A stretch of DNA of 64,000 nt from Aliarcobacter thereius LMG 24486 (lineage in GTDB: Bacteria; Campylobacterota; Campylobacteria; Campylobacterales; Arcobacteraceae). The stretch lies in NCBI RefSeq assembly GCF_004214815.1, contig NZ_CP035926.1, forward strand, positions 682,001 through 746,000, in the 5' to 3' direction. The notes beneath the pieces were generated by a model, which was not told where the DNA came from, ran no database searches, and saw only the letters and a list, made by a program, of their open reading frames with translations. Below are positions 1 to 64,000 of this stretch, piece after piece. Position numbers and translations under genes: made by a program. Within the stretch, counting starts at the first letter, position 1. Each line of letters opens with the position of its first letter.

Positions 1-866
1 AAAGCTCTTTTTGTAACAAAGTTAAGTATTCCACCTTTTCCTTCATCATCACCTGGGAACCAGTTTTGAATAGTTGAATATTTTATATGTCCATTTTCAA
101 GTGCAACTAACTCAACAACTGCTGCGTGAAGTTGTCTATCATCTCTACTAGGAGCAGAACAACCTTCATTATAAGATACATAAGAACCTTCATCACAAAT
201 GATTAATGTTCTTTCAAACTGACCTGTATTTAAAGCATTTATTCTAAAATAAGTAGAAAGTTCCATTGGACATCTTGTGTTTTTTGGAATATATACAAAA
301 CTTCCATCTGTAAAAACTGCACTATTTAAAGCAGCAAAATAGTTATCCGTTACAGGAACTACACTTGCTAAATAGGTTTTTACTAAATCAGGGAATCTGT
401 GAGCAGCTTCACTAATAGAACAAAATATAATTCCTAACTTTTCAAGTTCATCTTGATATGTAGTTTTTATTGAAACTGAATCAAATACTGCATCAACAGC
501 AACACCTGCAAGCATTTTTTGCTCTTCAAGTGGAATTCCTAATTTTTCATAAGTTTTTAATATCTCTGGATCTACTTCATCCAAAGAACCAAGTGCTTTT
601 TTTGGTGCTGAATAGTAAGCATAATCTTGATAATCTATTTTTGAATATTTTAAAAATGTCCAATCTGGCTCTTCCATTTTAAGCCATTTTTCATAAGCTT
701 TTAGTCTAAAATCTAATAAAAATTCTGGTTCTTCTTTTTTTGCACTAATAGCTCTTATTACATCTTCATTTAAACCTTTTTCAAAAGTATCACTTTGAAC
801 TAATGTTTCAAAGCCTAGTTTGTAATCAGTGTTTATAATGTCATGTATTTGTTGGTTATCACTCAT
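1..866 (-). CDS. sufB: Fe-S cluster assembly protein SufB (partial, 3' end outside window)
   Basis: The reading frame begins at ATG 866-864, preceded by GGAGAAG, and runs off the left edge, so only about the first 288 residues are visible. They read as SufB: an N-terminal region with the PDW segment, then the start of the beta-helix core with [18 protein letters not shown] and [11 protein letters not shown]. SufB is the scaffold subunit of the SufBCD complex, where Fe-S clusters are assembled in the cytoplasm. It is divergent from the NifU-like gene at 1094, and the shared 227-bp region carries two matching palindromes, so the two genes are probably co-regulated. The downstream suf genes lie outside the window. 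Confidence 0.95.
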
Positions 867-894
867 GACTTCTCCATAAAAAATTTATTTTAAA

Positions 895-913
895 TAGGAC
901 AAGTTTTATCCTA
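895..913. promoter_or_regulatory. Palindrome A, putative operator of the suf/nifU divergent region
   Basis: TAGGACAA-GTT-TTATCCTA is an 8-3-8 inverted repeat with one mismatch. It lies 29 bp upstream of the sufB start. A second copy of the same consensus (TAGGATAA-N3-TTATCCTA) lies at 1024-1042 near the NifU-like gene. Two copies with identical spacing in one divergent region suggest a dimeric regulator of Fe-S assembly, perhaps of the Rrf2/IscR or Fur type. Which protein binds is not shown by the sequence. Confidence 0.55.
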
Positions 914-1023
914 ATTGGAATAATATCAAAATAAGTATATAATGTAAAGGCATAAATACTAATAAAGCAAATAAGTATTTGTTAATTCTATAAATAAACA
1001 CCTTTACTATGGCATATTAAAAT

Positions 1024-1042
1024 TAAGATAAATATTATCCTA
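1024..1042. promoter_or_regulatory. Palindrome B, second copy of the suf/nifU putative operator
   Basis: TAAGATAA-ATA-TTATCCTA is an 8-3-8 inverted repeat with one mismatch. It has the same right half-site and the same 3-bp spacer as the copy at 895-913. It lies 51 bp upstream of the NifU-like start codon, where a regulator could affect that promoter. The two palindrome centres are 129 bp apart. Confidence 0.55.
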
Positions 1043-1093
1043 TTTTAAATAAAATATGGGAATTTTAATAAGTATATAAAAAATGGAAAAATA

Positions 1094-2017
1094 ATGAAAG
1101 AATATTCAAAAAAGATAAATGAAAGAGTAGACAATCCAAAACACTTTGGAGAGATTAGTAAAATTGAAGCAGAAGCTTTGGGTTGTAAATTAGTTGTAGT
1201 TGATTATGAAGGAAATGCTAATGATACTATTAGAGTCTATTTTGCAATAACAAAAGATAGAAATGTTTTTACAGCAAAGTTTAAATCATTTTCAAGTGGA
1301 TTAATAGTTGCTTTAAATGATATGATGATAGAACTTTGTATTGGAAAAAGTATAGAAAAAGTTTCAAGTATGTTTAAAACAGATGTTGAATTCGCATTAA
1401 GAGATGAGCCACAAATTCCAGCATTAAGTATTGAAGAGTTACATAATAGTTTTTTAAATTTTGTAATATTAAAAAAAGTTGCACTAAAATTTGATGAAAG
1501 AAATATGGAAGACTTTGCCGATGATTATATCATTTGTGAATGTGCAAGAGTAAATTTAAAAACAATTAAAGATGCAATAAAAGAGTTTAATCTTAAAACT
1601 ATTGAAGAAATAGGTGAGAAAACAAAAGCAGGAATATTTTGTAAATCATGTAGAAACGAAGGTGGATTGGAAGAAAAAGAGATCTATTTAAGTGATATTT
1701 TAGAACAAACACTAAAAGAATTAGATAACAGTCAAGCTCCTTCTTATATGAATAGCTCTTTTAATGATATGACAAAAGAACAAAAACTTGAACTTATAGA
1801 AGATGTTTTGGATGATGATATAAGACCAATGCTTATTATGGATGGTGGAAATATGGAGATATTAGATTTGGTTGAATCAAAACCACATTATGATCTATAT
1901 ATTAGATATTTAGGAGCATGTAGTGGATGTAGTGCAGGTAGTATGGGAACATTATATGCTATTGAATCAATTCTACAAAATAAAGTAGATGAAAATTTAA
2001 GAGTATTACCAATTTAA
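1094..2017 (+). CDS. NifU-like Fe-S protein with degenerate IscU domain
   Basis: This 307-residue protein has the three-part NifU layout: an IscU-like domain (about 1-125), a BFD-type [2Fe-2S] domain (about 140-190, with C148, C150, C183 and C186) and a C-terminal Nfu domain with the cluster-binding CSGC (C276, C279). The IscU part aligns well with epsilonproteobacterial NifU (YSKKINERVDNPKHFGE, LCIGK). However, the three scaffold cysteines are replaced, by A42 (in NANDTIR), S68 (in SFSSG) and N118 (in HNSF). The C-terminal carrier function therefore looks intact while assembly on the N-terminal domain does not. It may be a paralogue of a canonical NifU elsewhere. It is divergent from sufB. 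Confidence 0.88.
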   Translation: MKEYSKKINERVDNPKHFGEISKIEAEALGCKLVVVDYEGNANDTIRVYFAITKDRNVFTAKFKSFSSGLIVALNDMMIELCIGKSIEKVSSMFKTDVEFALRDEPQIPALSIEELHNSFLNFVILKKVALKFDERNMEDFADDYIICECARVNLKTIKDAIKEFNLKTIEEIGEKTKAGIFCKSCRNEGGLEEKEIYLSDILEQTLKELDNSQAPSYMNSSFNDMTKEQKLELIEDVLDDDIRPMLIMDGGNMEILDLVESKPHYDLYIRYLGACSGCSAGSMGTLYAIESILQNKVDENLRVLPI

Positions 2018-2061
2018 CGAATTTTTTGATAATATAACTAAAAAATAAGAAGGGGATATTT

Positions 2062-2682
2062 ATGTTTGCTATATATAATAATGGAACAGTTGGTTTTAGA
2101 AGTACGAGTGATAATCTGTATGACTTAAAAAATATTGAACAAATAGAACCTATTAGATTTAGTCCAAAAGAGGGTTTTATACATGATTATACAGAAGATC
2201 AAGAGAGAAAAAAGCAAGAGTTTATAAACTCTTATAGAAAAATGGCAGAAATTGATACTCTTGAACCTGTATATAAAATCAAAGATATTATGACAGAAGA
2301 TGTATTTCATGCATCATTAAATACCACAGTTGAAGATATTTACTATTTTATAAATGATAAAAGAGTATCTTCAATACCTATTACAGATTTTGGTAAAAAA
2401 ATAGTTGGGATTATTGATAAAAAAGTTATTTTAAACCTTATTATGAAACATATTGATGATATAGAATCTACTTTAAAGAAGACAATGAATGATATTTATA
2501 TACCAGAAGTTTTAACAGCTGATCCAGAAGCAGATGTTAGAAAAGTTGTTCAGGTTATGTTGGATTTGAGATTAGATGCTGTTCCAATAGTTGATGACAA
2601 TGATATATTAGTTGGAATAGTTTCGAAAACAGATATATTAAAAGCAGTTGCAAATTTACCAAAGCTGCAGTTATGGAGCTAA
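2062..2682 (+). CDS. CBS-domain pair protein
   Basis: This 206-residue cytoplasmic protein has two CBS motifs, at about 72-125 (KIKDIMTEDVFHASLNTTVEDI, then SSIPITDFGKKIVGIIDKK) and 146-200 (VLTADPEADVRKVVQ, then DAVPIVDDNDILVGIVSKTDIL). CBS pairs usually bind adenine nucleotides and act as regulatory modules. The first 65 residues match no domain I recognise. The start has a strong AAGAAGGGG ribosome site. It follows the NifU-like gene by 44 bp on the same strand and is probably co-transcribed, but its target is unknown. It ends at a terminator palindrome. Confidence 0.85.
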   Translation: MFAIYNNGTVGFRSTSDNLYDLKNIEQIEPIRFSPKEGFIHDYTEDQERKKQEFINSYRKMAEIDTLEPVYKIKDIMTEDVFHASLNTTVEDIYYFINDKRVSSIPITDFGKKIVGIIDKKVILNLIMKHIDDIESTLKKTMNDIYIPEVLTADPEADVRKVVQVMLDLRLDAVPIVDDNDILVGIVSKTDILKAVANLPKLQLWS

Positions 2683-2709
2683 TTAAATAAGCTAATTAGC
2701 TTATTTAAT
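2682..2709. terminator. Perfect 28-bp palindrome, bidirectional terminator
   Basis: A perfect 14+14 inverted repeat (left arm ATTAAATAAGCTAA) fills the gap between the convergent CBS-domain and diguanylate cyclase genes and includes the last base of the CBS stop codon. The AT-rich outer stem supplies a U-rich tail in either direction. With no loop bases it could also be a protein-binding palindrome, but its position favours termination. Confidence 0.65.
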
Positions 2710-2711
2710 AT

Positions 2712-3980
2712 TTAAAGTTGATTTCCATCATCAAAAAATATTTTATTTCTACCAGCTCTTTTTGCATCATATAAAAGAGAATCAGCTTTCTCGTGAGCTT
2801 TATCTAGTGAATCATATTTACTTCTAAAAGAGACTCCAGCTGAAAAAGTTATATTTATTTTACTGTTTTTATATACAAAAGTGCTATTTAAGAAAGCATT
2901 TTTTACTCTTTTTATATATCTGCTTATTTCAATTTTATCCATAAAATTAATCAAAGCAACAAACTCTTCTCCACCATAACGAGCTATTACATCTTCTTTT
3001 CTTGTAAGATTTTTTATAATACTTGCAAAAGATTTTAAGATTTCATCTCCACAAGAGTGACCATATTTATCATTTATTTTTTTGAAATGATCTATATCAA
3101 AAAATATTATTGCATAGTTTGTATTAAATAAATAGTACTGTTTTTCCATTTTCTTAATTTCACTATCATAAGCTCTTCTATTATAAACATTTGTTAGAAA
3201 ATCATATAAATACTCTTCTTTTGCAATTTTTAATTCATTCTCTAAATCTTGTATTTGTCTATTTAAAAGTTTTACTTTATCAATATTTGTAGATAATATT
3301 TTATTACTTTCAAGTAAAGAGCTTTCCATCTTTTCAATACTATTAATAAGCTTTTTCTGAACAATAAGAATCTCTCTTTTAGATGAATCTGATATATCCA
3401 AAGTTACTAAATCATCTTTTATTTTCTTAATGTCTTCTTGTTGATTTGTACTATCTTGTAATGTTTTATCATAGTATCTACTCATTAAAGATGTAAGTTT
3501 TATGATATCTTGTGTTTTATCTCTTAAAACTAACCTATCTTTTTCAACTCTTAATTTTGCAAATTTTTTAATTTGATGTAGAGATTCATTTTTTAATGCA
3601 TCTTTTGGATTCTTTAATAAATAAAGGATAAAGTCTTCTACTTCATAAGTAATATCATAATTGATTGAAGGAGCTAAAGTATCACTAAAAGTTTCAATAA
3701 GTTTCTTTAAATCATCATTTGAAGTTCTATTTGATAGTATTTTTAGCATACCAAAAATAGAGTTTTTATGTAAACTCTTTTTTTCATCTTTTGTTAAGCT
3801 AAATAGACTATTTTCAAATATCTCTATTTCTTTAAAATACTCTTCACCATCTTTTACTTGATTTAAAAACTCAAGAAAATAATTTTCAGGAGTTGCTGCA
3901 AGTCTTTTGTCTTTTAAACCTTCTAATGTATTCTTTGTAATCTCTTTTATATCCAACATTTGTTTAGCCTTAAGTTTCAT
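2712..3980 (-). CDS. Diguanylate cyclase (GGDEF), soluble
   Basis: This 422-residue protein has no membrane segment. The first 250 residues are mostly helical, with TPENYFLEF near residue 30 and a coiled-coil-like stretch at about 205-258. The C-terminal GGDEF domain (about 255-415) carries GGEEF at 336-340 and an RxxD inhibitory site five residues before it (RKED, 327-330). It should therefore make cyclic di-GMP from two GTP and be subject to product inhibition. The input signal is unknown. It is transcribed convergently with the CBS gene and divergently from argH. Confidence 0.9.
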   Translation of the reverse strand: MKLKAKQMLDIKEITKNTLEGLKDKRLAATPENYFLEFLNQVKDGEEYFKEIEIFENSLFSLTKDEKKSLHKNSIFGMLKILSNRTSNDDLKKLIETFSDTLAPSINYDITYEVEDFILYLLKNPKDALKNESLHQIKKFAKLRVEKDRLVLRDKTQDIIKLTSLMSRYYDKTLQDSTNQQEDIKKIKDDLVTLDISDSSKREILIVQKKLINSIEKMESSLLESNKILSTNIDKVKLLNRQIQDLENELKIAKEEYLYDFLTNVYNRRAYDSEIKKMEKQYYLFNTNYAIIFFDIDHFKKINDKYGHSCGDEILKSFASIIKNLTRKEDVIARYGGEEFVALINFMDKIEISRYIKRVKNAFLNSTFVYKNSKINITFSAGVSFRSKYDSLDKAHEKADSLLYDAKRAGRNKIFFDDGNQL

Positions 3981-4042
3981 AAGTAAAATTATATCACTTA
4001 TGATATAATAAATAGTTAATTAAATAGATAAAGAAGAGAGAA

Positions 4043-5431
4043 ATGAAACAAAGTACTCAGATTTTAAAAAATACAAATGCACAAATTTTAGATGAATTTA
4101 ATGCTTCTATAATGTTTGACAAAGAACTTTATTCTCAAGATATAAAAGGTTCAATAGCTCATTCAAAAATGTTAGCTTTACAAAATATTATAACAAATGA
4201 TGAACAGCTTGAGATAGAAAAAGGTCTTTTACAAGTATTAAAAGAGATAGAAAAAGGAGAATTTAAATTTTCACTCGAATTTGAAGATATTCATATGGCA
4301 GTTGAAAGTAGGCTTATTGAGATTATTGGTGATTCTGGAAAAAGAGTTCATACAGCAAGAAGTAGAAATGATCAAGTTTGTACAGATTTCACTCTTTATG
4401 TACAAGAGAAAACAGTAAGTATAAAAAAACAGATTAAAACTCTTATTGAAACTTTTGTTGAACTTGCAAATAAGCATACAGATACTTTAATGCCAGGAAT
4501 GACACATCTACAACATGCACAACCAATTAGCTTTGGTTTTCATATGATGGCATATGCAAATATGTTTAAAAGAGATTTTGAAAGATTTAAATCTTCTTAT
4601 GAAAGAAACAATTTCTCTCCTCTTGGAAGTGCAGCACTTGCTGGAACTCCACACAATATTGATAGGTTTAAAACAGCTGAATTACTAGGATTTACTGCTC
4701 CAACACAAAATGCTATGGATAGTGTTTCAAATAGAGATTTTGCTTTAGAGATATTATTTAATATTTCTACTTGTATGATGCATATAAGTAGAATTTCAGA
4801 AGAGCTTATTTTATGGTCATCTTATGAGTTTGGTTTTGTTAAAATGAGCGATATGTATGCAACTACTAGTTCAATAATGCCACAAAAGAAAAATCCTGAC
4901 GTTCCTGAATTATTAAGAGGAAAAACAGGTCGTGTGTATGGAAACTTAATATCTTTACTCACAGTTATGAAATCTCTTCCACTTGCATATAATAAAGATA
5001 CACAAGAAGATAAAGAGGGAGTTTTTGATTCAGTTTCTACTATTGAAATATCATTAAGTATTTTAAATGAAGTAATTAAAACTATGATAATAAATAAAGA
5101 AAAAATGATAGAAGCTTGTAAAGTAGGGCATTTAACAGCAACAGATTTAGCTGATTATTTAGTTTCTAAACAAAATATTCCTTTTAGAACAGCTTATTAT
5201 ATTACAAAAGAAGTTGTAGCTTTTGCAAATGCTTTAAATAAAGATATTAGTGAATTAAATATAGATGAAATTAGAAAATCATCAAAAGATTTAGAAAATG
5301 TTAATGAGGATATAGTTTCTTATCTTAATTTAGAAAATTCTATGAATAGTAGAAACTCTTTTGGGGGTACTTCTACAAAACAAACAAAACTAGCTATTGA
5401 AACTTTTCAAGATTGGTTAAAAAATATTTAA
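4043..5431 (+). CDS. argH: Argininosuccinate lyase
   Basis: This 462-residue protein is the usual length for ArgH. The fumarase/aspartase-superfamily signature [11 protein letters not shown] lies at about 276-286 and contains the flexible catalytic-loop serine. [10 protein letters not shown] and [14 protein letters not shown] are further family motifs. The enzyme splits argininosuccinate into arginine and fumarate, the last step of arginine synthesis. The ATG has an AAGAAGAGAG ribosome site and the gene ends at a clear hairpin terminator. No other arginine genes are adjacent. Confidence 0.97.
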
Positions 5432-5437
5432 AATAAA

Positions 5438-5464
5438 AAAGCCCAAATATTAAATTTGGGCTTT
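5438..5464. terminator. Hairpin terminator between argH and cheV
   Basis: The stem AAAGCCCAAAT / ATTTGGGCTTT is 11 bp with a 5-base loop. It sits 7 bp after the argH stop and between convergent genes, with A-rich and T-containing flanks, so it can end transcription from either side. Its GC core stands out in this AT-rich DNA. Confidence 0.85.
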
Positions 5465-5485
5465 AAATAAAATAGAAAATAAAGA

Positions 5486-6394
5486 TTATCTAATTAAAAA
5501 CTTATTTGTAAGATTATATAAACTATTTATATCTGTTTTACCTACAAAAGCTTCAATTCCGATTCTATCCATTTTTCCTTTTACAGCATCTGTTGTCATT
5601 GATGAGTTTACAATAACTGGAATGTGAGAATATTTAGAGTTACTTTTTATAAAAGAAGCTACTTGATAACCATCAGTTCCAGGCATCTCAATATCTGTTA
5701 ATATCATACCAATTTTTGATGCATCTATCTCTTCAATTCTATCAAGTAAATCACCACCATTTGGATATATTTCATAATCAACTTCTATTTGAGTGAAGAA
5801 TTTATGTAGAACTTCTCTAGCTACTGCTGAATCTTCAGCTGCAAGAATTTTTTTACTAGAACTAATTTTATTTTCTACATATTTCTTAATATCTCTTCCA
5901 CCATCATCAGTCCACTTGATATCTCTTAAAAGTTGCTCAGCATTAAAAACAGTACAAAGCTCTTCTTTATTGTTTACTTTTACATAAGTTGTATAAGTAA
6001 TTTTACTATTTGTTTCTTCTGTATGTCTTAGCTCTTGAGTAGTTTTTTCTACAATATCTAGCATGTCTTTAACTAAAAAACCTATTTTTTTATGATTAAA
6101 TTCACAAAAAATAATTAGTTTATATTCATGCGTTTCAAAAGGTTTTAACCCTAACCAAGCATCAAGATTTATTAAAGTTACAGGTTCTCCTCTAATTGTT
6201 GCTATCCCTGCTATAACATTTGTTTCTTTTGGAGTATCGTTGATTTTCACTTCATCTGTAATTATAAAAGCTTTAACTTTTGCTATATTTATTGCATAAA
6301 TATTATTATGACCAGTGTAAAAAACTGCTAATTGTTGAACATTTCGAAGATGTCCTTGTGTCATTTGTTCAACACTACCACCAATACCGCTCAT
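5486..6394 (-). CDS. cheV: Chemotaxis coupling protein CheV (CheW-receiver fusion)
   Basis: This 302-residue protein has an N-terminal CheW-like domain (about 18-160, with AGIATIRGEPVTLINLDAWLG) and a C-terminal receiver domain (about 180-302). The receiver has the acidic start AAEDSAVAR, phospho-acceptor D234 in LTDIEMPG and the late lysine in VGKTD. CheV proteins link chemoreceptors to CheA and adjust signalling through phosphorylation, and several copies are common in Campylobacterota. It is a single-gene unit between convergent argH and the TcdA-like gene. Confidence 0.93.
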   Translation of the reverse strand: MSGIGGSVEQMTQGHLRNVQQLAVFYTGHNNIYAINIAKVKAFIITDEVKINDTPKETNVIAGIATIRGEPVTLINLDAWLGLKPFETHEYKLIIFCEFNHKKIGFLVKDMLDIVEKTTQELRHTEETNSKITYTTYVKVNNKEELCTVFNAEQLLRDIKWTDDGGRDIKKYVENKISSSKKILAAEDSAVAREVLHKFFTQIEVDYEIYPNGGDLLDRIEEIDASKIGMILTDIEMPGTDGYQVASFIKSNSKYSHIPVIVNSSMTTDAVKGKMDRIGIEAFVGKTDINSLYNLTNKFLIR

Positions 6395-6434
6395 GTAAAT
6401 CCTTTTTTTAGAATATTGATTATTATATAAGTAA

Positions 6435-7103
6435 TTAACTTTGAATATCTTTAACTAAACTTAATTTTCTTATAATCTTTTGTACCGTAACAGAGGCTAT
6501 CATTAAACCAAAACTAGCTGTTACTCCTTCAAAACTTCCTTTATCTATGCAAAGTGGAACTTCAGTTGAATATATTACTTTAAACTTCTTTTTGAATCCT
6601 TGCTTTTTTAATTCATCTCTTACTTTTTTAATAAATTTATCATTATAGCTATCCCAAATAGAACCATAAGTTATCTTAAGAGGATCCATTCTTTTTGCTC
6701 CACCACCTGTACTTATAACTTTTGTAAAATGTTTTTTTATTAAGTGTATTTTTGGTTTTACATCATCTATTGCATCTAAAATATAATCAAATGATGAGAA
6801 GTCAAAATTATCTATCCATTCAGGAGTTATTTTTACACAAATTGGAGTAACATTTGGATATCTTTCTTTCATAACATCAACTTTTATTCTTCCAATATTT
6901 CCATGACTTCCTAATTGTCTATTTTGATTTGAAGGTTCATAAGTGTCAAAATCAACTATTGTTATGTTTGTTATTCCAGAGTTGTATAAAGCATCAAGGG
7001 CAAAACTTCCAATTCCTCCAACACCAAAAAGAATTATTTTTGTATCTTGAAATTTTTTTAAAGCTTCTTCACCAAAAAGCATATTAATTCTACTATATTG
7101 CAT
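6435..7103 (-). CDS. tcdA: ThiF/E1-like enzyme, probable tRNA threonylcarbamoyladenosine dehydratase
   Basis: This 222-residue protein has the ThiF/MoeB Rossmann nucleotide-binding start (FGVGGIGSFALDALYNSGI) and the NQNRQ segment near residue 60 that binds ATP phosphate. STGGGAKRMDP and TEVPLCIDKGSFEGVTASFG resemble the TcdA (CsdL/YgdL) branch, which cyclises t6A at position 37 of tRNAs. A general HesA/MoeB role cannot be excluded because no ubiquitin-like partner is nearby. The gene starts at ATG 7103 and is divergent from greA. Confidence 0.8.
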   Translation of the reverse strand: MQYSRINMLFGEEALKKFQDTKIILFGVGGIGSFALDALYNSGITNITIVDFDTYEPSNQNRQLGSHGNIGRIKVDVMKERYPNVTPICVKITPEWIDNFDFSSFDYILDAIDDVKPKIHLIKKHFTKVISTGGGAKRMDPLKITYGSIWDSYNDKFIKKVRDELKKQGFKKKFKVIYSTEVPLCIDKGSFEGVTASFGLMIASVTVQKIIRKLSLVKDIQS

Positions 7104-7164
7104 GTTTTAAATCTTCTTTACAAATTTTTGGTTATTATAACACAAAATATTTATTGGAGAAATT

Positions 7165-7650
7165 ATGGATAAAGAACCAATGACACTAGCTGGTTATAAT
7201 AAAGTAACAGCAGAGTTAGATTATTTAAAAAATAAAGAGAGACCTGAAACAGTAATTGCACTAGATGAAGCAAGGCAATTAGGTGATTTAAAAGAGAATG
7301 CTGAATATCACAGTGCAAAAGAGAAATTAAAGTTTATAGATGTTCAAATGGCTGAAATAAGCAATATTATATCAAAAGCAGTAATAGTAAATCCAGAAGT
7401 TCTTCCTCATGATAGAGTGAGTTTTGGTTCAACAGTTTCATTAATAGATGTAGAAACAGATGAAGAGTTTACTTATACAATAGTTGGTGGAGTTGAATCA
7501 AATGTAGAGAAAGGTTTTATATCTTTTAACTCACCTTTAGCAAAACAATTAATGGGAAAAGTTGAAGGTGATGAGTTTACAGCTAAACTTCCAGGTGGAG
7601 AAAAAGTATTTGAAGTTTTTGCAATATTTTATAAAGAGATAGAGATATAG
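7165..7650 (+). CDS. greA: Transcription elongation factor GreA
   Basis: At 161 residues it has the usual GreA length. The N-terminal coiled coil (about 12-76, with GDLKENAEYHSAKEKLKFID) enters the RNA polymerase secondary channel and stimulates cleavage of backtracked transcripts. The C-terminal FKBP-like domain ends in the typical VFEVFAIFYKE. The start follows ATTGGAGAAATT. It is the first of at least three closely packed plus-strand genes; the next start lies 1 base after its stop. Confidence 0.96.
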   Translation: MDKEPMTLAGYNKVTAELDYLKNKERPETVIALDEARQLGDLKENAEYHSAKEKLKFIDVQMAEISNIISKAVIVNPEVLPHDRVSFGSTVSLIDVETDEEFTYTIVGGVESNVEKGFISFNSPLAKQLMGKVEGDEFTAKLPGGEKVFEVFAIFYKEIEI

Positions 7651-7651
7651 T

Positions 7652-8356
7652 TTGAGTTTTGTATTAAAAGATAATGCTATTTTTATAGCAGATTCGCACT
7701 ATAATATAAATAATCCAGAGTTTAAAGAAATTTTAAATAAATTAGAACAAAATGAAATTGAGTTTAGTCAGATATTTTTTTTAGGGGATAATTTTGATTT
7801 TATTTCAGGTGAGTCAAAATATTTTATAAAACAAAATAAAGAGTTGATAAATATTATAAATAGCTTATCTTTAAAATATGAAATCTTTTATTTAGAAGGA
7901 AATCATGATTATAATTTACAAAAGCTTTTTCCCAAAGTAAAAGTTTTTAAAAGGGAAGAACAAGCTTTAGTATTAAAATATAAAGATAAAACTATTGCTA
8001 TTTCTCATGGTGATAATTTTACATCTTGGGATTATAATTTATATTGTAAGATTATAAGAAATAGCTATTTATTATATTTTCTAAATTTTATAGATATAAA
8101 TAATTTTATCTCAAAAAGAATTGAAAAAGCTCTTCTTAAAAAGAATATTTGTCATAAAATGGATGATTTTGAGAGTTTAGCTAGAAAAAGAGTAAAAAAC
8201 TATAAAGAAGATATTATTATAGAAGGACATTTCCATCAAGGAAAAAGTTTTGTAATTGGAAATCAAGAATATATAAATATTCCATCTCTTTATTGTCAAA
8301 AAGATTTTACAAGATTTAAGGATGGAAGATTTATTATTGAGAGTTTGAAGGATTAG
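7652..8356 (+). CDS. LpxH-like metallophosphoesterase (putative UDP-2,3-diacylglucosamine hydrolase)
   Basis: This 234-residue calcineurin-like phosphoesterase has all five metal-site motifs: DSH (14-16), GDNFD (45-49), GNHD (83-86), SHGD (118-121) and GHFH (192-195). Size and motif pattern fit UDP-2,3-diacylglucosamine pyrophosphatases, which make lipid X in lipid A synthesis, but the exact substrate is inferred. It starts at TTG 7652, one base after the greA stop, with only a weak ribosome site, which suggests translational coupling. uvrB follows after 3 bases. Confidence 0.75.
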   Translation: MSFVLKDNAIFIADSHYNINNPEFKEILNKLEQNEIEFSQIFFLGDNFDFISGESKYFIKQNKELINIINSLSLKYEIFYLEGNHDYNLQKLFPKVKVFKREEQALVLKYKDKTIAISHGDNFTSWDYNLYCKIIRNSYLLYFLNFIDINNFISKRIEKALLKKNICHKMDDFESLARKRVKNYKEDIIIEGHFHQGKSFVIGNQEYINIPSLYCQKDFTRFKDGRFIIESLKD

Positions 8357-8359
8357 AAT

Positions 8360-10333
8360 TTGGCAAAATTTGAAGTTGTAAGTGATTATTCTCCAAATGG
8401 AGATCAGCCAAAAGCAATTGAAGCACTTAGCTCTAGTATAGAAGCAGGAAATAAATATAATACGCTTTTAGGAGTTACTGGAAGTGGTAAAACTTATACT
8501 ATTGCTAAGGTTATAGAAAAAGTTCAGAAACCAACTTTAATAATGACTCATAACAAAACTTTAGCAGCTCAGCTTTATAGTGAATTTAAACAGTTTTTTC
8601 CAAATAATCATGTTGAGTATTTTATCTCTTATTATGATTATTATCAACCAGAAGCTTATATTCCAAGATCTGATCTGTTTATAGAAAAAGATAGCTCTAT
8701 AAATGAAGAGTTGGAAAGATTAAGACTTAGTACAACAGCTTCACTACTGTCTTTTGATGATGTAATTGTAATAGCTTCAGTATCAGCAAACTATGGATTA
8801 GGAAATCCAAGTGAATATAAAGCTATGGTTCAGAGAATTGAAGTAGGGTTTGAATATAGCCAAAGAGAGTTTTTATTAAAACTAATAGAGATGGGATATA
8901 AAAGAAATGATAGCTTTTTTGATAGATCAGATTTTAGAGTAAATGGAGATGTAATAGATATATTTCCAGCTTATTATGAGGATGAATTTATAAGAGTTGA
9001 ATTTTTTGGTGATGAAGTTGAAAGTATTACAAAGCATGAGTATTTGACAAATGAAAAAATAGAAGATTTGAAAGAAGTAATAATATATTCAGTTAATCCT
9101 TTTGTTGTAACAAAAGATAATTTAAGTAGAGCAGTTAAACAAATAGAAGATGAATTGGAAGATAGATTAAACTACTATAAACAAGAAGATAAACTTGTAG
9201 AACATCAAAGACTTAAACAAAGAGTTGAATTTGATTTAGAGATGATTGAAGCTACTGGAATGTGTAAAGGTATTGAAAATTATGCAAGACATTTAACAGG
9301 ATTAAAACCAGAAGAGACTCCATATTCATTGCTTGATTATTTTTCTCAAATGGATAAAGATTTTTTACTTGTAGTTGATGAATCACATGTCTCTTTAAGT
9401 CAGTTTAGAGGAATGCATGCAGCTGATAGAAGTAGAAAAGAGGTTTTAGTTGAGTATGGTTTTAGATTACCAAGTGCATTGGATAATAGACCTCTTAAGT
9501 TTGATGAGTTTATAAATAAAGCTCCAAATTATATTTTCGTAAGTGCAACACCAAATGAACTTGAAATAGAATTAAGTGCAACCGTTGCTGAGCAAATAAT
9601 TAGACCAACAGGATTACTTGACCCAATAATAGATATTGTTGATAGTGAATTCCAAGTAGAAAAACTCCATGATGAGATAAAAAAAGTAGTAGCAAAGAAT
9701 CAAAGAGTTTTAGTAACAGTTCTTACAAAGAAAATGGCAGAAGAACTTGCAAAATATTATGCTGATTTAGGGATAAAAGTAAAATATATGCATAGTGAAA
9801 TAGATGCAATACAGAGAAATCAAATAATAAGAGAGTTAAGGCTTGGTACATTTGATGTATTAATTGGAATTAATCTTCTAAGAGAAGGACTTGATATTCC
9901 AGAAACTTCTCTAGTAGCAATACTTGATGCAGATAAAGAAGGTTTTTTAAGAAGTAAAACTTCACTAATACAAACAATAGGAAGAGCTGCTAGAAATGAG
10001 AATGGAAGAGTAATTCTTTTTGCAAAGAAAATTACAGCTTCTATGCAGTTTGCAATTGATGAAACAAATAGAAGAAGAAAACTTCAAGAAGAGCATAATA
10101 TTAAATTTAATATTACTCCAAAATCTACAACAAGAAAGCTAGATGAAAGTCTTAGACTAGAAGAGTATGATACAGTTGCACTTAAGAAACAAAGGCTTGA
10201 AAAAATGCCAGCAAGTGAAAGAAAGAAGATTTTAATAGAGTTAAATAAGCAGATGAAAAAAGCAGCAAGTGATTTGAACTTTGAAGAAGCAATAAGATTA
10301 AGAGATGAAATTGCAAAATATAAAGATATGTAA
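8360..10333 (+). CDS. uvrB: Excinuclease ABC subunit B
   Basis: The 657-residue protein is full-length UvrB. Walker A is GVTGSGKT (38-45), the beta-hairpin that grips damaged DNA is [13 protein letters not shown] (about 91-103), helicase motifs include DESH and QTIGRAARN, and the C-terminal UVR motif that binds UvrC is [13 protein letters not shown]. It acts with UvrA (encoded separately at 38951) in nucleotide excision repair. The start is TTG at 8360, with AAGGA 7 bases upstream. Confidence 0.97.
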
Positions 10334-10356
10334 ATAAAAAGCTAAAAGAGAAGATA

Positions 10357-11061
10357 GTGAAAGATATTAATAAATTAAAAAAAGATTTTAGTAAAGCTTT
10401 AGAAGAGAATAATAAAGAAGAGTTAAATAGTATATTTTTTAAACTTGTAGAAAAATATGAAGATATTGAAAATAGCCAAAAAGAGATTATTTTTAAAATG
10501 GGTGCAATAGGAGAGAATAGAACAAAGGATACAGGAAATCATATAAAAAGAGTTGCTGAGTTTTCTAAACTTTTAGCAAGTTTATATGGACTAAGTGAAG
10601 AAGAATCAGAACTTCTAAAATTGGTTTCTCCTATGCATGATATAGGAAAAGTATCTATTCCTGATAATATATTAAATAAACCAGGAAAATTAAATGATGA
10701 AGAGTTTGAACTTATGAAAACTCATACAAGAATTGGATTTGATATATTAAATGATATAGATAAACCACTTTTTAATTTGGCAAAAACTATTGCATATGAG
10801 CACCATGAAAGATGGGAAGGTGGTGGATATCCAAGAGGAATAAGTAAAGAAGATATTCATATATTTTCAAGAATTACTACTGTTGCAGATGTATTTGATG
10901 TATTAGGAAGTCAAAGATCTTATAAATCAAAATGGGAAGATGATAAGATATTTGAGTTTATGAAAAAAGAGAGTGGTAAATTATTTGAACCAAAACTTAT
11001 AGAACTTCTTATAAATAATAAAGATAAATTTTTAGAAATTAGAAAAGAATTAGAAGATTAG
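10357..11061 (+). CDS. HD-GYP domain protein, putative cyclic di-GMP phosphodiesterase
   Basis: The 234-residue protein is mainly an HD-GYP domain: MHDIGKVSIPDNILNKPGKL carries the HD dyad, followed by THTRIGFDIL, HHERWEGGGYP and the late FDVLGSQRSYK. All expected ligands are visible, so it probably hydrolyses cyclic di-GMP. The first 60 residues are helical and charged, with no receiver domain. The start is GTG 10357, 23 bases after the uvrB stop. A response regulator-cyclase follows on the same strand, so opposing activities are encoded side by side. Confidence 0.85.
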   Translation: MKDINKLKKDFSKALEENNKEELNSIFFKLVEKYEDIENSQKEIIFKMGAIGENRTKDTGNHIKRVAEFSKLLASLYGLSEEESELLKLVSPMHDIGKVSIPDNILNKPGKLNDEEFELMKTHTRIGFDILNDIDKPLFNLAKTIAYEHHERWEGGGYPRGISKEDIHIFSRITTVADVFDVLGSQRSYKSKWEDDKIFEFMKKESGKLFEPKLIELLINNKDKFLEIRKELED

Positions 11062-11210
11062 GATAATTATAAAATAATATTACAATGATACTTTTTGTAA
11101 TAAATTAAGAATATTTGAATAAAAAACTATAAAGTAAGATTAACTTAATAAATTATAAGTTAGGCTTTAATTCAAAATAATTCCTAAATAGTGTTAAATG
11201 GTGGAGAAAT

Positions 11211-12122
11211 ATGCTAGAAGATGAGAGGTCTACTATTCTAATAGTAGATGACAAAAATACAAATATACTAATTTTAAATAATATATTAAAAGATGATTAC
11301 AAAATAGAAGAGGCTAGAACTAAAGAAGAAGCATTAAAGAAGATTAAAATAAATGATATCGATTTAGTTTTAATTGATGTTCAAATGAGAGATGAAATAG
11401 CTTATGAATTATGTAAAAAGATAAAAGAAGAACCAAAAACAAAAAGAATTCCTATAATTTTTTTATCATCAAAAAATAGTGAAGATGATGAAGAATTTGG
11501 TTTAAATCTTGGAGCTATTGATTACATAATTCAACCATATAGCAAGGTTATATTAAAAGCTAGGATAAGAAATCAAATTGTCTTAAAAGAGCAAACAGAA
11601 CTTTTGGAAAAATTATCAATGTATGATGCTCTTACAAATATTAAAAATAGAAGATATTTTGATGAGGTTTTTAAACAAGCATATAGTGATATAAAAAGAG
11701 AAAATACAAATTTAGCTCTTATGATGATAGATATAGATTTTTTTAAATTATATAATGATAATTATGGTCATGGAAAAGGTGATGAAGCTTTAAGAAAAGT
11801 TGCAAAAATTTTAGAAAAGAGTTTAAACAGAGCTAATGATTTAGTTGCAAGATATGGTGGGGAAGAGTTTGTTGTACTATTAAAGAGTATAGATTTAGCA
11901 GGATTAGAACATATTTCAAACATATTAGTAGAAGCTGTTAGAAATGAAAATATAGAACATGAGTTTTCAAAAGTATCACAAAATATTACTATAAGTTTAG
12001 GTGCAGTTTTATATGAATCAGATAGAAAACTAGATGCTTTAGAGATTATGAAACTTGCTGATGAAGCTCTATATGAAGCAAAAAATAGTGGTAGAAATAA
12101 ATCTATTGTAAAAGTTCTTTAA
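11211..12122 (+). CDS. Response regulator with GGDEF output (PleD-like, one receiver)
   Basis: The 303-residue protein has a receiver domain (about 8-125) with the start ILIVDDKNTN and phospho-acceptor aspartate in LIDVQM, but the usual late lysine position reads IIQPYSK. A GGDEF domain follows (about 138-300) with GGEEF and an RxxD inhibitory site (RAND) five residues earlier. Phosphorylation should control cyclic di-GMP synthesis. The start ATG 11211 follows GGTGGAGAA. The hybrid kinase 12 bp downstream is the obvious partner. Confidence 0.9.
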   Translation: MLEDERSTILIVDDKNTNILILNNILKDDYKIEEARTKEEALKKIKINDIDLVLIDVQMRDEIAYELCKKIKEEPKTKRIPIIFLSSKNSEDDEEFGLNLGAIDYIIQPYSKVILKARIRNQIVLKEQTELLEKLSMYDALTNIKNRRYFDEVFKQAYSDIKRENTNLALMMIDIDFFKLYNDNYGHGKGDEALRKVAKILEKSLNRANDLVARYGGEEFVVLLKSIDLAGLEHISNILVEAVRNENIEHEFSKVSQNITISLGAVLYESDRKLDALEIMKLADEALYEAKNSGRNKSIVKVL

Positions 12123-12134
12123 AGGTTAAAAAAT

Positions 12135-14237
12135 ATGAATAAAATTTTGTCAAAAACAAGAAATCTTATACTAATACTTATTGTACTATCTTTTTTTATA
12201 TTATCATTCTTACTTTTTGATATTTATGAATCACATAAAAAAGATAAAGATTTCTTTAAAATTATAATATTGCTTTTAGTACCAATATTATATATCTATA
12301 TTTTGTATATCTTTAAAAGAATTTACGATATAGCAAATTTTCATTTAAAAGAGAGTACAAAAATATTTAATTCACAAAAAAATATTTTGCTAATAACAGA
12401 TGGAAAAGAGATAAATGATGCAAATAGAGCTTTTTTGGATTATTTTTCATATAAAACTTTGGAAGGTTTTAAAAAAGATTATAAATGTATTTGTGATCAT
12501 TTTATTGAAGAAAAAGGATATCTAAGTGCAGAAATGGGAACAGATAGTTGGGCTAAATATGTATATTTAAATCCAAATGATAATTTAGCAAAAATTAAAA
12601 GAGATAATAAAATACATATTTTTAAGGTATTTGTTCAGAAAATAGAAGAGAGTAAAGATATAGAAAATACAAAACTTGTAGTTACTTTAGAAGATATTTC
12701 AAATGAACTTGCAATAAATAAAGAGTTAAGAGAACAAAAAACAATATTACAAAATTCAAATAATTCAAAAGCACAGTTTTTAGCAAATATTAGCCATGAA
12801 TTAAGGACACCTTTAAATTCAGTAATTGGATTTTCAAACTTACTATTTGATACAAAGCTTCAAAAAGAGCAATATAATTTATTGAAAAATATAGATAATT
12901 CATCAAGAATATTAATAAATACTATTGATGATATATTAAATGTATTAAAAATAGATCAAAAAAACATAGAACTAGAAAATAACTATTTTAGTTTTGATGA
13001 GTTGATAAAAAATATAGAAGATATAATTCTAAAATTATCAATAAATAGTAAAAATATTTTTACATTAAATAAAAATATAGATATTTTTTATAAAGTTAAA
13101 AGTGATAAGGCAAGAATTCTTCAATTGCTAACTATCCTACTATCAAACTCTTATAAATTTACTCAAAATGGTAATATAGAATTAGAAATTAGATTATTAA
13201 ATGAAATAGATAAAAATATTGAAGTTTTATTTAGTGTAAAAGATACAGGAATAGGAATAGATAAAGAGCATATAAATAGTATCTTTAATGAATTTTTTAA
13301 AGTAGATATTTTAAATCATAAAGATTATTCAGGAACAGGTTTAGGATTAGCAATTGCACAAAATATTGCAAATGCATTTAATACAAAAATTGAAGTAGAG
13401 AGTGAAACAGATAAAGGAAGTGTTTTTAGTTTCTCTTTATCTCTTGAAAAAATAAAAGAAGAGAAAAAAAATAGTTATAACTATCCAATTTTTGAAGATA
13501 TAAATATTTTAGTTGTAGATGATAATAAAGCTAATTGTGAACTTTCTAAAAAGATATTAGAGAAATCAAATGTAAATGTAACAATAGCATATAGTGGAGA
13601 AGAAGCCTTAGAAATTTTTAAAAAATCTAAAGATAAATTTGATTTAATTTTTATGGATATTTTAATGCCAGGATTAAATGGTTTTGATACAACATTAAAA
13701 ATAAGAGAATTTGATTCAAATATTCCAATTATTGCTCTTACAGCATCAACTTCAATAATTGATAAAGAGTTAGCAAATGAAATAAAAATGGATGATTTTT
13801 TGTCAAAACCAGTAGAACCAAAAACTCTATTTGAAACAATTTTTAAATATATAAATAAAGTAAGAACTAATGAAATAGATTATAAAAGTGCAAAGACAAA
13901 CCTTATAAATGATATTCTAAATATTGAAGTATTAAGAGCAAAACTATCAAATAATGATCTTGTAATTGATATTTTAAGAAGTTTTATAGAAGAGATAAAT
14001 AGCTATTTTATAAATATTATTGAAGAACTTATTAAAAATGATGAAGAATCGAGAAATATGCTTTATAGTTTAAAGGGAATGAGTGGAAATATTGGTGCAA
14101 ATGCTTTATATAATGCTTGTATAAGAATAGAAAATAAATACAAAAGAGATATTAATCCAGAATTTGAAGATATAAAACTTTTAAAAGATGAGATAGAAAA
14201 TATTAAAAATGAGTTGAAATATTTAGATGATTTATAA
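12135..14237 (+). CDS. Membrane hybrid sensor histidine kinase with receiver and degenerate Hpt domain
   Basis: In this 700-residue protein two membrane helices (about 9-30 and 38-60) anchor the N-terminus. A PAS-like region follows, then a HisKA domain with H221 in SHELRTP, an ATPase domain (DTGIGI, GTGLGLAI) and a receiver with phospho-acceptor D508 (FMDILMPGLNG) and SKPVEP. The last 100 residues fit a histidine phosphotransfer (Hpt) fold, but the motif reads LYSLKGMSGNIGA. Tyr644 stands where the phosphorylated histidine is expected. Phosphotransfer through this domain therefore looks lost. The likely partner is the GGDEF regulator just upstream. Confidence 0.9.
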   Translation: MNKILSKTRNLILILIVLSFFILSFLLFDIYESHKKDKDFFKIIILLLVPILYIYILYIFKRIYDIANFHLKESTKIFNSQKNILLITDGKEINDANRAFLDYFSYKTLEGFKKDYKCICDHFIEEKGYLSAEMGTDSWAKYVYLNPNDNLAKIKRDNKIHIFKVFVQKIEESKDIENTKLVVTLEDISNELAINKELREQKTILQNSNNSKAQFLANISHELRTPLNSVIGFSNLLFDTKLQKEQYNLLKNIDNSSRILINTIDDILNVLKIDQKNIELENNYFSFDELIKNIEDIILKLSINSKNIFTLNKNIDIFYKVKSDKARILQLLTILLSNSYKFTQNGNIELEIRLLNEIDKNIEVLFSVKDTGIGIDKEHINSIFNEFFKVDILNHKDYSGTGLGLAIAQNIANAFNTKIEVESETDKGSVFSFSLSLEKIKEEKKNSYNYPIFEDINILVVDDNKANCELSKKILEKSNVNVTIAYSGEEALEIFKKSKDKFDLIFMDILMPGLNGFDTTLKIREFDSNIPIIALTASTSIIDKELANEIKMDDFLSKPVEPKTLFETIFKYINKVRTNEIDYKSAKTNLINDILNIEVLRAKLSNNDLVIDILRSFIEEINSYFINIIEELIKNDEESRNMLYSLKGMSGNIGANALYNACIRIENKYKRDINPEFEDIKLLKDEIENIKNELKYLDDL

Positions 14238-14242
14238 AACAA

Positions 14243-14890
14243 TTAAGCTGGTTTAAAACTCTGTTTTGTTTTACAAACTTGTGGAAAATAGCAATTATCA
14301 CAATCAGGTTTTACAGCTTTGCAAATATATCTTCCAAATAAAACCATAGCTTGATGAAAAATATGTAAATCATCACCTTTTAATTTCTTTACAAGTTCAA
14401 GTTCTGTTTTTTCAACTGTTTTTTCATAAGATAAACCAAGTCTATGAGAAACTCTAAAAACATGAGTATCCACAGCCATCAGATTTTCTTGTTTATATTC
14501 AATCATAAAAACATTTGCTGTTTTATTTCCAACACCAGCAAGTTTAATAAGTTCTTTTTGAATATGAGGAATTTGTCCATCATAGTTTTCCATAACACTT
14601 TGAGCCATTTTTATTATATTTTTTGCTTTGTTATTAAAAAAAGAGCAAGAGTTTATTAAAGATTTGACATCTTCAAGATTTGCAATACTCAATTCAAAAA
14701 CATTTGGATACTTTTCAAAAAGTGCTGGAGTAATAATATTTACTCTTTTATCTGTACATTGAGCAGATAAAATGATTGCAATTAAAAGCTCATAGTCATT
14801 ATTATAATTTAATTCAGTAACAGCATCTTTATAGTTTTCTAAAAATGCCTGTTTGATAGTTTCTATATCACTTTTACTTGCTTTTTTCAT
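14243..14890 (-). CDS. nth: Endonuclease III
   Basis: The 215-residue protein is a typical Nth. The helix-hairpin-helix region is LIKLAGVGNKTANVFM with the catalytic lysine, followed by VDTHVFRVSHRLGL with the catalytic aspartate. The C-terminal [4Fe-4S] loop has the spacing C-x6-C-x2-C-x5-C (CKAVKPDCDNCYFPQVC). It removes oxidised pyrimidines and cuts at abasic sites. Its ATG overlaps the stop of the upstream gene as ATGA, so translation is probably coupled. The end lies 5 bp from the convergent kinase gene. Confidence 0.96.
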   Translation of the reverse strand: MKKASKSDIETIKQAFLENYKDAVTELNYNNDYELLIAIILSAQCTDKRVNIITPALFEKYPNVFELSIANLEDVKSLINSCSFFNNKAKNIIKMAQSVMENYDGQIPHIQKELIKLAGVGNKTANVFMIEYKQENLMAVDTHVFRVSHRLGLSYEKTVEKTELELVKKLKGDDLHIFHQAMVLFGRYICKAVKPDCDNCYFPQVCKTKQSFKPA

Positions 14891-15297
14891 TTGTTAAAAC
14901 ATACTTCTTTTAGATTATTGAAATTTGAAAAAATATACTCTTTATCAATTTTATTTATTTTTACATTATCCATAAAACATAAAAGCTCTTTATCATCTTT
15001 TATAATTGTATATGAGAATTTATAAATAAACTCATTTTTGCTAGATACAACTTTATTATTAAGTAATTCATAATTTAGGCTTATTATTTTATTATTGTAC
15101 TCTTTGTTATATTTCTCAGTAAATAAGTTTGGTAACTTTTTTTCATTTTTATAATCAAAGTATAAAAATATTGAGCTTATTATAAAGATTGTTAATAAAA
15201 GAATTATGAACTCTTTTTTTTCAAATTTATCATTTACTTTATAAATAATAACAGTTGCTATTATAAGGAATAGTGAAATTCCTATTATTATTTGCAT
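14887..15297 (-). CDS. Small membrane protein of unknown function
   Basis: I do not recognise this 136-residue protein. Two hydrophobic helices (about 2-20 and 29-47) are followed by about 85 mostly polar residues rich in Lys and Asn, with two cysteines near the end (LLCFMD, EVCFNK). The polar tail probably sits on one side of the inner membrane. It overlaps nth by 4 bases and follows the HD protein gene by 29 bp, so it belongs to the same minus-strand run. Confidence 0.7.
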   Translation of the reverse strand: MQIIIGISLFLIIATVIIYKVNDKFEKKEFIILLLTIFIISSIFLYFDYKNEKKLPNLFTEKYNKEYNNKIISLNYELLNNKVVSSKNEFIYKFSYTIIKDDKELLCFMDNVKINKIDKEYIFSNFNNLKEVCFNK

Positions 15298-15326
15298 ATT
15301 TAACCTTTTTATAATTATTAAAATAT

Positions 15327-16556
15327 TTAGTCAAAATCCAAAGTAGTTTGTACTTGACCATTACTTCCAAAATCTTTATCAATTTCAAATGCTAGTTTTT
15401 TAAAATCAATACCATTTATCTCTTTTAATCCTTTTAAAATCTCTTTTTTACCACTTATAAGCTCTTTTGATTTTATTCCATGAGATATTGACAAAGAAGC
15501 TTCAACAAAAGCAGATAGTTTATCACACTGTTTTAGTGCTTTTCCATCTATTGCTTCATATTTATCTAAATTATATTTGCTAATATCTTCTACTTCAGTA
15601 ATTTGCTCATTAATTATTACTTTATTTGCAAATTCCTCTTTTTTACCATCACTAATTCCTAAAATATATGAAAACTCTTCTTTGATAGTTTCAGGAATAT
15701 TTGGCAAAATATCATCTTCAATTTTTGCAACTTCATACTCAGCAATAATATCTGAAAGCTCATCTACACTATACTTAACAGGACTTATGATATCCCTTGT
15801 TAAAGCTTCTGGTAAATCATGAAATAAAGCAGTAAAAAAGTTATTTTGTAGCCTTTTATCACAAGCTTTTACTTCTAAAGAGTAAAAATATGAGAAAAAT
15901 GCGACAGTTAGCATATGTCCTAAAACTGAAGTTTCAGGAATTCTTGGTGTTTGAGCCCATCTTTTTTGGAATCTTAATCTCCCACTTAAATCAACTATTT
16001 TAGCTAGTTTTTTATTTAGAGCAATTTTTCTTACTCCAATTAATTCATAATAGTCTTCAAGCTCAGCATCAACTAGTTTTTTTACTTCATCAATATCATT
16101 TAAAAATTGGCTAGTTTGATAAACAATAGAAAATTCCCATCTAGTTGATAAATAAGAAGCTGCTTTTAAAATAAATCTCTCTTTTTTATACATTGATGAA
16201 TCATTTAAATACTCTTCAAATTTTTGTAAAAAGTTTCCACCATCAATATCCTCTAATGAGCTTCTTAATTTCTCAATAACCCAAGAATTTATCTCTTTTG
16301 ATTTTTTTTGTAAAGCTTTTCTAAAAACATCGGGTCTAATGTCTGTTACAACAACTCTTCTTAAAAATTCAAAAATACCAGCTTCTATAAGTTTTGTAAA
16401 ATCAATATCATCTTCTAATTTTGCTATAAAATATGCAATTACAAATTTATGAGCTTGTTTATCAAGTTCTACAAGTTCAACCATTCTTGGGTAATCATTC
16501 CATCTTTGAATAGATGCACTTGAAAATATATAATCAATAATCTTTGGGTTTAACAC
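15327..16556 (-). CDS. HD-domain protein, YfbR/HD_3-like
   Basis: The 409-residue protein seems to contain two related helical halves. The second has a complete HD metal site: H in LGHMLTVAFF, HD in FFTALFHDLPEALTRDII, then a late D in KQCDKLSAF. The first half has only fragments of the pattern (QRWNDYPR, KQAHKFVIAY) and may be degenerate. Such proteins are nucleotide phosphohydrolases or unknown. The start is GTG 16556, whose G is also the last base of the preceding TAG stop (TAGTG), with AAGGA just upstream. This shows tight coupling to the 38-residue gene. Confidence 0.8.
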   Translation of the reverse strand: MLNPKIIDYIFSSASIQRWNDYPRMVELVELDKQAHKFVIAYFIAKLEDDIDFTKLIEAGIFEFLRRVVVTDIRPDVFRKALQKKSKEINSWVIEKLRSSLEDIDGGNFLQKFEEYLNDSSMYKKERFILKAASYLSTRWEFSIVYQTSQFLNDIDEVKKLVDAELEDYYELIGVRKIALNKKLAKIVDLSGRLRFQKRWAQTPRIPETSVLGHMLTVAFFSYFYSLEVKACDKRLQNNFFTALFHDLPEALTRDIISPVKYSVDELSDIIAEYEVAKIEDDILPNIPETIKEEFSYILGISDGKKEEFANKVIINEQITEVEDISKYNLDKYEAIDGKALKQCDKLSAFVEASLSISHGIKSKELISGKKEILKGLKEINGIDFKKLAFEIDKDFGSNGQVQTTLDFD

Positions 16557-16672
16557 TATTTTTCCTTATCATCTTTATTATTGTCTTTTTTCTCAAAAAG
16601 CATAAGCTTATGACCTAAAAGCATAGCTCCTACAATAATAGTCATCATTAAATATACTTGCCAATCAGCCAT
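16556..16672 (-). CDS. 38-residue single-helix membrane peptide
   Basis: A short frame of 38 codons begins at ATG 16672-16670 behind a strong AAAAGGAG ribosome site. It has one hydrophobic helix (about 6-25, VYLMMTIIVGAMLLGHKLML) and a charged tail rich in Lys and Asp. Its TAG stop shares a base with the GTG start of the HD protein. The good ribosome site, coupling and sensible amphipathic layout argue that it is real. The function is unknown. Confidence 0.7.
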   Translation of the reverse strand: MADWQVYLMMTIIVGAMLLGHKLMLFEKKDNNKDDKEK

Positions 16673-16693
16673 ATATTACTCCTTTTAATAAGA

Positions 16694-17140
16694 TTAAACT
16701 CTACATGAAAAAAGATTATTTATTTTTTCAACTCTTTCTTTATGTCTTCCACCTTCAAAAGATGAATTAAGCCAAGCTTTAATGATCTCTTCAATCATTC
16801 CTTCTCCACTTACTCTTTCACCTAAGCAAAGTACATTTGCATCATTATGCTCTCTTGCCATTTTTGCACTATAAATATTGTGGCATAAAGCAGCTCTTAT
16901 TTTATCAAATTTATTTGCAGCCATACTCATTCCAATTCCACTTCCACAAACTAAAATTCCAAAATGGCTCTTGTCTTTTTGAACTTCTTCACAAACTAAT
17001 TTCGCAAAATCAGGATAATCTACTCTATCTTTGCTATTAGGACCCATATCTATAATCTCTATATTCTCTTTATTTAAAATATCTTTTATCAACTCTTTTA
17101 AAATAGTTCCTGCATGGTCACTTGCTATAAAATATTTCAT
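16694..17140 (-). CDS. rpiB: Ribose-5-phosphate isomerase B
   Basis: The 148-residue protein has the RpiB/LacA pattern: IASDHAGTILKELI near the N-terminus, YPDFAK and the active-site CGSGIGMSMAANK, then AREHNDANVLCLGERV. It interconverts ribose-5-phosphate and ribulose-5-phosphate in the pentose phosphate pathway. It lies 1 base downstream of the lepB stop, within the folD-lepB-rpiB run. Confidence 0.96.
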   Translation of the reverse strand: MKYFIASDHAGTILKELIKDILNKENIEIIDMGPNSKDRVDYPDFAKLVCEEVQKDKSHFGILVCGSGIGMSMAANKFDKIRAALCHNIYSAKMAREHNDANVLCLGERVSGEGMIEEIIKAWLNSSFEGGRHKERVEKINNLFSCRV

Positions 17141-17141
17141 C

Positions 17142-17930
17142 TTAATATATTCCTTTTAGGTGTTCAGACTCTATTTCATTAGCTGCTTCTTTTTGTAAAG
17201 TATCGACAGTTTTAAATACTCTATCCCATCTTATTTTATAATCACTATCCCAAGAGAAATACACAAACCAAGGTTTTCCTACAATATATTTATAGTGAAC
17301 ACTTCCCCAAAATCTTGAATCATTTGAGTGATCTCTATTATCTCCCATCATAAATGTTTCATCTTCAGGAATTATAGTTTTTGCTTTATCAAAAAGTTCT
17401 TGATACATATTTTCTCTTGTTACACTATCATCATAATTGATACCTGGATAATCTTTTTGATAAGGATTTTTTACATAAAGTTTATTATCTATTTCAATAA
17501 TTTCATGCTCTTTATAATTTTTTATTACAAAAGCATTTCCTTCTTTAGGGTGTAAAAATAGATTTTTGTCTTGTAAAAATATTGTATCACCACTTGTTGC
17601 TACGGCTCTTTTTACATAGTGAATATCAGGATTATGAGGATATCTAAATACTACAATATCTCCTCTTTTGGGTCTTTGACCTTCTATTAAATGACCATTT
17701 CCTTTAAAATCTGGTAAAACTTTTACTTCTAGCCAAGGAATTGTAGGAGTTGGAATTCCATAAGAGAATTTTTTAACAAAAAGAAAATCACCTATTAAAA
17801 GAGTATTTTTCATACTTCCACTTGGAATAATAAAAGCTTGAGCACCAAAAAATATTATTCCTAAAACTATAATTATAGTTCCAGTCCAAGTCGTTGCCCA
17901 GTTATAAATCTTTTCTAAAAATTTAAACAT
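17142..17930 (-). CDS. lepB: Signal peptidase I
   Basis: The 262-residue protein has one N-terminal membrane helix (about 15-34). Catalytic Ser39 lies in PSGSM and catalytic Lys107 in HYVKRAVATSGD, and box E reads MGDNRDHSNDSRFWG. It removes signal peptides of exported proteins on the periplasmic face of the inner membrane. The ATG directly abuts the folD stop codon (17931), so the two are co-translated. Confidence 0.97.
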   Translation of the reverse strand: MFKFLEKIYNWATTWTGTIIIVLGIIFFGAQAFIIPSGSMKNTLLIGDFLFVKKFSYGIPTPTIPWLEVKVLPDFKGNGHLIEGQRPKRGDIVVFRYPHNPDIHYVKRAVATSGDTIFLQDKNLFLHPKEGNAFVIKNYKEHEIIEIDNKLYVKNPYQKDYPGINYDDSVTRENMYQELFDKAKTIIPEDETFMMGDNRDHSNDSRFWGSVHYKYIVGKPWFVYFSWDSDYKIRWDRVFKTVDTLQKEAANEIESEHLKGIY

Positions 17931-18791
17931 CTATTTTGCTTCTCTTTTCTCTCTAAATTTTGCTGCTTTGATTGTATTTTTTAAAAGCATAGCAATAGTC
18001 ATAGGACCAACACCACCTGGAACAGGAGTTAAATGTGAACATTTATTTTTAAGGTTTTCAAAATCAGCATCACCTACAAGTTTGCCATTTTCTAATCTAT
18101 TTATACCAACATCAATAACAATAGCACCGTCTTTTACCATATCTTCTTTTAGTAAATAAGGAACTCCAACAGCAATAATTACTATATCAGCTCTTAAAGT
18201 ATGAGATTTTAAATCTTTTGTTCTACTATTACATACAGTTACAGTTGCTTTTTTATTAATTAAAAGTGAAGCCATAGGTTTTCCTACAATATCACTACTT
18301 CCAATAACAACAACATTTTTTCCACTTAGTTCAATATTATGTTCTTCAAACATTCTCATAACACCAAATGGAGTTGCACTTAAAAATGAATCAAGATTTG
18401 AAACCATTCTTCCTACATTGTATGGATGGAAACCATCTACATCTTTAAGTGGATTAATAGCTTCTAAAATAGTAGTTGTATCTATATGTTTTGGTAATGG
18501 AAGTTGAACTAAAATACCATCAAGTTTTGAATTGTTGTTCATAAGATTTATAGTTTGTAGTAGTTCATCTTGTGTAATTGTATCTGGCATTTCGTGAACA
18601 ACTGAATATATTCCAGCATCTTTACAAGCTTTTGCCTTACTTGCTACATAAGTTGCACTTGCTGCATCATTTCCTACAAGAATAACTGCAAGTCCAGGAG
18701 TTATCTCTTTGTCTTTAACAATTTGAGATACTTCAACTTTTACTTCCTCTTTAATTTTAGCTGATAGTGCTTTTCCATCTAGTAGTATCAT
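17931..18791 (-). CDS. folD: Bifunctional methylenetetrahydrofolate dehydrogenase/cyclohydrolase
   Basis: The 286-residue FolD carries the active-site lysine region (ATYVASKAKACKDAGI), LVQLPLPKHI, DVDGFHPYNVGRM, the Rossmann segment VVIGSSDIVGKPMA and the end motif TPVPGGVGPMTIAML. It makes 10-formyl-tetrahydrofolate for purine and formyl-methionine synthesis. It is the first gene of the minus-strand run to lepB and rpiB and is divergent from rplY. Confidence 0.97.
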   Translation of the reverse strand: MILLDGKALSAKIKEEVKVEVSQIVKDKEITPGLAVILVGNDAASATYVASKAKACKDAGIYSVVHEMPDTITQDELLQTINLMNNNSKLDGILVQLPLPKHIDTTTILEAINPLKDVDGFHPYNVGRMVSNLDSFLSATPFGVMRMFEEHNIELSGKNVVVIGSSDIVGKPMASLLINKKATVTVCNSRTKDLKSHTLRADIVIIAVGVPYLLKEDMVKDGAIVIDVGINRLENGKLVGDADFENLKNKCSHLTPVPGGVGPMTIAMLLKNTIKAAKFREKREAK

Positions 18792-18901
18792 ATTTTAACC
18801 TTACTCTTTTTTAATTTTAGATTAGATTTTATCTAAAAATATATTAATTATAACAAAGAGCAATATTGATACTATTAACCTAATTTTTAGAAATTTTTAT
18901 A

Positions 18902-18907
18902 TATAAT
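18902..18907 (+). promoter_or_regulatory. -10 box of the rplY promoter
   Basis: TATAAT lies 37 bp upstream of the rplY ATG, followed by a short GC-richer CCCGTCC segment near the expected start site. The upstream region is AT-rich with no clear -35, as is common in Campylobacterota sigma-70 promoters. It probably drives rplY-pth-lptF/G-Nudix. Confidence 0.55.
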
Positions 18908-18943
18908 CCCGTCCTTAATTAAAATTAAAACAAAGGACTTAAA

Positions 18944-19480
18944 ATGTTAGAGGGTATCGTAAGAGATAGTATAACTAAACCAGCTGTAAAAGCTTTAAGA
19001 AAAGAAGGATATTTAATTGCAAATATCTATGGAAAAGGTGTTGAAAATATCAGTGCTGCATTCAAAAGAAATGAGTATATTAAATATTTAAAAAATAAAA
19101 AAACTCTATCATTTGATGTAAAAGTAGATGGAAAAGTTTTAAATGTTGTTGTAAAAGAGTACCAAAAATGTCCAATTACTTCAGATCTAATACATGTTGA
19201 TTTAATGGTTGCACAAAAAGGTGTAAGAAGCTCTTATTTTATTCCAGTTGTTGTAACAGGAATAGCAAAAGGTTTAAAAAATAAAGGTCTTCTAATGATT
19301 CATACTAGAAGAATTCCAGTAAAATGTGCAATTGAAAATATGCCAAATAATATTACATTAGATGTTACAAACTTAGATACAGGTGATAATATCTTATTAA
19401 GAGATTTAACACTTCCTGAAAATGTTGATTGTTATTTAGATCCAAGAGTACCAATTGTTGGTGTAATTAAAGCTAAATAA
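18944..19480 (+). CDS. rplY: 50S ribosomal protein L25 (CTC form)
   Basis: The 178-residue protein has the L25 domain (about 1-90) that binds 5S rRNA, followed by the longer CTC-type C-terminal beta domain (about 95-178, with [18 protein letters not shown] and LPENV). The ATG has AAAGGAC upstream. It is the first gene of a run with pth and lptF/G, the same order I recall in Campylobacter jejuni. Confidence 0.95.
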
Positions 19481-19488
19481 TTTAAAAT

Positions 19489-20046
19489 ATGCATTTACTT
19501 GTTGGTCTTGGAAATATTGGTGATAAATATCAAAAAACAAGACACAATATTGGATTTTTAGTTATAGATTTTATAACTAAAAATCTGAATACTTCAAATA
19601 TAAACAATCCAAATTTTCAATCTGAACTATTAAAATCAGGATATAATCTATTTTCTAAGCCAAAAACATATATGAATAATTCAGGAACAGCTGTAAGAGC
19701 TATTATGGATTATTATAAAATTGATTTAGAAAATGTCATTATTATTCATGATGATTTAGATCTACCTTTTGGAACAGTAAAGTATAAAATAGGTGGTGGA
19801 CATGGTGGACACAACGGACTTAAATCTTTAGATAGTAATATTACAAAAGAGTATATAAGAGTTAGAATTGGAATTGGTAAACCAGAAGATAAAGAACAAG
19901 TTGCAAACTATGTTTTAAGTGATTTCTCAAAAAGCGAGTTTGAAGTTTTATATAGTAAAATAATTCCTCATGTTGCTTCTTCAATTGATGCTTTAAAAGA
20001 GTTAAATATAGATGAAGTGAAATCAAAATTTAGTTTAAAGATATAA
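19489..20046 (+). CDS. pth: Peptidyl-tRNA hydrolase
   Basis: The 185-residue Pth has the active-site KTRHNIGF with the catalytic histidine, KPKTYMNNSG, IIHDDLDLPFG and the conserved GGGHGGHNGLKS loop. It frees tRNA from peptidyl-tRNAs that drop off the ribosome. It follows rplY by 8 bp and precedes lptF/G by 2 bp. Confidence 0.97.
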   Translation: MHLLVGLGNIGDKYQKTRHNIGFLVIDFITKNLNTSNINNPNFQSELLKSGYNLFSKPKTYMNNSGTAVRAIMDYYKIDLENVIIIHDDLDLPFGTVKYKIGGGHGGHNGLKSLDSNITKEYIRVRIGIGKPEDKEQVANYVLSDFSKSEFEVLYSKIIPHVASSIDALKELNIDEVKSKFSLKI

Positions 20047-20048
20047 AT

Positions 20049-21113
20049 ATGAGTACTTTAACAAAATATATTTTTTTTAAATATCTGAAAAATTTCATAA
20101 TAGTTTTACTCTCTTTAGAGATATTTTTTACAGGAATTGATTTTTTACAGAATTTCAAATCTTTACCATCATCAGCAAATTTACAGCTTTTATATATTTT
20201 TTATAATACTATTTTTACTTTGACTTTAACTCTTCCTTTATCACTTGTTTTTGCATTAATAATAACTTTAATAACATTTGTAAGAAACAATGAATTTGTA
20301 GCCTTTCACTCATTAGGTGCTTCAAAAAAGATGATAATATTGCCAGTAGTTTATACAGCACTATTTTTTATATTATCTTTAATTATTTTACAATCAACTT
20401 CATTGGCTTACTCATATGAACAAAAAAGAAAAATTGTAAATAATGAATACTTTACAAATACAAAAAGTGATATCTTTTTGAAATATGATGACTATTTTGT
20501 TTATTTCAAAAAACTTCTTCCTTTGGAAAAGAAAGCCGAAGATATACATATTTATAAGATTCAAAATGATGATATAGTTGAAACTATAATAGCAAAAGAG
20601 GCTTATTTCCAAAATAATAGTTGGTATGCTTTAGATGCAAAAGTAGTAAAGAAACCAATAAAAATTGATGAAAATTCAAAATTAGAAGTAGATTATCAAG
20701 AATCTGTGAGTACATTAGAAGGATTTCTACCAAAGATTCTAAATAATGTATATGAAGCAAAAAGTGAGTACTCTTTAGCAGATGCTATTAGTGCATATAC
20801 TTTACTAGAAAAACAAGGAATAAATACAAGAAAAGTAAGAGCAATAATTTATAATATAGCTTTTGTTCCTTTCTTTATAATTCCAATACTATTTTTAATA
20901 TTTATATATACTTCATTAAATAGTAGATTTTTTCATTTAGGAAGTTTTGTAGCAAGTGGTGTTTTTGGAACTTTAGTAATATGGGGAAATTTCTTTTTAT
21001 TATATAAAATTACAAGTTCAGGAGTTTTAATGCCTGAAATTTCTCTATTGATACCACTTGTTCTTTGGGTATTAATTGCATATTATATTTATAGAAGTAA
21101 AAGTTTAAAATAA
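20049..21113 (+). CDS. Lipopolysaccharide export permease, LptF/LptG family
   Basis: The 354-residue protein has three N-terminal membrane helices (about 12-30, 52-78, 97-120), a periplasmic beta domain (about 125-260) and three C-terminal helices (from about 268). The coupling segment NNEFVAFHSLGASKKMI follows the second helix. LptF and LptG form the inner-membrane part of the LptB2FG exporter that moves lipopolysaccharide to the outer membrane. Which of the two this is cannot be decided from sequence alone. The partner permease is not in the window. Confidence 0.88.
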   Translation: MSTLTKYIFFKYLKNFIIVLLSLEIFFTGIDFLQNFKSLPSSANLQLLYIFYNTIFTLTLTLPLSLVFALIITLITFVRNNEFVAFHSLGASKKMIILPVVYTALFFILSLIILQSTSLAYSYEQKRKIVNNEYFTNTKSDIFLKYDDYFVYFKKLLPLEKKAEDIHIYKIQNDDIVETIIAKEAYFQNNSWYALDAKVVKKPIKIDENSKLEVDYQESVSTLEGFLPKILNNVYEAKSEYSLADAISAYTLLEKQGINTRKVRAIIYNIAFVPFFIIPILFLIFIYTSLNSRFFHLGSFVASGVFGTLVIWGNFFLLYKITSSGVLMPEISLLIPLVLWVLIAYYIYRSKSLK

Positions 21114-21121
21114 GGTAAGAG

Positions 21122-21568
21122 ATGGGATTGCATAAAAAAGCTTATGGAATTATTTTATATAAAGTTGAGAAGAAAGATATTAAAATTCTTCTTTGTTTAG
21201 GAGTTTCAAGTGATGATAAATGGGGCTGTTTAAAAGGTAGTAAAAATAAAGATGAGAGTGCATTTATATGTGCAAAAAGAGAGTTTTTTGAAGAGAGTTC
21301 TATAAGAGTTGATATCGCACTTTTTGAAGAGTATTTTGAACAAATTAATCCAGATAAAGATATAGGTATTTGGCTTGTAAATGCTTCAAATATAGAGAAT
21401 ATTGATAGGTTTTTTGAAAAAGATAGTTTACTTAAAGAGTATTTGTCTTGGGAAAATACAAAAGTAAAATACTTTTCCTTAAAAAAACTTCCAAAAATAA
21501 AAGATATGCAAAAAGAGTTAATTAAAAATGTTAAGGATTTTTTAGAAAGTAAGAGTCTATTCCATTAG
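21122..21568 (+). CDS. Nudix hydrolase
   Basis: The 148-residue protein has a Nudix box, G-x5-E-x7-RE-xx-EE, in GSKNKDESAFICAKREFFEE (about 39-58). The usual glycine after EE is serine, but the metal-binding glutamates are kept. Substrates of this family are nucleoside diphosphates linked to another group, and the one used here is unknown. Its last 38 bases overlap the 3' end of the convergent amidase gene. It is the last gene of the rplY run. Confidence 0.85.
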   Translation: MGLHKKAYGIILYKVEKKDIKILLCLGVSSDDKWGCLKGSKNKDESAFICAKREFFEESSIRVDIALFEEYFEQINPDKDIGIWLVNASNIENIDRFFEKDSLLKEYLSWENTKVKYFSLKKLPKIKDMQKELIKNVKDFLESKSLFH

Positions 21569-23339
21569 CAATTCCATTTGCTAAAGCTTCTTGATAAGAA
21601 CTTTCATAAAGTCTTCTACTCTCTTCAGGATGTGAAACATAACCTAATTCTACAAGAATAGAAGGCATTTGTGCTCCTACAAGTACCCAAAATGGTCCTT
21701 CCCTTACTCCTGAGTCATTTACATCTTTATATTTTGTTCTAGCAGCTTGTAAAAGACCAGCTTGAACATCTATCGCAAATTTATGAGAAGCTGTAATTCT
21801 AGGACGATTTAAACTTTCCAAAAATACATCTTTTGAAGCATTGTTCATCTCTCTTATATCACTTTTATTTTCAAGAGCAGCAACATCTTTTGCTCTTTGA
21901 CTTCTAGCAGGACTTAAGAAGAATGTTTCAATTCCATTTGTTTTAGATGCTTTTGATTTTACAATAGAATTTGTATGAATAGATAAAAATAGATTAGCTT
22001 GTTTTTGGTTTGCTAATATTGTTCTATCCATAACTTTTATAAATTTATCATTTGTACGAGTAAGATACACTTTGTATCCTCTTTGTTTTAATATTTTTTC
22101 TAAATATTTTGAAACAGCAAGATTTATTACTTTTTCATATCTTTTATTTGGACCAACAGCCCCAACATCATCTCCACCATGTCCTGCATCTATTACAATA
22201 ATCTTTTTATTATTGTCTTTATTTTGTGTTATTTTTTGTGTTACAGGAGTAGTTTTTGGTATTGTTTCTATAATATCTTTTTTTTCAACTACTTTTGTAT
22301 CATTTAAATGAGAAATTTTTAGTGTTTTACTATTTATAAATGAGTAAACTATTTTTGATTTCTCTTTATTTTGAAATTTTAATCTTACAAAACCTTTTTC
22401 TTGAGTTGTTACAATTTTATCACTATTTTCTATAGATAATTTTATAGGATTAGCATATTTATAGCTACCTTTTAATTCAAAAACATCTTCAAAAGTAGAA
22501 TCTTTTTTATAAGATAGATATTTTAAATCTTTTTTTGTAAAGTTTTTATTGAAGTGAATAAATACTGCATTGTCTTTTGTAAAAATTTCTCTAATATTAT
22601 TTTTTGTATCAATATGTGTTCCTACTAATGAACTCTCTTTTTGACTCTTTTGTATATTTTTATTAATTTCATCTTTTTTCTTTATTATATTATTTGATGG
22701 AACTTTTATAATTAGCTTTTTACTAGAAATTAAAGAGTAAGTTGTTTTAGGTTCACTACTATTTGTAATTACAATTCTTAAAATAGTAGGTTTAAATTGT
22801 GCAATAGTTATTTTACTATCACTATTTACTGATAGTTTTGTAGCAAGAGCATCTTTAAAATATCCACCTATATCATAAATTTCTCTATAATAGTTTTTCT
22901 GATTGAGTTTAAAGAAGTTTATATCTTTTTGTGAAATATTTTTATTAAATTCTATAATTATTTTATCATCTTCTGTAAATACATTTTTAATAGAGAATAT
23001 AATGTCATTTTTATCTGTAACTTTTTGATTACTTGTATTTATTTTCTTATTTAATACAGGTTTTTTATCTGGAATATTATTTATATTATTATGAAAAGTT
23101 CTTTCTCTTTGAACTTTTCTTTGTAAAGCTTGAAGCTTTTTTTCATCAGACTTTACATTTTTATTTAGCTTCTTACCAAGTTCTATTATCTTTTTTAAAT
23201 CTTCAATTTTTTGAGGATCATCTTTTCTCAAAGATGATTTTAAATACTCTATTCTTGCTTCTCTATACTCTTGTTCGTAGTTATTTGAATATGCAAAATT
23301 AAAAATTAATATTGATATTAAAAGAAGCCTAAGAATAAT
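21531..23339 (-). CDS. amiA: N-acetylmuramoyl-L-alanine amidase (Amidase_3), probable ATT start
   Basis: The catalytic domain fills the C-terminal 230 residues, with VIDAGHGGDDVGAVG, SIHTNS and the late VELGYVSHPEE containing the Zn ligands and catalytic glutamate. It cuts the bond between muramic acid and the stem peptide. Two repeated AMIN-like beta segments precede it. The first ordinary start (TTG 23231) would leave no export signal and has no ribosome site. Extending the frame gives a clean signal peptide, LRLLLISILIFNFAYS, beginning at ATT 23339-23337, 7 bases after AGGAG. The protein would then have 602 residues. The start lies just after the stop of the flavin oxidoreductase gene. Confidence 0.88.
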   Translation of the reverse strand: MILRLLLISILIFNFAYSNNYEQEYREARIEYLKSSLRKDDPQKIEDLKKIIELGKKLNKNVKSDEKKLQALQRKVQRERTFHNNINNIPDKKPVLNKKINTSNQKVTDKNDIIFSIKNVFTEDDKIIIEFNKNISQKDINFFKLNQKNYYREIYDIGGYFKDALATKLSVNSDSKITIAQFKPTILRIVITNSSEPKTTYSLISSKKLIIKVPSNNIIKKKDEINKNIQKSQKESSLVGTHIDTKNNIREIFTKDNAVFIHFNKNFTKKDLKYLSYKKDSTFEDVFELKGSYKYANPIKLSIENSDKIVTTQEKGFVRLKFQNKEKSKIVYSFINSKTLKISHLNDTKVVEKKDIIETIPKTTPVTQKITQNKDNNKKIIVIDAGHGGDDVGAVGPNKRYEKVINLAVSKYLEKILKQRGYKVYLTRTNDKFIKVMDRTILANQKQANLFLSIHTNSIVKSKASKTNGIETFFLSPARSQRAKDVAALENKSDIREMNNASKDVFLESLNRPRITASHKFAIDVQAGLLQAARTKYKDVNDSGVREGPFWVLVGAQMPSILVELGYVSHPEESRRLYESSYQEALANGIANGIDSYFLKNP

Positions 23340-23341
23340 AG

Positions 23342-24421
23342 CTATTCTCCTTTTGTTAATTTTTCCATTAACTCTTTTACAGATATTAACTTATCAATTT
23401 TATATCCATTTGAACCAGAGAAAAATAATCCAGTATCAACATCTCCTTGATAAGCTGCACCTAATCTATCTGCAATACAATAACCTACGATTCTAGCTTC
23501 TGTACCTCTATTACAAGGAGAAACACAGTTTGATATACATTGTACTTTTGGAGCTGTTTTATTTTCAATAGAAAACTGTAAGTTTGTTTTAACTCCCCTT
23601 GCAGGAAGACCAACAGGAGAACTCATTAAAACTATATCTTCTTCTTTTGCATTGATTAAAACATTTTTAAATTTTTCATCAGCATCACACTCAAATGTCC
23701 CAATAAATCTTGTTCCCATTTGAACACCAGAACAGCCCATATTCAAAAACTTATCAATATCATCTTTATTCCAAACTCCACCAGCTGCGATTACTGGAAT
23801 ATCTCCCCAGTTTTTTGCTTCTTCAATAACAGGAGGAACTATGCTCTCAAGTTGAAATTCATCTTTGAAACAATCATCATATTTAAAACCTTGATGACCA
23901 CCACTTAAAGGACCTTCTACAATTACTGCATCTGGAATTTTATTATATCTTTTCCATTTTTTACAAATAAGTTTTAAAGCTCTAGCACTTGAAACAATAG
24001 GAACAAGGGCTACATCTGGAAAGTTTTTTGTGAATTCTGGCATATTTGTAGGAATTCCAGCACCTGTAATAATTATATTAGCACCAGCTTCACAAGCATC
24101 TTTAACTACTCTTCCATAATCATTAATTGCATATAATATATTACAAGCAATAGGTAATTTACCACAAATTTTTCTAGCATTATCAAAAATCTCTTTTAGA
24201 GCATCTTTGTTATAAAAATTTAAAACCTCTTTTGGTTTATCTTTTCTCATTACAATATTAACTTTTGGACTTAGTTTTTTATAATAACCAGTTCCAACAG
24301 CTGAAATAACTCCTAAACCGCCTTCTAAACTAACATGTCCAGCTAATTGATCCCAACTAATTCCAACACCCATACCACCTTGAATGATGGGGTGTTTTAT
24401 CTCATATTTTCCTATTTTCAA
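23342..24421 (-). CDS. FMN-dependent nitronate monooxygenase/FabK-like oxidoreductase
   Basis: The 359-residue TIM-barrel protein starts with HPIIQGGMGVGISWDQLAG and contains GPLSGGHQG and VIAAGGVWNKDDIDKFLNMGCSGVQMGTRF, typical of the 2-nitropropane dioxygenase/FabK family that binds FMN. Substrates range from nitronates to enoyl-ACP, and the true one here is not evident. Near the C-terminus CISNCVSPCNRG has three cysteines. It lies between tyrS and the amidase, the same position as in C. jejuni from memory. Confidence 0.85.
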   Translation of the reverse strand: MKIGKYEIKHPIIQGGMGVGISWDQLAGHVSLEGGLGVISAVGTGYYKKLSPKVNIVMRKDKPKEVLNFYNKDALKEIFDNARKICGKLPIACNILYAINDYGRVVKDACEAGANIIITGAGIPTNMPEFTKNFPDVALVPIVSSARALKLICKKWKRYNKIPDAVIVEGPLSGGHQGFKYDDCFKDEFQLESIVPPVIEEAKNWGDIPVIAAGGVWNKDDIDKFLNMGCSGVQMGTRFIGTFECDADEKFKNVLINAKEEDIVLMSSPVGLPARGVKTNLQFSIENKTAPKVQCISNCVSPCNRGTEARIVGYCIADRLGAAYQGDVDTGLFFSGSNGYKIDKLISVKELMEKLTKGE

Positions 24422-24430
24422 ATTAGCCCT

Positions 24431-25639
24431 TTATTTTATAATTATTTTTGCGAAACTTTTTTTACCTTTTTGAAGAATATATTCTCCAACTTTCAAGTTT
24501 AACTTATCATCGCTTATTTTCTCTTGATTTATAGAGACTGCATTTGCTTTAATATCTCTTCTTGCTTGTGAAGTTGAATCAACCAACTTACTATCTAACA
24601 TAGCTTGACAAATCCATAATTCACCTTCAAATATAAATTCAGGAATATCAGTAGGAATGTCTTTATTTGAGAATACTTTTTCAAACTCTTCTTTTGCTTT
24701 TACACCAGAACCAGCTCCATGAAATCTATCAACAATTTCACTTGCTAATTCTTCTTTTACTTTTTTAGGATGCAAAGAACCATTATTAATACCATTTTTT
24801 AGTTCTTCAATCTCTTTTAAACTTTTACTTGAAAGTAGTTCAAAGTATCTCCACATTAATTCATCTGAAATTGATAATATTTTTCCAAACATATCAAATG
24901 GTTCATCTGTCACACCAATATAGTTACCTAAAGATTTAGACATTTTTTGTACACCATCTAATCCTTCTAAAATAGGCATCATTAAAACAGCTTGTTGCTT
25001 TTTGCAATCATAAGCTTTTTGTAAAGTTCTTCCCATTAAAAGATTGAATTTTTGGTCTGTTCCACCCATTTCAATATCACTTTTAAGTTCAATAGAGTCA
25101 TAACCTTGAAGTAGGGGATATATAAACTCACTAACAGCAATTGGAGTATTTGAACTATATCTTTTTGAAAAATCATCTCTTTCTAGCATTCTTGCTACAG
25201 TTAAATTTGAAGCTAACTGAATAAGTCCAGAAGTTCCAAGCTTATTTAACCATTCGCTATTAAAAACAACTTTTGTTTTAGTAGGATCAAGTACTTTAAA
25301 TACTTGTTCTTTATATGTTTCTGCATTTCTTAAAACATCATCTTTACTTAAAACTTTTCTAGTTTCACTTTTTCCAGTTGGATCACCAATAGCAGCTGTA
25401 AAATCTCCAATTAGAAATTGAATAATAGCACCATATTTTTGGAAAGTTGCCATCTTTTGTAGTAAAACAGTATGTCCTAAATGAATATCAGGAGCAGTTG
25501 GGTCAAATCCAACTTTTACAAAAAAATTCTCACCAGTTTCAAAATATCTAGTAACTACTTTAGTAATTGCTTCAATATCAATAATTTCAGCTGTTCCTCT
25601 TTTGATCTCTTCTAATGCTTCTTCTAATCTATTTTCCAT
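24431..25639 (-). CDS. tyrS: Tyrosyl-tRNA synthetase
   Basis: The 402-residue class I synthetase has HLGH at 53-56 (in [10 protein letters not shown]) and KMSKS at 232-236. A C-terminal S4-like RNA-binding domain (about 340-402) includes [15 protein letters not shown]. It charges tRNA-Tyr. It follows spoT by 8 bp and precedes the flavin oxidoreductase by 9 bp, in one minus-strand operon. Confidence 0.97.
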
Positions 25640-25647
25640 TTTTTACC

Positions 25648-27807
25648 TTATTTATTATATGCGTCTTTTTTTGATGTAAATTCTATTACTTTTATATTTT
25701 TCTCAACAATTTGTTTTACATCTTCTGTATTTGAAATATTTGTTTCAAATTCAATATCACAATATTGAATATAAGAGTGTTTTTGTCTTCCAAATGCTAC
25801 ACCTAAAATATAAAAATCACTTTTTGATAGGTATGACATAACTTTTGCTAGTTCACCTTTAGTGTTTGGAATACTAATGAGCATTTTATATTTATAAACA
25901 CTATTTTTTTCCCATTGACAAAATATCATTTGTTCATTTTGTTTAATTTTTAAATAAGCTTTATCACACATTTTATGATGAATAGTAGCTGAGTGATTAT
26001 TTCTAAAAGCAATGATATCATCACCAAATTTTGGGTGGCAACAGTGATCAAAAGATAAAGAATTTATACTGAAATTTGAATATACCAACATATTGTCAAA
26101 TTTAAACTCTTTTATTTTACTTGTTAAGATTTTAAATCTTCCCATTATTCCTTTCTCTTTTAATACTTTTTTTTCAACAAGTTCTTTTGCATTTTTCATA
26201 TAAGAAAGATTAGTTGTTACTTTATATAATGCTCTTACAGGATAATGTTCTAAAATATCATCATAGTATCTTGAGAAAATAGTATTTATAATATTTTTAC
26301 CACTTAAATTATCAATCTCTCTTTGTTTTTGTGCACATAGAAATTTTAATTGTTTTTTTGCCCTAGATGTTTTTACCATATCTATCCAAGAACATCTAAT
26401 AATAGGTTCATCACTTAGTTCAATTTGTATAATATCAGTACTTTTTAAAACAGTAAGAAGAGGTTTTTTAACCTTATTAATATGACAAGAAACAGCTCTT
26501 TTACCTATATTTGTATGAACAGCAAAAGCATAATCATAAGCAGTTGAACCAATAGGAAGAATGAAAACTTCTCCTTTTGGAGAGTAAACAATTATTTCAT
26601 CACTAAATAGATTTTCTTTTGTCTCTTTATAAAATTCTTCTATATTATCATTTGAAAACTCTAATGATTTAAGCCAGTTCAAGTTTGTATTTGAACTTGA
26701 TGAAGTGTTTTTTTCTCCATTCTTATATGCCCAGTGAGCTGCTATACCATATTCAGCAATGCTATGCATATCAAAAGTACGAATTTGAATCTCATAAATT
26801 TTTGAATTATAAAACACTGTTGTATGAATTGTTTTATAACCATTCTCTTTTGGAGTTGCTACATAATCTTTGAATCTTGAAACCAAAGGTTTAAATTCTA
26901 AGTGAATATGTCCTAAGGCTTTATAGCAGTCAATATCTTCTTTAACTAAAATTCTAATAGCAAAAAGATCTAAAACTTCTTCAATAGTTATACCTTTTCT
27001 TTGCATTTTTAAATATATTGAATAATGATGTTTTATTCTTGAGTAAATTTTTATATTTTCACTTTCAAAACCATTTTTTTCTAGAAGCTCTTTTGTAATA
27101 GTTATGAAGTTATTAAACCCAAGTTGCATTGCTTGTTCATTCTCTTTTAAAAAGTCATCAATTTTTTTGTATTCATCAGGATATATATAGAAAAATGCTA
27201 AATCTTCTAACTCATTTTTAAGTGTTGAAATACCTAATCTATTTGCTATTGGAACATAAACAACTAAAGTTTCTTCAGCTATTCTTTTTTGTTTATGAGG
27301 AGGTAAAACTGCAAGAGTTAGCATATTGTGAAGCCTGTCACAAAGTTTAACTATTAAAACTCTTGGATCATCAACAGATGCAATTAGCATTTTTCTAAAT
27401 GTAAGAGCTGCTTGTACAATTTTTGAATCACTTGAATCTTTTGAAGTTACAAAGTTTTCTTCTCTAATATCAGAAACTTTAGTAAGTCCTTTTACCATAT
27501 TAGAAACATTTTTTCCCCAGTTTTCTTCAACAAATTCTAAAGTATATGGAGTGTCTTCTACAACATCGTGTAGAAGAGCAGTTGCTATAACATCTTCATC
27601 TTTTGAAAAACTAGCAGTAATTGTTGCAACCAAAATAGGATGAACACAATAAGGCTCACCACTTTTTCTAAATTGGTCTTCATGAGCTTTTATTACAAAT
27701 TGAATAATATCTTCTAGTTTTTTAGATATTGGTATTTGTTTTTCAAGCTCTTTTATAGCTTCTTCAATAGAGTTTATTTTTTGAATGTTACTAAAAAACT
27801 GATTCAT
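25648..27807 (-). CDS. spoT: Bifunctional (p)ppGpp synthetase/hydrolase (RelA/SpoT)
   Basis: The 719-residue protein has an N-terminal HD hydrolase domain with H56 and H80-D81 in LLHDVVEDT, then a synthetase domain (about 235-350, with RIKHHYSIYLKM and GYKTIHTTVFY), a TGS domain (about 395-455) and a C-terminal ACT domain (about 640-715). Both catalytic centres look intact. As in other Campylobacterota it is probably the only long RelA/SpoT enzyme and runs the stringent response. It lies 16 bp after rpoZ, whose product binds ppGpp in some bacteria. Confidence 0.95.
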   Translation of the reverse strand: MNQFFSNIQKINSIEEAIKELEKQIPISKKLEDIIQFVIKAHEDQFRKSGEPYCVHPILVATITASFSKDEDVIATALLHDVVEDTPYTLEFVEENWGKNVSNMVKGLTKVSDIREENFVTSKDSSDSKIVQAALTFRKMLIASVDDPRVLIVKLCDRLHNMLTLAVLPPHKQKRIAEETLVVYVPIANRLGISTLKNELEDLAFFYIYPDEYKKIDDFLKENEQAMQLGFNNFITITKELLEKNGFESENIKIYSRIKHHYSIYLKMQRKGITIEEVLDLFAIRILVKEDIDCYKALGHIHLEFKPLVSRFKDYVATPKENGYKTIHTTVFYNSKIYEIQIRTFDMHSIAEYGIAAHWAYKNGEKNTSSSSNTNLNWLKSLEFSNDNIEEFYKETKENLFSDEIIVYSPKGEVFILPIGSTAYDYAFAVHTNIGKRAVSCHINKVKKPLLTVLKSTDIIQIELSDEPIIRCSWIDMVKTSRAKKQLKFLCAQKQREIDNLSGKNIINTIFSRYYDDILEHYPVRALYKVTTNLSYMKNAKELVEKKVLKEKGIMGRFKILTSKIKEFKFDNMLVYSNFSINSLSFDHCCHPKFGDDIIAFRNNHSATIHHKMCDKAYLKIKQNEQMIFCQWEKNSVYKYKMLISIPNTKGELAKVMSYLSKSDFYILGVAFGRQKHSYIQYCDIEFETNISNTEDVKQIVEKNIKVIEFTSKKDAYNK

Positions 27808-27823
27808 ATGGATTTATAGATTC

Positions 27824-28042
27824 CTATTTTTTATCTACAAGACCATCGATTTTTAAAAGACCACTTGCAATTTCGTCAATCGCTATGTCTGTATATTTCA
27901 TTTTTTGAGTATTTTGTGTTAAAAGTGGTTTTGCACCTTTACTTAATTCATCTGCTCTTTGACCAACAGCAATTGCTAAAATATATCTATCATTATCAAC
28001 TTTTTTTAAAGCTTTTGAAATTCTCTCTTCTAATCTTTCCAT
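27824..28042 (-). CDS. rpoZ: RNA polymerase omega subunit
   Basis: The 72-residue protein has the omega core: the N-terminal helix, then DRYILAIAVGQRADEL and the later DIAIDEIASGLL. Omega helps assemble the beta-prime subunit. The ATG follows AAGGAAAAAG. It lies 27 bp after pyrH and 16 bp before spoT. Confidence 0.93.
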   Translation of the reverse strand: MERLEERISKALKKVDNDRYILAIAVGQRADELSKGAKPLLTQNTQKMKYTDIAIDEIASGLLKIDGLVDKK

Positions 28043-28069
28043 TCTTTTTCCTTTAAATTAAAATCTAAT

Positions 28070-28777
<708 letters not shown>

Positions 28778-28849
28778 CTATTCTATCCTTAAATAATTTT
28801 TGGATTCTAACTAAAAAATGATTAACAATATCTTAGCTAAAGAGTAAGC

Positions 28850-29098
28850 TTATTTTGAAACTAATTTATCTGTTTTTTTATTGTTTTTTGTTTGATAAAG
28901 CATATGGTGCCAAAGAGCAAAGCCACAAAAAGCGACACCAGCAATTACGTGAGTATTTTTAGCAAGTTTATTTTTCATAAACATTGAAGTAACAACAGTA
29001 GCACCTAGAGTTGCAGTCATTCCAATTTTTGCAACTTCTCTTTGAATTTCTAAATCAAATGTTTTGTTTTCTTTCATCTCTTTTTTTTCTTCTTTCAT
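28850..29098 (-). CDS. Small membrane protein at the end of the P1B ATPase cluster
   Basis: The 82-residue protein has a charged N-terminus (Lys/Glu-rich), a hydrophobic stretch at about 23-40 and another at about 50-62 that ends in FALWHHMLY, then a Lys-rich tail. The histidines at the membrane edge could bind metal or haem, but nothing proves it. Its ATG lies inside the preceding 40-codon gene (44-base overlap, different frame). It is the last gene of the metal cluster that begins at 34919. Confidence 0.65.
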   Translation of the reverse strand: MKEEKKEMKENKTFDLEIQREVAKIGMTATLGATVVTSMFMKNKLAKNTHVIAGVAFCGFALWHHMLYQTKNNKKTDKLVSK

Positions 29099-29177
29099 AA
29101 GTTTTTAAACTTTTATTTACTGTTTTAACTGTTAAAACACCTGTAATTAGTGTTGCAAGAGGTAATAAAAATGGCAT
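29055..29177 (-). CDS. 40-residue membrane peptide
   Basis: A short frame starts at ATG 29177-29175 with AAAGGA 6 bases upstream. It encodes one hydrophobic helix (about 2-17, PFLLPLATLITGVLTV) and a strongly basic tail (KTYERRKKRDERK). It overlaps the next gene by 44 bases in another frame. The strong ribosome site and membrane-plus-basic-tail layout support it as a real small protein of the ATPase cluster. Its function is unknown. Confidence 0.6.
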   Translation of the reverse strand: MPFLLPLATLITGVLTVKTVNKSLKTYERRKKRDERKQNI

Positions 29178-29191
29178 ATGAAATCCTTTTG

Positions 29192-29247
29192 ATAATAGTT
29201 ATTGAATTTTAATATTTAATTGCTTAAATAAAACTGATAACTATTAT
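29192..29247. repeat. Inverted repeat between the ATPase gene and the last two small genes
   Basis: ATAATAGTTAT (29192-29202) and ATAACTATTAT (29237-29247) are exact 11-bp inverted arms with a 34-base loop, in the 76-bp gap downstream of the P1B ATPase stop. It may act as a partial terminator or an mRNA stabiliser that lowers expression of the last two genes. The stem is AT-only apart from one G-C pair. Confidence 0.4.
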
Positions 29248-29253
29248 TAAAAT

Positions 29254-31371
29254 CTATTTTCTTGCTAAATTCACACCCTTGATTGAATTAAAAAGTAAAG
29301 CAATAGTTGTTCCATTGTGTAAAATTGCTGTTGTAATTGGTGAAAATAGTCCAAATGTTGCACCTGCAAGTATTCCACTATTTATTCCAACTGTTGCATT
29401 GAAATTAGTATTTATTAAACTCATAGTTTTGTTTGCATACTCTTTTGCTTCAACTACAGCCATGATATCATCTTTTAATAAACTAATATCAGCAGTTGCT
29501 TTTGCTATATCAGCACCTTTACTCATTGATATTCCAACATGAGAAGATATTAAAGCTGGAGCATCATTTATTCCATCTCCAATAAAAGCAACTTTTCTAC
29601 CTTCATTCATAAGCTCTTTTACAATATCAGCTTTTTCTTGAGGAAGTAATTCTGCTCTTACTTCATCTATTCCTAGCTCTTCTGCTACTTTTAAAGCTTT
29701 CTCTTTAATATCTCCTGTGAGCATTACAATATTTTTTACTCCAAGAGATTTTAATTTTTTAATAGCATCTTTTGTATTTAATCTTAATTCATCACTTAAA
29801 CCAATTGTTCCAAGAAGTTTTCCATCATAAGCTACATAAAGTAGAGTATCACATTTTTTTAAAGACTCTTCAATCTCTTTTTTATAAGGCTTAAAATCTA
29901 TTTTTTCATCATCTTCTAAGAAGTGTCTACTACCAATAATAACAGCTTTCCCTTTTATTTCTGTTTTTACTCCATGTGCTACAATAAATTCTACTTCTTC
30001 ATGGTGCATATGCACAAAACCACGCTCTTTTGCAGCTTTTACAACAGCTTCTGCAACAGGATGGAAATAGTGTTCTTCAGTTGAAGCAGTTAGATTTAAT
30101 AGTTTCTCTTCAGTCCAGTTTTTATCATATGAATCAACACTTATAACTTCTAGTTCTCCACTTGTTAATGTACCTGTTTTATCAAAAACAAAAGTATCTG
30201 CACTTGCCAATGATTCAATAGATTTTGCACCTTTTATCATAATTCCACTATGACCAGCTTTTGAAATAGTTGATTTAAAAGCAACAGGAGTTGCAAGTTT
30301 TAATGCACAAGAATAATCAGCTTGTAAAACTGAAGCAACTCTTTCAAAATCTTTTGTAAAGATATAAGCTGCACTTGCTAAACCTAGAGTTACAGGAACT
30401 AGTTTATCAGCTAGTTTATTTGCTTTTAATTGAGCAGATGATTTTTCATTTAAAGAGTTTTCTATATAGTGTTTTATTCTTTGTGTTGCTGTGTTTGCAC
30501 CAACATGTTCAGCCCAAATTCTAAATCTTCCTTCTTCAACTATTGTTCCAGAAAGAACTTTATCTCCTCTATATTTTGCAATTGGTGTTGCTTCTCCCGT
30601 CATTGAAACTTGATTTATAGTTCCAGCTCCATCAATAATATGTCCATCTATAGCAACAGTGTTTCCAGCTCCAACAATTACAATATCACCAATTTTTATA
30701 TCTTCAGTTTTCACAAGAACTTCGCTTACTTTTCCATCAACTCTTTTTTCAATCCATGCTTCTTCGATATTTGGTTTTGCAAGTTCTTTTAGTAAATCAT
30801 CACTTTTATGAACGGTTGTTTCTTCAATATATTCACCTAGTTCAAGCATTGCATTTGTAGAGTTTGCAGCAAGATAATCTTTTCTAAATATAGAAATTGC
30901 AACTGCTCCAGCTTCTAAAACATGAGATGTTAAACCTTCTTTAAATAGCTCTTTTGTTCCATCAATTAATAAAGGAGTACAAGCAAGTGTAGTTAAACCA
31001 GCTTTTAAAGTATTATTTGTAGTAACTCTTTCTAATGCAAGAGCAGAACTAGCTATTAAAGTACCTTTTATAGATGGTTTTTCCTCACCAATACAAGAAA
31101 CACAAACACTATTTGAATTGCTTGTAACAGATTTTAAAAGATTATCTAAACTTATATTTTCTAATTTTTCTTCAATTTTATTAAAAATATCATTACTTAC
31201 ATCAAAAATTATAGAGTAGGCTTTTTTATTTATTCTTATATCATTTATCTCTTTAATATCTTTAAAATAACTCTTTAAGATATCTTCATCAATAAATTTT
31301 TCTTTTAAAATTTGAAGCTTATATCTTGCTCTATTTTTTATCTGGTGAACTTTTATAAACTTTGAATTCAT
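29254..31371 (-). CDS. P1B-type metal-transporting ATPase with YSC in place of CPC
   Basis: The 705-residue P-type ATPase has every catalytic landmark: TGE 258-260, phosphorylated D397 in DKTGT, the P1B-specific HP 437-438, and GDGINDAP 598-605. The transmembrane metal site, normally CPC, reads YSC (353-355, before ALKLATP). The last helix has HNGTTIALLFNS. The first 80 residues form an HMA-like domain without CxxC, but C90-V-S-C93 follows. Metal identity is therefore unusual, and iron is a candidate because of the ferritin-like neighbour. It lies 12 bp after the YtxH-like gene in a ten-gene operon. Confidence 0.9.
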   Translation of the reverse strand: MNSKFIKVHQIKNRARYKLQILKEKFIDEDILKSYFKDIKEINDIRINKKAYSIIFDVSNDIFNKIEEKLENISLDNLLKSVTSNSNSVCVSCIGEEKPSIKGTLIASSALALERVTTNNTLKAGLTTLACTPLLIDGTKELFKEGLTSHVLEAGAVAISIFRKDYLAANSTNAMLELGEYIEETTVHKSDDLLKELAKPNIEEAWIEKRVDGKVSEVLVKTEDIKIGDIVIVGAGNTVAIDGHIIDGAGTINQVSMTGEATPIAKYRGDKVLSGTIVEEGRFRIWAEHVGANTATQRIKHYIENSLNEKSSAQLKANKLADKLVPVTLGLASAAYIFTKDFERVASVLQADYSCALKLATPVAFKSTISKAGHSGIMIKGAKSIESLASADTFVFDKTGTLTSGELEVISVDSYDKNWTEEKLLNLTASTEEHYFHPVAEAVVKAAKERGFVHMHHEEVEFIVAHGVKTEIKGKAVIIGSRHFLEDDEKIDFKPYKKEIEESLKKCDTLLYVAYDGKLLGTIGLSDELRLNTKDAIKKLKSLGVKNIVMLTGDIKEKALKVAEELGIDEVRAELLPQEKADIVKELMNEGRKVAFIGDGINDAPALISSHVGISMSKGADIAKATADISLLKDDIMAVVEAKEYANKTMSLINTNFNATVGINSGILAGATFGLFSPITTAILHNGTTIALLFNSIKGVNLARK

Positions 31372-31383
31372 TTTAGATACTTT

Positions 31384-31710
31384 TTAATCTTTTGTATGAT
31401 GTGAAGAAGCAGCTTTTGCATCTTCAATTCTCTCTTTTAACTCTTCTACACCAGCACTTACAAAACCTTTTGCTTTTTCAAATGTTTTAAAGATAGTTTC
31501 TTGAGCATTTTTATTTGTTAAAACATAAGTTGCTATTGCACCTATTAATGCACCTTTTATAAAATCTCCATTTAATAAAGAGTTTGATTGATTTTGCGTA
31601 TTGTTGTTTTGGTTTAAACCTTGATTTATATAAGGGTTTTGATTTAAATTACTACTATTGTTAGTAGCATTTCTTGTTGAGTTAATATCATTGTTGTATT
31701 GATTATTCAT
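31384..31710 (-). CDS. YtxH-like small membrane protein with Asn/Gln-rich N-terminus
   Basis: In this 108-residue protein the first 45 residues are almost only Asn, Gln, Ser and Thr and look disordered. One membrane helix follows (about 50-64, FIKGALIGAIATYVL), then a charged amphipathic helix (about 68-102) ending in SSHHTKD. This is the layout of YtxH-type proteins. It overlaps the preceding gene by 8 bases. A low-complexity tail on a membrane anchor next to a ferritin-like protein suggests a scaffold role, but that is inference. Confidence 0.7.
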   Translation of the reverse strand: MNNQYNNDINSTRNATNNSSNLNQNPYINQGLNQNNNTQNQSNSLLNGDFIKGALIGAIATYVLTNKNAQETIFKTFEKAKGFVSAGVEELKERIEDAKAASSHHTKD

Positions 31711-32053
31711 TATCTTCTCCTAATTTTATATTTTGGTTTGTTAAATACTTTTCTTCTAATTTTTCTTCTATTACTTCAAGTGCATAAATACCTGCTAAAC
31801 CAATACTTAAAGCTGTAAAAGCTCTAAGATAATTTCCTTCTCCAATATAGTTTGTAGTTGCAATAGCACTTCCTGTTACTATAGCTCCTTGAGAAGCTCT
31901 TTTTACTGTATCTTTTATTGCACAATTCTTATTTAAAGATCCATTTTGAGTCTTTTTATAGTTAATAGCACCACTAATTACAGCACTAGCAATAGCACCA
32001 CTAATTACATGTCCTAAAACATTTCTTGGTGCTCCTGTATCTATTTTTTTCAT
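31703..32053 (-). CDS. Gly/Ala-rich membrane protein of the P1B ATPase cluster
   Basis: The 116-residue protein has three hydrophobic, glycine- and alanine-rich segments (about 14-31, 54-68 and 78-93), with small-residue spacing that favours packed helices (VISGAIASAVISGAINY). The C-terminus is acidic. I recognise no family. It overlaps the 83-residue gene by 4 bases and the YtxH-like gene by 8, so the three small membrane proteins are made together. Confidence 0.7.
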   Translation of the reverse strand: MKKIDTGAPRNVLGHVISGAIASAVISGAINYKKTQNGSLNKNCAIKDTVKRASQGAIVTGSAIATTNYIGEGNYLRAFTALSIGLAGIYALEVIEEKLEEKYLTNQNIKLGEDNE

Positions 32054-32301
32054 TTTACTACCTCTTTATTTGAAACTATTTTTTTAGTATATTTTCTTTT
32101 TGGTTTTTCTTTAATTTCTTGTAAGTCAGTTTTTATCTCTTCTTTTTTTAATTTACTATCAACTATTCTTTTAGTAGATACAACTTTTTCTTTTGCAATA
32201 TCTATAATTTCTTTTGATTTACTTTTTAATAAATCTCTATTTTTATAAGCCATAACAGTAGTAGCTCCTACAAAAATCCCTGCTATAAAAGGTAATGCCA
32301 T
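32050..32301 (-). CDS. Single-helix membrane protein with basic tail
   Basis: The 83-residue protein has one N-terminal helix (about 2-18, LPFIAGIFVGATTVMAY) and a long Lys-rich tail (KPKRKYTKKI near the end). It resembles small YtxH/DUF5132-like anchors but cannot be placed firmly. ACTCC-complement ribosome signals (AAGGAG) precede the ATG. It sits between the ferritin-like gene and the Gly/Ala-rich gene. Confidence 0.65.
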   Translation of the reverse strand: MALPFIAGIFVGATTVMAYKNRDLLKSKSKEIIDIAKEKVVSTKRIVDSKLKKEEIKTDLQEIKEKPKRKYTKKIVSNKEVVK

Positions 32302-32304
32302 AAT

Positions 32305-32991
32305 TTACTCCTTATCATCTTGGTTTTGTTTATTATATGAACTTAATAGCTGATTTATTATAGCTATTAAAGCTCCTCCACTAAGAGCACCACCTATAAA
32401 ATTAAAATTTAATTTTGAAAGTAGATTTGATATAGAATTTTCATCTAAATTCCCTGAAGAAAATTGTGAATAAATCTCTTGATATTGGGCTAAATCTTGC
32501 ATTAGCTTTTCTTGATTAAATCCATTAATAGATGAATTATTATAGTAGTTTTGTACATGAGAACGAAAAGCTGGTAAATGATTGTTGTATGATGCAGCTT
32601 GGAGTTGGTAAAGAGTATCAATTATATCACTATCTTGTGCATAAGAAAGAAGATAATTATATAAAGCAATATTGTTTATTTCTCCTGCAACACCTAATTC
32701 ATAACATTCAATTAAAGACTCAGGAATTGAAATCTTATTTTCTAAATCATTAATAGGAACTTCAATATTATATTTTTGCATAAGTTGTATAAGTACTGAA
32801 TAATGTATAGCTTCTGCCTCTTTTATATTTAAAAAAGGGTTTATATTTCCAAATTTTTCTATTACTTTTGTATATATTTCATAAGCTTTAAACTCATCAT
32901 ATACAGCAATTTGTAAAATTTGATCACGAATAGGAATATTTGAATTTTCATCTATTTTTTTACTAGTTAAAATATTGTAATCAACTGCCAT
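32305..32991 (-). CDS. Ferritin-like (DUF2202-type) protein with C-terminal membrane helix
   Basis: In this 228-residue protein residues 20-150 form a ferritin-like four-helix pattern with candidate di-iron ligands: E33 and E38 (YDEFKAYEIY), E58/E60/H63 (KEAEAIHY), E98 and E104 (ELGVAGEIN), then a late histidine near 137-144. A glycine-rich hydrophobic segment near the C-terminus (IGGALSGGALIAIINQLL) would tether it to a membrane. Ordinary DUF2202 proteins lack such an anchor as far as I recall. Its ATG shares a base with the stop of the HMA-like gene. Confidence 0.75.
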   Translation of the reverse strand: MAVDYNILTSKKIDENSNIPIRDQILQIAVYDEFKAYEIYTKVIEKFGNINPFLNIKEAEAIHYSVLIQLMQKYNIEVPINDLENKISIPESLIECYELGVAGEINNIALYNYLLSYAQDSDIIDTLYQLQAASYNNHLPAFRSHVQNYYNNSSINGFNQEKLMQDLAQYQEIYSQFSSGNLDENSISNLLSKLNFNFIGGALSGGALIAIINQLLSSYNKQNQDDKE

Positions 32992-33302
32992 TAAATCTCC
33001 TTTATAAGATTGTTAATAATATCTCTAATTTCTGAAATATTTTCTTTTTTTATTAAATCTTCCCATAATGATGGACTAAAAATATCTGGATCGTAAATAA
33101 TTGTAACAGAAGCTATGATTTTATTTATCTTTATATCTTTAATTCCAGATATTTTTGTGGGTAAAGATTCAATATCTCCTAAGGAGATATTTTCACTCTC
33201 TTTTACTATTTTAGGGTTTACTCTAACTCTTAATCTTCCAGGAGTATGAGCAATAATTGAAAAGTAACTTGCTATTTTTATTATTGTATCATTATCAATC
33301 AA
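32991..33302 (-). CDS. HMA-like (HMA_2-type) protein without CxxC
   Basis: The 103-residue protein has an N-terminal HTPGRLRVRV segment and a beta-alpha-beta layout with SGIKDIKINKIIASVTIIYDPD, typical of HMA_2 domains found next to P1B ATPases. The metal-binding CxxC of classical HMA domains is absent, so it probably acts as a partner or regulatory domain and not as a copper chaperone. It starts just 2 bases after the nhaA stop and overlaps the ferritin-like gene by 1 base. Confidence 0.7.
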   Translation of the reverse strand: MIDNDTIIKIASYFSIIAHTPGRLRVRVNPKIVKESENISLGDIESLPTKISGIKDIKINKIIASVTIIYDPDIFSPSLWEDLIKKENISEIRDIINNLIKEI

Positions 33303-33304
33303 TA

Positions 33305-34552
33305 TTATTCCTCTTTTATATCACTGTTTTTTCTGCTTAAAAAAAGTAGTAAACAAACTCCAATAACAGCTGCTGTTATTGAACTTGCGAATACTGCAAT
33401 TTTTACAGCACTTACTACATGTGGATCACTAAATGCTAAATGAGATATAAATATTGACATAGTAAATCCAATTCCTGCTAAGAAACCAACAGCTACAATC
33501 TCTCTCCAAGATACATTTGATGGCTTTTCACTAATTTTAAATAAAGTTGCAAGATATGTAAATAATAAAATACCAATAGGTTTTCCTATAACTAAACCAA
33601 AAAATACTCCTAAAACAATTGTGCTATTTTCAATAACACTTTCAAACTCTAATGCAACACCAGCATTTGCAAAAGCAAATAAAGGCATTATTAAAAATGC
33701 ACTAAAGTTATGTAAAGCATGTTCTAGCTTTAAAAGTGGACTTTTTGAGTTGTGCTCTTCTATCTCTTCTACAGATGTTTTATTCGCCTTTAAAGGAATT
33801 ACAAAAGCAAGTAATATACCAGCAATTGTAGAGTGAATCCCTGAACTATGCACAAAAATCCATAAAAATATACCAACAAATAAATAAGGCATAACTCTTG
33901 TTAAATTAAAGTAGTTAAATAACATTAAAACAAAATATGTAAGAGCTGAGTATATTAGGAAATCATAGTGAAGTTCATTTGTATAGAATATTGCAACAAC
34001 TAAAATTGCTCCTAAATCATCTACAACAGCTAATGTAACTAAAAATACTTTAATAGATAAACTAACTCTTTTTCCTAAAAGCATTAAAATTCCAAGTGCA
34101 AAAGCAATATCTGTTGCCATTGGTACACCAAATCCAGTTGGGTGAGATTGATCTATAAATAGATAAACAAGAGCAGGAACAATCATTCCACCAAGAGCAG
34201 CAATTATGGGAAAAGATGCTTTTTTTAAGCTTGATAACTCTCCTATTAGCATATCTCTTTTTATTTCTAAACCAACAACAAGGAAGAAAATAGCCATTAA
34301 AACATCATTTATCCAGTGTTGTAAAGACATAGAAAAAGTATGAGTACCAAATGAAAAACTAAAATGAGTTTCAAGTATTTCAAAATATTGAGGAGCAAAA
34401 GTTGAGTTTGCTATATAAACTGCTAAAACAGTTACTAAAAAAAGTTTAAAACCACTTAGAGTTGCAGTTGATATAAAACTTGTTATAAATTTATATTGAT
34501 TTTTTATATTTACTATTGTTCTTAGATATTTTCTTGGGAGTAGATTAGCCAT
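33305..34552 (-). CDS. nhaA: Na+/H+ antiporter NhaA
   Basis: The 415-residue protein has about twelve membrane helices and the NhaA hallmarks: HWINDVLMAIFFLVVGLEIKR, PMATDIAFALGIL and the ion-binding Asp pair in VTLAVVDDLGAI. It exchanges sodium for protons and supports pH and salt balance. It overlaps the Fur-family gene by 8 bases and is 2 bases from the HMA-like gene, an unusual place for nhaA that links ion homeostasis to the metal cluster. Confidence 0.95.
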   Translation of the reverse strand: MANLLPRKYLRTIVNIKNQYKFITSFISTATLSGFKLFLVTVLAVYIANSTFAPQYFEILETHFSFSFGTHTFSMSLQHWINDVLMAIFFLVVGLEIKRDMLIGELSSLKKASFPIIAALGGMIVPALVYLFIDQSHPTGFGVPMATDIAFALGILMLLGKRVSLSIKVFLVTLAVVDDLGAILVVAIFYTNELHYDFLIYSALTYFVLMLFNYFNLTRVMPYLFVGIFLWIFVHSSGIHSTIAGILLAFVIPLKANKTSVEEIEEHNSKSPLLKLEHALHNFSAFLIMPLFAFANAGVALEFESVIENSTIVLGVFFGLVIGKPIGILLFTYLATLFKISEKPSNVSWREIVAVGFLAGIGFTMSIFISHLAFSDPHVVSAVKIAVFASSITAAVIGVCLLLFLSRKNSDIKEE

Positions 34553-34919
34553 TTTTGTTACAGTCCTTACATTGTCCTTTTAGGATAATATTTTCAATTT
34601 TATAATTTTTTAGAGAAAAATTTGGTTTTTCAAATATACACTCTATATTTGAACAAATATCACAAATAAAATGAAGATGTTCTTTATCTTTTATTTCAAA
34701 ATATCTTTTTTTATCGTTTGATTCAAAAGAGTTAATAAGTTTATGCTCTTCAAAAAATGTAATATTTCTATAAAAAGTAGCTTTATCCATTACTATGTCA
34801 TTTTTAATATCTTCATAAGACAGAGGTCTTTTCGAATCTAATAAAAGGTCTAAGATACTTTTCCTAGCATTTGTAAGCTTTATATTTGAAAAGAATTTTT
34901 TATTTTCTAAATTATTCAT
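34545..34919 (-). CDS. Fur-family metalloregulator
   Basis: The protein has 124 residues from ATG 34919. The DNA-binding winged helix (about 10-75) reads LTNARKSILDLL and DKATFYRNITFFEEHKLI, and the dimer domain has two CxxC pairs for structural zinc (CDIC, CKDC) and HLHFICDIC. Fur, Zur and PerR cannot be told apart here, but divergence from a zinc-binding protein gene favours Zur. An in-frame GTG at 34955 would add 12 residues. I prefer the ATG because the family usually starts about there, although neither has a good ribosome site. It heads the ten-gene metal operon. Confidence 0.85.
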   Translation of the reverse strand: MNNLENKKFFSNIKLTNARKSILDLLLDSKRPLSYEDIKNDIVMDKATFYRNITFFEEHKLINSFESNDKKRYFEIKDKEHLHFICDICSNIECIFEKPNFSLKNYKIENIILKGQCKDCNKNG

Positions 34920-34993
34920 AGGGAAAATATTACCAAAAACTTTATTAAGTGCCACTAAGTTGTATTAAAGTTTAAAAAGTTTAATATTCCAAT

Positions 34994-34999
34994 TATACT
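34994..34999 (+). promoter_or_regulatory. -10 box of the znuA-like promoter
   Basis: TATACT lies 39 bp upstream of the znuA-like ATG and immediately before the palindrome at 35000-35016. A repressor on that palindrome would block RNA polymerase. Confidence 0.5.
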
Positions 35000-35016
35000 T
35001 TGCAACTCAGTTGCAT
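35000..35016. promoter_or_regulatory. Palindromic operator, probable Fur-family (Zur) site
   Basis: TTGCAACTCAGTTGCAT contains the exact inverted repeat GCAACT-C-AGTTGC. It overlaps the expected transcription start of the znuA-like gene, directly after the -10 box, and lies in the divergent region of a Fur-family gene. The size and symmetry suit a dimer of that family, so I infer zinc-dependent repression of the transport genes and possibly of the regulator itself. Confidence 0.6.
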
Positions 35017-35038
35017 AACTCTAAGTTAAGGATAAAAA

Positions 35039-35926
35039 ATGAGAAAGATATTGCTTATAAGTATATTTTTTGTAGTAACATTATTTGCACAAAAAGATAT
35101 AATTTCTGTGACAATCCTACCGCAAAAATATTTTGTTGAGAAAATAGTAAAAGATAAGTTTAATATAAATGTAATGGTTTCTCCTGGAAGTTCTCCTCAT
35201 AATTTTGAACCAAAACCATCGACTATGAAAGCTCTTTTTTCTTCAAAAATATATTTTATGATTAATGAACCAAGTGAGAAAGCTTGGATAGAAAAATTTA
35301 AAACAAATGCAAAAAATACACTTTTTGTTGATACAACAAAAGAGATAGAAAAAATTGCTATGATGGAACACTCTCATAATGAAGATGAAGATGAAGATGA
35401 AGATGATCATCATCACTCACATCATGAACATGGAGAAGATGGATTAGATCCACATGTTTGGCTTGACCCAATATCAGTAAAATCTCAAGTAAAAACTATT
35501 TTTGAAACAATGGTAAAAATAGATGAAAAAAATAGTAAGTTTTATAAAGAAAATTATGAAGAGTTTATAAAAGAGTTAGATTTATTAGATAATGAGATAA
35601 AAGAGATTCTAAAACCATATAAAGATATGGCATTTATGGTATTTCATCCATCTTGGGGATATTTTTCTAAAAGATATGAAATAGAGCAGATATCTATTGA
35701 AATTGAAGGAAAAGAGCCAAAACCAAATGATATGATAAAGTTAATAGAAGAAGCAAAATTACATAAGATAAAAATAGTATTTGTTTCTCCACAATTCTCA
35801 CAAAAAAATGCAAAAACAATATCAAAAAGTATTGGTGCAAATGTTATTTCTATTGATCCTTTAAGTGATGATTGGCACAATAATATGCTACTTGTTGCAA
35901 AAGAGATAGCAAAAAGTTATAAATGA
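35039..35926 (+). CDS. znuA: Zinc-binding periplasmic protein, ZnuA-like
   Basis: The 295-residue cluster A-I substrate-binding protein has a signal peptide (1-17, ILLISIFFVVTLFA), a first lobe with SPGSSPHNFEPKPS (metal-ligand histidine), an acidic and histidine-rich loop (about 112-136, alternating Glu/Asp then His) and DPHVWLDP, then FHPSWGYF and a late aspartate in SIDPLSDDW. The His-rich loop is typical of zinc carriers. No znuB or znuC follows. The next gene is a NicO-type permease, overlapping by 4 bases. Confidence 0.9.
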   Translation: MRKILLISIFFVVTLFAQKDIISVTILPQKYFVEKIVKDKFNINVMVSPGSSPHNFEPKPSTMKALFSSKIYFMINEPSEKAWIEKFKTNAKNTLFVDTTKEIEKIAMMEHSHNEDEDEDEDDHHHSHHEHGEDGLDPHVWLDPISVKSQVKTIFETMVKIDEKNSKFYKENYEEFIKELDLLDNEIKEILKPYKDMAFMVFHPSWGYFSKRYEIEQISIEIEGKEPKPNDMIKLIEEAKLHKIKIVFVSPQFSQKNAKTISKSIGANVISIDPLSDDWHNNMLLVAKEIAKSYK

Positions 35927-37419
35927 TTAGATTAATACTTTTTTTAGTTTTAAGCCAAAGTTTTATCTTTGGCTGCTCTTTATGTGCAGTTCTAACACCA
36001 AAAACATATGTAACAACAAAAATTGAAGCAGATGATAAAAATATAAAATCTGTTGATATAAAATGGGAATTTGTAAAAGAGTTTTCAGAAGAACTTATGA
36101 AAATTTATGATTTAAATTTAGATAATAATTTTGATGAAAAAGAGTTAGCTCTTATAGAAGACTCTTTAATCTCTTATTTAGTTTCAAAAGATTTCTTAAC
36201 AACAATATCTTATAGCAATGATTCAAAAAATAGTATTCCTTTTCGTGTAGAAAGTTATAAAATGAGCTTTACAAACAATACTTTATTTTTTGATTATAGA
36301 GTTATTTTAGATTTAGAAATATATGATAAAAACAGTCTAAATCTTAGAATATTTGATGATGAGAACTACTTTTTCTTTATATTTGAAGATAAAAATCAAG
36401 AGATAAATATACCTTATGAAGTAAGTAAAACAACAAAAATAAATGAAGTAAACTACAAAATATCTGCTTCAAATTTATCAAGCCAAAAGTTTAATATTGT
36501 TGTAAATAGCAAAAAAGAAGAAAAACAGAGTTTAGAAGATATTTGGATAGAGAATAATCAAAAAGTAGAAGATAAAGAGAGATTTGATAATAAAGTAAAA
36601 AGAGTAGAAAAACAAGAGATAAGTTTTACAGAAAAATTTACAAATAGTATGAAAAAATATCTTGTAGATATTGAAAATGGAGATAAATTTGCTCTATTTT
36701 TTCTTATTTTAGCATCTTTTTTATATGGATTATTTCATGCTTTAGGACCAGGTCATGGAAAAGCTTTGGCATTTTCATATTTTTCAACACAAAAAAGTAC
36801 ATATCTTGAAGCATTTACAATATCTTTTTTAACAGCTTTTATACATATTATAGGAGCATTGATAATAGTTGTTTTTTCAATACTTATTTTAAATACACTT
36901 ATGAGTAATTTCTTAGAAAATTCAATTACCTATATTACAGCTTTTAGTGCACTTATAATTATGCTTTTAGCAATTTTTATTTTATATAGAAAAATTACCA
37001 AAAAATCTTGTGTTTGTGGAACTTGTGGAAGTAATGAAGAGTTAAAGTGTTCACAATTTAGTATAAAACCACAAAATATGAATTTTGTAAAAGCTACAAT
37101 AAATAAGCCAATAAGATTTCAAAAAAGAAGTAAAAAACAAGATTTGGTATTTGTTTTAACAGCTGGAATTATACCTTGTCCTGGAACAGTTTTACTTTTT
37201 GTTTATGCTTTTTATTTAAAGACTTATTTTGCTGTGATTTTGGCAAGTATTAGTGTAAGTTTTGGTATGGCTTTGGTGATATTCTTATCATCATTTTTAG
37301 GAGTAAGTTTACATAAACTATCTTCAAATTCAAAAAAACTTGTAAATAGTTTAGAAATCCTTGCTCCAATTTTTATGTTTATGTTAGCTTTATTAATGCT
37401 TTTGGGTGTTTTGATTTAG
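35923..37419 (+). CDS. DUF1007-NicO fusion transporter
   Basis: In this 498-residue protein an N-terminal signal or anchor segment ends at GCSLCAV. Residues about 25-200 form a periplasmic beta-rich DUF1007-like domain, and the C-terminal half is a six- to seven-helix NicO/RcnA-type permease with the motif FHALGPGHGKALAFSYF (about 274-290) and a Cys-rich loop (CVCGTCGS). NicO proteins move nickel or cobalt. Next to a zinc-binding protein and a Fur-family gene, zinc is plausible here. Its ATG overlaps the znuA-like stop (ATGA), so the two are translationally coupled. Confidence 0.85.
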   Translation: MIRLILFLVLSQSFIFGCSLCAVLTPKTYVTTKIEADDKNIKSVDIKWEFVKEFSEELMKIYDLNLDNNFDEKELALIEDSLISYLVSKDFLTTISYSNDSKNSIPFRVESYKMSFTNNTLFFDYRVILDLEIYDKNSLNLRIFDDENYFFFIFEDKNQEINIPYEVSKTTKINEVNYKISASNLSSQKFNIVVNSKKEEKQSLEDIWIENNQKVEDKERFDNKVKRVEKQEISFTEKFTNSMKKYLVDIENGDKFALFFLILASFLYGLFHALGPGHGKALAFSYFSTQKSTYLEAFTISFLTAFIHIIGALIIVVFSILILNTLMSNFLENSITYITAFSALIIMLLAIFILYRKITKKSCVCGTCGSNEELKCSQFSIKPQNMNFVKATINKPIRFQKRSKKQDLVFVLTAGIIPCPGTVLLFVYAFYLKTYFAVILASISVSFGMALVIFLSSFLGVSLHKLSSNSKKLVNSLEILAPIFMFMLALLMLLGVLI

Positions 37420-37420
37420 A

Positions 37421-37975
37421 TTATAGTTTTTTAATCATATGAGAAAATTGGCTTCCTGATACTTCTAAAACATCATTATCTGTAAAACCTAGTTTCTCAT
37501 ATAGAGCTTTTGCTTTTGGATTTTCAAAATCAACCAAAAGTGAAAGTTTTTTAAAGTTTAACTCTTTTGCTCTTTGTTCTGCAAACGAGAAAAGTTCTTT
37601 TGCTATTCCTCTTCCTTGAAATGAAGAACTAACACTTACAGTATCTATATAAAATTCATCAGGAAAACACTCTTTTTCAAAACGATCCAAAGCTATATTC
37701 TTTTGATTTATATGTTCTAAAATTGGAGAATCTAATTTTTCAACATCATTTGAACTATATGCAACCAAAATTCCAACAGTTTGATTTTGTATTTCATAAG
37801 TATAAATATTGTTATAACTAAGTCTATTTATATCCATTTTTATATAGTAATCTAAAGTTTCTAATATCTTTTCATTTTCATTTTCACCAGTTAAAGTAAT
37901 TGCTATATCGTGAATTGCATCATGAATAAGAGTTGAAATATTTTCTATATTGTTTTTATTTGCTTGTTTTATCAT
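37421..37975 (-). CDS. GNAT-family N-acetyltransferase
   Basis: The 184-residue protein has the acetyl-CoA loop of GNAT enzymes, SSSFQGRGIAKELFSFAEQRAKEL, followed by LSLLVDFENPKAKALYEKLGF, the usual end of the fold. The acetylated substrate is unknown. It ends 1 base from the convergent NicO gene with no terminator between them. It is a single-gene unit. Confidence 0.85.
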   Translation of the reverse strand: MIKQANKNNIENISTLIHDAIHDIAITLTGENENEKILETLDYYIKMDINRLSYNNIYTYEIQNQTVGILVAYSSNDVEKLDSPILEHINQKNIALDRFEKECFPDEFYIDTVSVSSSFQGRGIAKELFSFAEQRAKELNFKKLSLLVDFENPKAKALYEKLGFTDNDVLEVSGSQFSHMIKKL

Positions 37976-38054
37976 AAATATATCCTTTTTTAAGAGTATA
38001 ATTTTATATTATATTAACTAATAATAAATTAATGATATATAATAAAGAAACTAT

Positions 38055-38939
38055 CTAGAATTTAAGTAATAAAGCTTTTAAACTTTTTATATCAAAAAGC
38101 TTTAAAGAGTTGTTTTTTAAAGCTTTTACTTCACTTGAAAAACCATTTTTAGAAAATATAACTATAATATCTGGATTTATATCTTCTTCTTTACAATCTT
38201 CTATAAACTTATTTAAATCACTCTTTTTTATTTTATTATTTGTATTTTTTACTATACCAGCTATTAAAAGTTCTGATTGAGTTCTTGCAATAATAGGAAT
38301 ACTTACTTTTTCATTCCAATATTGACCATGATCTTTTATTTTTTCTTCTATAAAACAATTTTTTACATAAGATAAAGCTAACTCTTCAAAAATAAAATCA
38401 CTAAAATCAGCTTCTCTATTTTTAAATTTTGTTTTAAACTCTTCATAATTTCCATCTTTAATCCCTTTATAAATAGGAGAAACAAAGGCAAACCAAAATC
38501 TTATAAATGGATTTGTAAATAGTAGTTTTCTTGATATTTTAGAATCATTTCTTTTTTTTAAAATATAGTTTACAGATGAATCAATATCAATAATACCCTT
38601 ATTATATAGTGATTCTACACTTTTAGAACCCTCTTCAAAACTTACAAAAGCTCTTTTAAAAGCATTTGTCTCTTTTCTATCTCCTAAAGCAATACCAGAT
38701 AAAATAGCACTATCAATACTATAAGCACCTACTAAATAATTTATATCACTTTTTATAGATATATAATTATTTAAAATGTGTTTTTCTATTAATTCTAAAA
38801 TATCTTTATTTGTATCAATATCAATATCTAATCCACCAAATATTGTAAAATACTCAACAGCTTTTTTCATATCACTAAAATTGTTTTTTTTACAAAATAG
38901 TATAAATTGTTCTTTTATTGTTTTATTTATTATTATCAT
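38055..38939 (-). CDS. DUF234-domain protein without an ATPase domain
   Basis: In this 294-residue protein residues about 150-290 match the DUF234 pattern known from the C-terminus of archaeal-type STAND/AAA ATPases: LLFTNPFIRFWFAFVSPIY, FEELALSYVKNCF and the later AGIVKNTNNKIKKSD. Some invariant acidic and lysine residues could form a PD-(D/E)XK-like nuclease fold. The usual N-terminal P-loop domain is missing, replaced by about 140 helical residues including a possible winged helix. The role is unknown. It follows uvrA by 11 bp on the same strand. Confidence 0.7.
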   Translation of the reverse strand: MIIINKTIKEQFILFCKKNNFSDMKKAVEYFTIFGGLDIDIDTNKDILELIEKHILNNYISIKSDINYLVGAYSIDSAILSGIALGDRKETNAFKRAFVSFEEGSKSVESLYNKGIIDIDSSVNYILKKRNDSKISRKLLFTNPFIRFWFAFVSPIYKGIKDGNYEEFKTKFKNREADFSDFIFEELALSYVKNCFIEEKIKDHGQYWNEKVSIPIIARTQSELLIAGIVKNTNNKIKKSDLNKFIEDCKEEDINPDIIVIFSKNGFSSEVKALKNNSLKLFDIKSLKALLLKF

Positions 38940-38950
38940 TTAAACTATTA

Positions 38951-41764
38951 TTATCCTTTTAGCTCTTTATTTAAATAATATCCAGTATATGAACCAGATT
39001 TTTTATGATTATTTACAAGTTCTTCAACTGTACCCATATCTACAACTTTTCCACCTTTATCTCCACCTTCTGGACCAATATCAATAATATAATCTGAATT
39101 TTTTATAACATCAAGATTATGTTCAATTACAAGTACAGAGTTTCCTAGTTCAACTAAATGATGAAGAACTTTTGTAAGTCTATCAACATCTGCAAAATGA
39201 AGACCTGTTGTTGGCTCATCTAAAACATAAAGAGTTTTTCCTGTATCTTTTTTACTTAACTCTTTACTTAATTTTATTCTTTGAGCTTCTCCACCACTTA
39301 AAGTAATAGCATTTTGACCTAAAGTAATATATCCAAGTCCAACATCACTCAATGTTTTCAATTTTGCATATAGTTTTGGAACTTTTGCAAAAAATTCTAA
39401 AGCTTCATCAACACTCATATTTAAAACATCAGATATATTTTTTCCTCTATATAATATCTCTAGAGTTTGAGCATTATATCTATGTCCAAAGCAAGTATCA
39501 CACTTAACCATTATGTCTGGTAAAAAGTGCATTTCAATTTTGATTTCACCTTCTCCTTGACATTTTTCACATCTTCCACCTTTAACATTAAAAGAAAATC
39601 TTCCTATTTTATAACCTCTAAGACTTGCTTCTTTTGTTTTTGAAAATAGATCTCTTATCTCATCCATAAGACCTGTATAAGTTGCTGGATTACTTCTTGG
39701 AGTTCTTCCTATTGGGCTTTGATCAAGATATATAACTTTATCAAGCTTTTCTAGACCTTCTATTTCAACACCATCTACTTTTTTTACTTTTCTAGCACGA
39801 TTTAAAAGCTCTTGAGCAACAGGAAGTAGGGTTTGCAATATTAGTGATGACTTTCCACTTCCACTAACTCCTGTTATACTTACAAGGTTTTTAAGAGGGA
39901 TTTTTACATCAAGATTTTTTATATTATTTATATTTACATTTTTAATCTCTATGAACTCTTCTTGTGGTCTATTATGTGGATAATCTACTTTTTTCTTATC
40001 ATTCATATATAAAGCAGTTAGTGTTTTTGCTTTTTTTAACTCTTTCAATGTTCCAGCAAATACAACTTCTCCACCAAATTTTCCAGCGTTTGGACCAATA
40101 TCAACGATAAAATCAGCAGCATTTATAGTCTCTTTATCATGTTCAACAACAATAACACTATTGCCTTTTTCTTGTAAAGCTCTTAATGTTTTAATTAATT
40201 TACTAGTATCTCTTTCATGAAGACCAATAGATGGTTCATCAAGAACATACATAACACCTGTTAAACCACTTCCTATTTGAGAAGCAATTCTAATTCTTTG
40301 TGCTTCTCCACCACTTATTGTTCTTGCATCTCTTCCTAAAGTTATATAACCAAGCCCAACATCGTATAAAAAGAAAACTCTCTCTTTTATCTCTTTTAAA
40401 ATAGGAGCTGCAATCATTTTATTTTGTTCACTTAAATAAGTAAAGTTTTTATCATCTTGAAAAAAGCTATGAGCTTCTTCTATTGGTACATTTAAAATAT
40501 CTTGAATTGTTTTATTCGCAACATAAACAGATTGACTTGATGGTTTTAATCTATTTCCATTACAATCATCACATCTCTTTTCAGTCATATATTCAGAAAT
40601 TTCTTTTTCATCTTTTATCATATCGTAAGCTAATTTGATAATTCCATCCCATTTTCTTTTAAGTTTATGTCTTTTCCAAAAAAACTCAAACTCATCAATA
40701 GTTCCATGTAAAATTGCTTTTTGATGATGCTCATCTAAATCTCTAAATGGTTTTTTAATATCAATTTTTTGGCTTTCACAAAAAGCAATAAGCATTTTAA
40801 AATAGTAACCTTTATTAAATCCATATATAATTTTTATTGCACCATCTTCTATTGTTAAATCTTCATCTATTATTTTTTTCATATCAAGTGCATATCTTAT
40901 TCCAAGACCATCACAAGAGCTACAAGCACCTTTTGGTGAGTTAAATGAAAAAGATATTGGCTCAAGTGGTTCAAATGAGATTTTACAATCAAAACAAGCC
41001 ATATGCTCAGAATAATGAATACTTTTTTCAATACCTAACTCTTCATGGTTTATAATCTCAACTTCAAGCTCTCCAAAACTCTCTTTTAAACCTTTTTCAA
41101 CATCTTGTGCAATTCTTTCATTATTATCATCATTTACAACAACTCTATCGATAATTACTTTAATTGTGTGCATTTTTGTTTTTTCTAGCTCGATATCTTC
41201 ATCAAGTCTTACCATAACTCCATCAATCATTGCTCTTACATACCCCTTAGTTCTAAGAGATTCAAGTAAATCAGCAAAGCTACCTTTTTTTCTATTTATT
41301 AATGGTGCTAAAATAATAAGTTTTGACTCTTTAGGCAAAGATAATACCTGATCAATAATATCACTTGCACTCATTTTTGAAATTGGTTTTGAGCATTTAT
41401 GACAATGTTGAGCTCCAACTCTAGAAAATAGAAGTCTAAAATAGTCATAAACTTCTGTAATTGTTCCAACAGTAGAACGAGGGTTTTTTGAAGTTGTTTT
41501 TTGATCTATTGCGATTGCAGGTGTTAAACCCTCAATTCTTTCAACATCTGGTTTACCAACTTTATCTAAAAATTGTCTAGCATATGAAGATAAAGATTCT
41601 ATATATCTTCTTTGACCTTCTGCATAAAGTGTATCAAAAGCAAGTGTTGATTTCCCACTTCCACTAAGTCCTGTAAAAACTACAAGTTTGTTTTTTGGTA
41701 TTTCTAGATTTATATTTTTTAGATTATTCTCTTTTGCATTAAATATTTTTATTATGTCACTCAT
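38951..41764 (-). CDS. uvrA: Excinuclease ABC subunit A
   Basis: The 937-residue UvrA has two ABC ATPase modules with Walker A GLSGSGKS near the start and GVSGSGKS near residue 637, ABC signatures in ISGGEAQRI and LSGGEAQRI, and zinc-binding cysteine pairs (CHKC, CFDC, CSSC, CDDC, CEKC, CDTC). It finds DNA damage and loads UvrB (gene at 8360). It is likely co-transcribed with the DUF234 gene downstream. Confidence 0.98.
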   Translation of the reverse strand: MSDIIKIFNAKENNLKNINLEIPKNKLVVFTGLSGSGKSTLAFDTLYAEGQRRYIESLSSYARQFLDKVGKPDVERIEGLTPAIAIDQKTTSKNPRSTVGTITEVYDYFRLLFSRVGAQHCHKCSKPISKMSASDIIDQVLSLPKESKLIILAPLINRKKGSFADLLESLRTKGYVRAMIDGVMVRLDEDIELEKTKMHTIKVIIDRVVVNDDNNERIAQDVEKGLKESFGELEVEIINHEELGIEKSIHYSEHMACFDCKISFEPLEPISFSFNSPKGACSSCDGLGIRYALDMKKIIDEDLTIEDGAIKIIYGFNKGYYFKMLIAFCESQKIDIKKPFRDLDEHHQKAILHGTIDEFEFFWKRHKLKRKWDGIIKLAYDMIKDEKEISEYMTEKRCDDCNGNRLKPSSQSVYVANKTIQDILNVPIEEAHSFFQDDKNFTYLSEQNKMIAAPILKEIKERVFFLYDVGLGYITLGRDARTISGGEAQRIRIASQIGSGLTGVMYVLDEPSIGLHERDTSKLIKTLRALQEKGNSVIVVEHDKETINAADFIVDIGPNAGKFGGEVVFAGTLKELKKAKTLTALYMNDKKKVDYPHNRPQEEFIEIKNVNINNIKNLDVKIPLKNLVSITGVSGSGKSSLILQTLLPVAQELLNRARKVKKVDGVEIEGLEKLDKVIYLDQSPIGRTPRSNPATYTGLMDEIRDLFSKTKEASLRGYKIGRFSFNVKGGRCEKCQGEGEIKIEMHFLPDIMVKCDTCFGHRYNAQTLEILYRGKNISDVLNMSVDEALEFFAKVPKLYAKLKTLSDVGLGYITLGQNAITLSGGEAQRIKLSKELSKKDTGKTLYVLDEPTTGLHFADVDRLTKVLHHLVELGNSVLVIEHNLDVIKNSDYIIDIGPEGGDKGGKVVDMGTVEELVNNHKKSGSYTGYYLNKELKG

Positions 41765-41994
41765 TTATTACCCTTAAAAATTTAAAGCATATATTATATA
41801 GTAATTATGTTAATAGTTTGTATATAATTAAAACCAATAAATATTAATATTAGTAATAAATTATAATCCCAAAATTTCTTTTTCTATATTTAAGATCTTC
41901 ATAATATACAAATAAAATATATTTTTAGTTTTATAAGATTTAACAATATGATATGATTTTAAAGTTTTAAATCTAAAGATAAATATAAAATAAT

Positions 41995-43230
41995 TTAAAT
42001 AAACTTTTTGTTATTAGCACTCTCTACAAGACTGTTAGACAATTTTTCTATCTCTTTTGTAAACTTCAAAGTTAAATTTGATTTCTCTGCATTTTCCTGA
42101 GTGGTCTTATCTAAAAGAGAGATATTGCTATTTATTTGTTCCATTCCTAAAACTTGTTCTTGTGAAGTTTTGTTTACATCTTCAATTATTTTTATAGTTT
42201 CAGATATTATATTGTTCAGTTTATTATAATCTTCAATCATAGTTTCTGATATATTTTTACCTTCACTTGCTTTTATATTTGCATCTTCTACCAATGTTTT
42301 TATCTCTTTTGCAGCATCTGCACTTTTATTTGCAAGATTTCTTACTTCTTGTGCTACAACTGCAAATCCTTTTCCAGCTTCTCCCGCTGTTGCAGCTTCA
42401 ACAGCTGCATTTAGGCTTAGAATATTTGTCTGAAATGATATTTGATCAATAATAGTTATTGCACTATTTATAGCTTTTACTTTATTATCTATCTCTTCCA
42501 TAGAATATACAGTTTTTTGTGCTAAATCTTGACCATTTAAAACAGAGTTTTTTACATCTTTTCCAAGTTCTACCATTTGTAAAGCACTTTTAACATTGTT
42601 TCTTGCTATTGAAGTTATATCTTCAACAGAAGCTGAAATCTCTTCCAAAGAACTAGCTTGAATATTTGCTTCTTTTGCTAAAGAATTCATAAGTTTATTC
42701 ATATTAGTTGTTTTTTCTTTTAAACTATCTCCATTTTTTAAATTCTCTTTTGCATTGTTATTTAAAGAAATACCTAGATGATTTATACTCTGCATAACAG
42801 AAAGCATTCTAGATTTTAATATTTCATCTATTTTTATATTTATTCTAAAATCATCATTTGCATAAGATTTTAATGTTGATTCTAGTTGTTCCATATTTTT
42901 TTCTAAAGAATCAAGCATTTGATTTATAGTATTTGCCAAAGTAGAAATCATAGGATTATTTGTAGTTGATTTAATTCTACACATAAAAATTCCTTGACTT
43001 AACTTATCTGTTGTTAAAACTAGCTCACCAATTAGTTTTATATCTTGTTTTATAGAGTTATCAGTCTCTTTTATTTTTGTGTTCCATCTATTAAATAATT
43101 TATCTAATTTTTTATTTCCTGTTTTCTCAATATACCTAAAACTATTTTGTTTATATTGTGTAAATTCGATATACTGCTCGAAATATTTGTCAATTAATTC
43201 TAACTCTTTTTTACTAAGATAATTAAACAT
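41995..43230 (-). CDS. Soluble methyl-accepting chemotaxis protein
   Basis: The 411-residue protein has no membrane helices. It has about 120 N-terminal residues of unknown fold, then a short cytoplasmic signalling domain with the receptor hairpin tip [44 protein letters not shown] split over about 255-300. It should bind CheA and CheW or CheV. A CetB/Aer-like PAS gene lies 14 bp upstream on the same strand, so the pair resembles the bipartite energy-taxis receptor of Campylobacter (CetA with CetB), except that CetA is membrane-bound. Confidence 0.9.
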
Positions 43231-43244
43231 TTTGATTCCTTGAT

Positions 43245-43637
43245 TTATTCTTCTGATAAAAGTTTTGCATAAATTTTTTCATATTGCTTAATCTCTTCTT
43301 TTGAAGCTTTTCTTCTACAAGAAAGATAGCCTTTAGAACCATCACAAGAGATAAAAGGATAAACAGTTGCAAAAACCCAATAAAATCCACCAGATTTTGT
43401 TGCATTTTTTACATATCCTGTCCAAATTTCATCTTTTTGAACTGTATCCCATAAAGATTTGAAAGCTACTTTTGGCATATCTTTATCTCTTACAATATTA
43501 TGTGGTTTACCTATTAGTTCATTTAAAGAATACTCTGCAATGGTGCAAAAATCGCTGTTTGCGAACTTAATTATACCTTTCTCATCAGTTTCACTTACCA
43601 AGAAAGTATTTTCTTCTAAAATAGTCTCTTTTCTCAT
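43245..43637 (-). CDS. PAS-domain energy-taxis sensor, CetB/Aer-like
   Basis: The 130-residue protein has one PAS domain with the FAD-type Aer pattern: [32 protein letters not shown] then [20 protein letters not shown] and [12 protein letters not shown] (segments at about 20-110). It probably senses redox state through FAD and signals through the adjacent soluble receptor. I take ATG 43637, with AAGAG 6 bases upstream. A GTG 27 bases earlier lies inside the GC-rich palindrome and has no ribosome site. Confidence 0.85.
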
Positions 43638-43661
43638 GTTTTTCTCTTGTGTATTTATTAG

Positions 43662-43675
43662 CACCCCTTGGGGTG
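43662..43675. promoter_or_regulatory. GC-rich palindrome at the PAS-receptor promoter
   Basis: CACCCC-TT-GGGGTG is a perfect 6-2-6 inverted repeat, very conspicuous in this AT-rich DNA. On the minus strand it starts about ten bases after a TATAAT box (43691-43686), so a bound protein would block the PAS-receptor transcript. The divergent XRE-type regulator gene is the natural candidate. The 2-base loop is too short for a stable RNA hairpin. Confidence 0.55.
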
Positions 43676-43685
43676 TTGTAAAAGC

Positions 43686-43691
43686 ATTATA
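43686..43691 (-). promoter_or_regulatory. -10 box upstream of the PAS-receptor pair
   Basis: On the minus strand this reads TATAAT, 49 bases before the PAS start codon. The GC-rich palindrome lies just downstream at the expected start of transcription. A -35 is not clear. Confidence 0.5.
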
Positions 43692-43727
43692 TATTATTAA
43701 TATAAAATAAACCTTATAGGTGTATTG

Positions 43728-43973
43728 ATGAGAGAAATCGATTTTTCAGATGAAATGTTAATAGAATTTTATAGTTCTATTAGCAAAAATATAAAAAGAA
43801 TAAGAAAGGAGAAAAAGATATCACAACTAAAACTAGCAAATGCAATTGGACACCAAAATGCTACATTTTTTGGGAAAGCTGAATTATTAGCAGATAATAA
43901 ACATTTTAATTTAGAGCATATATATAAAATATCTTCAGTTTTAGAAGTTGATATTAATGAATTCTTCAAATAA
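43728..43973 (+). CDS. XRE-family helix-turn-helix regulator
   Basis: The 81-residue protein consists almost only of an XRE/Cro DNA-binding domain: IGKNIKR-like first helix (SKNIKRIRKEKKISQLKLANAIG), then NATFFGKAELLADNKHFNLEHIYKISSVLEVDINEFF. The usual SxxxE positions of the recognition helix are altered (HQNATFFGKAE). I use ATG 43728 and not the TTG 3 bases earlier. It is divergent from the PAS-receptor pair and may bind the palindrome at 43662. Confidence 0.75.
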   Translation: MREIDFSDEMLIEFYSSISKNIKRIRKEKKISQLKLANAIGHQNATFFGKAELLADNKHFNLEHIYKISSVLEVDINEFFK

Positions 43974-44077
43974 AAATATAGGAATAATAGATATTAAAAA
44001 TTATTTTTAAGAAATTTAAGATTTAACTAAGTATTTAATTTGTAAGCTTTATATACATTAATACATAAAGAAAAAAA

Positions 44078-45091
44078 ATGCAAATAACATTAAGTGGAAA
44101 TGTCTTTACATCATATGATGTAAAGACTAAAAATAGTTCAAAAAATGAGAATTCTTTTGAAGAAACTTTACAAAAACAAAATCAACAATCCTATCAAACA
44201 AATAATCAACTTTCACAAACTAGTTCTAAGACAACATTTATAGACCCATTAAGTAATCAAAAAGTATCTGTAAGTTTAGAAAATAGTACGCTTGAGAAAC
44301 TACAAAATAGATTTGGAGAGAAAAGTGTAGTAAGAAATGAGGCAGGAGATGTGGAATTAAAAGATAAAGCACAAGAGTTTGTAGCTGGTTGGTTTGCAGA
44401 TATTGCTTATACTAGAGGATTTTTAAAAGCAGATGTGAATAATGATGGAATTTTAAGCGAAGAAGAGTATGGAAATACAAGAAATGATACAAATATCTCT
44501 CTAAAGATAAGATTTAATAACGATACTTTTGTTGCTGAAGAAAACACTATTGAAAATTATTCAAAAAGAACAGATTTTGAATATATTAGTTACAGAACTG
44601 AAAAGAAAGAAGGTTCCATTGATGATGAGTTAAATTATACTTTAAATCTTGATAAAGATTTTGATGGAAACATAACTTTGCAAGAAGCTTATGAAGGAGA
44701 ATCATCTGTTAATGACAAAGTTAAATATGATATGCAAAAGCTTTTTATAGATAGTGATTTCTTTAAAAATGACGGATATTTTGGAAATTATTTTAATCAA
44801 GCCTTAAATTATATTTTAGAGATTATGGATAAAGGTGAAACTTTAGATAAAGATAAGTGGGATCAAATAAGAAAAGATAACTATTTGAAACTAGATGGTA
44901 ATTTTCTAAGACTTGATATGGAGTTAGTATCTACTCTTGATGAAGAGTTATTAAAAAAACTTTTGCAAAGCTTTGAAAATAGTTCAAACTCTCTTTTAAA
45001 TAATAGTAATTTATCAAATAAAAATGAAACAACACAAGAGTTCTTAAATAGAACAAATATGATAAATAAGGAAATAAAAATCTATGGTTAA
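44078..45091 (+). CDS. EF-hand protein of unknown function
   Basis: The 337-residue protein has a low-complexity N-terminus (about 15-50, rich in Asn, Gln, Ser). Two EF-hand-like loops follow: DVNNDGILSEEE (about 119-130) and DKDFDGNITLQE (about 193-204), both with the D-x-[DN]-x-[DN]-G pattern that binds calcium. There is no signal peptide, so it is either cytoplasmic or exported by another route. The C-terminus is rich in Ser and Asn. The damaged outer-membrane barrel gene starts inside its last codons, suggesting one operon with the barrel and the C39-like peptidase. Confidence 0.75.
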   Translation: MQITLSGNVFTSYDVKTKNSSKNENSFEETLQKQNQQSYQTNNQLSQTSSKTTFIDPLSNQKVSVSLENSTLEKLQNRFGEKSVVRNEAGDVELKDKAQEFVAGWFADIAYTRGFLKADVNNDGILSEEEYGNTRNDTNISLKIRFNNDTFVAEENTIENYSKRTDFEYISYRTEKKEGSIDDELNYTLNLDKDFDGNITLQEAYEGESSVNDKVKYDMQKLFIDSDFFKNDGYFGNYFNQALNYILEIMDKGETLDKDKWDQIRKDNYLKLDGNFLRLDMELVSTLDEELLKKLLQSFENSSNSLLNNSNLSNKNETTQEFLNRTNMINKEIKIYG

Positions 45092-45964
45092 TAATGGTTA
45101 TAAAAAACTCTTTTTTCTGATTACATTTAGTATAGCATCTGGGGTTTGTGTCTGATGTTATATCAATAGATAGTTTATATTAAAAAAGAGAAGCAAGATT
45201 TTAGACTTTCTACAAATGTGGATATAATAAATGCAAATGGTACAAGGACATTCTCATCTTACCCAATATTAGTAAGTTATGATGATGGAACTTTAGTAAC
45301 AGAAACTCAACAATTAGTTTTTGGGCAAACTTTGATGTATGGGTTTAGTAATAATCTTGATTTATTCTTATCTTATAATATTTTAAACGATAGAATAAAA
45401 TATCTAGATTTTGGTTCACAATCAACAAAAAGTGATAATAGTATAAACTTCAATAGCTTATATATTGGTGGAAATTATACTTTTGATAGCTTATTGATTG
45501 ATGAATTTCAACAATCGATTATTTTTCAAACTGCAGTTTTACAAAATATAAAGTATCAAAATGCAGATAAAGATTACTCTTTTAAAGATTATAATTTAAA
45601 GTATAGTGTTAAAAGTTTTTCAGATCCATTAGTAACTATTTTATCTTTAGGAACAAACCAAACTTTAAAAAGAGATATAAGTAACAATAATATTAATTTG
45701 CCAAACTCTTATTTTGTAGAATTAAATCTCTTTTTAATATTAAATCCAAATATTTCATTAAATCTAAATACAGAACATAGTTATCAAACTTCAATGAAAG
45801 AAGATGGAGTAAAAGTAAATAATTCAACAATTTTATCAACCATAGGTTTTGGTTTAACATATAATCTTAGTGAAAAAAATGTAATTACTATAAATTCAAG
45901 TGTAGGTACAAGTACAAATGCACCTGATAGTAGATTATCTTTCTCTTTATGGCACAAATTTTAA
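45084..45964 (+). pseudogene. Outer-membrane beta-barrel protein, disrupted by two frameshifts near the N-terminus
   Basis: A signal-peptide start (ATG 45084, LFFLITFSIASG) stops after 23 codons at TGA 45153. Removing one G from GGGG at 45141-45144 continues the frame as FVSDVISIDSLY to a second stop. Removing one base near 45179-45187 then joins KKEKQDFRLSTNVDIIN and an open frame to 45964. That long part alternates short beta strands and ends in LSFSLWHKF, the terminal Phe typical of outer-membrane barrels. Without the fused start the barrel has no export signal, so the gene is probably inactive, phase-variable or mis-sequenced. Confidence 0.7.
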
Positions 45965-46497
45965 TTTCTTTATTTATTTTACAAATAAGTTTATTTGCTG
46001 AATTTAAGGTAAAATCTTTTTTAGAGATAAAGTATAATGATGTTGTGAAACAGACTTATGAGGAAAGTTGTGGAGCTTCTGCACTTGCAACTTTATTTAA
46101 TTTATATGGGTTTAGTATAGATGAAAAAGAGCTTATTGATAAACTAGAAACTACAGATTTGGTTACATTTAATGATTTACAAAAATTAGCTTTAGATTTT
46201 GAGTTTAATTCTAAAGGATATAAAATCTCAAAAGAGATTTTTGATGATATAACTGTACCAGTTATTGCTAGAATTGTAAGGAAAATGGATTATCCCCATT
46301 TTGTAGTAGTTTACAATTTAGATAAGAATTCTGTGATAATTTTAGATCCAAATGCAGGTAAATTTATAATATCAAAAAAAGAGTTTTATTCATATTGGAT
46401 AGATAAAGAATCAAATTTTATATTAGTAGCTTTACCAAAAGATAAGAGAAAAGAGTTTAAGGAATTGGATAGTTTTTTAGTTAAATATCTTTTCTAA
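45949..46497 (+). CDS. C39-like peptidase with signal peptide
   Basis: The 182-residue protein has a signal peptide (1-17, ILISLFILQISLFA), then the C39 papain-like pattern: Q36 and C41 in QTYEESCGASALATLFNLYG, histidine in DYPHFVVVY and aspartate in IILDPNAG. All residues for cysteine proteolysis are present, but no ABC transporter is fused, so it acts in the periplasm. Stand-alone C39 proteins of this kind occur with secreted or amyloid systems (FapD, for example). Its start overlaps the barrel gene by 16 bases, which suggests functional linkage. Confidence 0.8.
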   Translation: MAQILISLFILQISLFAEFKVKSFLEIKYNDVVKQTYEESCGASALATLFNLYGFSIDEKELIDKLETTDLVTFNDLQKLALDFEFNSKGYKISKEIFDDITVPVIARIVRKMDYPHFVVVYNLDKNSVIILDPNAGKFIISKKEFYSYWIDKESNFILVALPKDKRKEFKELDSFLVKYLF

Positions 46498-46506
46498 AGT
46501 ATTATA

Positions 46507-48000
46507 TTAAATCTCTTTGATTCGCTCAAATTCTCTTTTAATCTCTTCTATATCTTCAATTCCAACAGATATTCGAATTAAATTTATAGGTAGTTCTATT
46601 ATATTTAGAAAATTATTTTTATTTACTATTAAATCGTAGTGAGCAAGATATGTATATGGCATTAGAAGTGTGAATTCTGTTCCAAGACTTGGACCTTTTG
46701 CAAAATTTAGAGCATTGTAAATTTTTTCAAAATCTTTTTCTATAACTATTGAAACTATTCCACAAATACTATTTTCATCTATCATTAGATCCTTATAGTT
46801 AGAAAAACTATCTTCATCTAAACAAGAATAAACTCTTGAGACATATGGTAGTTTTTGTAGAAAAACTATAAGTTCTTTTGTATTTTCTGAGATTTTTTTA
46901 ACTCTTTTCTTATAATCTACTATTTCAATAGCCATCCTTTGGATATCTTTTATATATGGATTATCACTATGTTTAAATAATTCGTTTTTAATATGAGAGA
47001 TTTTAAAATTACTATTTAAAATAATTGTACCCATTAAAACATCTGCATTTCCACAAGCAAACTTTGTTAAAGATTCAACAAAAATATCAGCATATGGTTT
47101 TAAATCAAGATTGTAAGGAGTTGCAAATGTTGAATCTATTACTAAAACAATATTATATTTATCACAAAGTTCTCTTATTCTTTTCAAATTTGCAGTTTTT
47201 ACTAAAGGGTTTGTAGGAATTTCAGTAATTATTCCTAATACTCTATTTTTGTTTGTTTCTAAAAAATCTTCAAACTCTTTTAAGTTATTAATATCAAAAA
47301 AAACTTTGCTCTCTTCAAAATATCTGTTTACAATATTTGTAGTATCTAAGTAGAGCCAACCAAATTGTATTAAAATAGATTTTCCATTTCTGGCTTGAAT
47401 GTTTTTCAAGCCTTTTAAAACACTATGAATTGCATTCATTCCAGAAGTACAAAGTTTAATATTTTTCTTATCTTCTTTATATGCTTTTGCTAAAGTTGAT
47501 ATAACAATATCTTCAGATAGTTCTTTTTCTTCTAGTTCTTCATTTTGTAAATAAGGGATAAGATTTAAATTATATAGATAATCTTCAGCAAATCGTGAAG
47601 ATAAATTGTAGCCAATATGTTGAATAAATTTTAAAACTTTTTCATATTGTCTTCCTTTTATAACTTTTATAATTCCAAAACTTTCATTAAATTCAAATTT
47701 ATTATGAATAAAATATCTATTACTCACAGCTTCAACAGCTTTTTTACTACTTAATAAAATTAATTCATATTCATTTTCTACACTATATTTTTCTTTTAAA
47801 TATTTTGCTAGAAGTTTTAAATAAGGATGTATCAAAAACCTTGGATATGCAACTTTAATTTTTTCTAATATTTGAGGAGTTTGTTCTTCATAATCAATTA
47901 CATCTTGAAGTGTTGGCATAGATGTAGAAACTGCATGAATATTGTTTTGTGGAAGAGTTTCTCCACAAGGAATATGTTTAAAAGTAGGCTTTTTTATCAT
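46507..48000 (-). CDS. Cystathionine gamma-synthase-like PLP enzyme with fungal-type N-terminal extension
   Basis: The 497-residue protein is about 100 residues longer than usual family members. The C-terminal part (about 170-497) is a Cys/Met-metabolism PLP fold with the PLP lysine in SLTKFACGNADV and DSTFATPYNL. The N-terminal part has GETLPQNNIHAVSTSMPTL, DVIDYEEQ and AYPRFLIHPYLKLL, which resemble from memory fungal Str2/Met-7 cystathionine gamma-synthases. It would join cysteine with an activated homoserine. It overlaps the next transsulfuration gene by 4 bases. Confidence 0.8.
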   Translation of the reverse strand: MIKKPTFKHIPCGETLPQNNIHAVSTSMPTLQDVIDYEEQTPQILEKIKVAYPRFLIHPYLKLLAKYLKEKYSVENEYELILLSSKKAVEAVSNRYFIHNKFEFNESFGIIKVIKGRQYEKVLKFIQHIGYNLSSRFAEDYLYNLNLIPYLQNEELEEKELSEDIVISTLAKAYKEDKKNIKLCTSGMNAIHSVLKGLKNIQARNGKSILIQFGWLYLDTTNIVNRYFEESKVFFDINNLKEFEDFLETNKNRVLGIITEIPTNPLVKTANLKRIRELCDKYNIVLVIDSTFATPYNLDLKPYADIFVESLTKFACGNADVLMGTIILNSNFKISHIKNELFKHSDNPYIKDIQRMAIEIVDYKKRVKKISENTKELIVFLQKLPYVSRVYSCLDEDSFSNYKDLMIDENSICGIVSIVIEKDFEKIYNALNFAKGPSLGTEFTLLMPYTYLAHYDLIVNKNNFLNIIELPINLIRISVGIEDIEEIKREFERIKEI

Positions 48001-49148
48001 TTTATCGCTTGTAAAATATCATTTTTTAAATCTTTTATACTTTCAAAACCTATTGAAAATCTAACAGTACTATTTGTAATCCCAATTGCTTTTAACTCAT
48101 CTATTGAAAAACTTGCATGAGATATTTTTGCTGGAATCTCAACTCTACTATCTGCACTCCCAAAAGAGCATTTTTCTCCAAAAATGTTTGCATTTTTTAT
48201 AAACTTTTCTGCTAGTTTTTCATCTTTAAAATCTGCACAAAAAACACTAGGAATAATTCTTAGTTGTTTTTTTGCTAAAGTTCTTTGTGGATAAGATTTA
48301 AGTGCAGGAAAAGTAACTTTTTTTATAAAATTTTGTTTTTCAAGCCATTTTGCTAATTTTTTAGCAGATTTTTCACTAGCCTTCATTCTAACTTTTAAAC
48401 TTGAAACTCCTAAAGATATCAAAAATACATCCATTGGATTTTGATTTCTTCCAAAAGCATTTGAATAAAAATGAAGTTTATTAGAGAGTTTTTCTGTTTT
48501 AGCAACAATAGCTCCAGCGATTACACTTCCATGACCACTTATAAATTTTGTTGTTGAAAATAAACTAAAATCAGCCCCTAAATCTAAAGGTTTTTGGCTT
48601 ATAAATGTTGCAAGAGAGTTATCAACTGCAAATAAAGTATCATTTTCTTTACATAGTTTTGCAACTTTTTCTAAATCAATCATTTTAAGTCCAGGATTTG
48701 TAGGGCTTTCACATAAAGCTAAATCAACACTATTTGATTTTAATATATGTTCTATCATATTTAAATCATTGAAATTTGTAAAAATTATATTTAAATTGTA
48801 TTTCTCTTTATAAACTTTTAAAAGTCTAAAAGTTCCACCATAACAATCTGCTTCTACTAAAATTGTAGAGTTTGCTTTTAAAACTGTTTCGAAAAGTAGG
48901 GCAACACTCGCTATTCCTGTATGAGTACAAACAGCTCCAGCACCATTTTCTGCAAAAGCAAAAAAGTTTTCTAAACTCTCTCTTGTAGGATTATCACTTC
49001 TTGTATAATCATAAGTTTTATTTGAATTTTGATCTCTTAAATCAAAAGTTGCAGTGTTATAAATTGGGAAATGAGAAGAGTTTGCAATATCTTTAAATGG
49101 TGCAAAATCTTTTAGATGACAAATCATAGTATCTAAATTTTTATTCAT
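47997..49148 (-). CDS. Cystathionine gamma-synthase/beta-lyase family PLP enzyme
   Basis: The protein has 383 residues from ATG 49148 with AAGGA 5 bases upstream. A further upstream in-frame ATG (49211) has no ribosome site. It has the full fold: YDYTRSDNPTRESLENFFA, EADCYGGTFRLL, ESPTNPGLKMIDLEKVAKL and the PLP lysine in FSTTKFISGHGSVIAGA. Family members are cystathionine gamma-synthases, beta-lyases or gamma-lyases. With the gene downstream it forms a two-gene transsulfuration unit, so one may form and the other cleave cystathionine. Confidence 0.88.
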   Translation of the reverse strand: MNKNLDTMICHLKDFAPFKDIANSSHFPIYNTATFDLRDQNSNKTYDYTRSDNPTRESLENFFAFAENGAGAVCTHTGIASVALLFETVLKANSTILVEADCYGGTFRLLKVYKEKYNLNIIFTNFNDLNMIEHILKSNSVDLALCESPTNPGLKMIDLEKVAKLCKENDTLFAVDNSLATFISQKPLDLGADFSLFSTTKFISGHGSVIAGAIVAKTEKLSNKLHFYSNAFGRNQNPMDVFLISLGVSSLKVRMKASEKSAKKLAKWLEKQNFIKKVTFPALKSYPQRTLAKKQLRIIPSVFCADFKDEKLAEKFIKNANIFGEKCSFGSADSRVEIPAKISHASFSIDELKAIGITNSTVRFSIGFESIKDLKNDILQAIK

Positions 49149-49206
49149 AAATATCCTTGAAGAATTGTAAATATTTTTGCTAATTTTTAGGAAATTGTAC
49201 CTAAAT

Positions 49207-49225
49207 ATCATTAATCTTTAATGAT
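49207..49225. promoter_or_regulatory. Perfect palindrome upstream of the transsulfuration pair
   Basis: ATCATTAA-TCT-TTAATGAT is an exact 8-3-8 inverted repeat, 59 bp upstream of the start codon at 49148. It lies where a regulator of the two-gene unit could bind. The binder is unknown. It lies between divergently placed features only on one side, since the ligase gene downstream is on the same strand. Confidence 0.5.
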
Positions 49226-49308
49226 TAAAACTATGTATAAATAATAAGTAATTATTTTAATAAGTATAAGTAAAACTGTTTATATTTGATTTTCTTATAA
49301 AATATATT

Positions 49309-50115
49309 TTACTCTTCTTCTCTAATCCTTAAAAAAGAAGCAAACTTTGGTTTATTGTTTTTTGTAAACCCATAATATTTAAATGTTACAATATCTCCTA
49401 TCTTTGGTGGATTTAATCTCTCTTTATTTGTAAAACCGCCACCAAGATTGAAAATAATTCCATTTTTAAGCTTCACTTCTAAACTTTTTAAAGTTCCATC
49501 TTCTCTTAAGTTTAAAGCTATAACTTCTGCTTCATCATCAAAAAACTTTTTTACTTTTAAAATATTAGAATCTCTCCCTGTAAAATAGTTTAATTTTGGA
49601 TTTTTTATTATTACTCCTTCTCCTTTTTTTTGTATAATTTTATTTAAAAAGTCATTTAAATTTTTACTATTTTTAATAAGATTTTGAGGAATAATTTTTA
49701 AATAGTTATTTGGATTATTTTTTAAATAAAGTTCTAAGAAAGCTAGTCTTTCATAAAAATCTCCACTTTGATTTGGAACTTCAAAAATATTATAAGTGAT
49801 ATTTTCCCAGCCTTTATCCTCTTTTTGACTTAAAACAATACTTTGAATATTCTCAAAATCATCTCTTTTTGTCCATAATTCTCCATCTAAAGAGAATGGT
49901 GGAAAATCTTTTGTAAACCAAGATGGAACATAAATTTTATTTTGATTTTTACTTAGAAGTTCTTTTCCATTCCAGTAAGCTCTTATTCCATCAAGTTTTT
50001 CACTCATAAGCCAAAAATCATACTCTTTTTTGTAGTCTTGATAAATCATAGGTTTTTGAAGTTCTAAAGAGAATAAAAAATTAAAAGCTAAAAGAAAAGT
50101 GATAATAAATCTCAT
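49309..50115 (-). CDS. Periplasmic ATP-dependent DNA ligase (LigE-like)
   Basis: The 268-residue minimal ligase has a signal peptide (about 1-17, FIITFLLAFNFLFS) followed by the nucleotidyltransferase motif SEKLDGIRAYW with the AMP-binding K40, then SLDGELW, GEGVIIKNP and ILKVKKF, and a small OB domain ending in GDIVTFKYYGFTKNNKPKF. It joins nicks in duplex DNA. The signal peptide puts it outside the cytoplasm, as in Campylobacter and Haemophilus homologues, where a role in DNA uptake has been proposed. It is a single-gene unit. Confidence 0.88.
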   Translation of the reverse strand: MRFIITFLLAFNFLFSLELQKPMIYQDYKKEYDFWLMSEKLDGIRAYWNGKELLSKNQNKIYVPSWFTKDFPPFSLDGELWTKRDDFENIQSIVLSQKEDKGWENITYNIFEVPNQSGDFYERLAFLELYLKNNPNNYLKIIPQNLIKNSKNLNDFLNKIIQKKGEGVIIKNPKLNYFTGRDSNILKVKKFFDDEAEVIALNLREDGTLKSLEVKLKNGIIFNLGGGFTNKERLNPPKIGDIVTFKYYGFTKNNKPKFASFLRIREEE

Positions 50116-50201
50116 AAATTACTCCTAAATAGATATTTTAAACTATAAAATAATTTAATTTTAGCTAAAATTACACACTTTTGAAAATAAAAGGGAAAAC
50201 A

Positions 50202-50756
50202 TTGAAAAATAATAATTTAACAGATGAAGAGAAATGTTTTCTAATAGACTCAATAAGAAGTATAGAAGATTTCCCAAAACCAGGAATTAGTTTTAAAGAT
50301 ATTACAACTTTATTGAATAATAAAGATGCCTTTGAACTTCTGATGAATCATTTAGAAAATAGATATAAATCATATAATTTAGATTTTATAGCAGGAATTG
50401 AAGCAAGAGGATTCATCTTCGCTTCAGCTTTAGCAAGTAGGCTTAATATAGGTTTTGTTCCTGTGCGAAAAAAAGGAAAACTTCCAAGTACAACTGTTTG
50501 CGAAAAATATGAGCTAGAGTATGGTTTTGACGAAGTAGAGATACATTTAGATGCTTTTAATAATAAAAAAGAAGCAAGGGTTTTATTAATAGATGATTTA
50601 GTTGTAAGTGGTGGAACTGCTTTTGCATCTGCTAGTTTAATCAAAAAACTAAATGCAAATTTAGTGGAAAGTTGTTTTATATTAAATTTTTCAATTCTTG
50701 ATGGAAAAGAAAAACTAAGTAAACTAGCTCCTGTTTATACAGTATTAGAAATTTAG
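50202..50756 (+). CDS. apt: Adenine phosphoribosyltransferase
   Basis: The protein has 184 residues from TTG 50202, which has AAGGG 6 bases upstream. The in-frame TTG 21 bases earlier has no ribosome site. It carries [37 protein letters not shown] and the PRPP-binding [14 protein letters not shown]. It converts adenine and PRPP to AMP in purine salvage. It starts a plus-strand run with trpB, dedA and pepA. Confidence 0.95.
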
Positions 50757-50770
50757 AAATAGGATAAAAA

Positions 50771-51988
50771 ATGAGTAATTATATCCCAAAAAAAAGTATA
50801 TTTGATCCAAATGAAAATGGAGTTTTTGGAGAGTTTTTTGGTGGACAATATGTTCCTGAAACTTTGATGCCAATTTTAAAAGATTTAGAAAAATCTTATA
50901 GTAAATATAGATTTGATAAAGAATTTTGGGGTGAAGTAAACTATCTGTTAAAAGATTATGTAGGAAGAGAAAACCCTCTATATTTTGCAAAAAATATTAG
51001 TCAAGAACTTGAATCTAAAATTTATTTAAAAAGAGAAGATTTAAATCATACAGGAGCACATAAAGTAAATAATGTAATAGCTCAAGGAATTTTGGCTAAA
51101 AAAATGGGAAAAACAAAAGTAATAGCTGAAACAGGAGCAGGGCAACACGGAGTTGCAACTGCAACAATTGCAGCTTTACTAGGGCTTGAATGTACAGTTT
51201 TTATGGGTGCAAAAGATGTACAAAGACAAGAGCTAAATGTATTTAGAATGAAACTTTTAGGTGCAAAAGTTATTTCAGTTCAAAGTGGAAGCCAGACTTT
51301 AAAAGATGCTATGAATGATGCAATTAGATATTGGGTTACAAATGCAAGAGATACATTTTATATAATAGGAACAGTTGCAGGTCCTCATCCATATCCAATG
51401 ATGGTGAGAGATTTTCAAGCAATTATTGGTTATGAAGCTAGAAAACAGATTTTAGAAAAAGATAATAAATTACCAGATTATGTAGTTGCTTGTATTGGTG
51501 GTGGTTCAAATGCAATTGGAATGTTTTCACACTTTTTAGAGGATAAAGATGTAAAATGTGTTGGAATTGAAGCTGGTGGTTTAGGAATTGAAACTTCAAA
51601 ACATGGATCTTGTTTAGCAAAAGGAACACCAGGAATGCTTCATGGTCAATGTTCATATCTACTTCAAGATGATGATGGTCAAGTTTTAGAAGCACATAGT
51701 ATAAGTGCTGGGCTTGATTATCCAGGAATTGGACCTGAACACTCTTTTCATAAAGATAATAAAACAATCGAATATGACAATATAACTGATAAAGAAGCTT
51801 TAGATGCTTTTGTTTGGTTAAGTCAAAAAGAGGGAATAATTCCAGCTTTTGAATCATCTCATGCTATTGCTTATTTAAAAAAAGCAAAAGATAAAATAAA
51901 AGGAAAAACAGTAATTGTTTGTTTATCTGGACGAGGTGATAAAGATATGATACAAGCAAAAAGCTTGTTGAGTTTTGATAAGGAATAA
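50771..51988 (+). CDS. trpB: Tryptophan synthase beta subunit
   Basis: The 405-residue protein is TrpB of the main type, with [13 protein letters not shown], the PLP-lysine motif [31 protein letters not shown] and the PLP-phosphate loop [11 protein letters not shown]. It makes tryptophan from indole and serine. The other trp genes, including trpA, are not adjacent, so this copy is expressed away from any trp operon. The ATG follows AGGATAAAAA. Confidence 0.96.
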
Positions 51989-51989
51989 A

Positions 51990-52691
51990 ATGAAAAAACT
52001 TTTTAGAAAAATACAACCATATACAGGAAAAATATTTGCAATTTCTCTTGTAGTATTCATAGCTTTTTTAGCTTACAGTTTATATCAAGCACCTGGTGTT
52101 GGTATTGAAGATAAATTTATAAATTTATTAAAAACTTATGGATATATAATACTTTTTGTTTGGAGTATGCTTGAAGGTGAAATGGGATTAATAATGGCTG
52201 GTCTTATGGCACATGAAGGTGCTATGAATCTTTTTCTAGCAATATTTGTAGCAGGACTAGGTGGTTTTGCAGGAGATCAAGTATATTTTTATATAGGAAG
52301 ATTTAATAAAAAAGCTGTTTTGAAAAAACTAATAAGCCAAAGAAGAAAATTTGCTTTTGCTCATTTACTTCTTAAGAAACATGGTTGGCCAATAATTTTT
52401 ACTCAAAGATATATGTATGGAATGAGAACAATAATTCCAATGTCAATAGGAATTACAAGATATGATGCAAGAAAATTTGCATTTATAAATCTTATTTCAG
52501 CTTGGGCTTGGGCAAGTATTACTATATTGCCTGTTTGGTACTTTGGAAATGAGATTATGGTTGTGCTTCATTGGGCAAAAGAACACTGGTATATGGCTAT
52601 TCCAATAGCAATTTTATTTGGTGGAGGGATTATATATATGTTTAATAAAGCAACTAGAAAAATTGAAAGAAAGGTAATGGATGAAAATTAA
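51990..52691 (+). CDS. DedA-family membrane protein
   Basis: The 233-residue protein starts at ATG 51990 with AAGGA 5 bases upstream, which overlaps the end of trpB. It has about five membrane helices, the segment LEGEMGLIMAGLMAHEGAMN, GGFAGDQVYFYIGRF and the conserved TQRYMYGMRTIIPMSIGITR. DedA proteins move lipid carriers such as undecaprenyl phosphate, or phospholipids, across the inner membrane. The exact role here is inferred. Its last 11 bases overlap pepA. Confidence 0.88.
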   Translation: MKKLFRKIQPYTGKIFAISLVVFIAFLAYSLYQAPGVGIEDKFINLLKTYGYIILFVWSMLEGEMGLIMAGLMAHEGAMNLFLAIFVAGLGGFAGDQVYFYIGRFNKKAVLKKLISQRRKFAFAHLLLKKHGWPIIFTQRYMYGMRTIIPMSIGITRYDARKFAFINLISAWAWASITILPVWYFGNEIMVVLHWAKEHWYMAIPIAILFGGGIIYMFNKATRKIERKVMDEN

Positions 52692-54099
52692 TATTATTGA
52701 AAACTCAAAAAATAGACAAAATGATATAGAGATTATTTTAGTAAATAGTAAAAAAGAGCTTGGAACTTCTATTGACTTAGAACTTCTTGAAAGTTTAGAT
52801 TTTAAATTTAAAGATGAAAATGTGGCTCTTCTTCTTGAAAGTAGAAAAATATATTCTGCTTTTGAGGAGTTTACTTATGACTCTTTGGCTATTGCAATTT
52901 CAGGTGCAATCAAAAAATTCAAAAGTACAAAATTTAAAAGTGCAAAATTAGTTTTAAATAAAAAACTAGAGATTAGTTTTAAAGCTTTAGTTGAAGGTGC
53001 TACACTAGGAAGTTATGAATTTGATTTATATAAAAGTAGTAAAACAAAATCAAATCAAGAGTTTTATTTTGAAATAGATAGTAAAACTAAAGAATTAGAA
53101 ACTATTTTTAAAGAGAGTTTGATTATTGCAAACGCTGTAAATATTTCAAGAGATATGGTAAATACTGCACCAGCTGATTTTACTCCCTTAACTTTTGTAA
53201 AAGAGGCTGAAAAGATTGCAAAAGAGTTTGAACTAGAGTGTCAAGTTTTTGGAGAAAAGTATCTTGAAAAAGAAAAAATGATGTCAATGCATAGTGTAGG
53301 AAGAGCATCAATTTATGAATCTCAATTAATTCACTTAAAATATAAACCAAAAAAATCAAAAACAAAAATAGTTCTTGTAGGAAAAGGTTTAACTTATGAT
53401 AGTGGTGGATTATCTTTAAAACCAGCAGATTTTATGATTACAATGAAAGCCGATAAAAGTGGTGGAGTTGCTGTTTTAAATACTATTAAAGCTATTGCTA
53501 AGCTTAAATTACCAATAGAAGTTCATGCTATTATAGGTGCTGTTGAAAATATGCTTGGTGGAAATGCTTACAAACCAGATGATATCTTAAGAGCAAAAAA
53601 TGGAAAAACTATTGAAGTAAGAAATACAGATGCTGAAGGAAGATTGGTTTTAGCAGATTGTTTATGTTATGCACAAGATGAGATTAAAAATATTGATTAT
53701 ATTTTTGATTTTGCAACATTAACAGGAGCTTGTGTTGTTGGACTTGGGGAATATACAACAGGAATTATGGGAAATAATTCAGAACTTAAACAAAAAGCTT
53801 TAGAAGCTTGTGAAAAATCTGGTGAATATGCTACAAAATTAGATTTTAATAGATATCTTAAAAAATGTATTAAATCAGAAATAGCTGATGTTTGTAATAT
53901 ATCAAATACAAGATATGGTGGAGCAATTACAGCTGGAATATTTTTAGATAACTTTATTTATGAAGAAAATAAAGAAAAATGGGTGCATTTTGATATTGCT
54001 GGTCCAGCCTTTGTTGAAAAAGCTTGGGGATATAATCCTTATGGTGCAAGTGGAACAGGTGTAAGACTTGCAGTTGAACTTGTTAAAACTTTAATATAA
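52681..54099 (+). CDS. pepA: Leucyl aminopeptidase (M17)
   Basis: The 472-residue protein has the M17 catalytic half with GKGLTYDSGGLSLKP, MKADKSGGVAVL, the signature NTDAEGRLVLADCL and LTGACVVGLG. Two metal ions bind the conserved Asp, Glu and Lys residues. It releases N-terminal residues from peptides in the cytoplasm. PepA in some bacteria also binds DNA. It is the last gene of the apt-trpB-dedA-pepA run and ends at a hairpin. Confidence 0.95.
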   Translation: MKINIIENSKNRQNDIEIILVNSKKELGTSIDLELLESLDFKFKDENVALLLESRKIYSAFEEFTYDSLAIAISGAIKKFKSTKFKSAKLVLNKKLEISFKALVEGATLGSYEFDLYKSSKTKSNQEFYFEIDSKTKELETIFKESLIIANAVNISRDMVNTAPADFTPLTFVKEAEKIAKEFELECQVFGEKYLEKEKMMSMHSVGRASIYESQLIHLKYKPKKSKTKIVLVGKGLTYDSGGLSLKPADFMITMKADKSGGVAVLNTIKAIAKLKLPIEVHAIIGAVENMLGGNAYKPDDILRAKNGKTIEVRNTDAEGRLVLADCLCYAQDEIKNIDYIFDFATLTGACVVGLGEYTTGIMGNNSELKQKALEACEKSGEYATKLDFNRYLKKCIKSEIADVCNISNTRYGGAITAGIFLDNFIYEENKEKWVHFDIAGPAFVEKAWGYNPYGASGTGVRLAVELVKTLI

Positions 54100-54107
54100 A
54101 TCTTTTT

Positions 54108-54135
54108 AAGGCAATAAATTAAATTTTATTGCCTT
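54108..54135. terminator. Hairpin between pepA and the LysR gene
   Basis: AAGGCAATAAA / TTTATTGCCTT is a perfect 11-bp stem with a 6-base loop, between two convergent genes. There is no long T-run on either side, so it may be a bidirectional but imperfect terminator. Confidence 0.65.
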
Positions 54136-54137
54136 GC

Positions 54138-54965
54138 TTAATTGAAATCAAATTTTTCTAAATACTCTTTAATCTTAGGAATGAAATTTTTTCTACAAAC
54201 TAAATAAGTAGGAATATTAGAATTTCCTTCTAATTTTGTAAGCTTTAGTTTATCTTTATAATTTAATTTTTCTATTATACTAATAGGAAGAAAACTTTTT
54301 CCCATTCCAGCTTTTATACAAGCTAATATTGTTTCATAATTACCAAATTGAAAGTGTTTAAAATCATTATTAGAGATATTTTTTAAATAATTTTTAGAAA
54401 AATCGTTATAAGCACAACCATTTTTAAAAGTTATTAATACATTTGGAGGAGTTTTCTCTTTTGATTCTGCTAATACAATCTCTTCATCAATTTTATTTAG
54501 AATTAATAAATCATTATTATTAGGATTTCCACTTATAAATGCGATATCAACTCTATATTCAAGAAGGTTTTTTATTGTTTCTTTAGTAGTATTTGTAATA
54601 AGTTCTAAATTTATATTTGGAAAGTCATTGTTTAATTGAATTAAAAAGTTTATTAATTTCGTACTAGCATAAGATTCAGTTGAGCCAATAGTTAAATTTA
54701 TTTGGGTTTTCATATTTTGCATTTCATACTTTGCAAAATCTATCTTTTTTACAATATCTAATGCATATGAATATAGTTTTTCTCCTTCTTTTGTCAAGAT
54801 AATGCCAGAAGGTACTCTATGAAATAAAATAGTATCAATAGAGTTTTCTAATTGTTTTATTCTTGAAGTTACATTTGATTGAGCAAAACCAAGCTTATTT
54901 GCAGCCTTTGATATACTTTTCTCATTTGCTACTTCTATAAATATTTTTAATAGATTTGAGTCCAT
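54138..54965 (-). CDS. LysR-family transcriptional regulator
   Basis: The 275-residue protein has an N-terminal winged helix-turn-helix (about 2-60, with ANEKSISKAANKLGFAQSNVTSRIKQLE) and a periplasmic-binding-protein-like effector domain from about 88. A slightly short effector domain is the only oddity. It is divergent from a tautomerase gene, and the shared region holds two ATC-N9-GAT boxes, the LysR-type pattern. It therefore probably controls that gene and itself. Confidence 0.92.
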   Translation of the reverse strand: MDSNLLKIFIEVANEKSISKAANKLGFAQSNVTSRIKQLENSIDTILFHRVPSGIILTKEGEKLYSYALDIVKKIDFAKYEMQNMKTQINLTIGSTESYASTKLINFLIQLNNDFPNINLELITNTTKETIKNLLEYRVDIAFISGNPNNNDLLILNKIDEEIVLAESKEKTPPNVLITFKNGCAYNDFSKNYLKNISNNDFKHFQFGNYETILACIKAGMGKSFLPISIIEKLNYKDKLKLTKLEGNSNIPTYLVCRKNFIPKIKEYLEKFDFN

Positions 54966-54980
54966 ATCACTTTTCCTTAT

Positions 54981-54995
54981 ATCATTAATAATGAT
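54981..54995. promoter_or_regulatory. LysR-type box 1 (ATC-N9-GAT)
   Basis: ATCATTAATAATGAT is a T-N11-A palindrome of the ATC-N9-GAT form, near the LysR start codon. This is the position expected for the recognition site and autoregulation. Confidence 0.6.
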
Positions 54996-55002
54996 TTTAT
55001 AT

Positions 55003-55008
55003 TTGACA
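55003..55008 (+). promoter_or_regulatory. -35 box of the tautomerase promoter
   Basis: TTGACA is an exact consensus -35, with a TATTAT -10 candidate at 55027-55032 after 18 bases. It lies between the two LysR-type boxes. Confidence 0.5.
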
Positions 55009-55012
55009 TAAA

Positions 55013-55027
55013 ATCACTTTTAATGAT
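55013..55027. promoter_or_regulatory. LysR-type box 2 (ATC-N9-GAT)
   Basis: ATCACTTTTAATGAT is a second ATC-N9-GAT site exactly 32 bp from the first, about three helix turns. It lies between the -35 and -10 of the tautomerase promoter, like an activation or repression half-site. Confidence 0.6.
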
Positions 55028-55055
55028 ATTATAATTAAAATTAAAAGGAGAGTAA

Positions 55056-55268
55056 ATGCCTGTAATAAGTATAAAAATGACAAAAGAAGATGGTGGTGCA
55101 AGACAAGAACAAAAAGATAAATTGGTAAAAGGAATAACAGATTTATTTAGTGAAGTATTTAATAGATCAGCTTCAAATGCTGTTGTCTTAATTGAGGAAA
55201 TTGATATGAATAATTATTTTATTGGTACAAAGTCTGTAAAAGAGATTAGAGAGAATAATAAGAAGTAA
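55056..55268 (+). CDS. 4-oxalocrotonate tautomerase family protein
   Basis: The 70-residue protein has the catalytic proline directly after the initiator methionine (MPVISIKMTKEDG), then the family pattern with KLVKGITDLFSEVF and VVLIEEI. These small enzymes catalyse keto-enol shifts, and the natural substrate here is unknown. The ATG follows AAAAGGAG. It is divergent from the LysR gene and is followed by a strong terminator, so it is a one-gene unit. Confidence 0.85.
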   Translation: MPVISIKMTKEDGGARQEQKDKLVKGITDLFSEVFNRSASNAVVLIEEIDMNNYFIGTKSVKEIRENNKK

Positions 55269-55278
55269 GTATATTAGT

Positions 55279-55320
55279 TATAAGCTCTAGCTTTTAGCTA
55301 GTGCTTATAGATTATTTTTT
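55279..55320 (+). terminator. Rho-independent terminator after the tautomerase gene
   Basis: TATAAGC-T-CTAGCT and AGCTAG-T-GCTTATA form a 14-position stem with one T-T mismatch and a 3-base loop, followed by a T-rich tail (ATTATTTTTT). It ends the tautomerase transcript and also lies at the 3' end of the bactofilin gene, so it may serve both. Confidence 0.8.
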
Positions 55321-55782
55321 ATCAGAATTTTGATTTGTAGTATTTGTTGATGAAGAAGTCGAATTAGTTTCTTTTTTGTCAAACATATTTGAAGTTTTAT
55401 CTTCTTTAGTTGCTGTTTCAGCTTTTTTGATTAAGCTATTACCTTCAAAAATACCTTTAGCTTCAATAATGAATTCTTCAGATTCAACAGTACCTTTTAC
55501 TTTACCTTCTGGTTTTATATCAACTTTGTTTGCATTTAAAGAACCTTCTGCTAAACCTTGAATAACAACTCTATGAGCATTTATTTCACCTTTTACTTGC
55601 CCATTAACACCAATATTAACCTCTTTTTGAGAGTAAATATTTCCTTCAAAAAAACCATCTATATATAAATTACAAGATAATCTTATATCACCAGTTATTT
55701 TAGTTCCTGAAGTGATAATTGTAGTTGAGGAGTCGGCTCCTGAACTCGTAAGTTGCTTATCGCTGTTATTAAAGAATGCCAT
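55312..55782 (-). CDS. Bactofilin (CcmA-like)
   Basis: In the 156-residue protein residues about 20-112 form the bactofilin right-handed beta helix, seen as repeats of G-x-[IV] pattern (TSGTKITGDIRLS, FFEGNIYSQKEVNIG, VKGEINAHRVVIQG, AEGSLNANKVDI). The ends are disordered and Ser/Thr/Asn-rich. Bactofilins polymerise at the membrane and guide cell-wall enzymes. Its first 88 bases overlap the 3' end of the M23 peptidase gene in another frame, the same coupling as csd1-ccmA of Helicobacter, where both set helical cell shape. Confidence 0.9.
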   Translation of the reverse strand: MAFFNNSDKQLTSSGADSSTTIITSGTKITGDIRLSCNLYIDGFFEGNIYSQKEVNIGVNGQVKGEINAHRVVIQGLAEGSLNANKVDIKPEGKVKGTVESEEFIIEAKGIFEGNSLIKKAETATKEDKTSNMFDKKETNSTSSSTNTTNQNSDKK

Positions 55783-56639
55783 GATATTTCATTTTCCTTT
55801 TCAAAAATTTCTGTATAGTTTTTTATATCCCATCTTGCAAAAGTCATAGGATCTAAAGTTCTTGTTAAAAAACGAACCTCATAATGTAAATGAGGACCAC
55901 TACTTCTACCTGTGTTTCCAGTGTATGCAATAAGGTCGCCTTTTTTAACGAAGTCGCCAGATTTTACCATAGCTTTGTTTAAATGTGCATAATAGGTCTT
56001 AAATCCATATATATGTTGTACAACAACTAGGTTTCCATTAAATTTATCATAAGCTGAATGATGAACAACTCCATCAGCTGTTGCATAAACTTCAGTTCCT
56101 ATTGGAGCTCTTAAATCAACTCCCATATGAAGAAGTTTTTTATCTAAAATTGGATGCTGTCTGTATCCATATGGACTTGTAACACCATTAAATTCAACAG
56201 GAAAACCATTTGGAACTAATTGCAATAAAGTTGCTCTTTGTTCAGAGTCTAGTTTTGCAATGTTTACTCTTTCTTTTAATGAATTATTTTCTTCAGTAGT
56301 AGAAATACCAATCAAATTTTCTATTTTTGATAGATATTTTGAAGCTTCTGTTATCTCTTCATTTTTTTCATTTAATTCTAATTGAGTTTGCCCAATTAAT
56401 GCATTTAAATCTTCATTTAATCTTTGAATTTCAGCTAATTCATACTCAATATTTATCTTTTCATTATCTGTTTTATTTAGAGTGAAGTTTAAGATAAAAG
56501 CTGTTGTAAGTGAGATTAAGAAGATTGAAAATATTGATACTATTGTATATAAAAACGGTTTTTGGGGAACCCTTAATTGATACATTCCTCTTTCATGATG
56601 AATGGTTATATTAAAGTAACTTTTCTTTACCTTTTCCAT
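55695..56639 (-). CDS. M23 peptidase, cell-shape endopeptidase (Csd1-like)
   Basis: The 314-residue protein has one membrane helix (about 29-53), a coiled coil (about 60-110) and a LytM/M23 domain (about 145-265). Zinc ligands are H171 and D175 (HMGVDLRAP) and H252 in HLHYEV, with H250 also conserved. It should cut peptide cross-links in the periplasm. The C-terminal 30 residues (QEPTPQLQLSLQ) are encoded by DNA shared with the bactofilin start. The pair probably sets cell shape. Confidence 0.9.
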   Translation of the reverse strand: MEKVKKSYFNITIHHERGMYQLRVPQKPFLYTIVSIFSIFLISLTTAFILNFTLNKTDNEKINIEYELAEIQRLNEDLNALIGQTQLELNEKNEEITEASKYLSKIENLIGISTTEENNSLKERVNIAKLDSEQRATLLQLVPNGFPVEFNGVTSPYGYRQHPILDKKLLHMGVDLRAPIGTEVYATADGVVHHSAYDKFNGNLVVVQHIYGFKTYYAHLNKAMVKSGDFVKKGDLIAYTGNTGRSSGPHLHYEVRFLTRTLDPMTFARWDIKNYTEIFEKENEISWHSLITAISNLRVQEPTPQLQLSLQELK

Positions 56640-56702
56640 ATTTCCTCCTACATTAGTGCAATATTTTAGCTAAAATATTTAGAAAAAAATCTTAAATTAT
56701 AT

Positions 56703-57146
56703 TTAAGCCAATAATTTTTTAACCATTTCATTAATTCTTTTACCAACTGCAACACCTGCAAATACTTTTGATGCACTTCCCATAACTTTTCCCATGTCTT
56801 TTAGGCTAGATGCATTTACTTCTGCAATAATTTTTTTCATACCAGATTCAAGCTCTTCATCACTTAGTTGCTTTGGTAAATATTGAATAAATATATCAAT
56901 TTGGCTTTGCTCTTTTTCTACTAAATCATCTCTTCTTGCAGCACTATACTGAGAAATAGCTTCTTCTCTTTGTTTAATTCCTCTTTGAACAAGTTTTATT
57001 ACTTCAGCATCATCTAAAACTCTTCTTTCATCTACTTCAATTTGTTTTATCATAGTATTAATAGCTCTAATAGAGTCTCTTTTGACTACTTCTTTATCTC
57101 TCATTGCTTGTTTTAAATCTTCACTTAGTTTTTCTTTTAAACTCAT
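56703..57146 (-). CDS. GatB/YqeY-domain protein
   Basis: The 147-residue all-helical protein matches the YqeY family, with MRDKEVVKRDSIRAINTMIKQIEVDERR, the central AISQYSAARRDDLVEKEQ and the C-terminal GKVMGSASKVFAG. The same domain ends GatB of the amidotransferase, where it binds tRNA. The stand-alone form has no settled function. It lies 34 bp after the ABC-F gene on the same strand. Confidence 0.88.
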   Translation of the reverse strand: MSLKEKLSEDLKQAMRDKEVVKRDSIRAINTMIKQIEVDERRVLDDAEVIKLVQRGIKQREEAISQYSAARRDDLVEKEQSQIDIFIQYLPKQLSDEELESGMKKIIAEVNASSLKDMGKVMGSASKVFAGVAVGKRINEMVKKLLA

Positions 57147-57179
57147 TTTTGCTCCTTTTTATTAATAAATTATAATATT

Positions 57180-59132
57180 TTATGAATTAAAGTTTTCAAT
57201 TTTCTCTTCTAGTTCTAAAAACTGTTCTACCTTTTCTTCATAAACTATTTTTAGCTCTTCAAGCTCATTTGAAAGAGTTATTATTCCCATCTCTTCATAG
57301 TATTTTGGATCTGCTAAGAACTTATTTAACTCTTCAATTTTATTTTCAAGTTCTTCTATCTCTTTAGGTAAATTATCATAAGCTCTTTGTTCATTAAAAG
57401 ATAGTTTTGTCTGTTTTTTAGGTTCTTTTTTATTTGAAATAGAAACACTCTTCTCTTTTTGGATCTCCAGTTCTAAATTATCAAGTTCTTTTATTTCTTT
57501 TTCAATTTGTAAATATTCACTATATGCTTGGAAACTCTCCATAATATAACCATTTCCAGTAAATACAAAAAGTTTTTTTGCAATTTTATCTACAAAATAT
57601 CTATCATGAGATACAAATATTAAAGCTCCTTGAAAGTTTTGTAAGTACTCTTCTAAAATATTTATTGTAGGAATATCTAAATCGTTTGTAGGCTCATCAA
57701 GAATCATACAATCAACTCTTTTTGTAAAAAGAAGAGCAAGAGCAACTCTGTTTTTCTCTCCACCACTTAAAACACCAACTTTTTTATCTAAATACTCTTT
57801 TGGAAATAAAAAGTTTTTTAAATATCCATAAACATGCATATTTCTTCCATCATCTAAAATTACTCTATCTCCACCATTTGGACAAAATATTTCTATGATT
57901 GTTTTATCTTCATCAAGCATTTCTCGCTGTTGATCAAAATATCCTATTTCAAAATCGCCTTTTTTAAAGCTTCCTTTATCAATTTTTAATTTTTCCATAA
58001 ATATTTTTAGAAGAGTTGATTTTCCACTTCCGTTTGGACCAACAATTGCAATAGTATCTTTTTGTAAAATTCTAGTTGTAAAATCTTTGATTAGATTTTT
58101 TTCTCCTAAAGATTTGTAAACATTATCAAGCTCATAAAGCATTTTTTTTCTATTTTGTTGTTTATCATCACTATTAAATGATTTTTGTTCTCTTTGAAGT
58201 TCTAAACTCATTTTTTTAATAGCTGCTGGATTTGATTTTGCTTTTTGTTTTAAATCAAAATATTCTGATTTCCTTCTTTCATTTCTTTTTCTTCTGGCTG
58301 TAACTCCGTGTTGCATCCAATGTGCTTCTTGCTTTACAAGTCTTAAAAGATTTTCATGCTCTTTTTGCATATTCGATAATATTTGAGATTTTTGTTCAAG
58401 ATAAGATGAATAACCACCATTGAATTTTCTAAGTTCTCCACCATCAACTTCAATAACACTTGTTGCAATATTATCAATAAAATATCTATCGTGAGATATG
58501 AAAAGTAGAGTAAAGTTATTTTTCAAAAGTAGCTCTTCTAAAAACTCAACCATATAAACATCTAAATGATTCGTAGGTTCATCAAGAAGTAAAACATCAG
58601 GTTTTTTTAGGATTAAACCAGCTAAGCTAACTCTTCTTTGCTCTCCACCACTTAGAAGATTTACATCTTTAAATTCATATTGTTTTAATTGAAACTCTTC
58701 TAAAACCCTTTCAATCATATTCTCTAAATCCCAAGCATTATGGAAATCTAAAAAAGATGAGAGTTCACTTTGTTTTCTTAGTAAATCTTCATTTTCGTAC
58801 TCTGTTACTAAACGATTTGTTATTTTTTCATATTCTGATTTTGCTTCTTTTAACTCTACAAGTTGGTTTTCAATTGCATTTCGTACATTTAAGTTTGCTT
58901 CAAACTTTGGTTGCTGGTCTAGCATCTCTATTTTTATACTTTTATCAATAGCCATCTCCCCACTATCTGGCTCTACTGATTTCATAATTATTTTAAAAAG
59001 TGTTGATTTTCCTTGTCCATTTTGTCCAATCACTGCAACTCTTTGCCCTTGTTGAAGAGTGAAGTTTGCATCTTTTAAAATAACTTTAATATCATATTGT
59101 TTTGAGATGTTTTGTAAGTCGATTAATGCCAT
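57180..59132 (-). CDS. ABC-F family ATPase (Uup-like)
   Basis: The 650-residue protein has two ABC modules without membrane helices. Walker A sequences are GQNGQGKST and GPNGSGKST, with signatures LSGGEQRRVS and LSGGEKNRVA. The linker between them is basic, with HWMQHGVTARRKRNERRK, and a coiled-coil C-terminus (about 560-650) matches the DNA- or ribosome-binding tail of Uup. ABC-F proteins act on the ribosome and not in transport. It is transcribed just upstream of yqeY. Confidence 0.92.
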   Translation of the reverse strand: MALIDLQNISKQYDIKVILKDANFTLQQGQRVAVIGQNGQGKSTLFKIIMKSVEPDSGEMAIDKSIKIEMLDQQPKFEANLNVRNAIENQLVELKEAKSEYEKITNRLVTEYENEDLLRKQSELSSFLDFHNAWDLENMIERVLEEFQLKQYEFKDVNLLSGGEQRRVSLAGLILKKPDVLLLDEPTNHLDVYMVEFLEELLLKNNFTLLFISHDRYFIDNIATSVIEVDGGELRKFNGGYSSYLEQKSQILSNMQKEHENLLRLVKQEAHWMQHGVTARRKRNERRKSEYFDLKQKAKSNPAAIKKMSLELQREQKSFNSDDKQQNRKKMLYELDNVYKSLGEKNLIKDFTTRILQKDTIAIVGPNGSGKSTLLKIFMEKLKIDKGSFKKGDFEIGYFDQQREMLDEDKTIIEIFCPNGGDRVILDDGRNMHVYGYLKNFLFPKEYLDKKVGVLSGGEKNRVALALLFTKRVDCMILDEPTNDLDIPTINILEEYLQNFQGALIFVSHDRYFVDKIAKKLFVFTGNGYIMESFQAYSEYLQIEKEIKELDNLELEIQKEKSVSISNKKEPKKQTKLSFNEQRAYDNLPKEIEELENKIEELNKFLADPKYYEEMGIITLSNELEELKIVYEEKVEQFLELEEKIENFNS

Positions 59133-59210
59133 ATAAAAAAACCTTTAATTTTTAAAAATCACATTTTATCTAAAATTGTGTTATATATGGCTTTTCTTTA
59201 TATTAATAGT

Positions 59211-60557
59211 TTATTGGTGATTATATACAATACTAAGTTCTATAACAACTTCACATCCATTTTCATGATTCTTTAAATCTATTTTCCCATTCATTTTATT
59301 TATAATTAATTTACCCAAATAAAGACCAATTCCTGTACAATCTTTTTTTGATGTAATATATGGTTCAAAGTAGTTGTCTATTAAAACTCCAATACCATTA
59401 TCTTTTATTGAAATTATTAATATATTTTCTTCTTTTTTTATATCAATAAAAATATTACCAATAAAATCTTTATTGTTTTTTTGTTTTTCTTCTATACTTT
59501 GAGCAGCATTTGTTAAGATATTTAGAATTACTTGCTTAAATTCATTCTCTTTTCCAAATACTAAAGAGTTTTTATTTGATTCTTGAGAAAAGATTATTTT
59601 TATATTTTTTATAATAAATGAAGGTTCTATAAAGGAACACATTTTTTTAATTGAAGAGTAAGGAGAAAAAGTATTTTCTTGACTATAAGGAGATAAAAAA
59701 CTATTAAAATCATTTAAAGTTTCAAACATAAATTTTGTTTTATTAGAAATATTATTTAAAATGATTTCTATATCTTTTTTATTTTCATTAGGAATGTTTT
59801 CAGAATTCTCTAATTTATCTAATAAAATATTTGTTTCTAAAAATATTATAGAAAGAGGTTGCTGCCATTGATGTGTAAGCATGGCAAAAGTTTCTCCCAA
59901 TTCTTCTAGTTTTGATTTTTGTATTAAAAGTATATTTTGTTTTTCTTTTTTTTCTAACTCTATTTTGACTCTTTTTGATAAGTTTTTATTTAGTTTTAAA
60001 AGCTTTTTTTCTGCAACATCAAGTAAATAATGATAGAAAAAAAGTATTCCTAAAAATACAAAAAAAGATGTTCCAACATTTATAAAAGAGACAATATTAA
60101 AATAACTATCACTATTTAATATTAAACTAAACATAAATAAAAATAAACAAATAGCAAAAATAAATGAGATAAATAATCCTTTTTTTAAACCTTTTAAATA
60201 AAAAATAAAAGCTATGAAAGAAGAAATCCAAATAAAACTATTATTTTGACCATTTTCTGTATAAATATAAGATGTAATATTTAATATTACAATTGCTGCA
60301 ACAATATTTGAAGCAATAGTTAAGTTTTTTGAATATCTTATATAAAATATGATACAAATCAATAAAATACTTGTTGAAAATTCTATAATAGCATATGTAA
60401 CTATATCTCTATTAAAGAAATTATAGATTGATAAAGGTAAAAATAAAATAATCATGATTAAAAGAGTAATATTTAAAATAATACCTCTTCTTTGATTATT
60501 AGAATTACCTATAAAAGCATAGTTTGATGTAATAAGATTTTTCCATATTTTTTTCAT
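59211..60557 (-). CDS. Membrane sensor histidine kinase
   Basis: The 448-residue protein has six to seven membrane helices in residues 25-180, like 7TM-type sensors. A coiled-coil linker follows, then a kinase core with H229 in AMLTHQWQQPLS, the HWQQPL variant common in Campylobacterota. The ATP-binding part has the N-box NILTNAAQSI, DNGIGV and TGIGLYLGKLI. It has no receiver domain. The divergent response regulator at 60694 is the natural partner, but that gene is frameshifted. The start region contains tandem 11-bp repeats. Confidence 0.9.
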   Translation of the reverse strand: MKKIWKNLITSNYAFIGNSNNQRRGIILNITLLIMIILFLPLSIYNFFNRDIVTYAIIEFSTSILLICIIFYIRYSKNLTIASNIVAAIVILNITSYIYTENGQNNSFIWISSFIAFIFYLKGLKKGLFISFIFAICLFLFMFSLILNSDSYFNIVSFINVGTSFFVFLGILFFYHYLLDVAEKKLLKLNKNLSKRVKIELEKKEKQNILLIQKSKLEELGETFAMLTHQWQQPLSIIFLETNILLDKLENSENIPNENKKDIEIILNNISNKTKFMFETLNDFNSFLSPYSQENTFSPYSSIKKMCSFIEPSFIIKNIKIIFSQESNKNSLVFGKENEFKQVILNILTNAAQSIEEKQKNNKDFIGNIFIDIKKEENILIISIKDNGIGVLIDNYFEPYITSKKDCTGIGLYLGKLIINKMNGKIDLKNHENGCEVVIELSIVYNHQ

Positions 60558-60623
60558 AGTAAGAATTATATATTTTTTTACTTAATTAATTATTATTTAA
60601 AATTTATTATAAAATAAATAAAA

Positions 60624-60645
60624 TTGAGACTTTATTGAGACTTTA
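60624..60645. promoter_or_regulatory. Tandem 11-bp repeat, putative OmpR-type operator (kinase/regulator region)
   Basis: TTGAGACTTTA occurs twice in exact tandem (60624-60634, 60635-60645), a period of about one helix turn, as used by OmpR/PhoB regulators. It lies between the divergent kinase and regulator genes, 49 bp before the regulator ATG. A near copy is upstream of the adhesin at 61440. Confidence 0.65.
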
Positions 60646-60693
60646 GTTAGATACTCTTTTTAAAAAATGGATAAATATTATCAAGGGAAATAA

Positions 60694-61420
60694 ATGTTTA
60701 AACAAGGAACAGAATTACTTAAAAATAAGAAATTAAATTTATTATATGCAGAAGATGATTTAGAATTAAGAGATAAAGTTGTTTATTTTATTAAAGATAA
60801 ATTTGAAAATATTTATTTAGCATCAGATGGGATAGATGCTTTAGAAATATATAATAAAAAAATAGTTGATATTATAATTACGGATATAAGTATGCCAAAA
60901 TTAACAGGAATTGATTTAATAAAAGAGATAAGAAAAAGAGATAAGAAAAAAAGATAATAAAATACCTATTATAATAATAACTGCACAAAGTGATAAAAAA
61001 AGCTTATTAGAAGCAATACCTTTAAATTTAGTTAGATATATTGTTAAACCTTTTGAAATTACTAAGAATAATTTAATAAATGTTATTGATGAATCAATAA
61101 TTAGAATAAAAAGTACTAATAATATAGAAGAGTTTAATTTGACAGAAGAAATTGTTTATGATTATATAAACAAGAAGTTTATTTTTAATAATAAAAAAGA
61201 GAAAGCTTTGACTCAAAATGAGACTTTATTATTTGAGTTGCTACTTGAAAATAGAAATAATTTGGTATCTTTTGAAGTTATTGAAAATAGTGTTTTTTCA
61301 GATTCTATTATGACAGACTCAAGCTTGAAAAATTTACTACTTAGACTTAGAAAAAAACTTACAATTGATATTATTAAAACAGTAAGAGGATTGGGGATAC
61401 TTTTACAAATAGATAGATAA
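60694..61420 (+). pseudogene. OmpR-type response regulator with +1 frameshift in an A7 run
   Basis: The first frame (60694-60957) is a receiver start: YAEDDLELRDKV, phospho-acceptor D64 in ITDISMPKLTG. It stops at TAA 60955. The rest continues in the +1 frame from GAT 60953: KIPIIIITAQSDKK, then YIVKPFE with the conserved lysine, and a C-terminal winged helix (about 61139-61420) ending TVRGLGILLQIDR. One A too many in the run 60946-60952 explains the break. Corrected, it would be a 241- to 242-residue PhoB-like regulator. Alternatives are transcript slippage on A7 or a sequencing error. Confidence 0.8.
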
Positions 61421-61439
61421 TTATGAAATAATTATAAAA

Positions 61440-61461
61440 TTGAGACCTTAATAAGACTTTT
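61440..61461. promoter_or_regulatory. Tandem 11-bp repeat before the adhesin, putative OmpR-type operator
   Basis: TTGAGACCTTA followed by ATAAGACTTTT repeats the motif of 60624-60645 with the same 11-bp step. It lies 24 bases upstream of a TATAAT box, where an activator would touch RNA polymerase. It links the kinase/regulator pair to the adhesin gene. Confidence 0.6.
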
Positions 61462-61485
61462 CATTGTTAGAATCTTCTCTAAATT

Positions 61486-61491
61486 TATAAT
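61486..61491 (+). promoter_or_regulatory. -10 box of the adhesin promoter
   Basis: TATAAT lies 32 bases upstream of the adhesin ATG. A weak -35 (TTGTTA, 61465-61470) lies about 15-16 bases upstream, directly after the tandem repeats, as expected for an activated promoter. Confidence 0.55.
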
Positions 61492-61523
61492 ATTTAAGAA
61501 TATAAATATAGAGGGGAGAGATA

Positions 61524-64000
61524 ATGAAGAAAAAAATATATATTATAATTTTATTTTTAATTATAAATATATCTACTTTATATGCTGCACCACAAGGGGC
61601 AAATGTAGTTTCTGGTAATGTAAATATAAATCAAATAGGAAATATTACAAATGTTAATCAAACTACAAATAAAGCAATTGTAAATTGGCAAAGTTTTAGT
61701 GTAGGTAAAAATGAAGTAGTAAATTTTAATCAACCAAATATAAATTCAAGTATATTAAATAGGGTTGTCGGATTTGATAAATCATTTATAGATGGAGCTA
61801 TTAACTCAAATGGAAAAGTCTTTTTAGTAAATCCAAATGGAGTGGTTTTTTCAAAAGATGCTGTTATAAATGTAGGTGGATTAGTTGCTTCAACAAGAGA
61901 TATAACAAATGAAAACTTTTTAAGTGGGAATTATGTTTTTGAAGGTTCTTCTAGTAGTGGAATATTAAATCAAGGTAAAATTATATCTGCTGATAGCTCT
62001 TTAGTTGCACTTTTAGGACAAAATGTAATAAATGAAGGTGTGATTGCTGCAAAACTAGGAAGTGTAGTTTTAGCAAGTGGAGATAGATTTACTTTAAATC
62101 TAAATGGAAACTCTCTTACAAATTTAACTATAGATAAAGGTACATATAACTCACTTGTATCAAATAAAGGATTAATACAAGCAGATGGTTCGAATGTATA
62201 TCTAACTTCAAAAGCTTTAGATGAGATAATAAAAGGTGTTACAAACAATGATGGAATTATTGAAGCTAAAAGTATAGAACAAGATAAAGGAAAAGTATTA
62301 TTAGCTGGAGATAATATAAATGTAGATGGAACTATTGATGCTACACAAATTTTTGCTGGTTCTATAAATGATTTAAAAACTAATATTAAAAATAGTGCTA
62401 TTTTAAAAGCTGATTTTGTGGAAACAAGTGGAAAAACATTAAATATAGAAAATGGTGCAACTATTAAAGCAAAAAAATGGCTTATAGATCCCGTTGATGT
62501 AACTATTGATAATGGAACAGGTGCTTTAGGTGGGAGTAGTGTTGGAGCAAGTATTATTGCAAATGCATTAAATAGTGGTACAGATATTACAATACAAGCT
62601 ACAAATAATATATATGTAAATCAAGGATTTTCTTGGACACAAAGTAATTTAGAATTAGATGCTTTAAATAGTATATATATTAATTCAGTTTTAAATGGTA
62701 GTGGAACTGCTGGATTATCTTTAAAATATAATGCTGTAAATGGTAAGTTTTATACTCAAATGAATGCTGATAAAAATGGTAGATTTGATCCTTTAGATGG
62801 AACAAGAAATAATGGTGGAGAAGGTTTTGCTGGAAAAATTAATTTCTCAGGAAGTGGAGGGGTAAAAATAAATGGAGAAACATATACAGCTATTACAAAT
62901 TCTGCAGAATTTAAAGCATTAATAAATGCAAGTGGAAAATATTATCTTGCAAATGATATTGTATTAAGTACAGGATGGATAAATCTAGGAACTCTTACAG
63001 GAAGTATTGAAGGATTTGGACACCTTATAACTGGTTTAGGAAGTACAACTCAAGGGCTTTTTCAAAATATAAATGGTGGGAAAATTACTAATATGGGATT
63101 AAATGGGACTATTTCAGGAAATAGTTCAAATATTGGATTCTATGCTGGACATTTATATGGTAATGGAAAGTTAGATAATGTTTATGCAAGTGGAAGTATT
63201 AAGGGAACAAATGATGTTGGAGGATTAGTAGCTAATATCTATGATAATGCACAAATAATACATAGTTTTAAATCAGGTAGAGTTGATGCAACAGGAAGTA
63301 ATGCAGGAGGAATAGCTAGTAAAATATATGGTAACTCTAGAATCTATGATACTTATACTTGGTCTGATGTAAGTGCCTATAAGTCAGCTGGAGGATTTGC
63401 ATCTGCTTTATATGGAACAGCACAAATACATAATTCTAAGGTAAATGGAAATATAGTAGAGACTATTGATAAAGCTTATGCTGGGAATAGTGAACCTAGA
63501 GGAGCTGGATTTATATCAACTATATCTTCTGGAACTTTAATAGATAATAGTCATGTTTATATTACAAATATAAAAAGTGGTAGAGATATTGGAGGTTTTG
63601 TTGGGTATTTGAATGGAGGAACTATTACAAACTCATCATCTAGTGCAAATGTAGAAGGTGGAAATAATACAGCAGCTTATTGGATAGGAGGGTTTGCTGG
63701 TTATGTAGATAATAACTCTGTTCTTAAAGGTAACATATCTAGAGGTAATGTAAAAGGATATAACACTTCTGTTGGAGGATTTGCAGGATTTGTTAGTGGA
63801 GGAACTAATTTTGAAGATAATCATTATTTACCTCAAAATATAGGCACTACTATTTCTCCAAATGTAAGTGGAACAAATAATGTTGGTGGATTAATAGGAC
63901 ATTCTATAGGAACTCTTACTATTAGTAATTCAAGTGCACAAGGAGTTATATCATCTACTGGAATTGGAACTGGAGGACTTATAGGATATAGTAATATAAC
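61524..64000 (+). CDS. Filamentous haemagglutinin-like adhesin with GLUG repeats (partial, 3' end outside window)
   Basis: The frame is open from ATG 61524 (AGGGGAGAG ribosome site) to the window end, 825 codons. A signal peptide (about 1-21, IIILFLIINISTLYA) precedes the two-partner-secretion domain with NWQSFSVGKNEVVNFNQP, the hallmark NPNG (103-106) and LVASTRDI. From about residue 505 GLUG-like repeats follow (VGGLVANIYDN, AGGIASKIYG, IGGFAGYVDN, VGGFAGFVSG). It is probably a large surface adhesin exported by a TpsB barrel. No TpsB gene is inside the window. Confidence 0.88.
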   Translation, partial: MKKKIYIIILFLIINISTLYAAPQGANVVSGNVNINQIGNITNVNQTTNKAIVNWQSFSVGKNEVVNFNQPNINSSILNRVVGFDKSFIDGAINSNGKVFLVNPNGVVFSKDAVINVGGLVASTRDITNENFLSGNYVFEGSSSSGILNQGKIISADSSLVALLGQNVINEGVIAAKLGSVVLASGDRFTLNLNGNSLTNLTIDKGTYNSLVSNKGLIQADGSNVYLTSKALDEIIKGVTNNDGIIEAKSIEQDKGKVLLAGDNINVDGTIDATQIFAGSINDLKTNIKNSAILKADFVETSGKTLNIENGATIKAKKWLIDPVDVTIDNGTGALGGSSVGASIIANALNSGTDITIQATNNIYVNQGFSWTQSNLELDALNSIYINSVLNGSGTAGLSLKYNAVNGKFYTQMNADKNGRFDPLDGTRNNGGEGFAGKINFSGSGGVKINGETYTAITNSAEFKALINASGKYYLANDIVLSTGWINLGTLTGSIEGFGHLITGLGSTTQGLFQNINGGKITNMGLNGTISGNSSNIGFYAGHLYGNGKLDNVYASGSIKGTNDVGGLVANIYDNAQIIHSFKSGRVDATGSNAGGIASKIYGNSRIYDTYTWSDVSAYKSAGGFASALYGTAQIHNSKVNGNIVETIDKAYAGNSEPRGAGFISTISSGTLIDNSHVYITNIKSGRDIGGFVGYLNGGTITNSSSSANVEGGNNTAAYWIGGFAGYVDNNSVLKGNISRGNVKGYNTSVGGFAGFVSGGTNFEDNHYLPQNIGTTISPNVSGTNNVGGLIGHSIGTLTISNSSAQGVISSTGIGTGGLIGYSNI
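63060..64000 (+). repeat. GLUG-like repeat region of the adhesin
   Basis: About ten degenerate units of roughly 25-50 codons each carry a hydrophobic-Gly-Gly-hydrophobic core (GGLVAN, GGIASK, GGFASA, GAGFIST, GGFVGY, GGFAGY, GGFAGF, GGLIGH, GGLIGY) followed by short strands with Asn or Ser. Units are degenerate at DNA level, so recombination-driven length change is less likely than in exact repeats. The array continues beyond the window. Confidence 0.65.

Follow-up and report, generated by a model that had tools for sequence, protein, structure and literature searches.

Ferrosome-type organelles, which are membrane-wrapped iron stores, have to our knowledge been found so far in only a few species. 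FezB is taken here to be a P1B-6 ATPase, and the Desulfovibrio magneticus fez system, the source of FezC, is presumably fezABC. In Clostridioides difficile, FezA and FezB are repressed by Fur (PMC12574912). FezC is described as a DUF4405-like haem b cytochrome (PMC11334425), ferrosomes of Rhodopseudomonas palustris are reported to be made from six fez genes (PMC12016538), and an HN motif in TM6 is named as a feature of P1B6 ATPases (PMC9374683).

The window, i.e., the whole 64-kb stretch of DNA that was analysed, was found to contain ten ORFs on the minus strand at 28850-34955, with the location, spacing and 76-bp gap given in a preliminary description of this DNA; in transcription order, the intergenic gaps were -8, 2, -1, 3, -4, -8, 12, 76 and -44 bp. 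The preliminary description treated the row as a ten-gene operon. All ten genes were present, but the conserved unit comprised only eight of them (28850-33302, minus strand), leaving nhaA and a Fur-family gene outside. From first to eighth, the module encodes an HMA2-like protein without CxxC, a DUF2202 ferritin-like protein with a membrane tail, an 83-aa Gly-zipper protein, a MamC-like protein, a YtxH-like protein, a P1B ATPase, a 40-aa protein and an 82-aa DUF4405/FezC-like protein. Building and loading an iron store of the ferrosome type is the probable function of this module. The link to ferrosomes is drawn from shared features rather than from a tree with proven FezB.

Gene order was compared using the seven larger families, with the 40-aa gene outside the comparison, in 61 other Campylobacterota loci, namely 22 loci, some of which ended at contig ends, and 39 regions picked by hand, not at random, from 135 genomes. 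The families that were detected stood in the identical order in 22/22 and 39/39 of these loci, so that the small genes and their order proved to be conserved in other Campylobacterota and a chance arrangement is excluded. The complete set of seven families was found in 19/22 and 28/39 loci. The YtxH-like family was detected in 60 of the 61 loci and the 83-aa family in 19/22 and 36/39; of the 39 regions, 32 had a ferritin-like protein detected by profile, 32 a MamC-like protein and 31 a member of the 82-aa family. The 40-aa gene followed the 82-aa gene instead of preceding it in two loci (L011 and L014). Short loci (L033-L062) were excluded from the order and Fur-box counts and included in the counts of 82 and 92 loci given below, in which some species occur more than once and the window is represented as L033. 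Chosen members were aligned for the MamC-like (38 sequences, one from Vibrio), 82-aa (34), YtxH-like (28) and ferritin-like (35) families. The ten-gene unit was rejected: nhaA (33305-34552, minus strand; Pfam Na_H_antiport_1, 465 bits), a lineage-specific neighbour, was found beside the module together with the Fur-family gene in only 2 of the 22 loci, and Fur-family genes like that of the window lay elsewhere in many relatives. The proposal that these two genes were parts of the system was therefore abandoned, and a role of NhaA in balancing charge was left unsupported.

The ATPase (705 aa, 29254-31371, minus strand) matched TIGR01525 with 484 bits and has an Arg-rich HMA2-like N-terminus (Pfam HMA_2, 22.1 bits, below the cut-off of 30), the motif HNGTT in TM6 and, as had been noticed earlier, YSC in place of CPC in TM4. 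YSC and HNG[TS]T were each found in 90 of the 92 cluster ATPases, counted over loci with overlapping species; one exception was the Gloeothece ATPase (L031), which has neither motif. In a tree built without any Mn exporter, 25 YSC/YAC ATPases formed a single clade (support 100/99) separate from CopA, a Zn-type ATPase and DUF1490-linked ATPases, and the module ATPase grouped with those encoded in comparable clusters of Azospirillum, Vibrio and Cereibacter. Neither CPC in TM4 nor a place in the Cu, Zn or Cd exporter clades was found. The grouping with ordinary exporters that would have spoken against the preliminary description was thus absent as far as Cu, Zn and PacL-type pumps, the ones included in the tree, are concerned. 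The Gloeothece sequence had a very long branch and fell just outside the YSC/YAC clade (99/93), and its position is unsure; L027, a CopA-type ATPase and a chance match, served solely as the outgroup. Judged by its motifs and phylogeny, the module ATPase is of the P1B6 type. At E <= 1e-150, it was present in 135 of 397 sampled Campylobacterota genomes and in 28 of 68 genera. The structural model (pLDDT 73) indicated only the P-type fold, with Z 34.4 to a Cu ATPase and the next match tied. The first gene of the module encodes a 103-aa HMA2-like protein (32991-33302, minus strand, TTG start) that carries an H-x2-PGRLRVR motif and scored 28.6 bits against Pfam HMA_2, just below the gathering cut-off of 30; its Azospirillum homologues scored 30.3 and 27.3 bits. 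The absence of CxxC noted earlier for this protein extended to all of its homologues (CxxC in 0/59, GRxR in 59/59).

The last gene of the module (28850-29098, minus strand) encodes the 82-aa FezC/DUF4405-like protein. DUF4405 was matched by 28 of the 34 aligned family members (E <= 0.1, best 1.7e-4) and by none of 10 reversed controls; the protein of the window scored 16.9 bits, under the curated cut-off of 26.7. H50 and H64 were invariant in all 34 sequences, and the H-x13-H spacing was retained in 82 of 82 loci, with overlapping species and the window included. The family matches and the conserved histidines indicate that this protein is probably a two-helix b-type cytochrome. In Azospirillum, an HMA2 domain was found fused to a two-helix FezC-like domain (hhalign Prob 87.6, pairwise E 3.5e-6) within a six-gene row comprising HMA2-FezC-like, HMA2, 83-aa-like, MamC-like, YtxH-like and ATPase genes. 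That this row and the fez genes of R. palustris both number six is only suggestive.

The ferritin-like protein (228 aa, 32305-32991, minus strand) scored 24.1 bits against Pfam DUF2202, above the gathering cut-off of 22, and its AF2 model (mean pLDDT 79.9) is a four-helix bundle of the ferritin type, similar to a bacterioferritin (Z 16.8, rmsd 2.1 over 135 residues) and to 3q4r (Z 16.4, 25% identity). MJ0754 (E 1e-4) and an encapsulated ferritin (E 0.002) were also matched at the profile level. The earlier reading of a ferritin-like protein with a C-terminal membrane helix was borne out by this fold, with the Gly-rich helix at residues 202-227 modelled at low confidence. Because inspection by eye showed no signal peptide and placed the ferritin domain before the membrane helix, this domain is more likely to lie on the cytosolic than on the lumenal side. 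The putative di-iron set E, E-x2-H, E, H, whose ligands were assigned by analogy, was complete in 17 of 35 homologues, including that of the window; the 35 sequences include L072, an ORF missed by the profile and added from its position. Since the putative ligands were incomplete in the other 18, oxidation of iron by this protein, which the preliminary description had proposed, is unsupported as a general step.

Two Fur-box-like palindromes lie in the 76-bp gap, at 29190-29204 (3 mismatches) and 29235-29249 (2 mismatches). Both are imperfect, and the first is weak by itself; perfect boxes were found in the same gap of relatives. Only 2 bp separate the HMA2 gene of the window from nhaA in front of it, and a separate promoter gap is lacking. 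Predicted boxes with <= 2 mismatches were found before the tiny genes in 21 of 51 loci, 11 of them perfect, and with permuted half-sites the mean number was 0.5 and the maximum 6, an enrichment of approximately 40-fold; 51 of 53 gaps were counted, L066 and L092 being dropped owing to length limits. Upstream of HMA2, 21 of 59 stretches contained such a box (permuted mean 0.8, maximum 5; approximately 27-fold enrichment). No box within 2 mismatches was found in 30/51 gaps and 38/59 HMA2 upstream stretches. All 11 perfect boxes belonged to Arcobacter-group loci, and none of the clusters outside Campylobacterota had a convincing box, the fewest mismatches being 3 for Vibrio and 6 each for Cereibacter and Azospirillum. 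The two perfect boxes that the genome has at other sites precede genes for a TonB receptor and an imelysin-like protein, both named by eye. In 40 hand-picked genomes, FeoB, present in 31, was located <= 13 kb from the module in 11 (0.5 expected), and a Fur-family gene was located <= 6.5 kb from it in 21 (0.8 expected), the expected numbers assuming uniform placement and rounded genome sizes. From these boxes, the module is predicted to be under Fur control. Together with the P1B6 motifs, the tree and the FezC/DUF4405-like protein, the Fur boxes and iron-gene neighbours support the preliminary idea of a ferrosome-type system around a non-CPC P1B ATPase.

The same pump could also belong to a PacL-like efflux platform, in which the small membrane proteins would hold a P1B6 pump in plasma-membrane clusters and excess iron or another divalent metal would be exported without any organelle. 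PMC9374683 describes PacL1-CtpC platforms that combine a small transmembrane protein with a P1B6-like ATPase having the HN motif, as well as DUF6110 (PacL-like) proteins that accompany P1B6 ATPases. The YtxH-like protein of the module (108 aa, 31384-31710, minus strand) has a GALIGA helix and an EELKER-EDAKA tail, and by eye its layout of one helix and a Glu/Ala-rich tail is comparable to that of PacL. The Asn/Gln-rich part of this protein, previously placed in the tail, is in fact its N-terminus. YtxH was matched by 13 of the 28 aligned members (E <= 0.05), the copy of the window remaining unmatched. However, no DUF1490 or DUF6110 match was found in the ten proteins of the window (E <= 1) or in the 28 YtxH-like members (E <= 0.05), and the PacL route was rejected on this account. 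The ATPase, moreover, lacks CPC and falls outside the DUF1490-linked ATPases, and an export pump requires neither a two-His cytochrome nor a ferritin. Because Fur boxes are located at the promoters, synthesis under iron scarcity is suggested, which would be unlike an exporter of excess iron. An efflux platform is therefore considered unlikely.

A compartment for another metal (Zn, Mn or Co), built from the same parts and linked to iron only through regulation, would agree with the surroundings of the module in the window. There, the module lies behind nhaA and the Fur-family gene (34545-34955, minus strand), one of three in the genome, and the palindrome TGCAACTCAGTTGCA at 35001-35015, between this gene and a divergent znuA-like gene, suggests that the regulator is probably Zur-like. 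In addition, a second P1B ATPase, of the CPC type, is encoded close upstream in several relatives. NhaA and this regulator are, however, local neighbours, probably of a Zur-type locus: nhaA shows no conserved association with the module, and the lower-scoring Fur-family gene of the window type adjoins it in few genomes. Moreover, the Fur boxes and the linkage to FeoB and Fur indicate iron, and storage of another metal thus seems quite improbable.

Among the remaining small membrane proteins, the MamC-like protein (116 aa, 31703-32053, minus strand) matched the NCBIfam profile MamC (NF038051) with E 5.9e-5 and 23.3 bits, far under the equivalog cut-off of 100. MamC was matched by 25 of the 38 aligned members (E <= 0.01), 13 being missed, and by none of 10 reversed sequences; the best match, over nearly the full length, was the Vibrio protein (E 8.8e-9, 35.6 bits, same cut-off). 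A comparison of the family with solved structures gave nothing useful (best E 0.34). In two loci, a MamC-like stretch, recognised by eye, and a YtxH-like part form a single ORF. The 40-aa protein (29055-29177, minus strand), supported by twelve aligned orthologues, scored 11.6 bits against MamI (E 0.19), which is not meaningful, and this identity was rejected. The 83-aa protein (32050-32301, minus strand) has an N-terminal GxxxG helix and a charged tail, with G8 and G12 invariant in 16 sequences. That the module is a remnant or relative of magnetosome machinery for size-controlled iron minerals is very improbable in spite of the MamC matches, considering that their scores are so low, that the Azospirillum, Cereibacter and fused proteins are unmatched by MamC, that MamI was the only other mam family hit among the window proteins and that both ATPase and cytochrome-like protein are in keeping with a fez cluster.

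The best reading is therefore a ferrosome-type store that is controlled by Fur and has two extra components, one ferritin-like and the other remotely MamC-like. When iron runs short, Fur would be released from the HMA2 promoter and from that of the two tiny genes, allowing the proteins to be made. The Gly-zipper proteins (83 aa, MamC-like, YtxH-like and 40 aa) may assemble closely and give shape or a coat to a patch of membrane or a vesicle, which would gather the pump, and the P1B6-type ATPase would move Fe(II) into this compartment, assisted perhaps by the HMA2-type domains, in which an Arg-rich motif takes the place of the metal-binding Cys pair. The FezC-like 82-aa protein probably dimerises and would hold b haems via its H-x13-H helix and pass electrons across the membrane, which would allow iron to be stored in the Fe(III) form and released in the Fe(II) form. 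The ferritin-like protein would be anchored by its C-terminal helix, its bundle facing the cytosol; copies with intact ligands may oxidise iron or pass it on, and the other copies are more likely to be structural.

The module is kept together in many Campylobacter and Helicobacter relatives and includes an added ferritin-like protein. A Fur-linked candidate module is provided whose pump occurs in approximately one third (135/397) of the sampled genomes of a phylum with members associated with animals and food, and its eight genes are ready targets for deletion. If the reading is true, ferritin chemistry and membrane iron organelles are united in a single operon, and there is a hint of a protein family common to ferrosome-type clusters and magnetosomes. 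More tentatively, and somewhat less likely than not, many Campylobacterota, including Helicobacter relatives, would build distinct ferrosomes with a ferritin-like protein tethered to the compartment surface and a shaping protein of common descent with magnetosome MamC, so that ferrosomes and magnetosomes would have drawn on a common stock of iron-organelle proteins.

Compared with known systems, the module shares with magnetosomes a small Gly-rich membrane protein that covers most of the MamC profile, but the scores are weak and no magnetosome gene set was found. With the mycobacterial PacL/CtpC platforms it shares small membrane proteins encoded together with a P1B ATPase having the HN motif in TM6, whereas it differs in having YSC rather than CPC, a separate ATPase clade and extra cytochrome-like and ferritin-like proteins. 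The ferritin-like protein has the same fold as the DUF2202 proteins (MJ0754, PDB 3q4n-3q4r) and, in part, their ligands, but adds a C-terminal membrane helix and has lost putative ligands in many homologues. With the fez systems, compared by description, the module has in common a non-CPC P1B6-type ATPase, a candidate DUF4405/FezC-like protein, which is only 82 aa long here, small membrane proteins and predicted Fur control, and it also has the membrane-tethered DUF2202 ferritin-like protein and the MamC-like protein.

The ten successive minus-strand ORFs of the locus, in a closed genome of 1.92 Mb, were separated by -8, 2, -1, 3, -4, -8, 12, 76 and -44 bp, in agreement with the preliminary description of ten consecutive same-strand genes, mostly overlapping or closely spaced, with a 76-bp gap near the end. 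Pfam and NCBIfam gave clear names for only four of the ten proteins (FUR, NhaA, DUF2202 and heavy-metal P-type ATPase); the 103-aa protein scored slightly under the cut-off of Pfam HMA_2, and matches of the small proteins were weak. NhaA had been counted as part of the unit. Because it neighbored the module in just 2 of 22 loci, the conserved unit was reduced to eight genes (28850-33302, minus strand): HMA2-like, ferritin-like DUF2202, 83-aa, MamC-like (116 aa), YtxH-like (108 aa), P1B ATPase, 40-aa and FezC/DUF4405-like (82 aa). The last two genes (28850-29177) are read in different frames and share 44 bp.

Gene order in other Campylobacterota was compared for seven families, the 40-aa gene being outside the test, in 22 loci, with the chance match L027 left out, and in 39 non-randomly chosen regions cut from Campylobacterota genomes. 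The families detected had an identical order around the ATPase in every locus and region. All seven families were present in 19/22 loci and 28/39 regions; contig ends truncated three of the 22 loci (L017, L023 and L024). In L011 and L014, the 40-aa gene followed the 82-aa gene. In three loci of one family (L082, L083 and L089), profiles detected only HMA2, the YtxH-like protein and a shorter ATPase gene. A search at E <= 1e-150 recovered the ATPase from 135 of 397 genomes, representing 28 of the 68 genera of the phylum, and ATPase identity (85-86%) placed the genome of the window close to Arcobacter cryaerophilus and A. vandammei. All eight genes were carried by an Arcobacter plasmid (L032, CP129951.1), and the pump was present on another (CP134847.1); therefore, the module may move between strains.

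FezB, the ATPase of the ferrosome (fez) system, is a member of P1B-6. In 90 of 92 cluster ATPases, the CPC position was occupied by YSC, and the last helix carried HNG[TS]T, likewise in 90/92; an N-terminal R-x-R motif was retained in 85/88. Other P1B ATPases, encoded close to the clusters or elsewhere in the same genome, had CPC. A tree of 44 sequences united the 25 YSC/YAC ATPases, including those from Azospirillum, Vibrio and Cereibacter plasmids, in one clade (support 100/99) separate from CopA types, the same-genome Zn-type ATPase and DUF1490-linked ATPases. Of the ordinary exporters whose company would have counted against the proposal, the tree covered Cu (CopA) and Zn types but no Mn exporter, and the pump grouped with neither. 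The features of P1B6 pumps include an HN motif in TM6 (PMC9374683). The cargo of the pump would be Fe(II). Eleven loci (L064, L067, L069, L085, L086, L090, L093, L096, L099, L101 and L102) had a second P1B ATPase, of CPC type, encoded upstream of the module in the same orientation; those sampled in the tree (L064, L067, L086 and L096) formed a clade of their own.

In 21/51 loci, the gap preceding the 40-aa and 82-aa genes held the Fur box TGATAATNATTATCA with <= 2 mismatches, compared with 0.5 loci on average and 6 at most for 60 permuted half-sites; eleven boxes in this gap were perfect, all in Arcobacter-group loci. Upstream of HMA2, such boxes occurred in 21/59 loci (permuted mean 0.8, maximum 5). 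The 76-bp gap of the window held two weaker copies, which count only through the relatives because 36 matches of this quality were seen in the whole window and approximately 26 are expected by chance. The two perfect boxes elsewhere in the genome preceded genes identified by eye as a TonB receptor and an imelysin-like gene. Among 40 non-randomly chosen genomes, 11 had FeoB no more than 13 kb from the module (0.5 expected), and 21 had a Fur-family gene within 6.5 kb (0.8 expected); in three of the latter (G000, G008 and G106), the sole nearby Fur-family gene was of the window type by score and place.

The genome has three Fur-family genes, of which the strongest Fur match adjoins FeoB. Between that of the window and a divergent znuA-like gene, in the interval from 34955 to 35039, a perfect palindrome, TGCAACTCAGTTGCA, was located at 35001-35015. 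The genome contained four perfect copies of this motif and none of its backward control; two of the four were adjacent to each other at a TonB-receptor-like gene. The Fur-family gene of the window is probably Zur, and the copies likely mark its regulon. The znuA-like gene is immediately followed by that of a NicO/RcnA-like membrane protein (35923-37419); both identifications were made by eye.

The ferritin-like protein matched DUF2202 above the cut-off, its structure model was a ferritin bundle, and the profile of its family retrieved MJ0754 and, weakly, encapsulated-ferritin sequences. Putative ligands (E33, E60, H63, E104 and H138) were scored as retained when the acid or His was kept. E104 was retained in all 35 sequences. 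Since the set was complete in only 17/35, iron oxidation, previously suggested for this protein, is unlikely as a role common to all homologues. No signal peptide was seen by eye and the membrane helix is C-terminal; the bundle would accordingly face the cytosol.

The magnetosome MamC profile matched 25 of 38 members of the 116-aa family (reversed controls 0/10), the best match being a Vibrio protein (E 8.8e-9, most of the profile covered). All scores were far under the curated cut-off. The profile did not match the counterparts from Azospirillum and Cereibacter, which hhalign tied to the family; the family is therefore called MamC-like, not MamC. In the 108-aa family, 13/28 members were YtxH-like, and a GALIGA-type helix and tail were retained across phyla. 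A single ORF in L072 and L074 seems to combine a MamC-like stretch, seen by eye and not matched by the MamC profile, with a YtxH-like part. The module may build a compartment.

In the 82-aa protein, H-x13-H was present in 82/82 loci, and DUF4405 was matched at E <= 0.1 by 28/34 family members (reversed controls 0/10), with the window's own copy scoring below the curated cut-off. FezC has been demonstrated to be a DUF4405-like haem b protein whose homodimerisation could form haem sites (PMC11334425; also a preprint). The module considered here may mediate electron transfer. In Azospirillum, a similar two-helix domain was fused with an HMA2 domain. In two scanned Campylobacterota proteins (L085:7508-8134 and L086:10484-11119), a FezC-like protein continued into a SpoIIAA-like domain at its C-terminus (Pfam E 2.5e-19 and 4.8e-19, respectively); L060, by eye, and L059 and L075, by length only, are further candidates for such fusions.

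A fez-like cluster with YAC instead of YSC was found on the Cereibacter azotoformans plasmid pORIO2 (L030), typed as conjugative, where its neighbors were FeoA, TonB-receptor, FecR and sigma-factor genes. Among the titles listed for ferrosomes, including together with Campylobacter, none was on a Campylobacterota ferrosome. Ferrosomes are membrane-bounded iron stores (PMC11334425, PMC12574912). Gene content and order, sequence motifs, Fur boxes and the iron-related neighborhood are established for the module. As a candidate ferrosome-type module of a new form, with a predicted compartment, it has strong genomic support.
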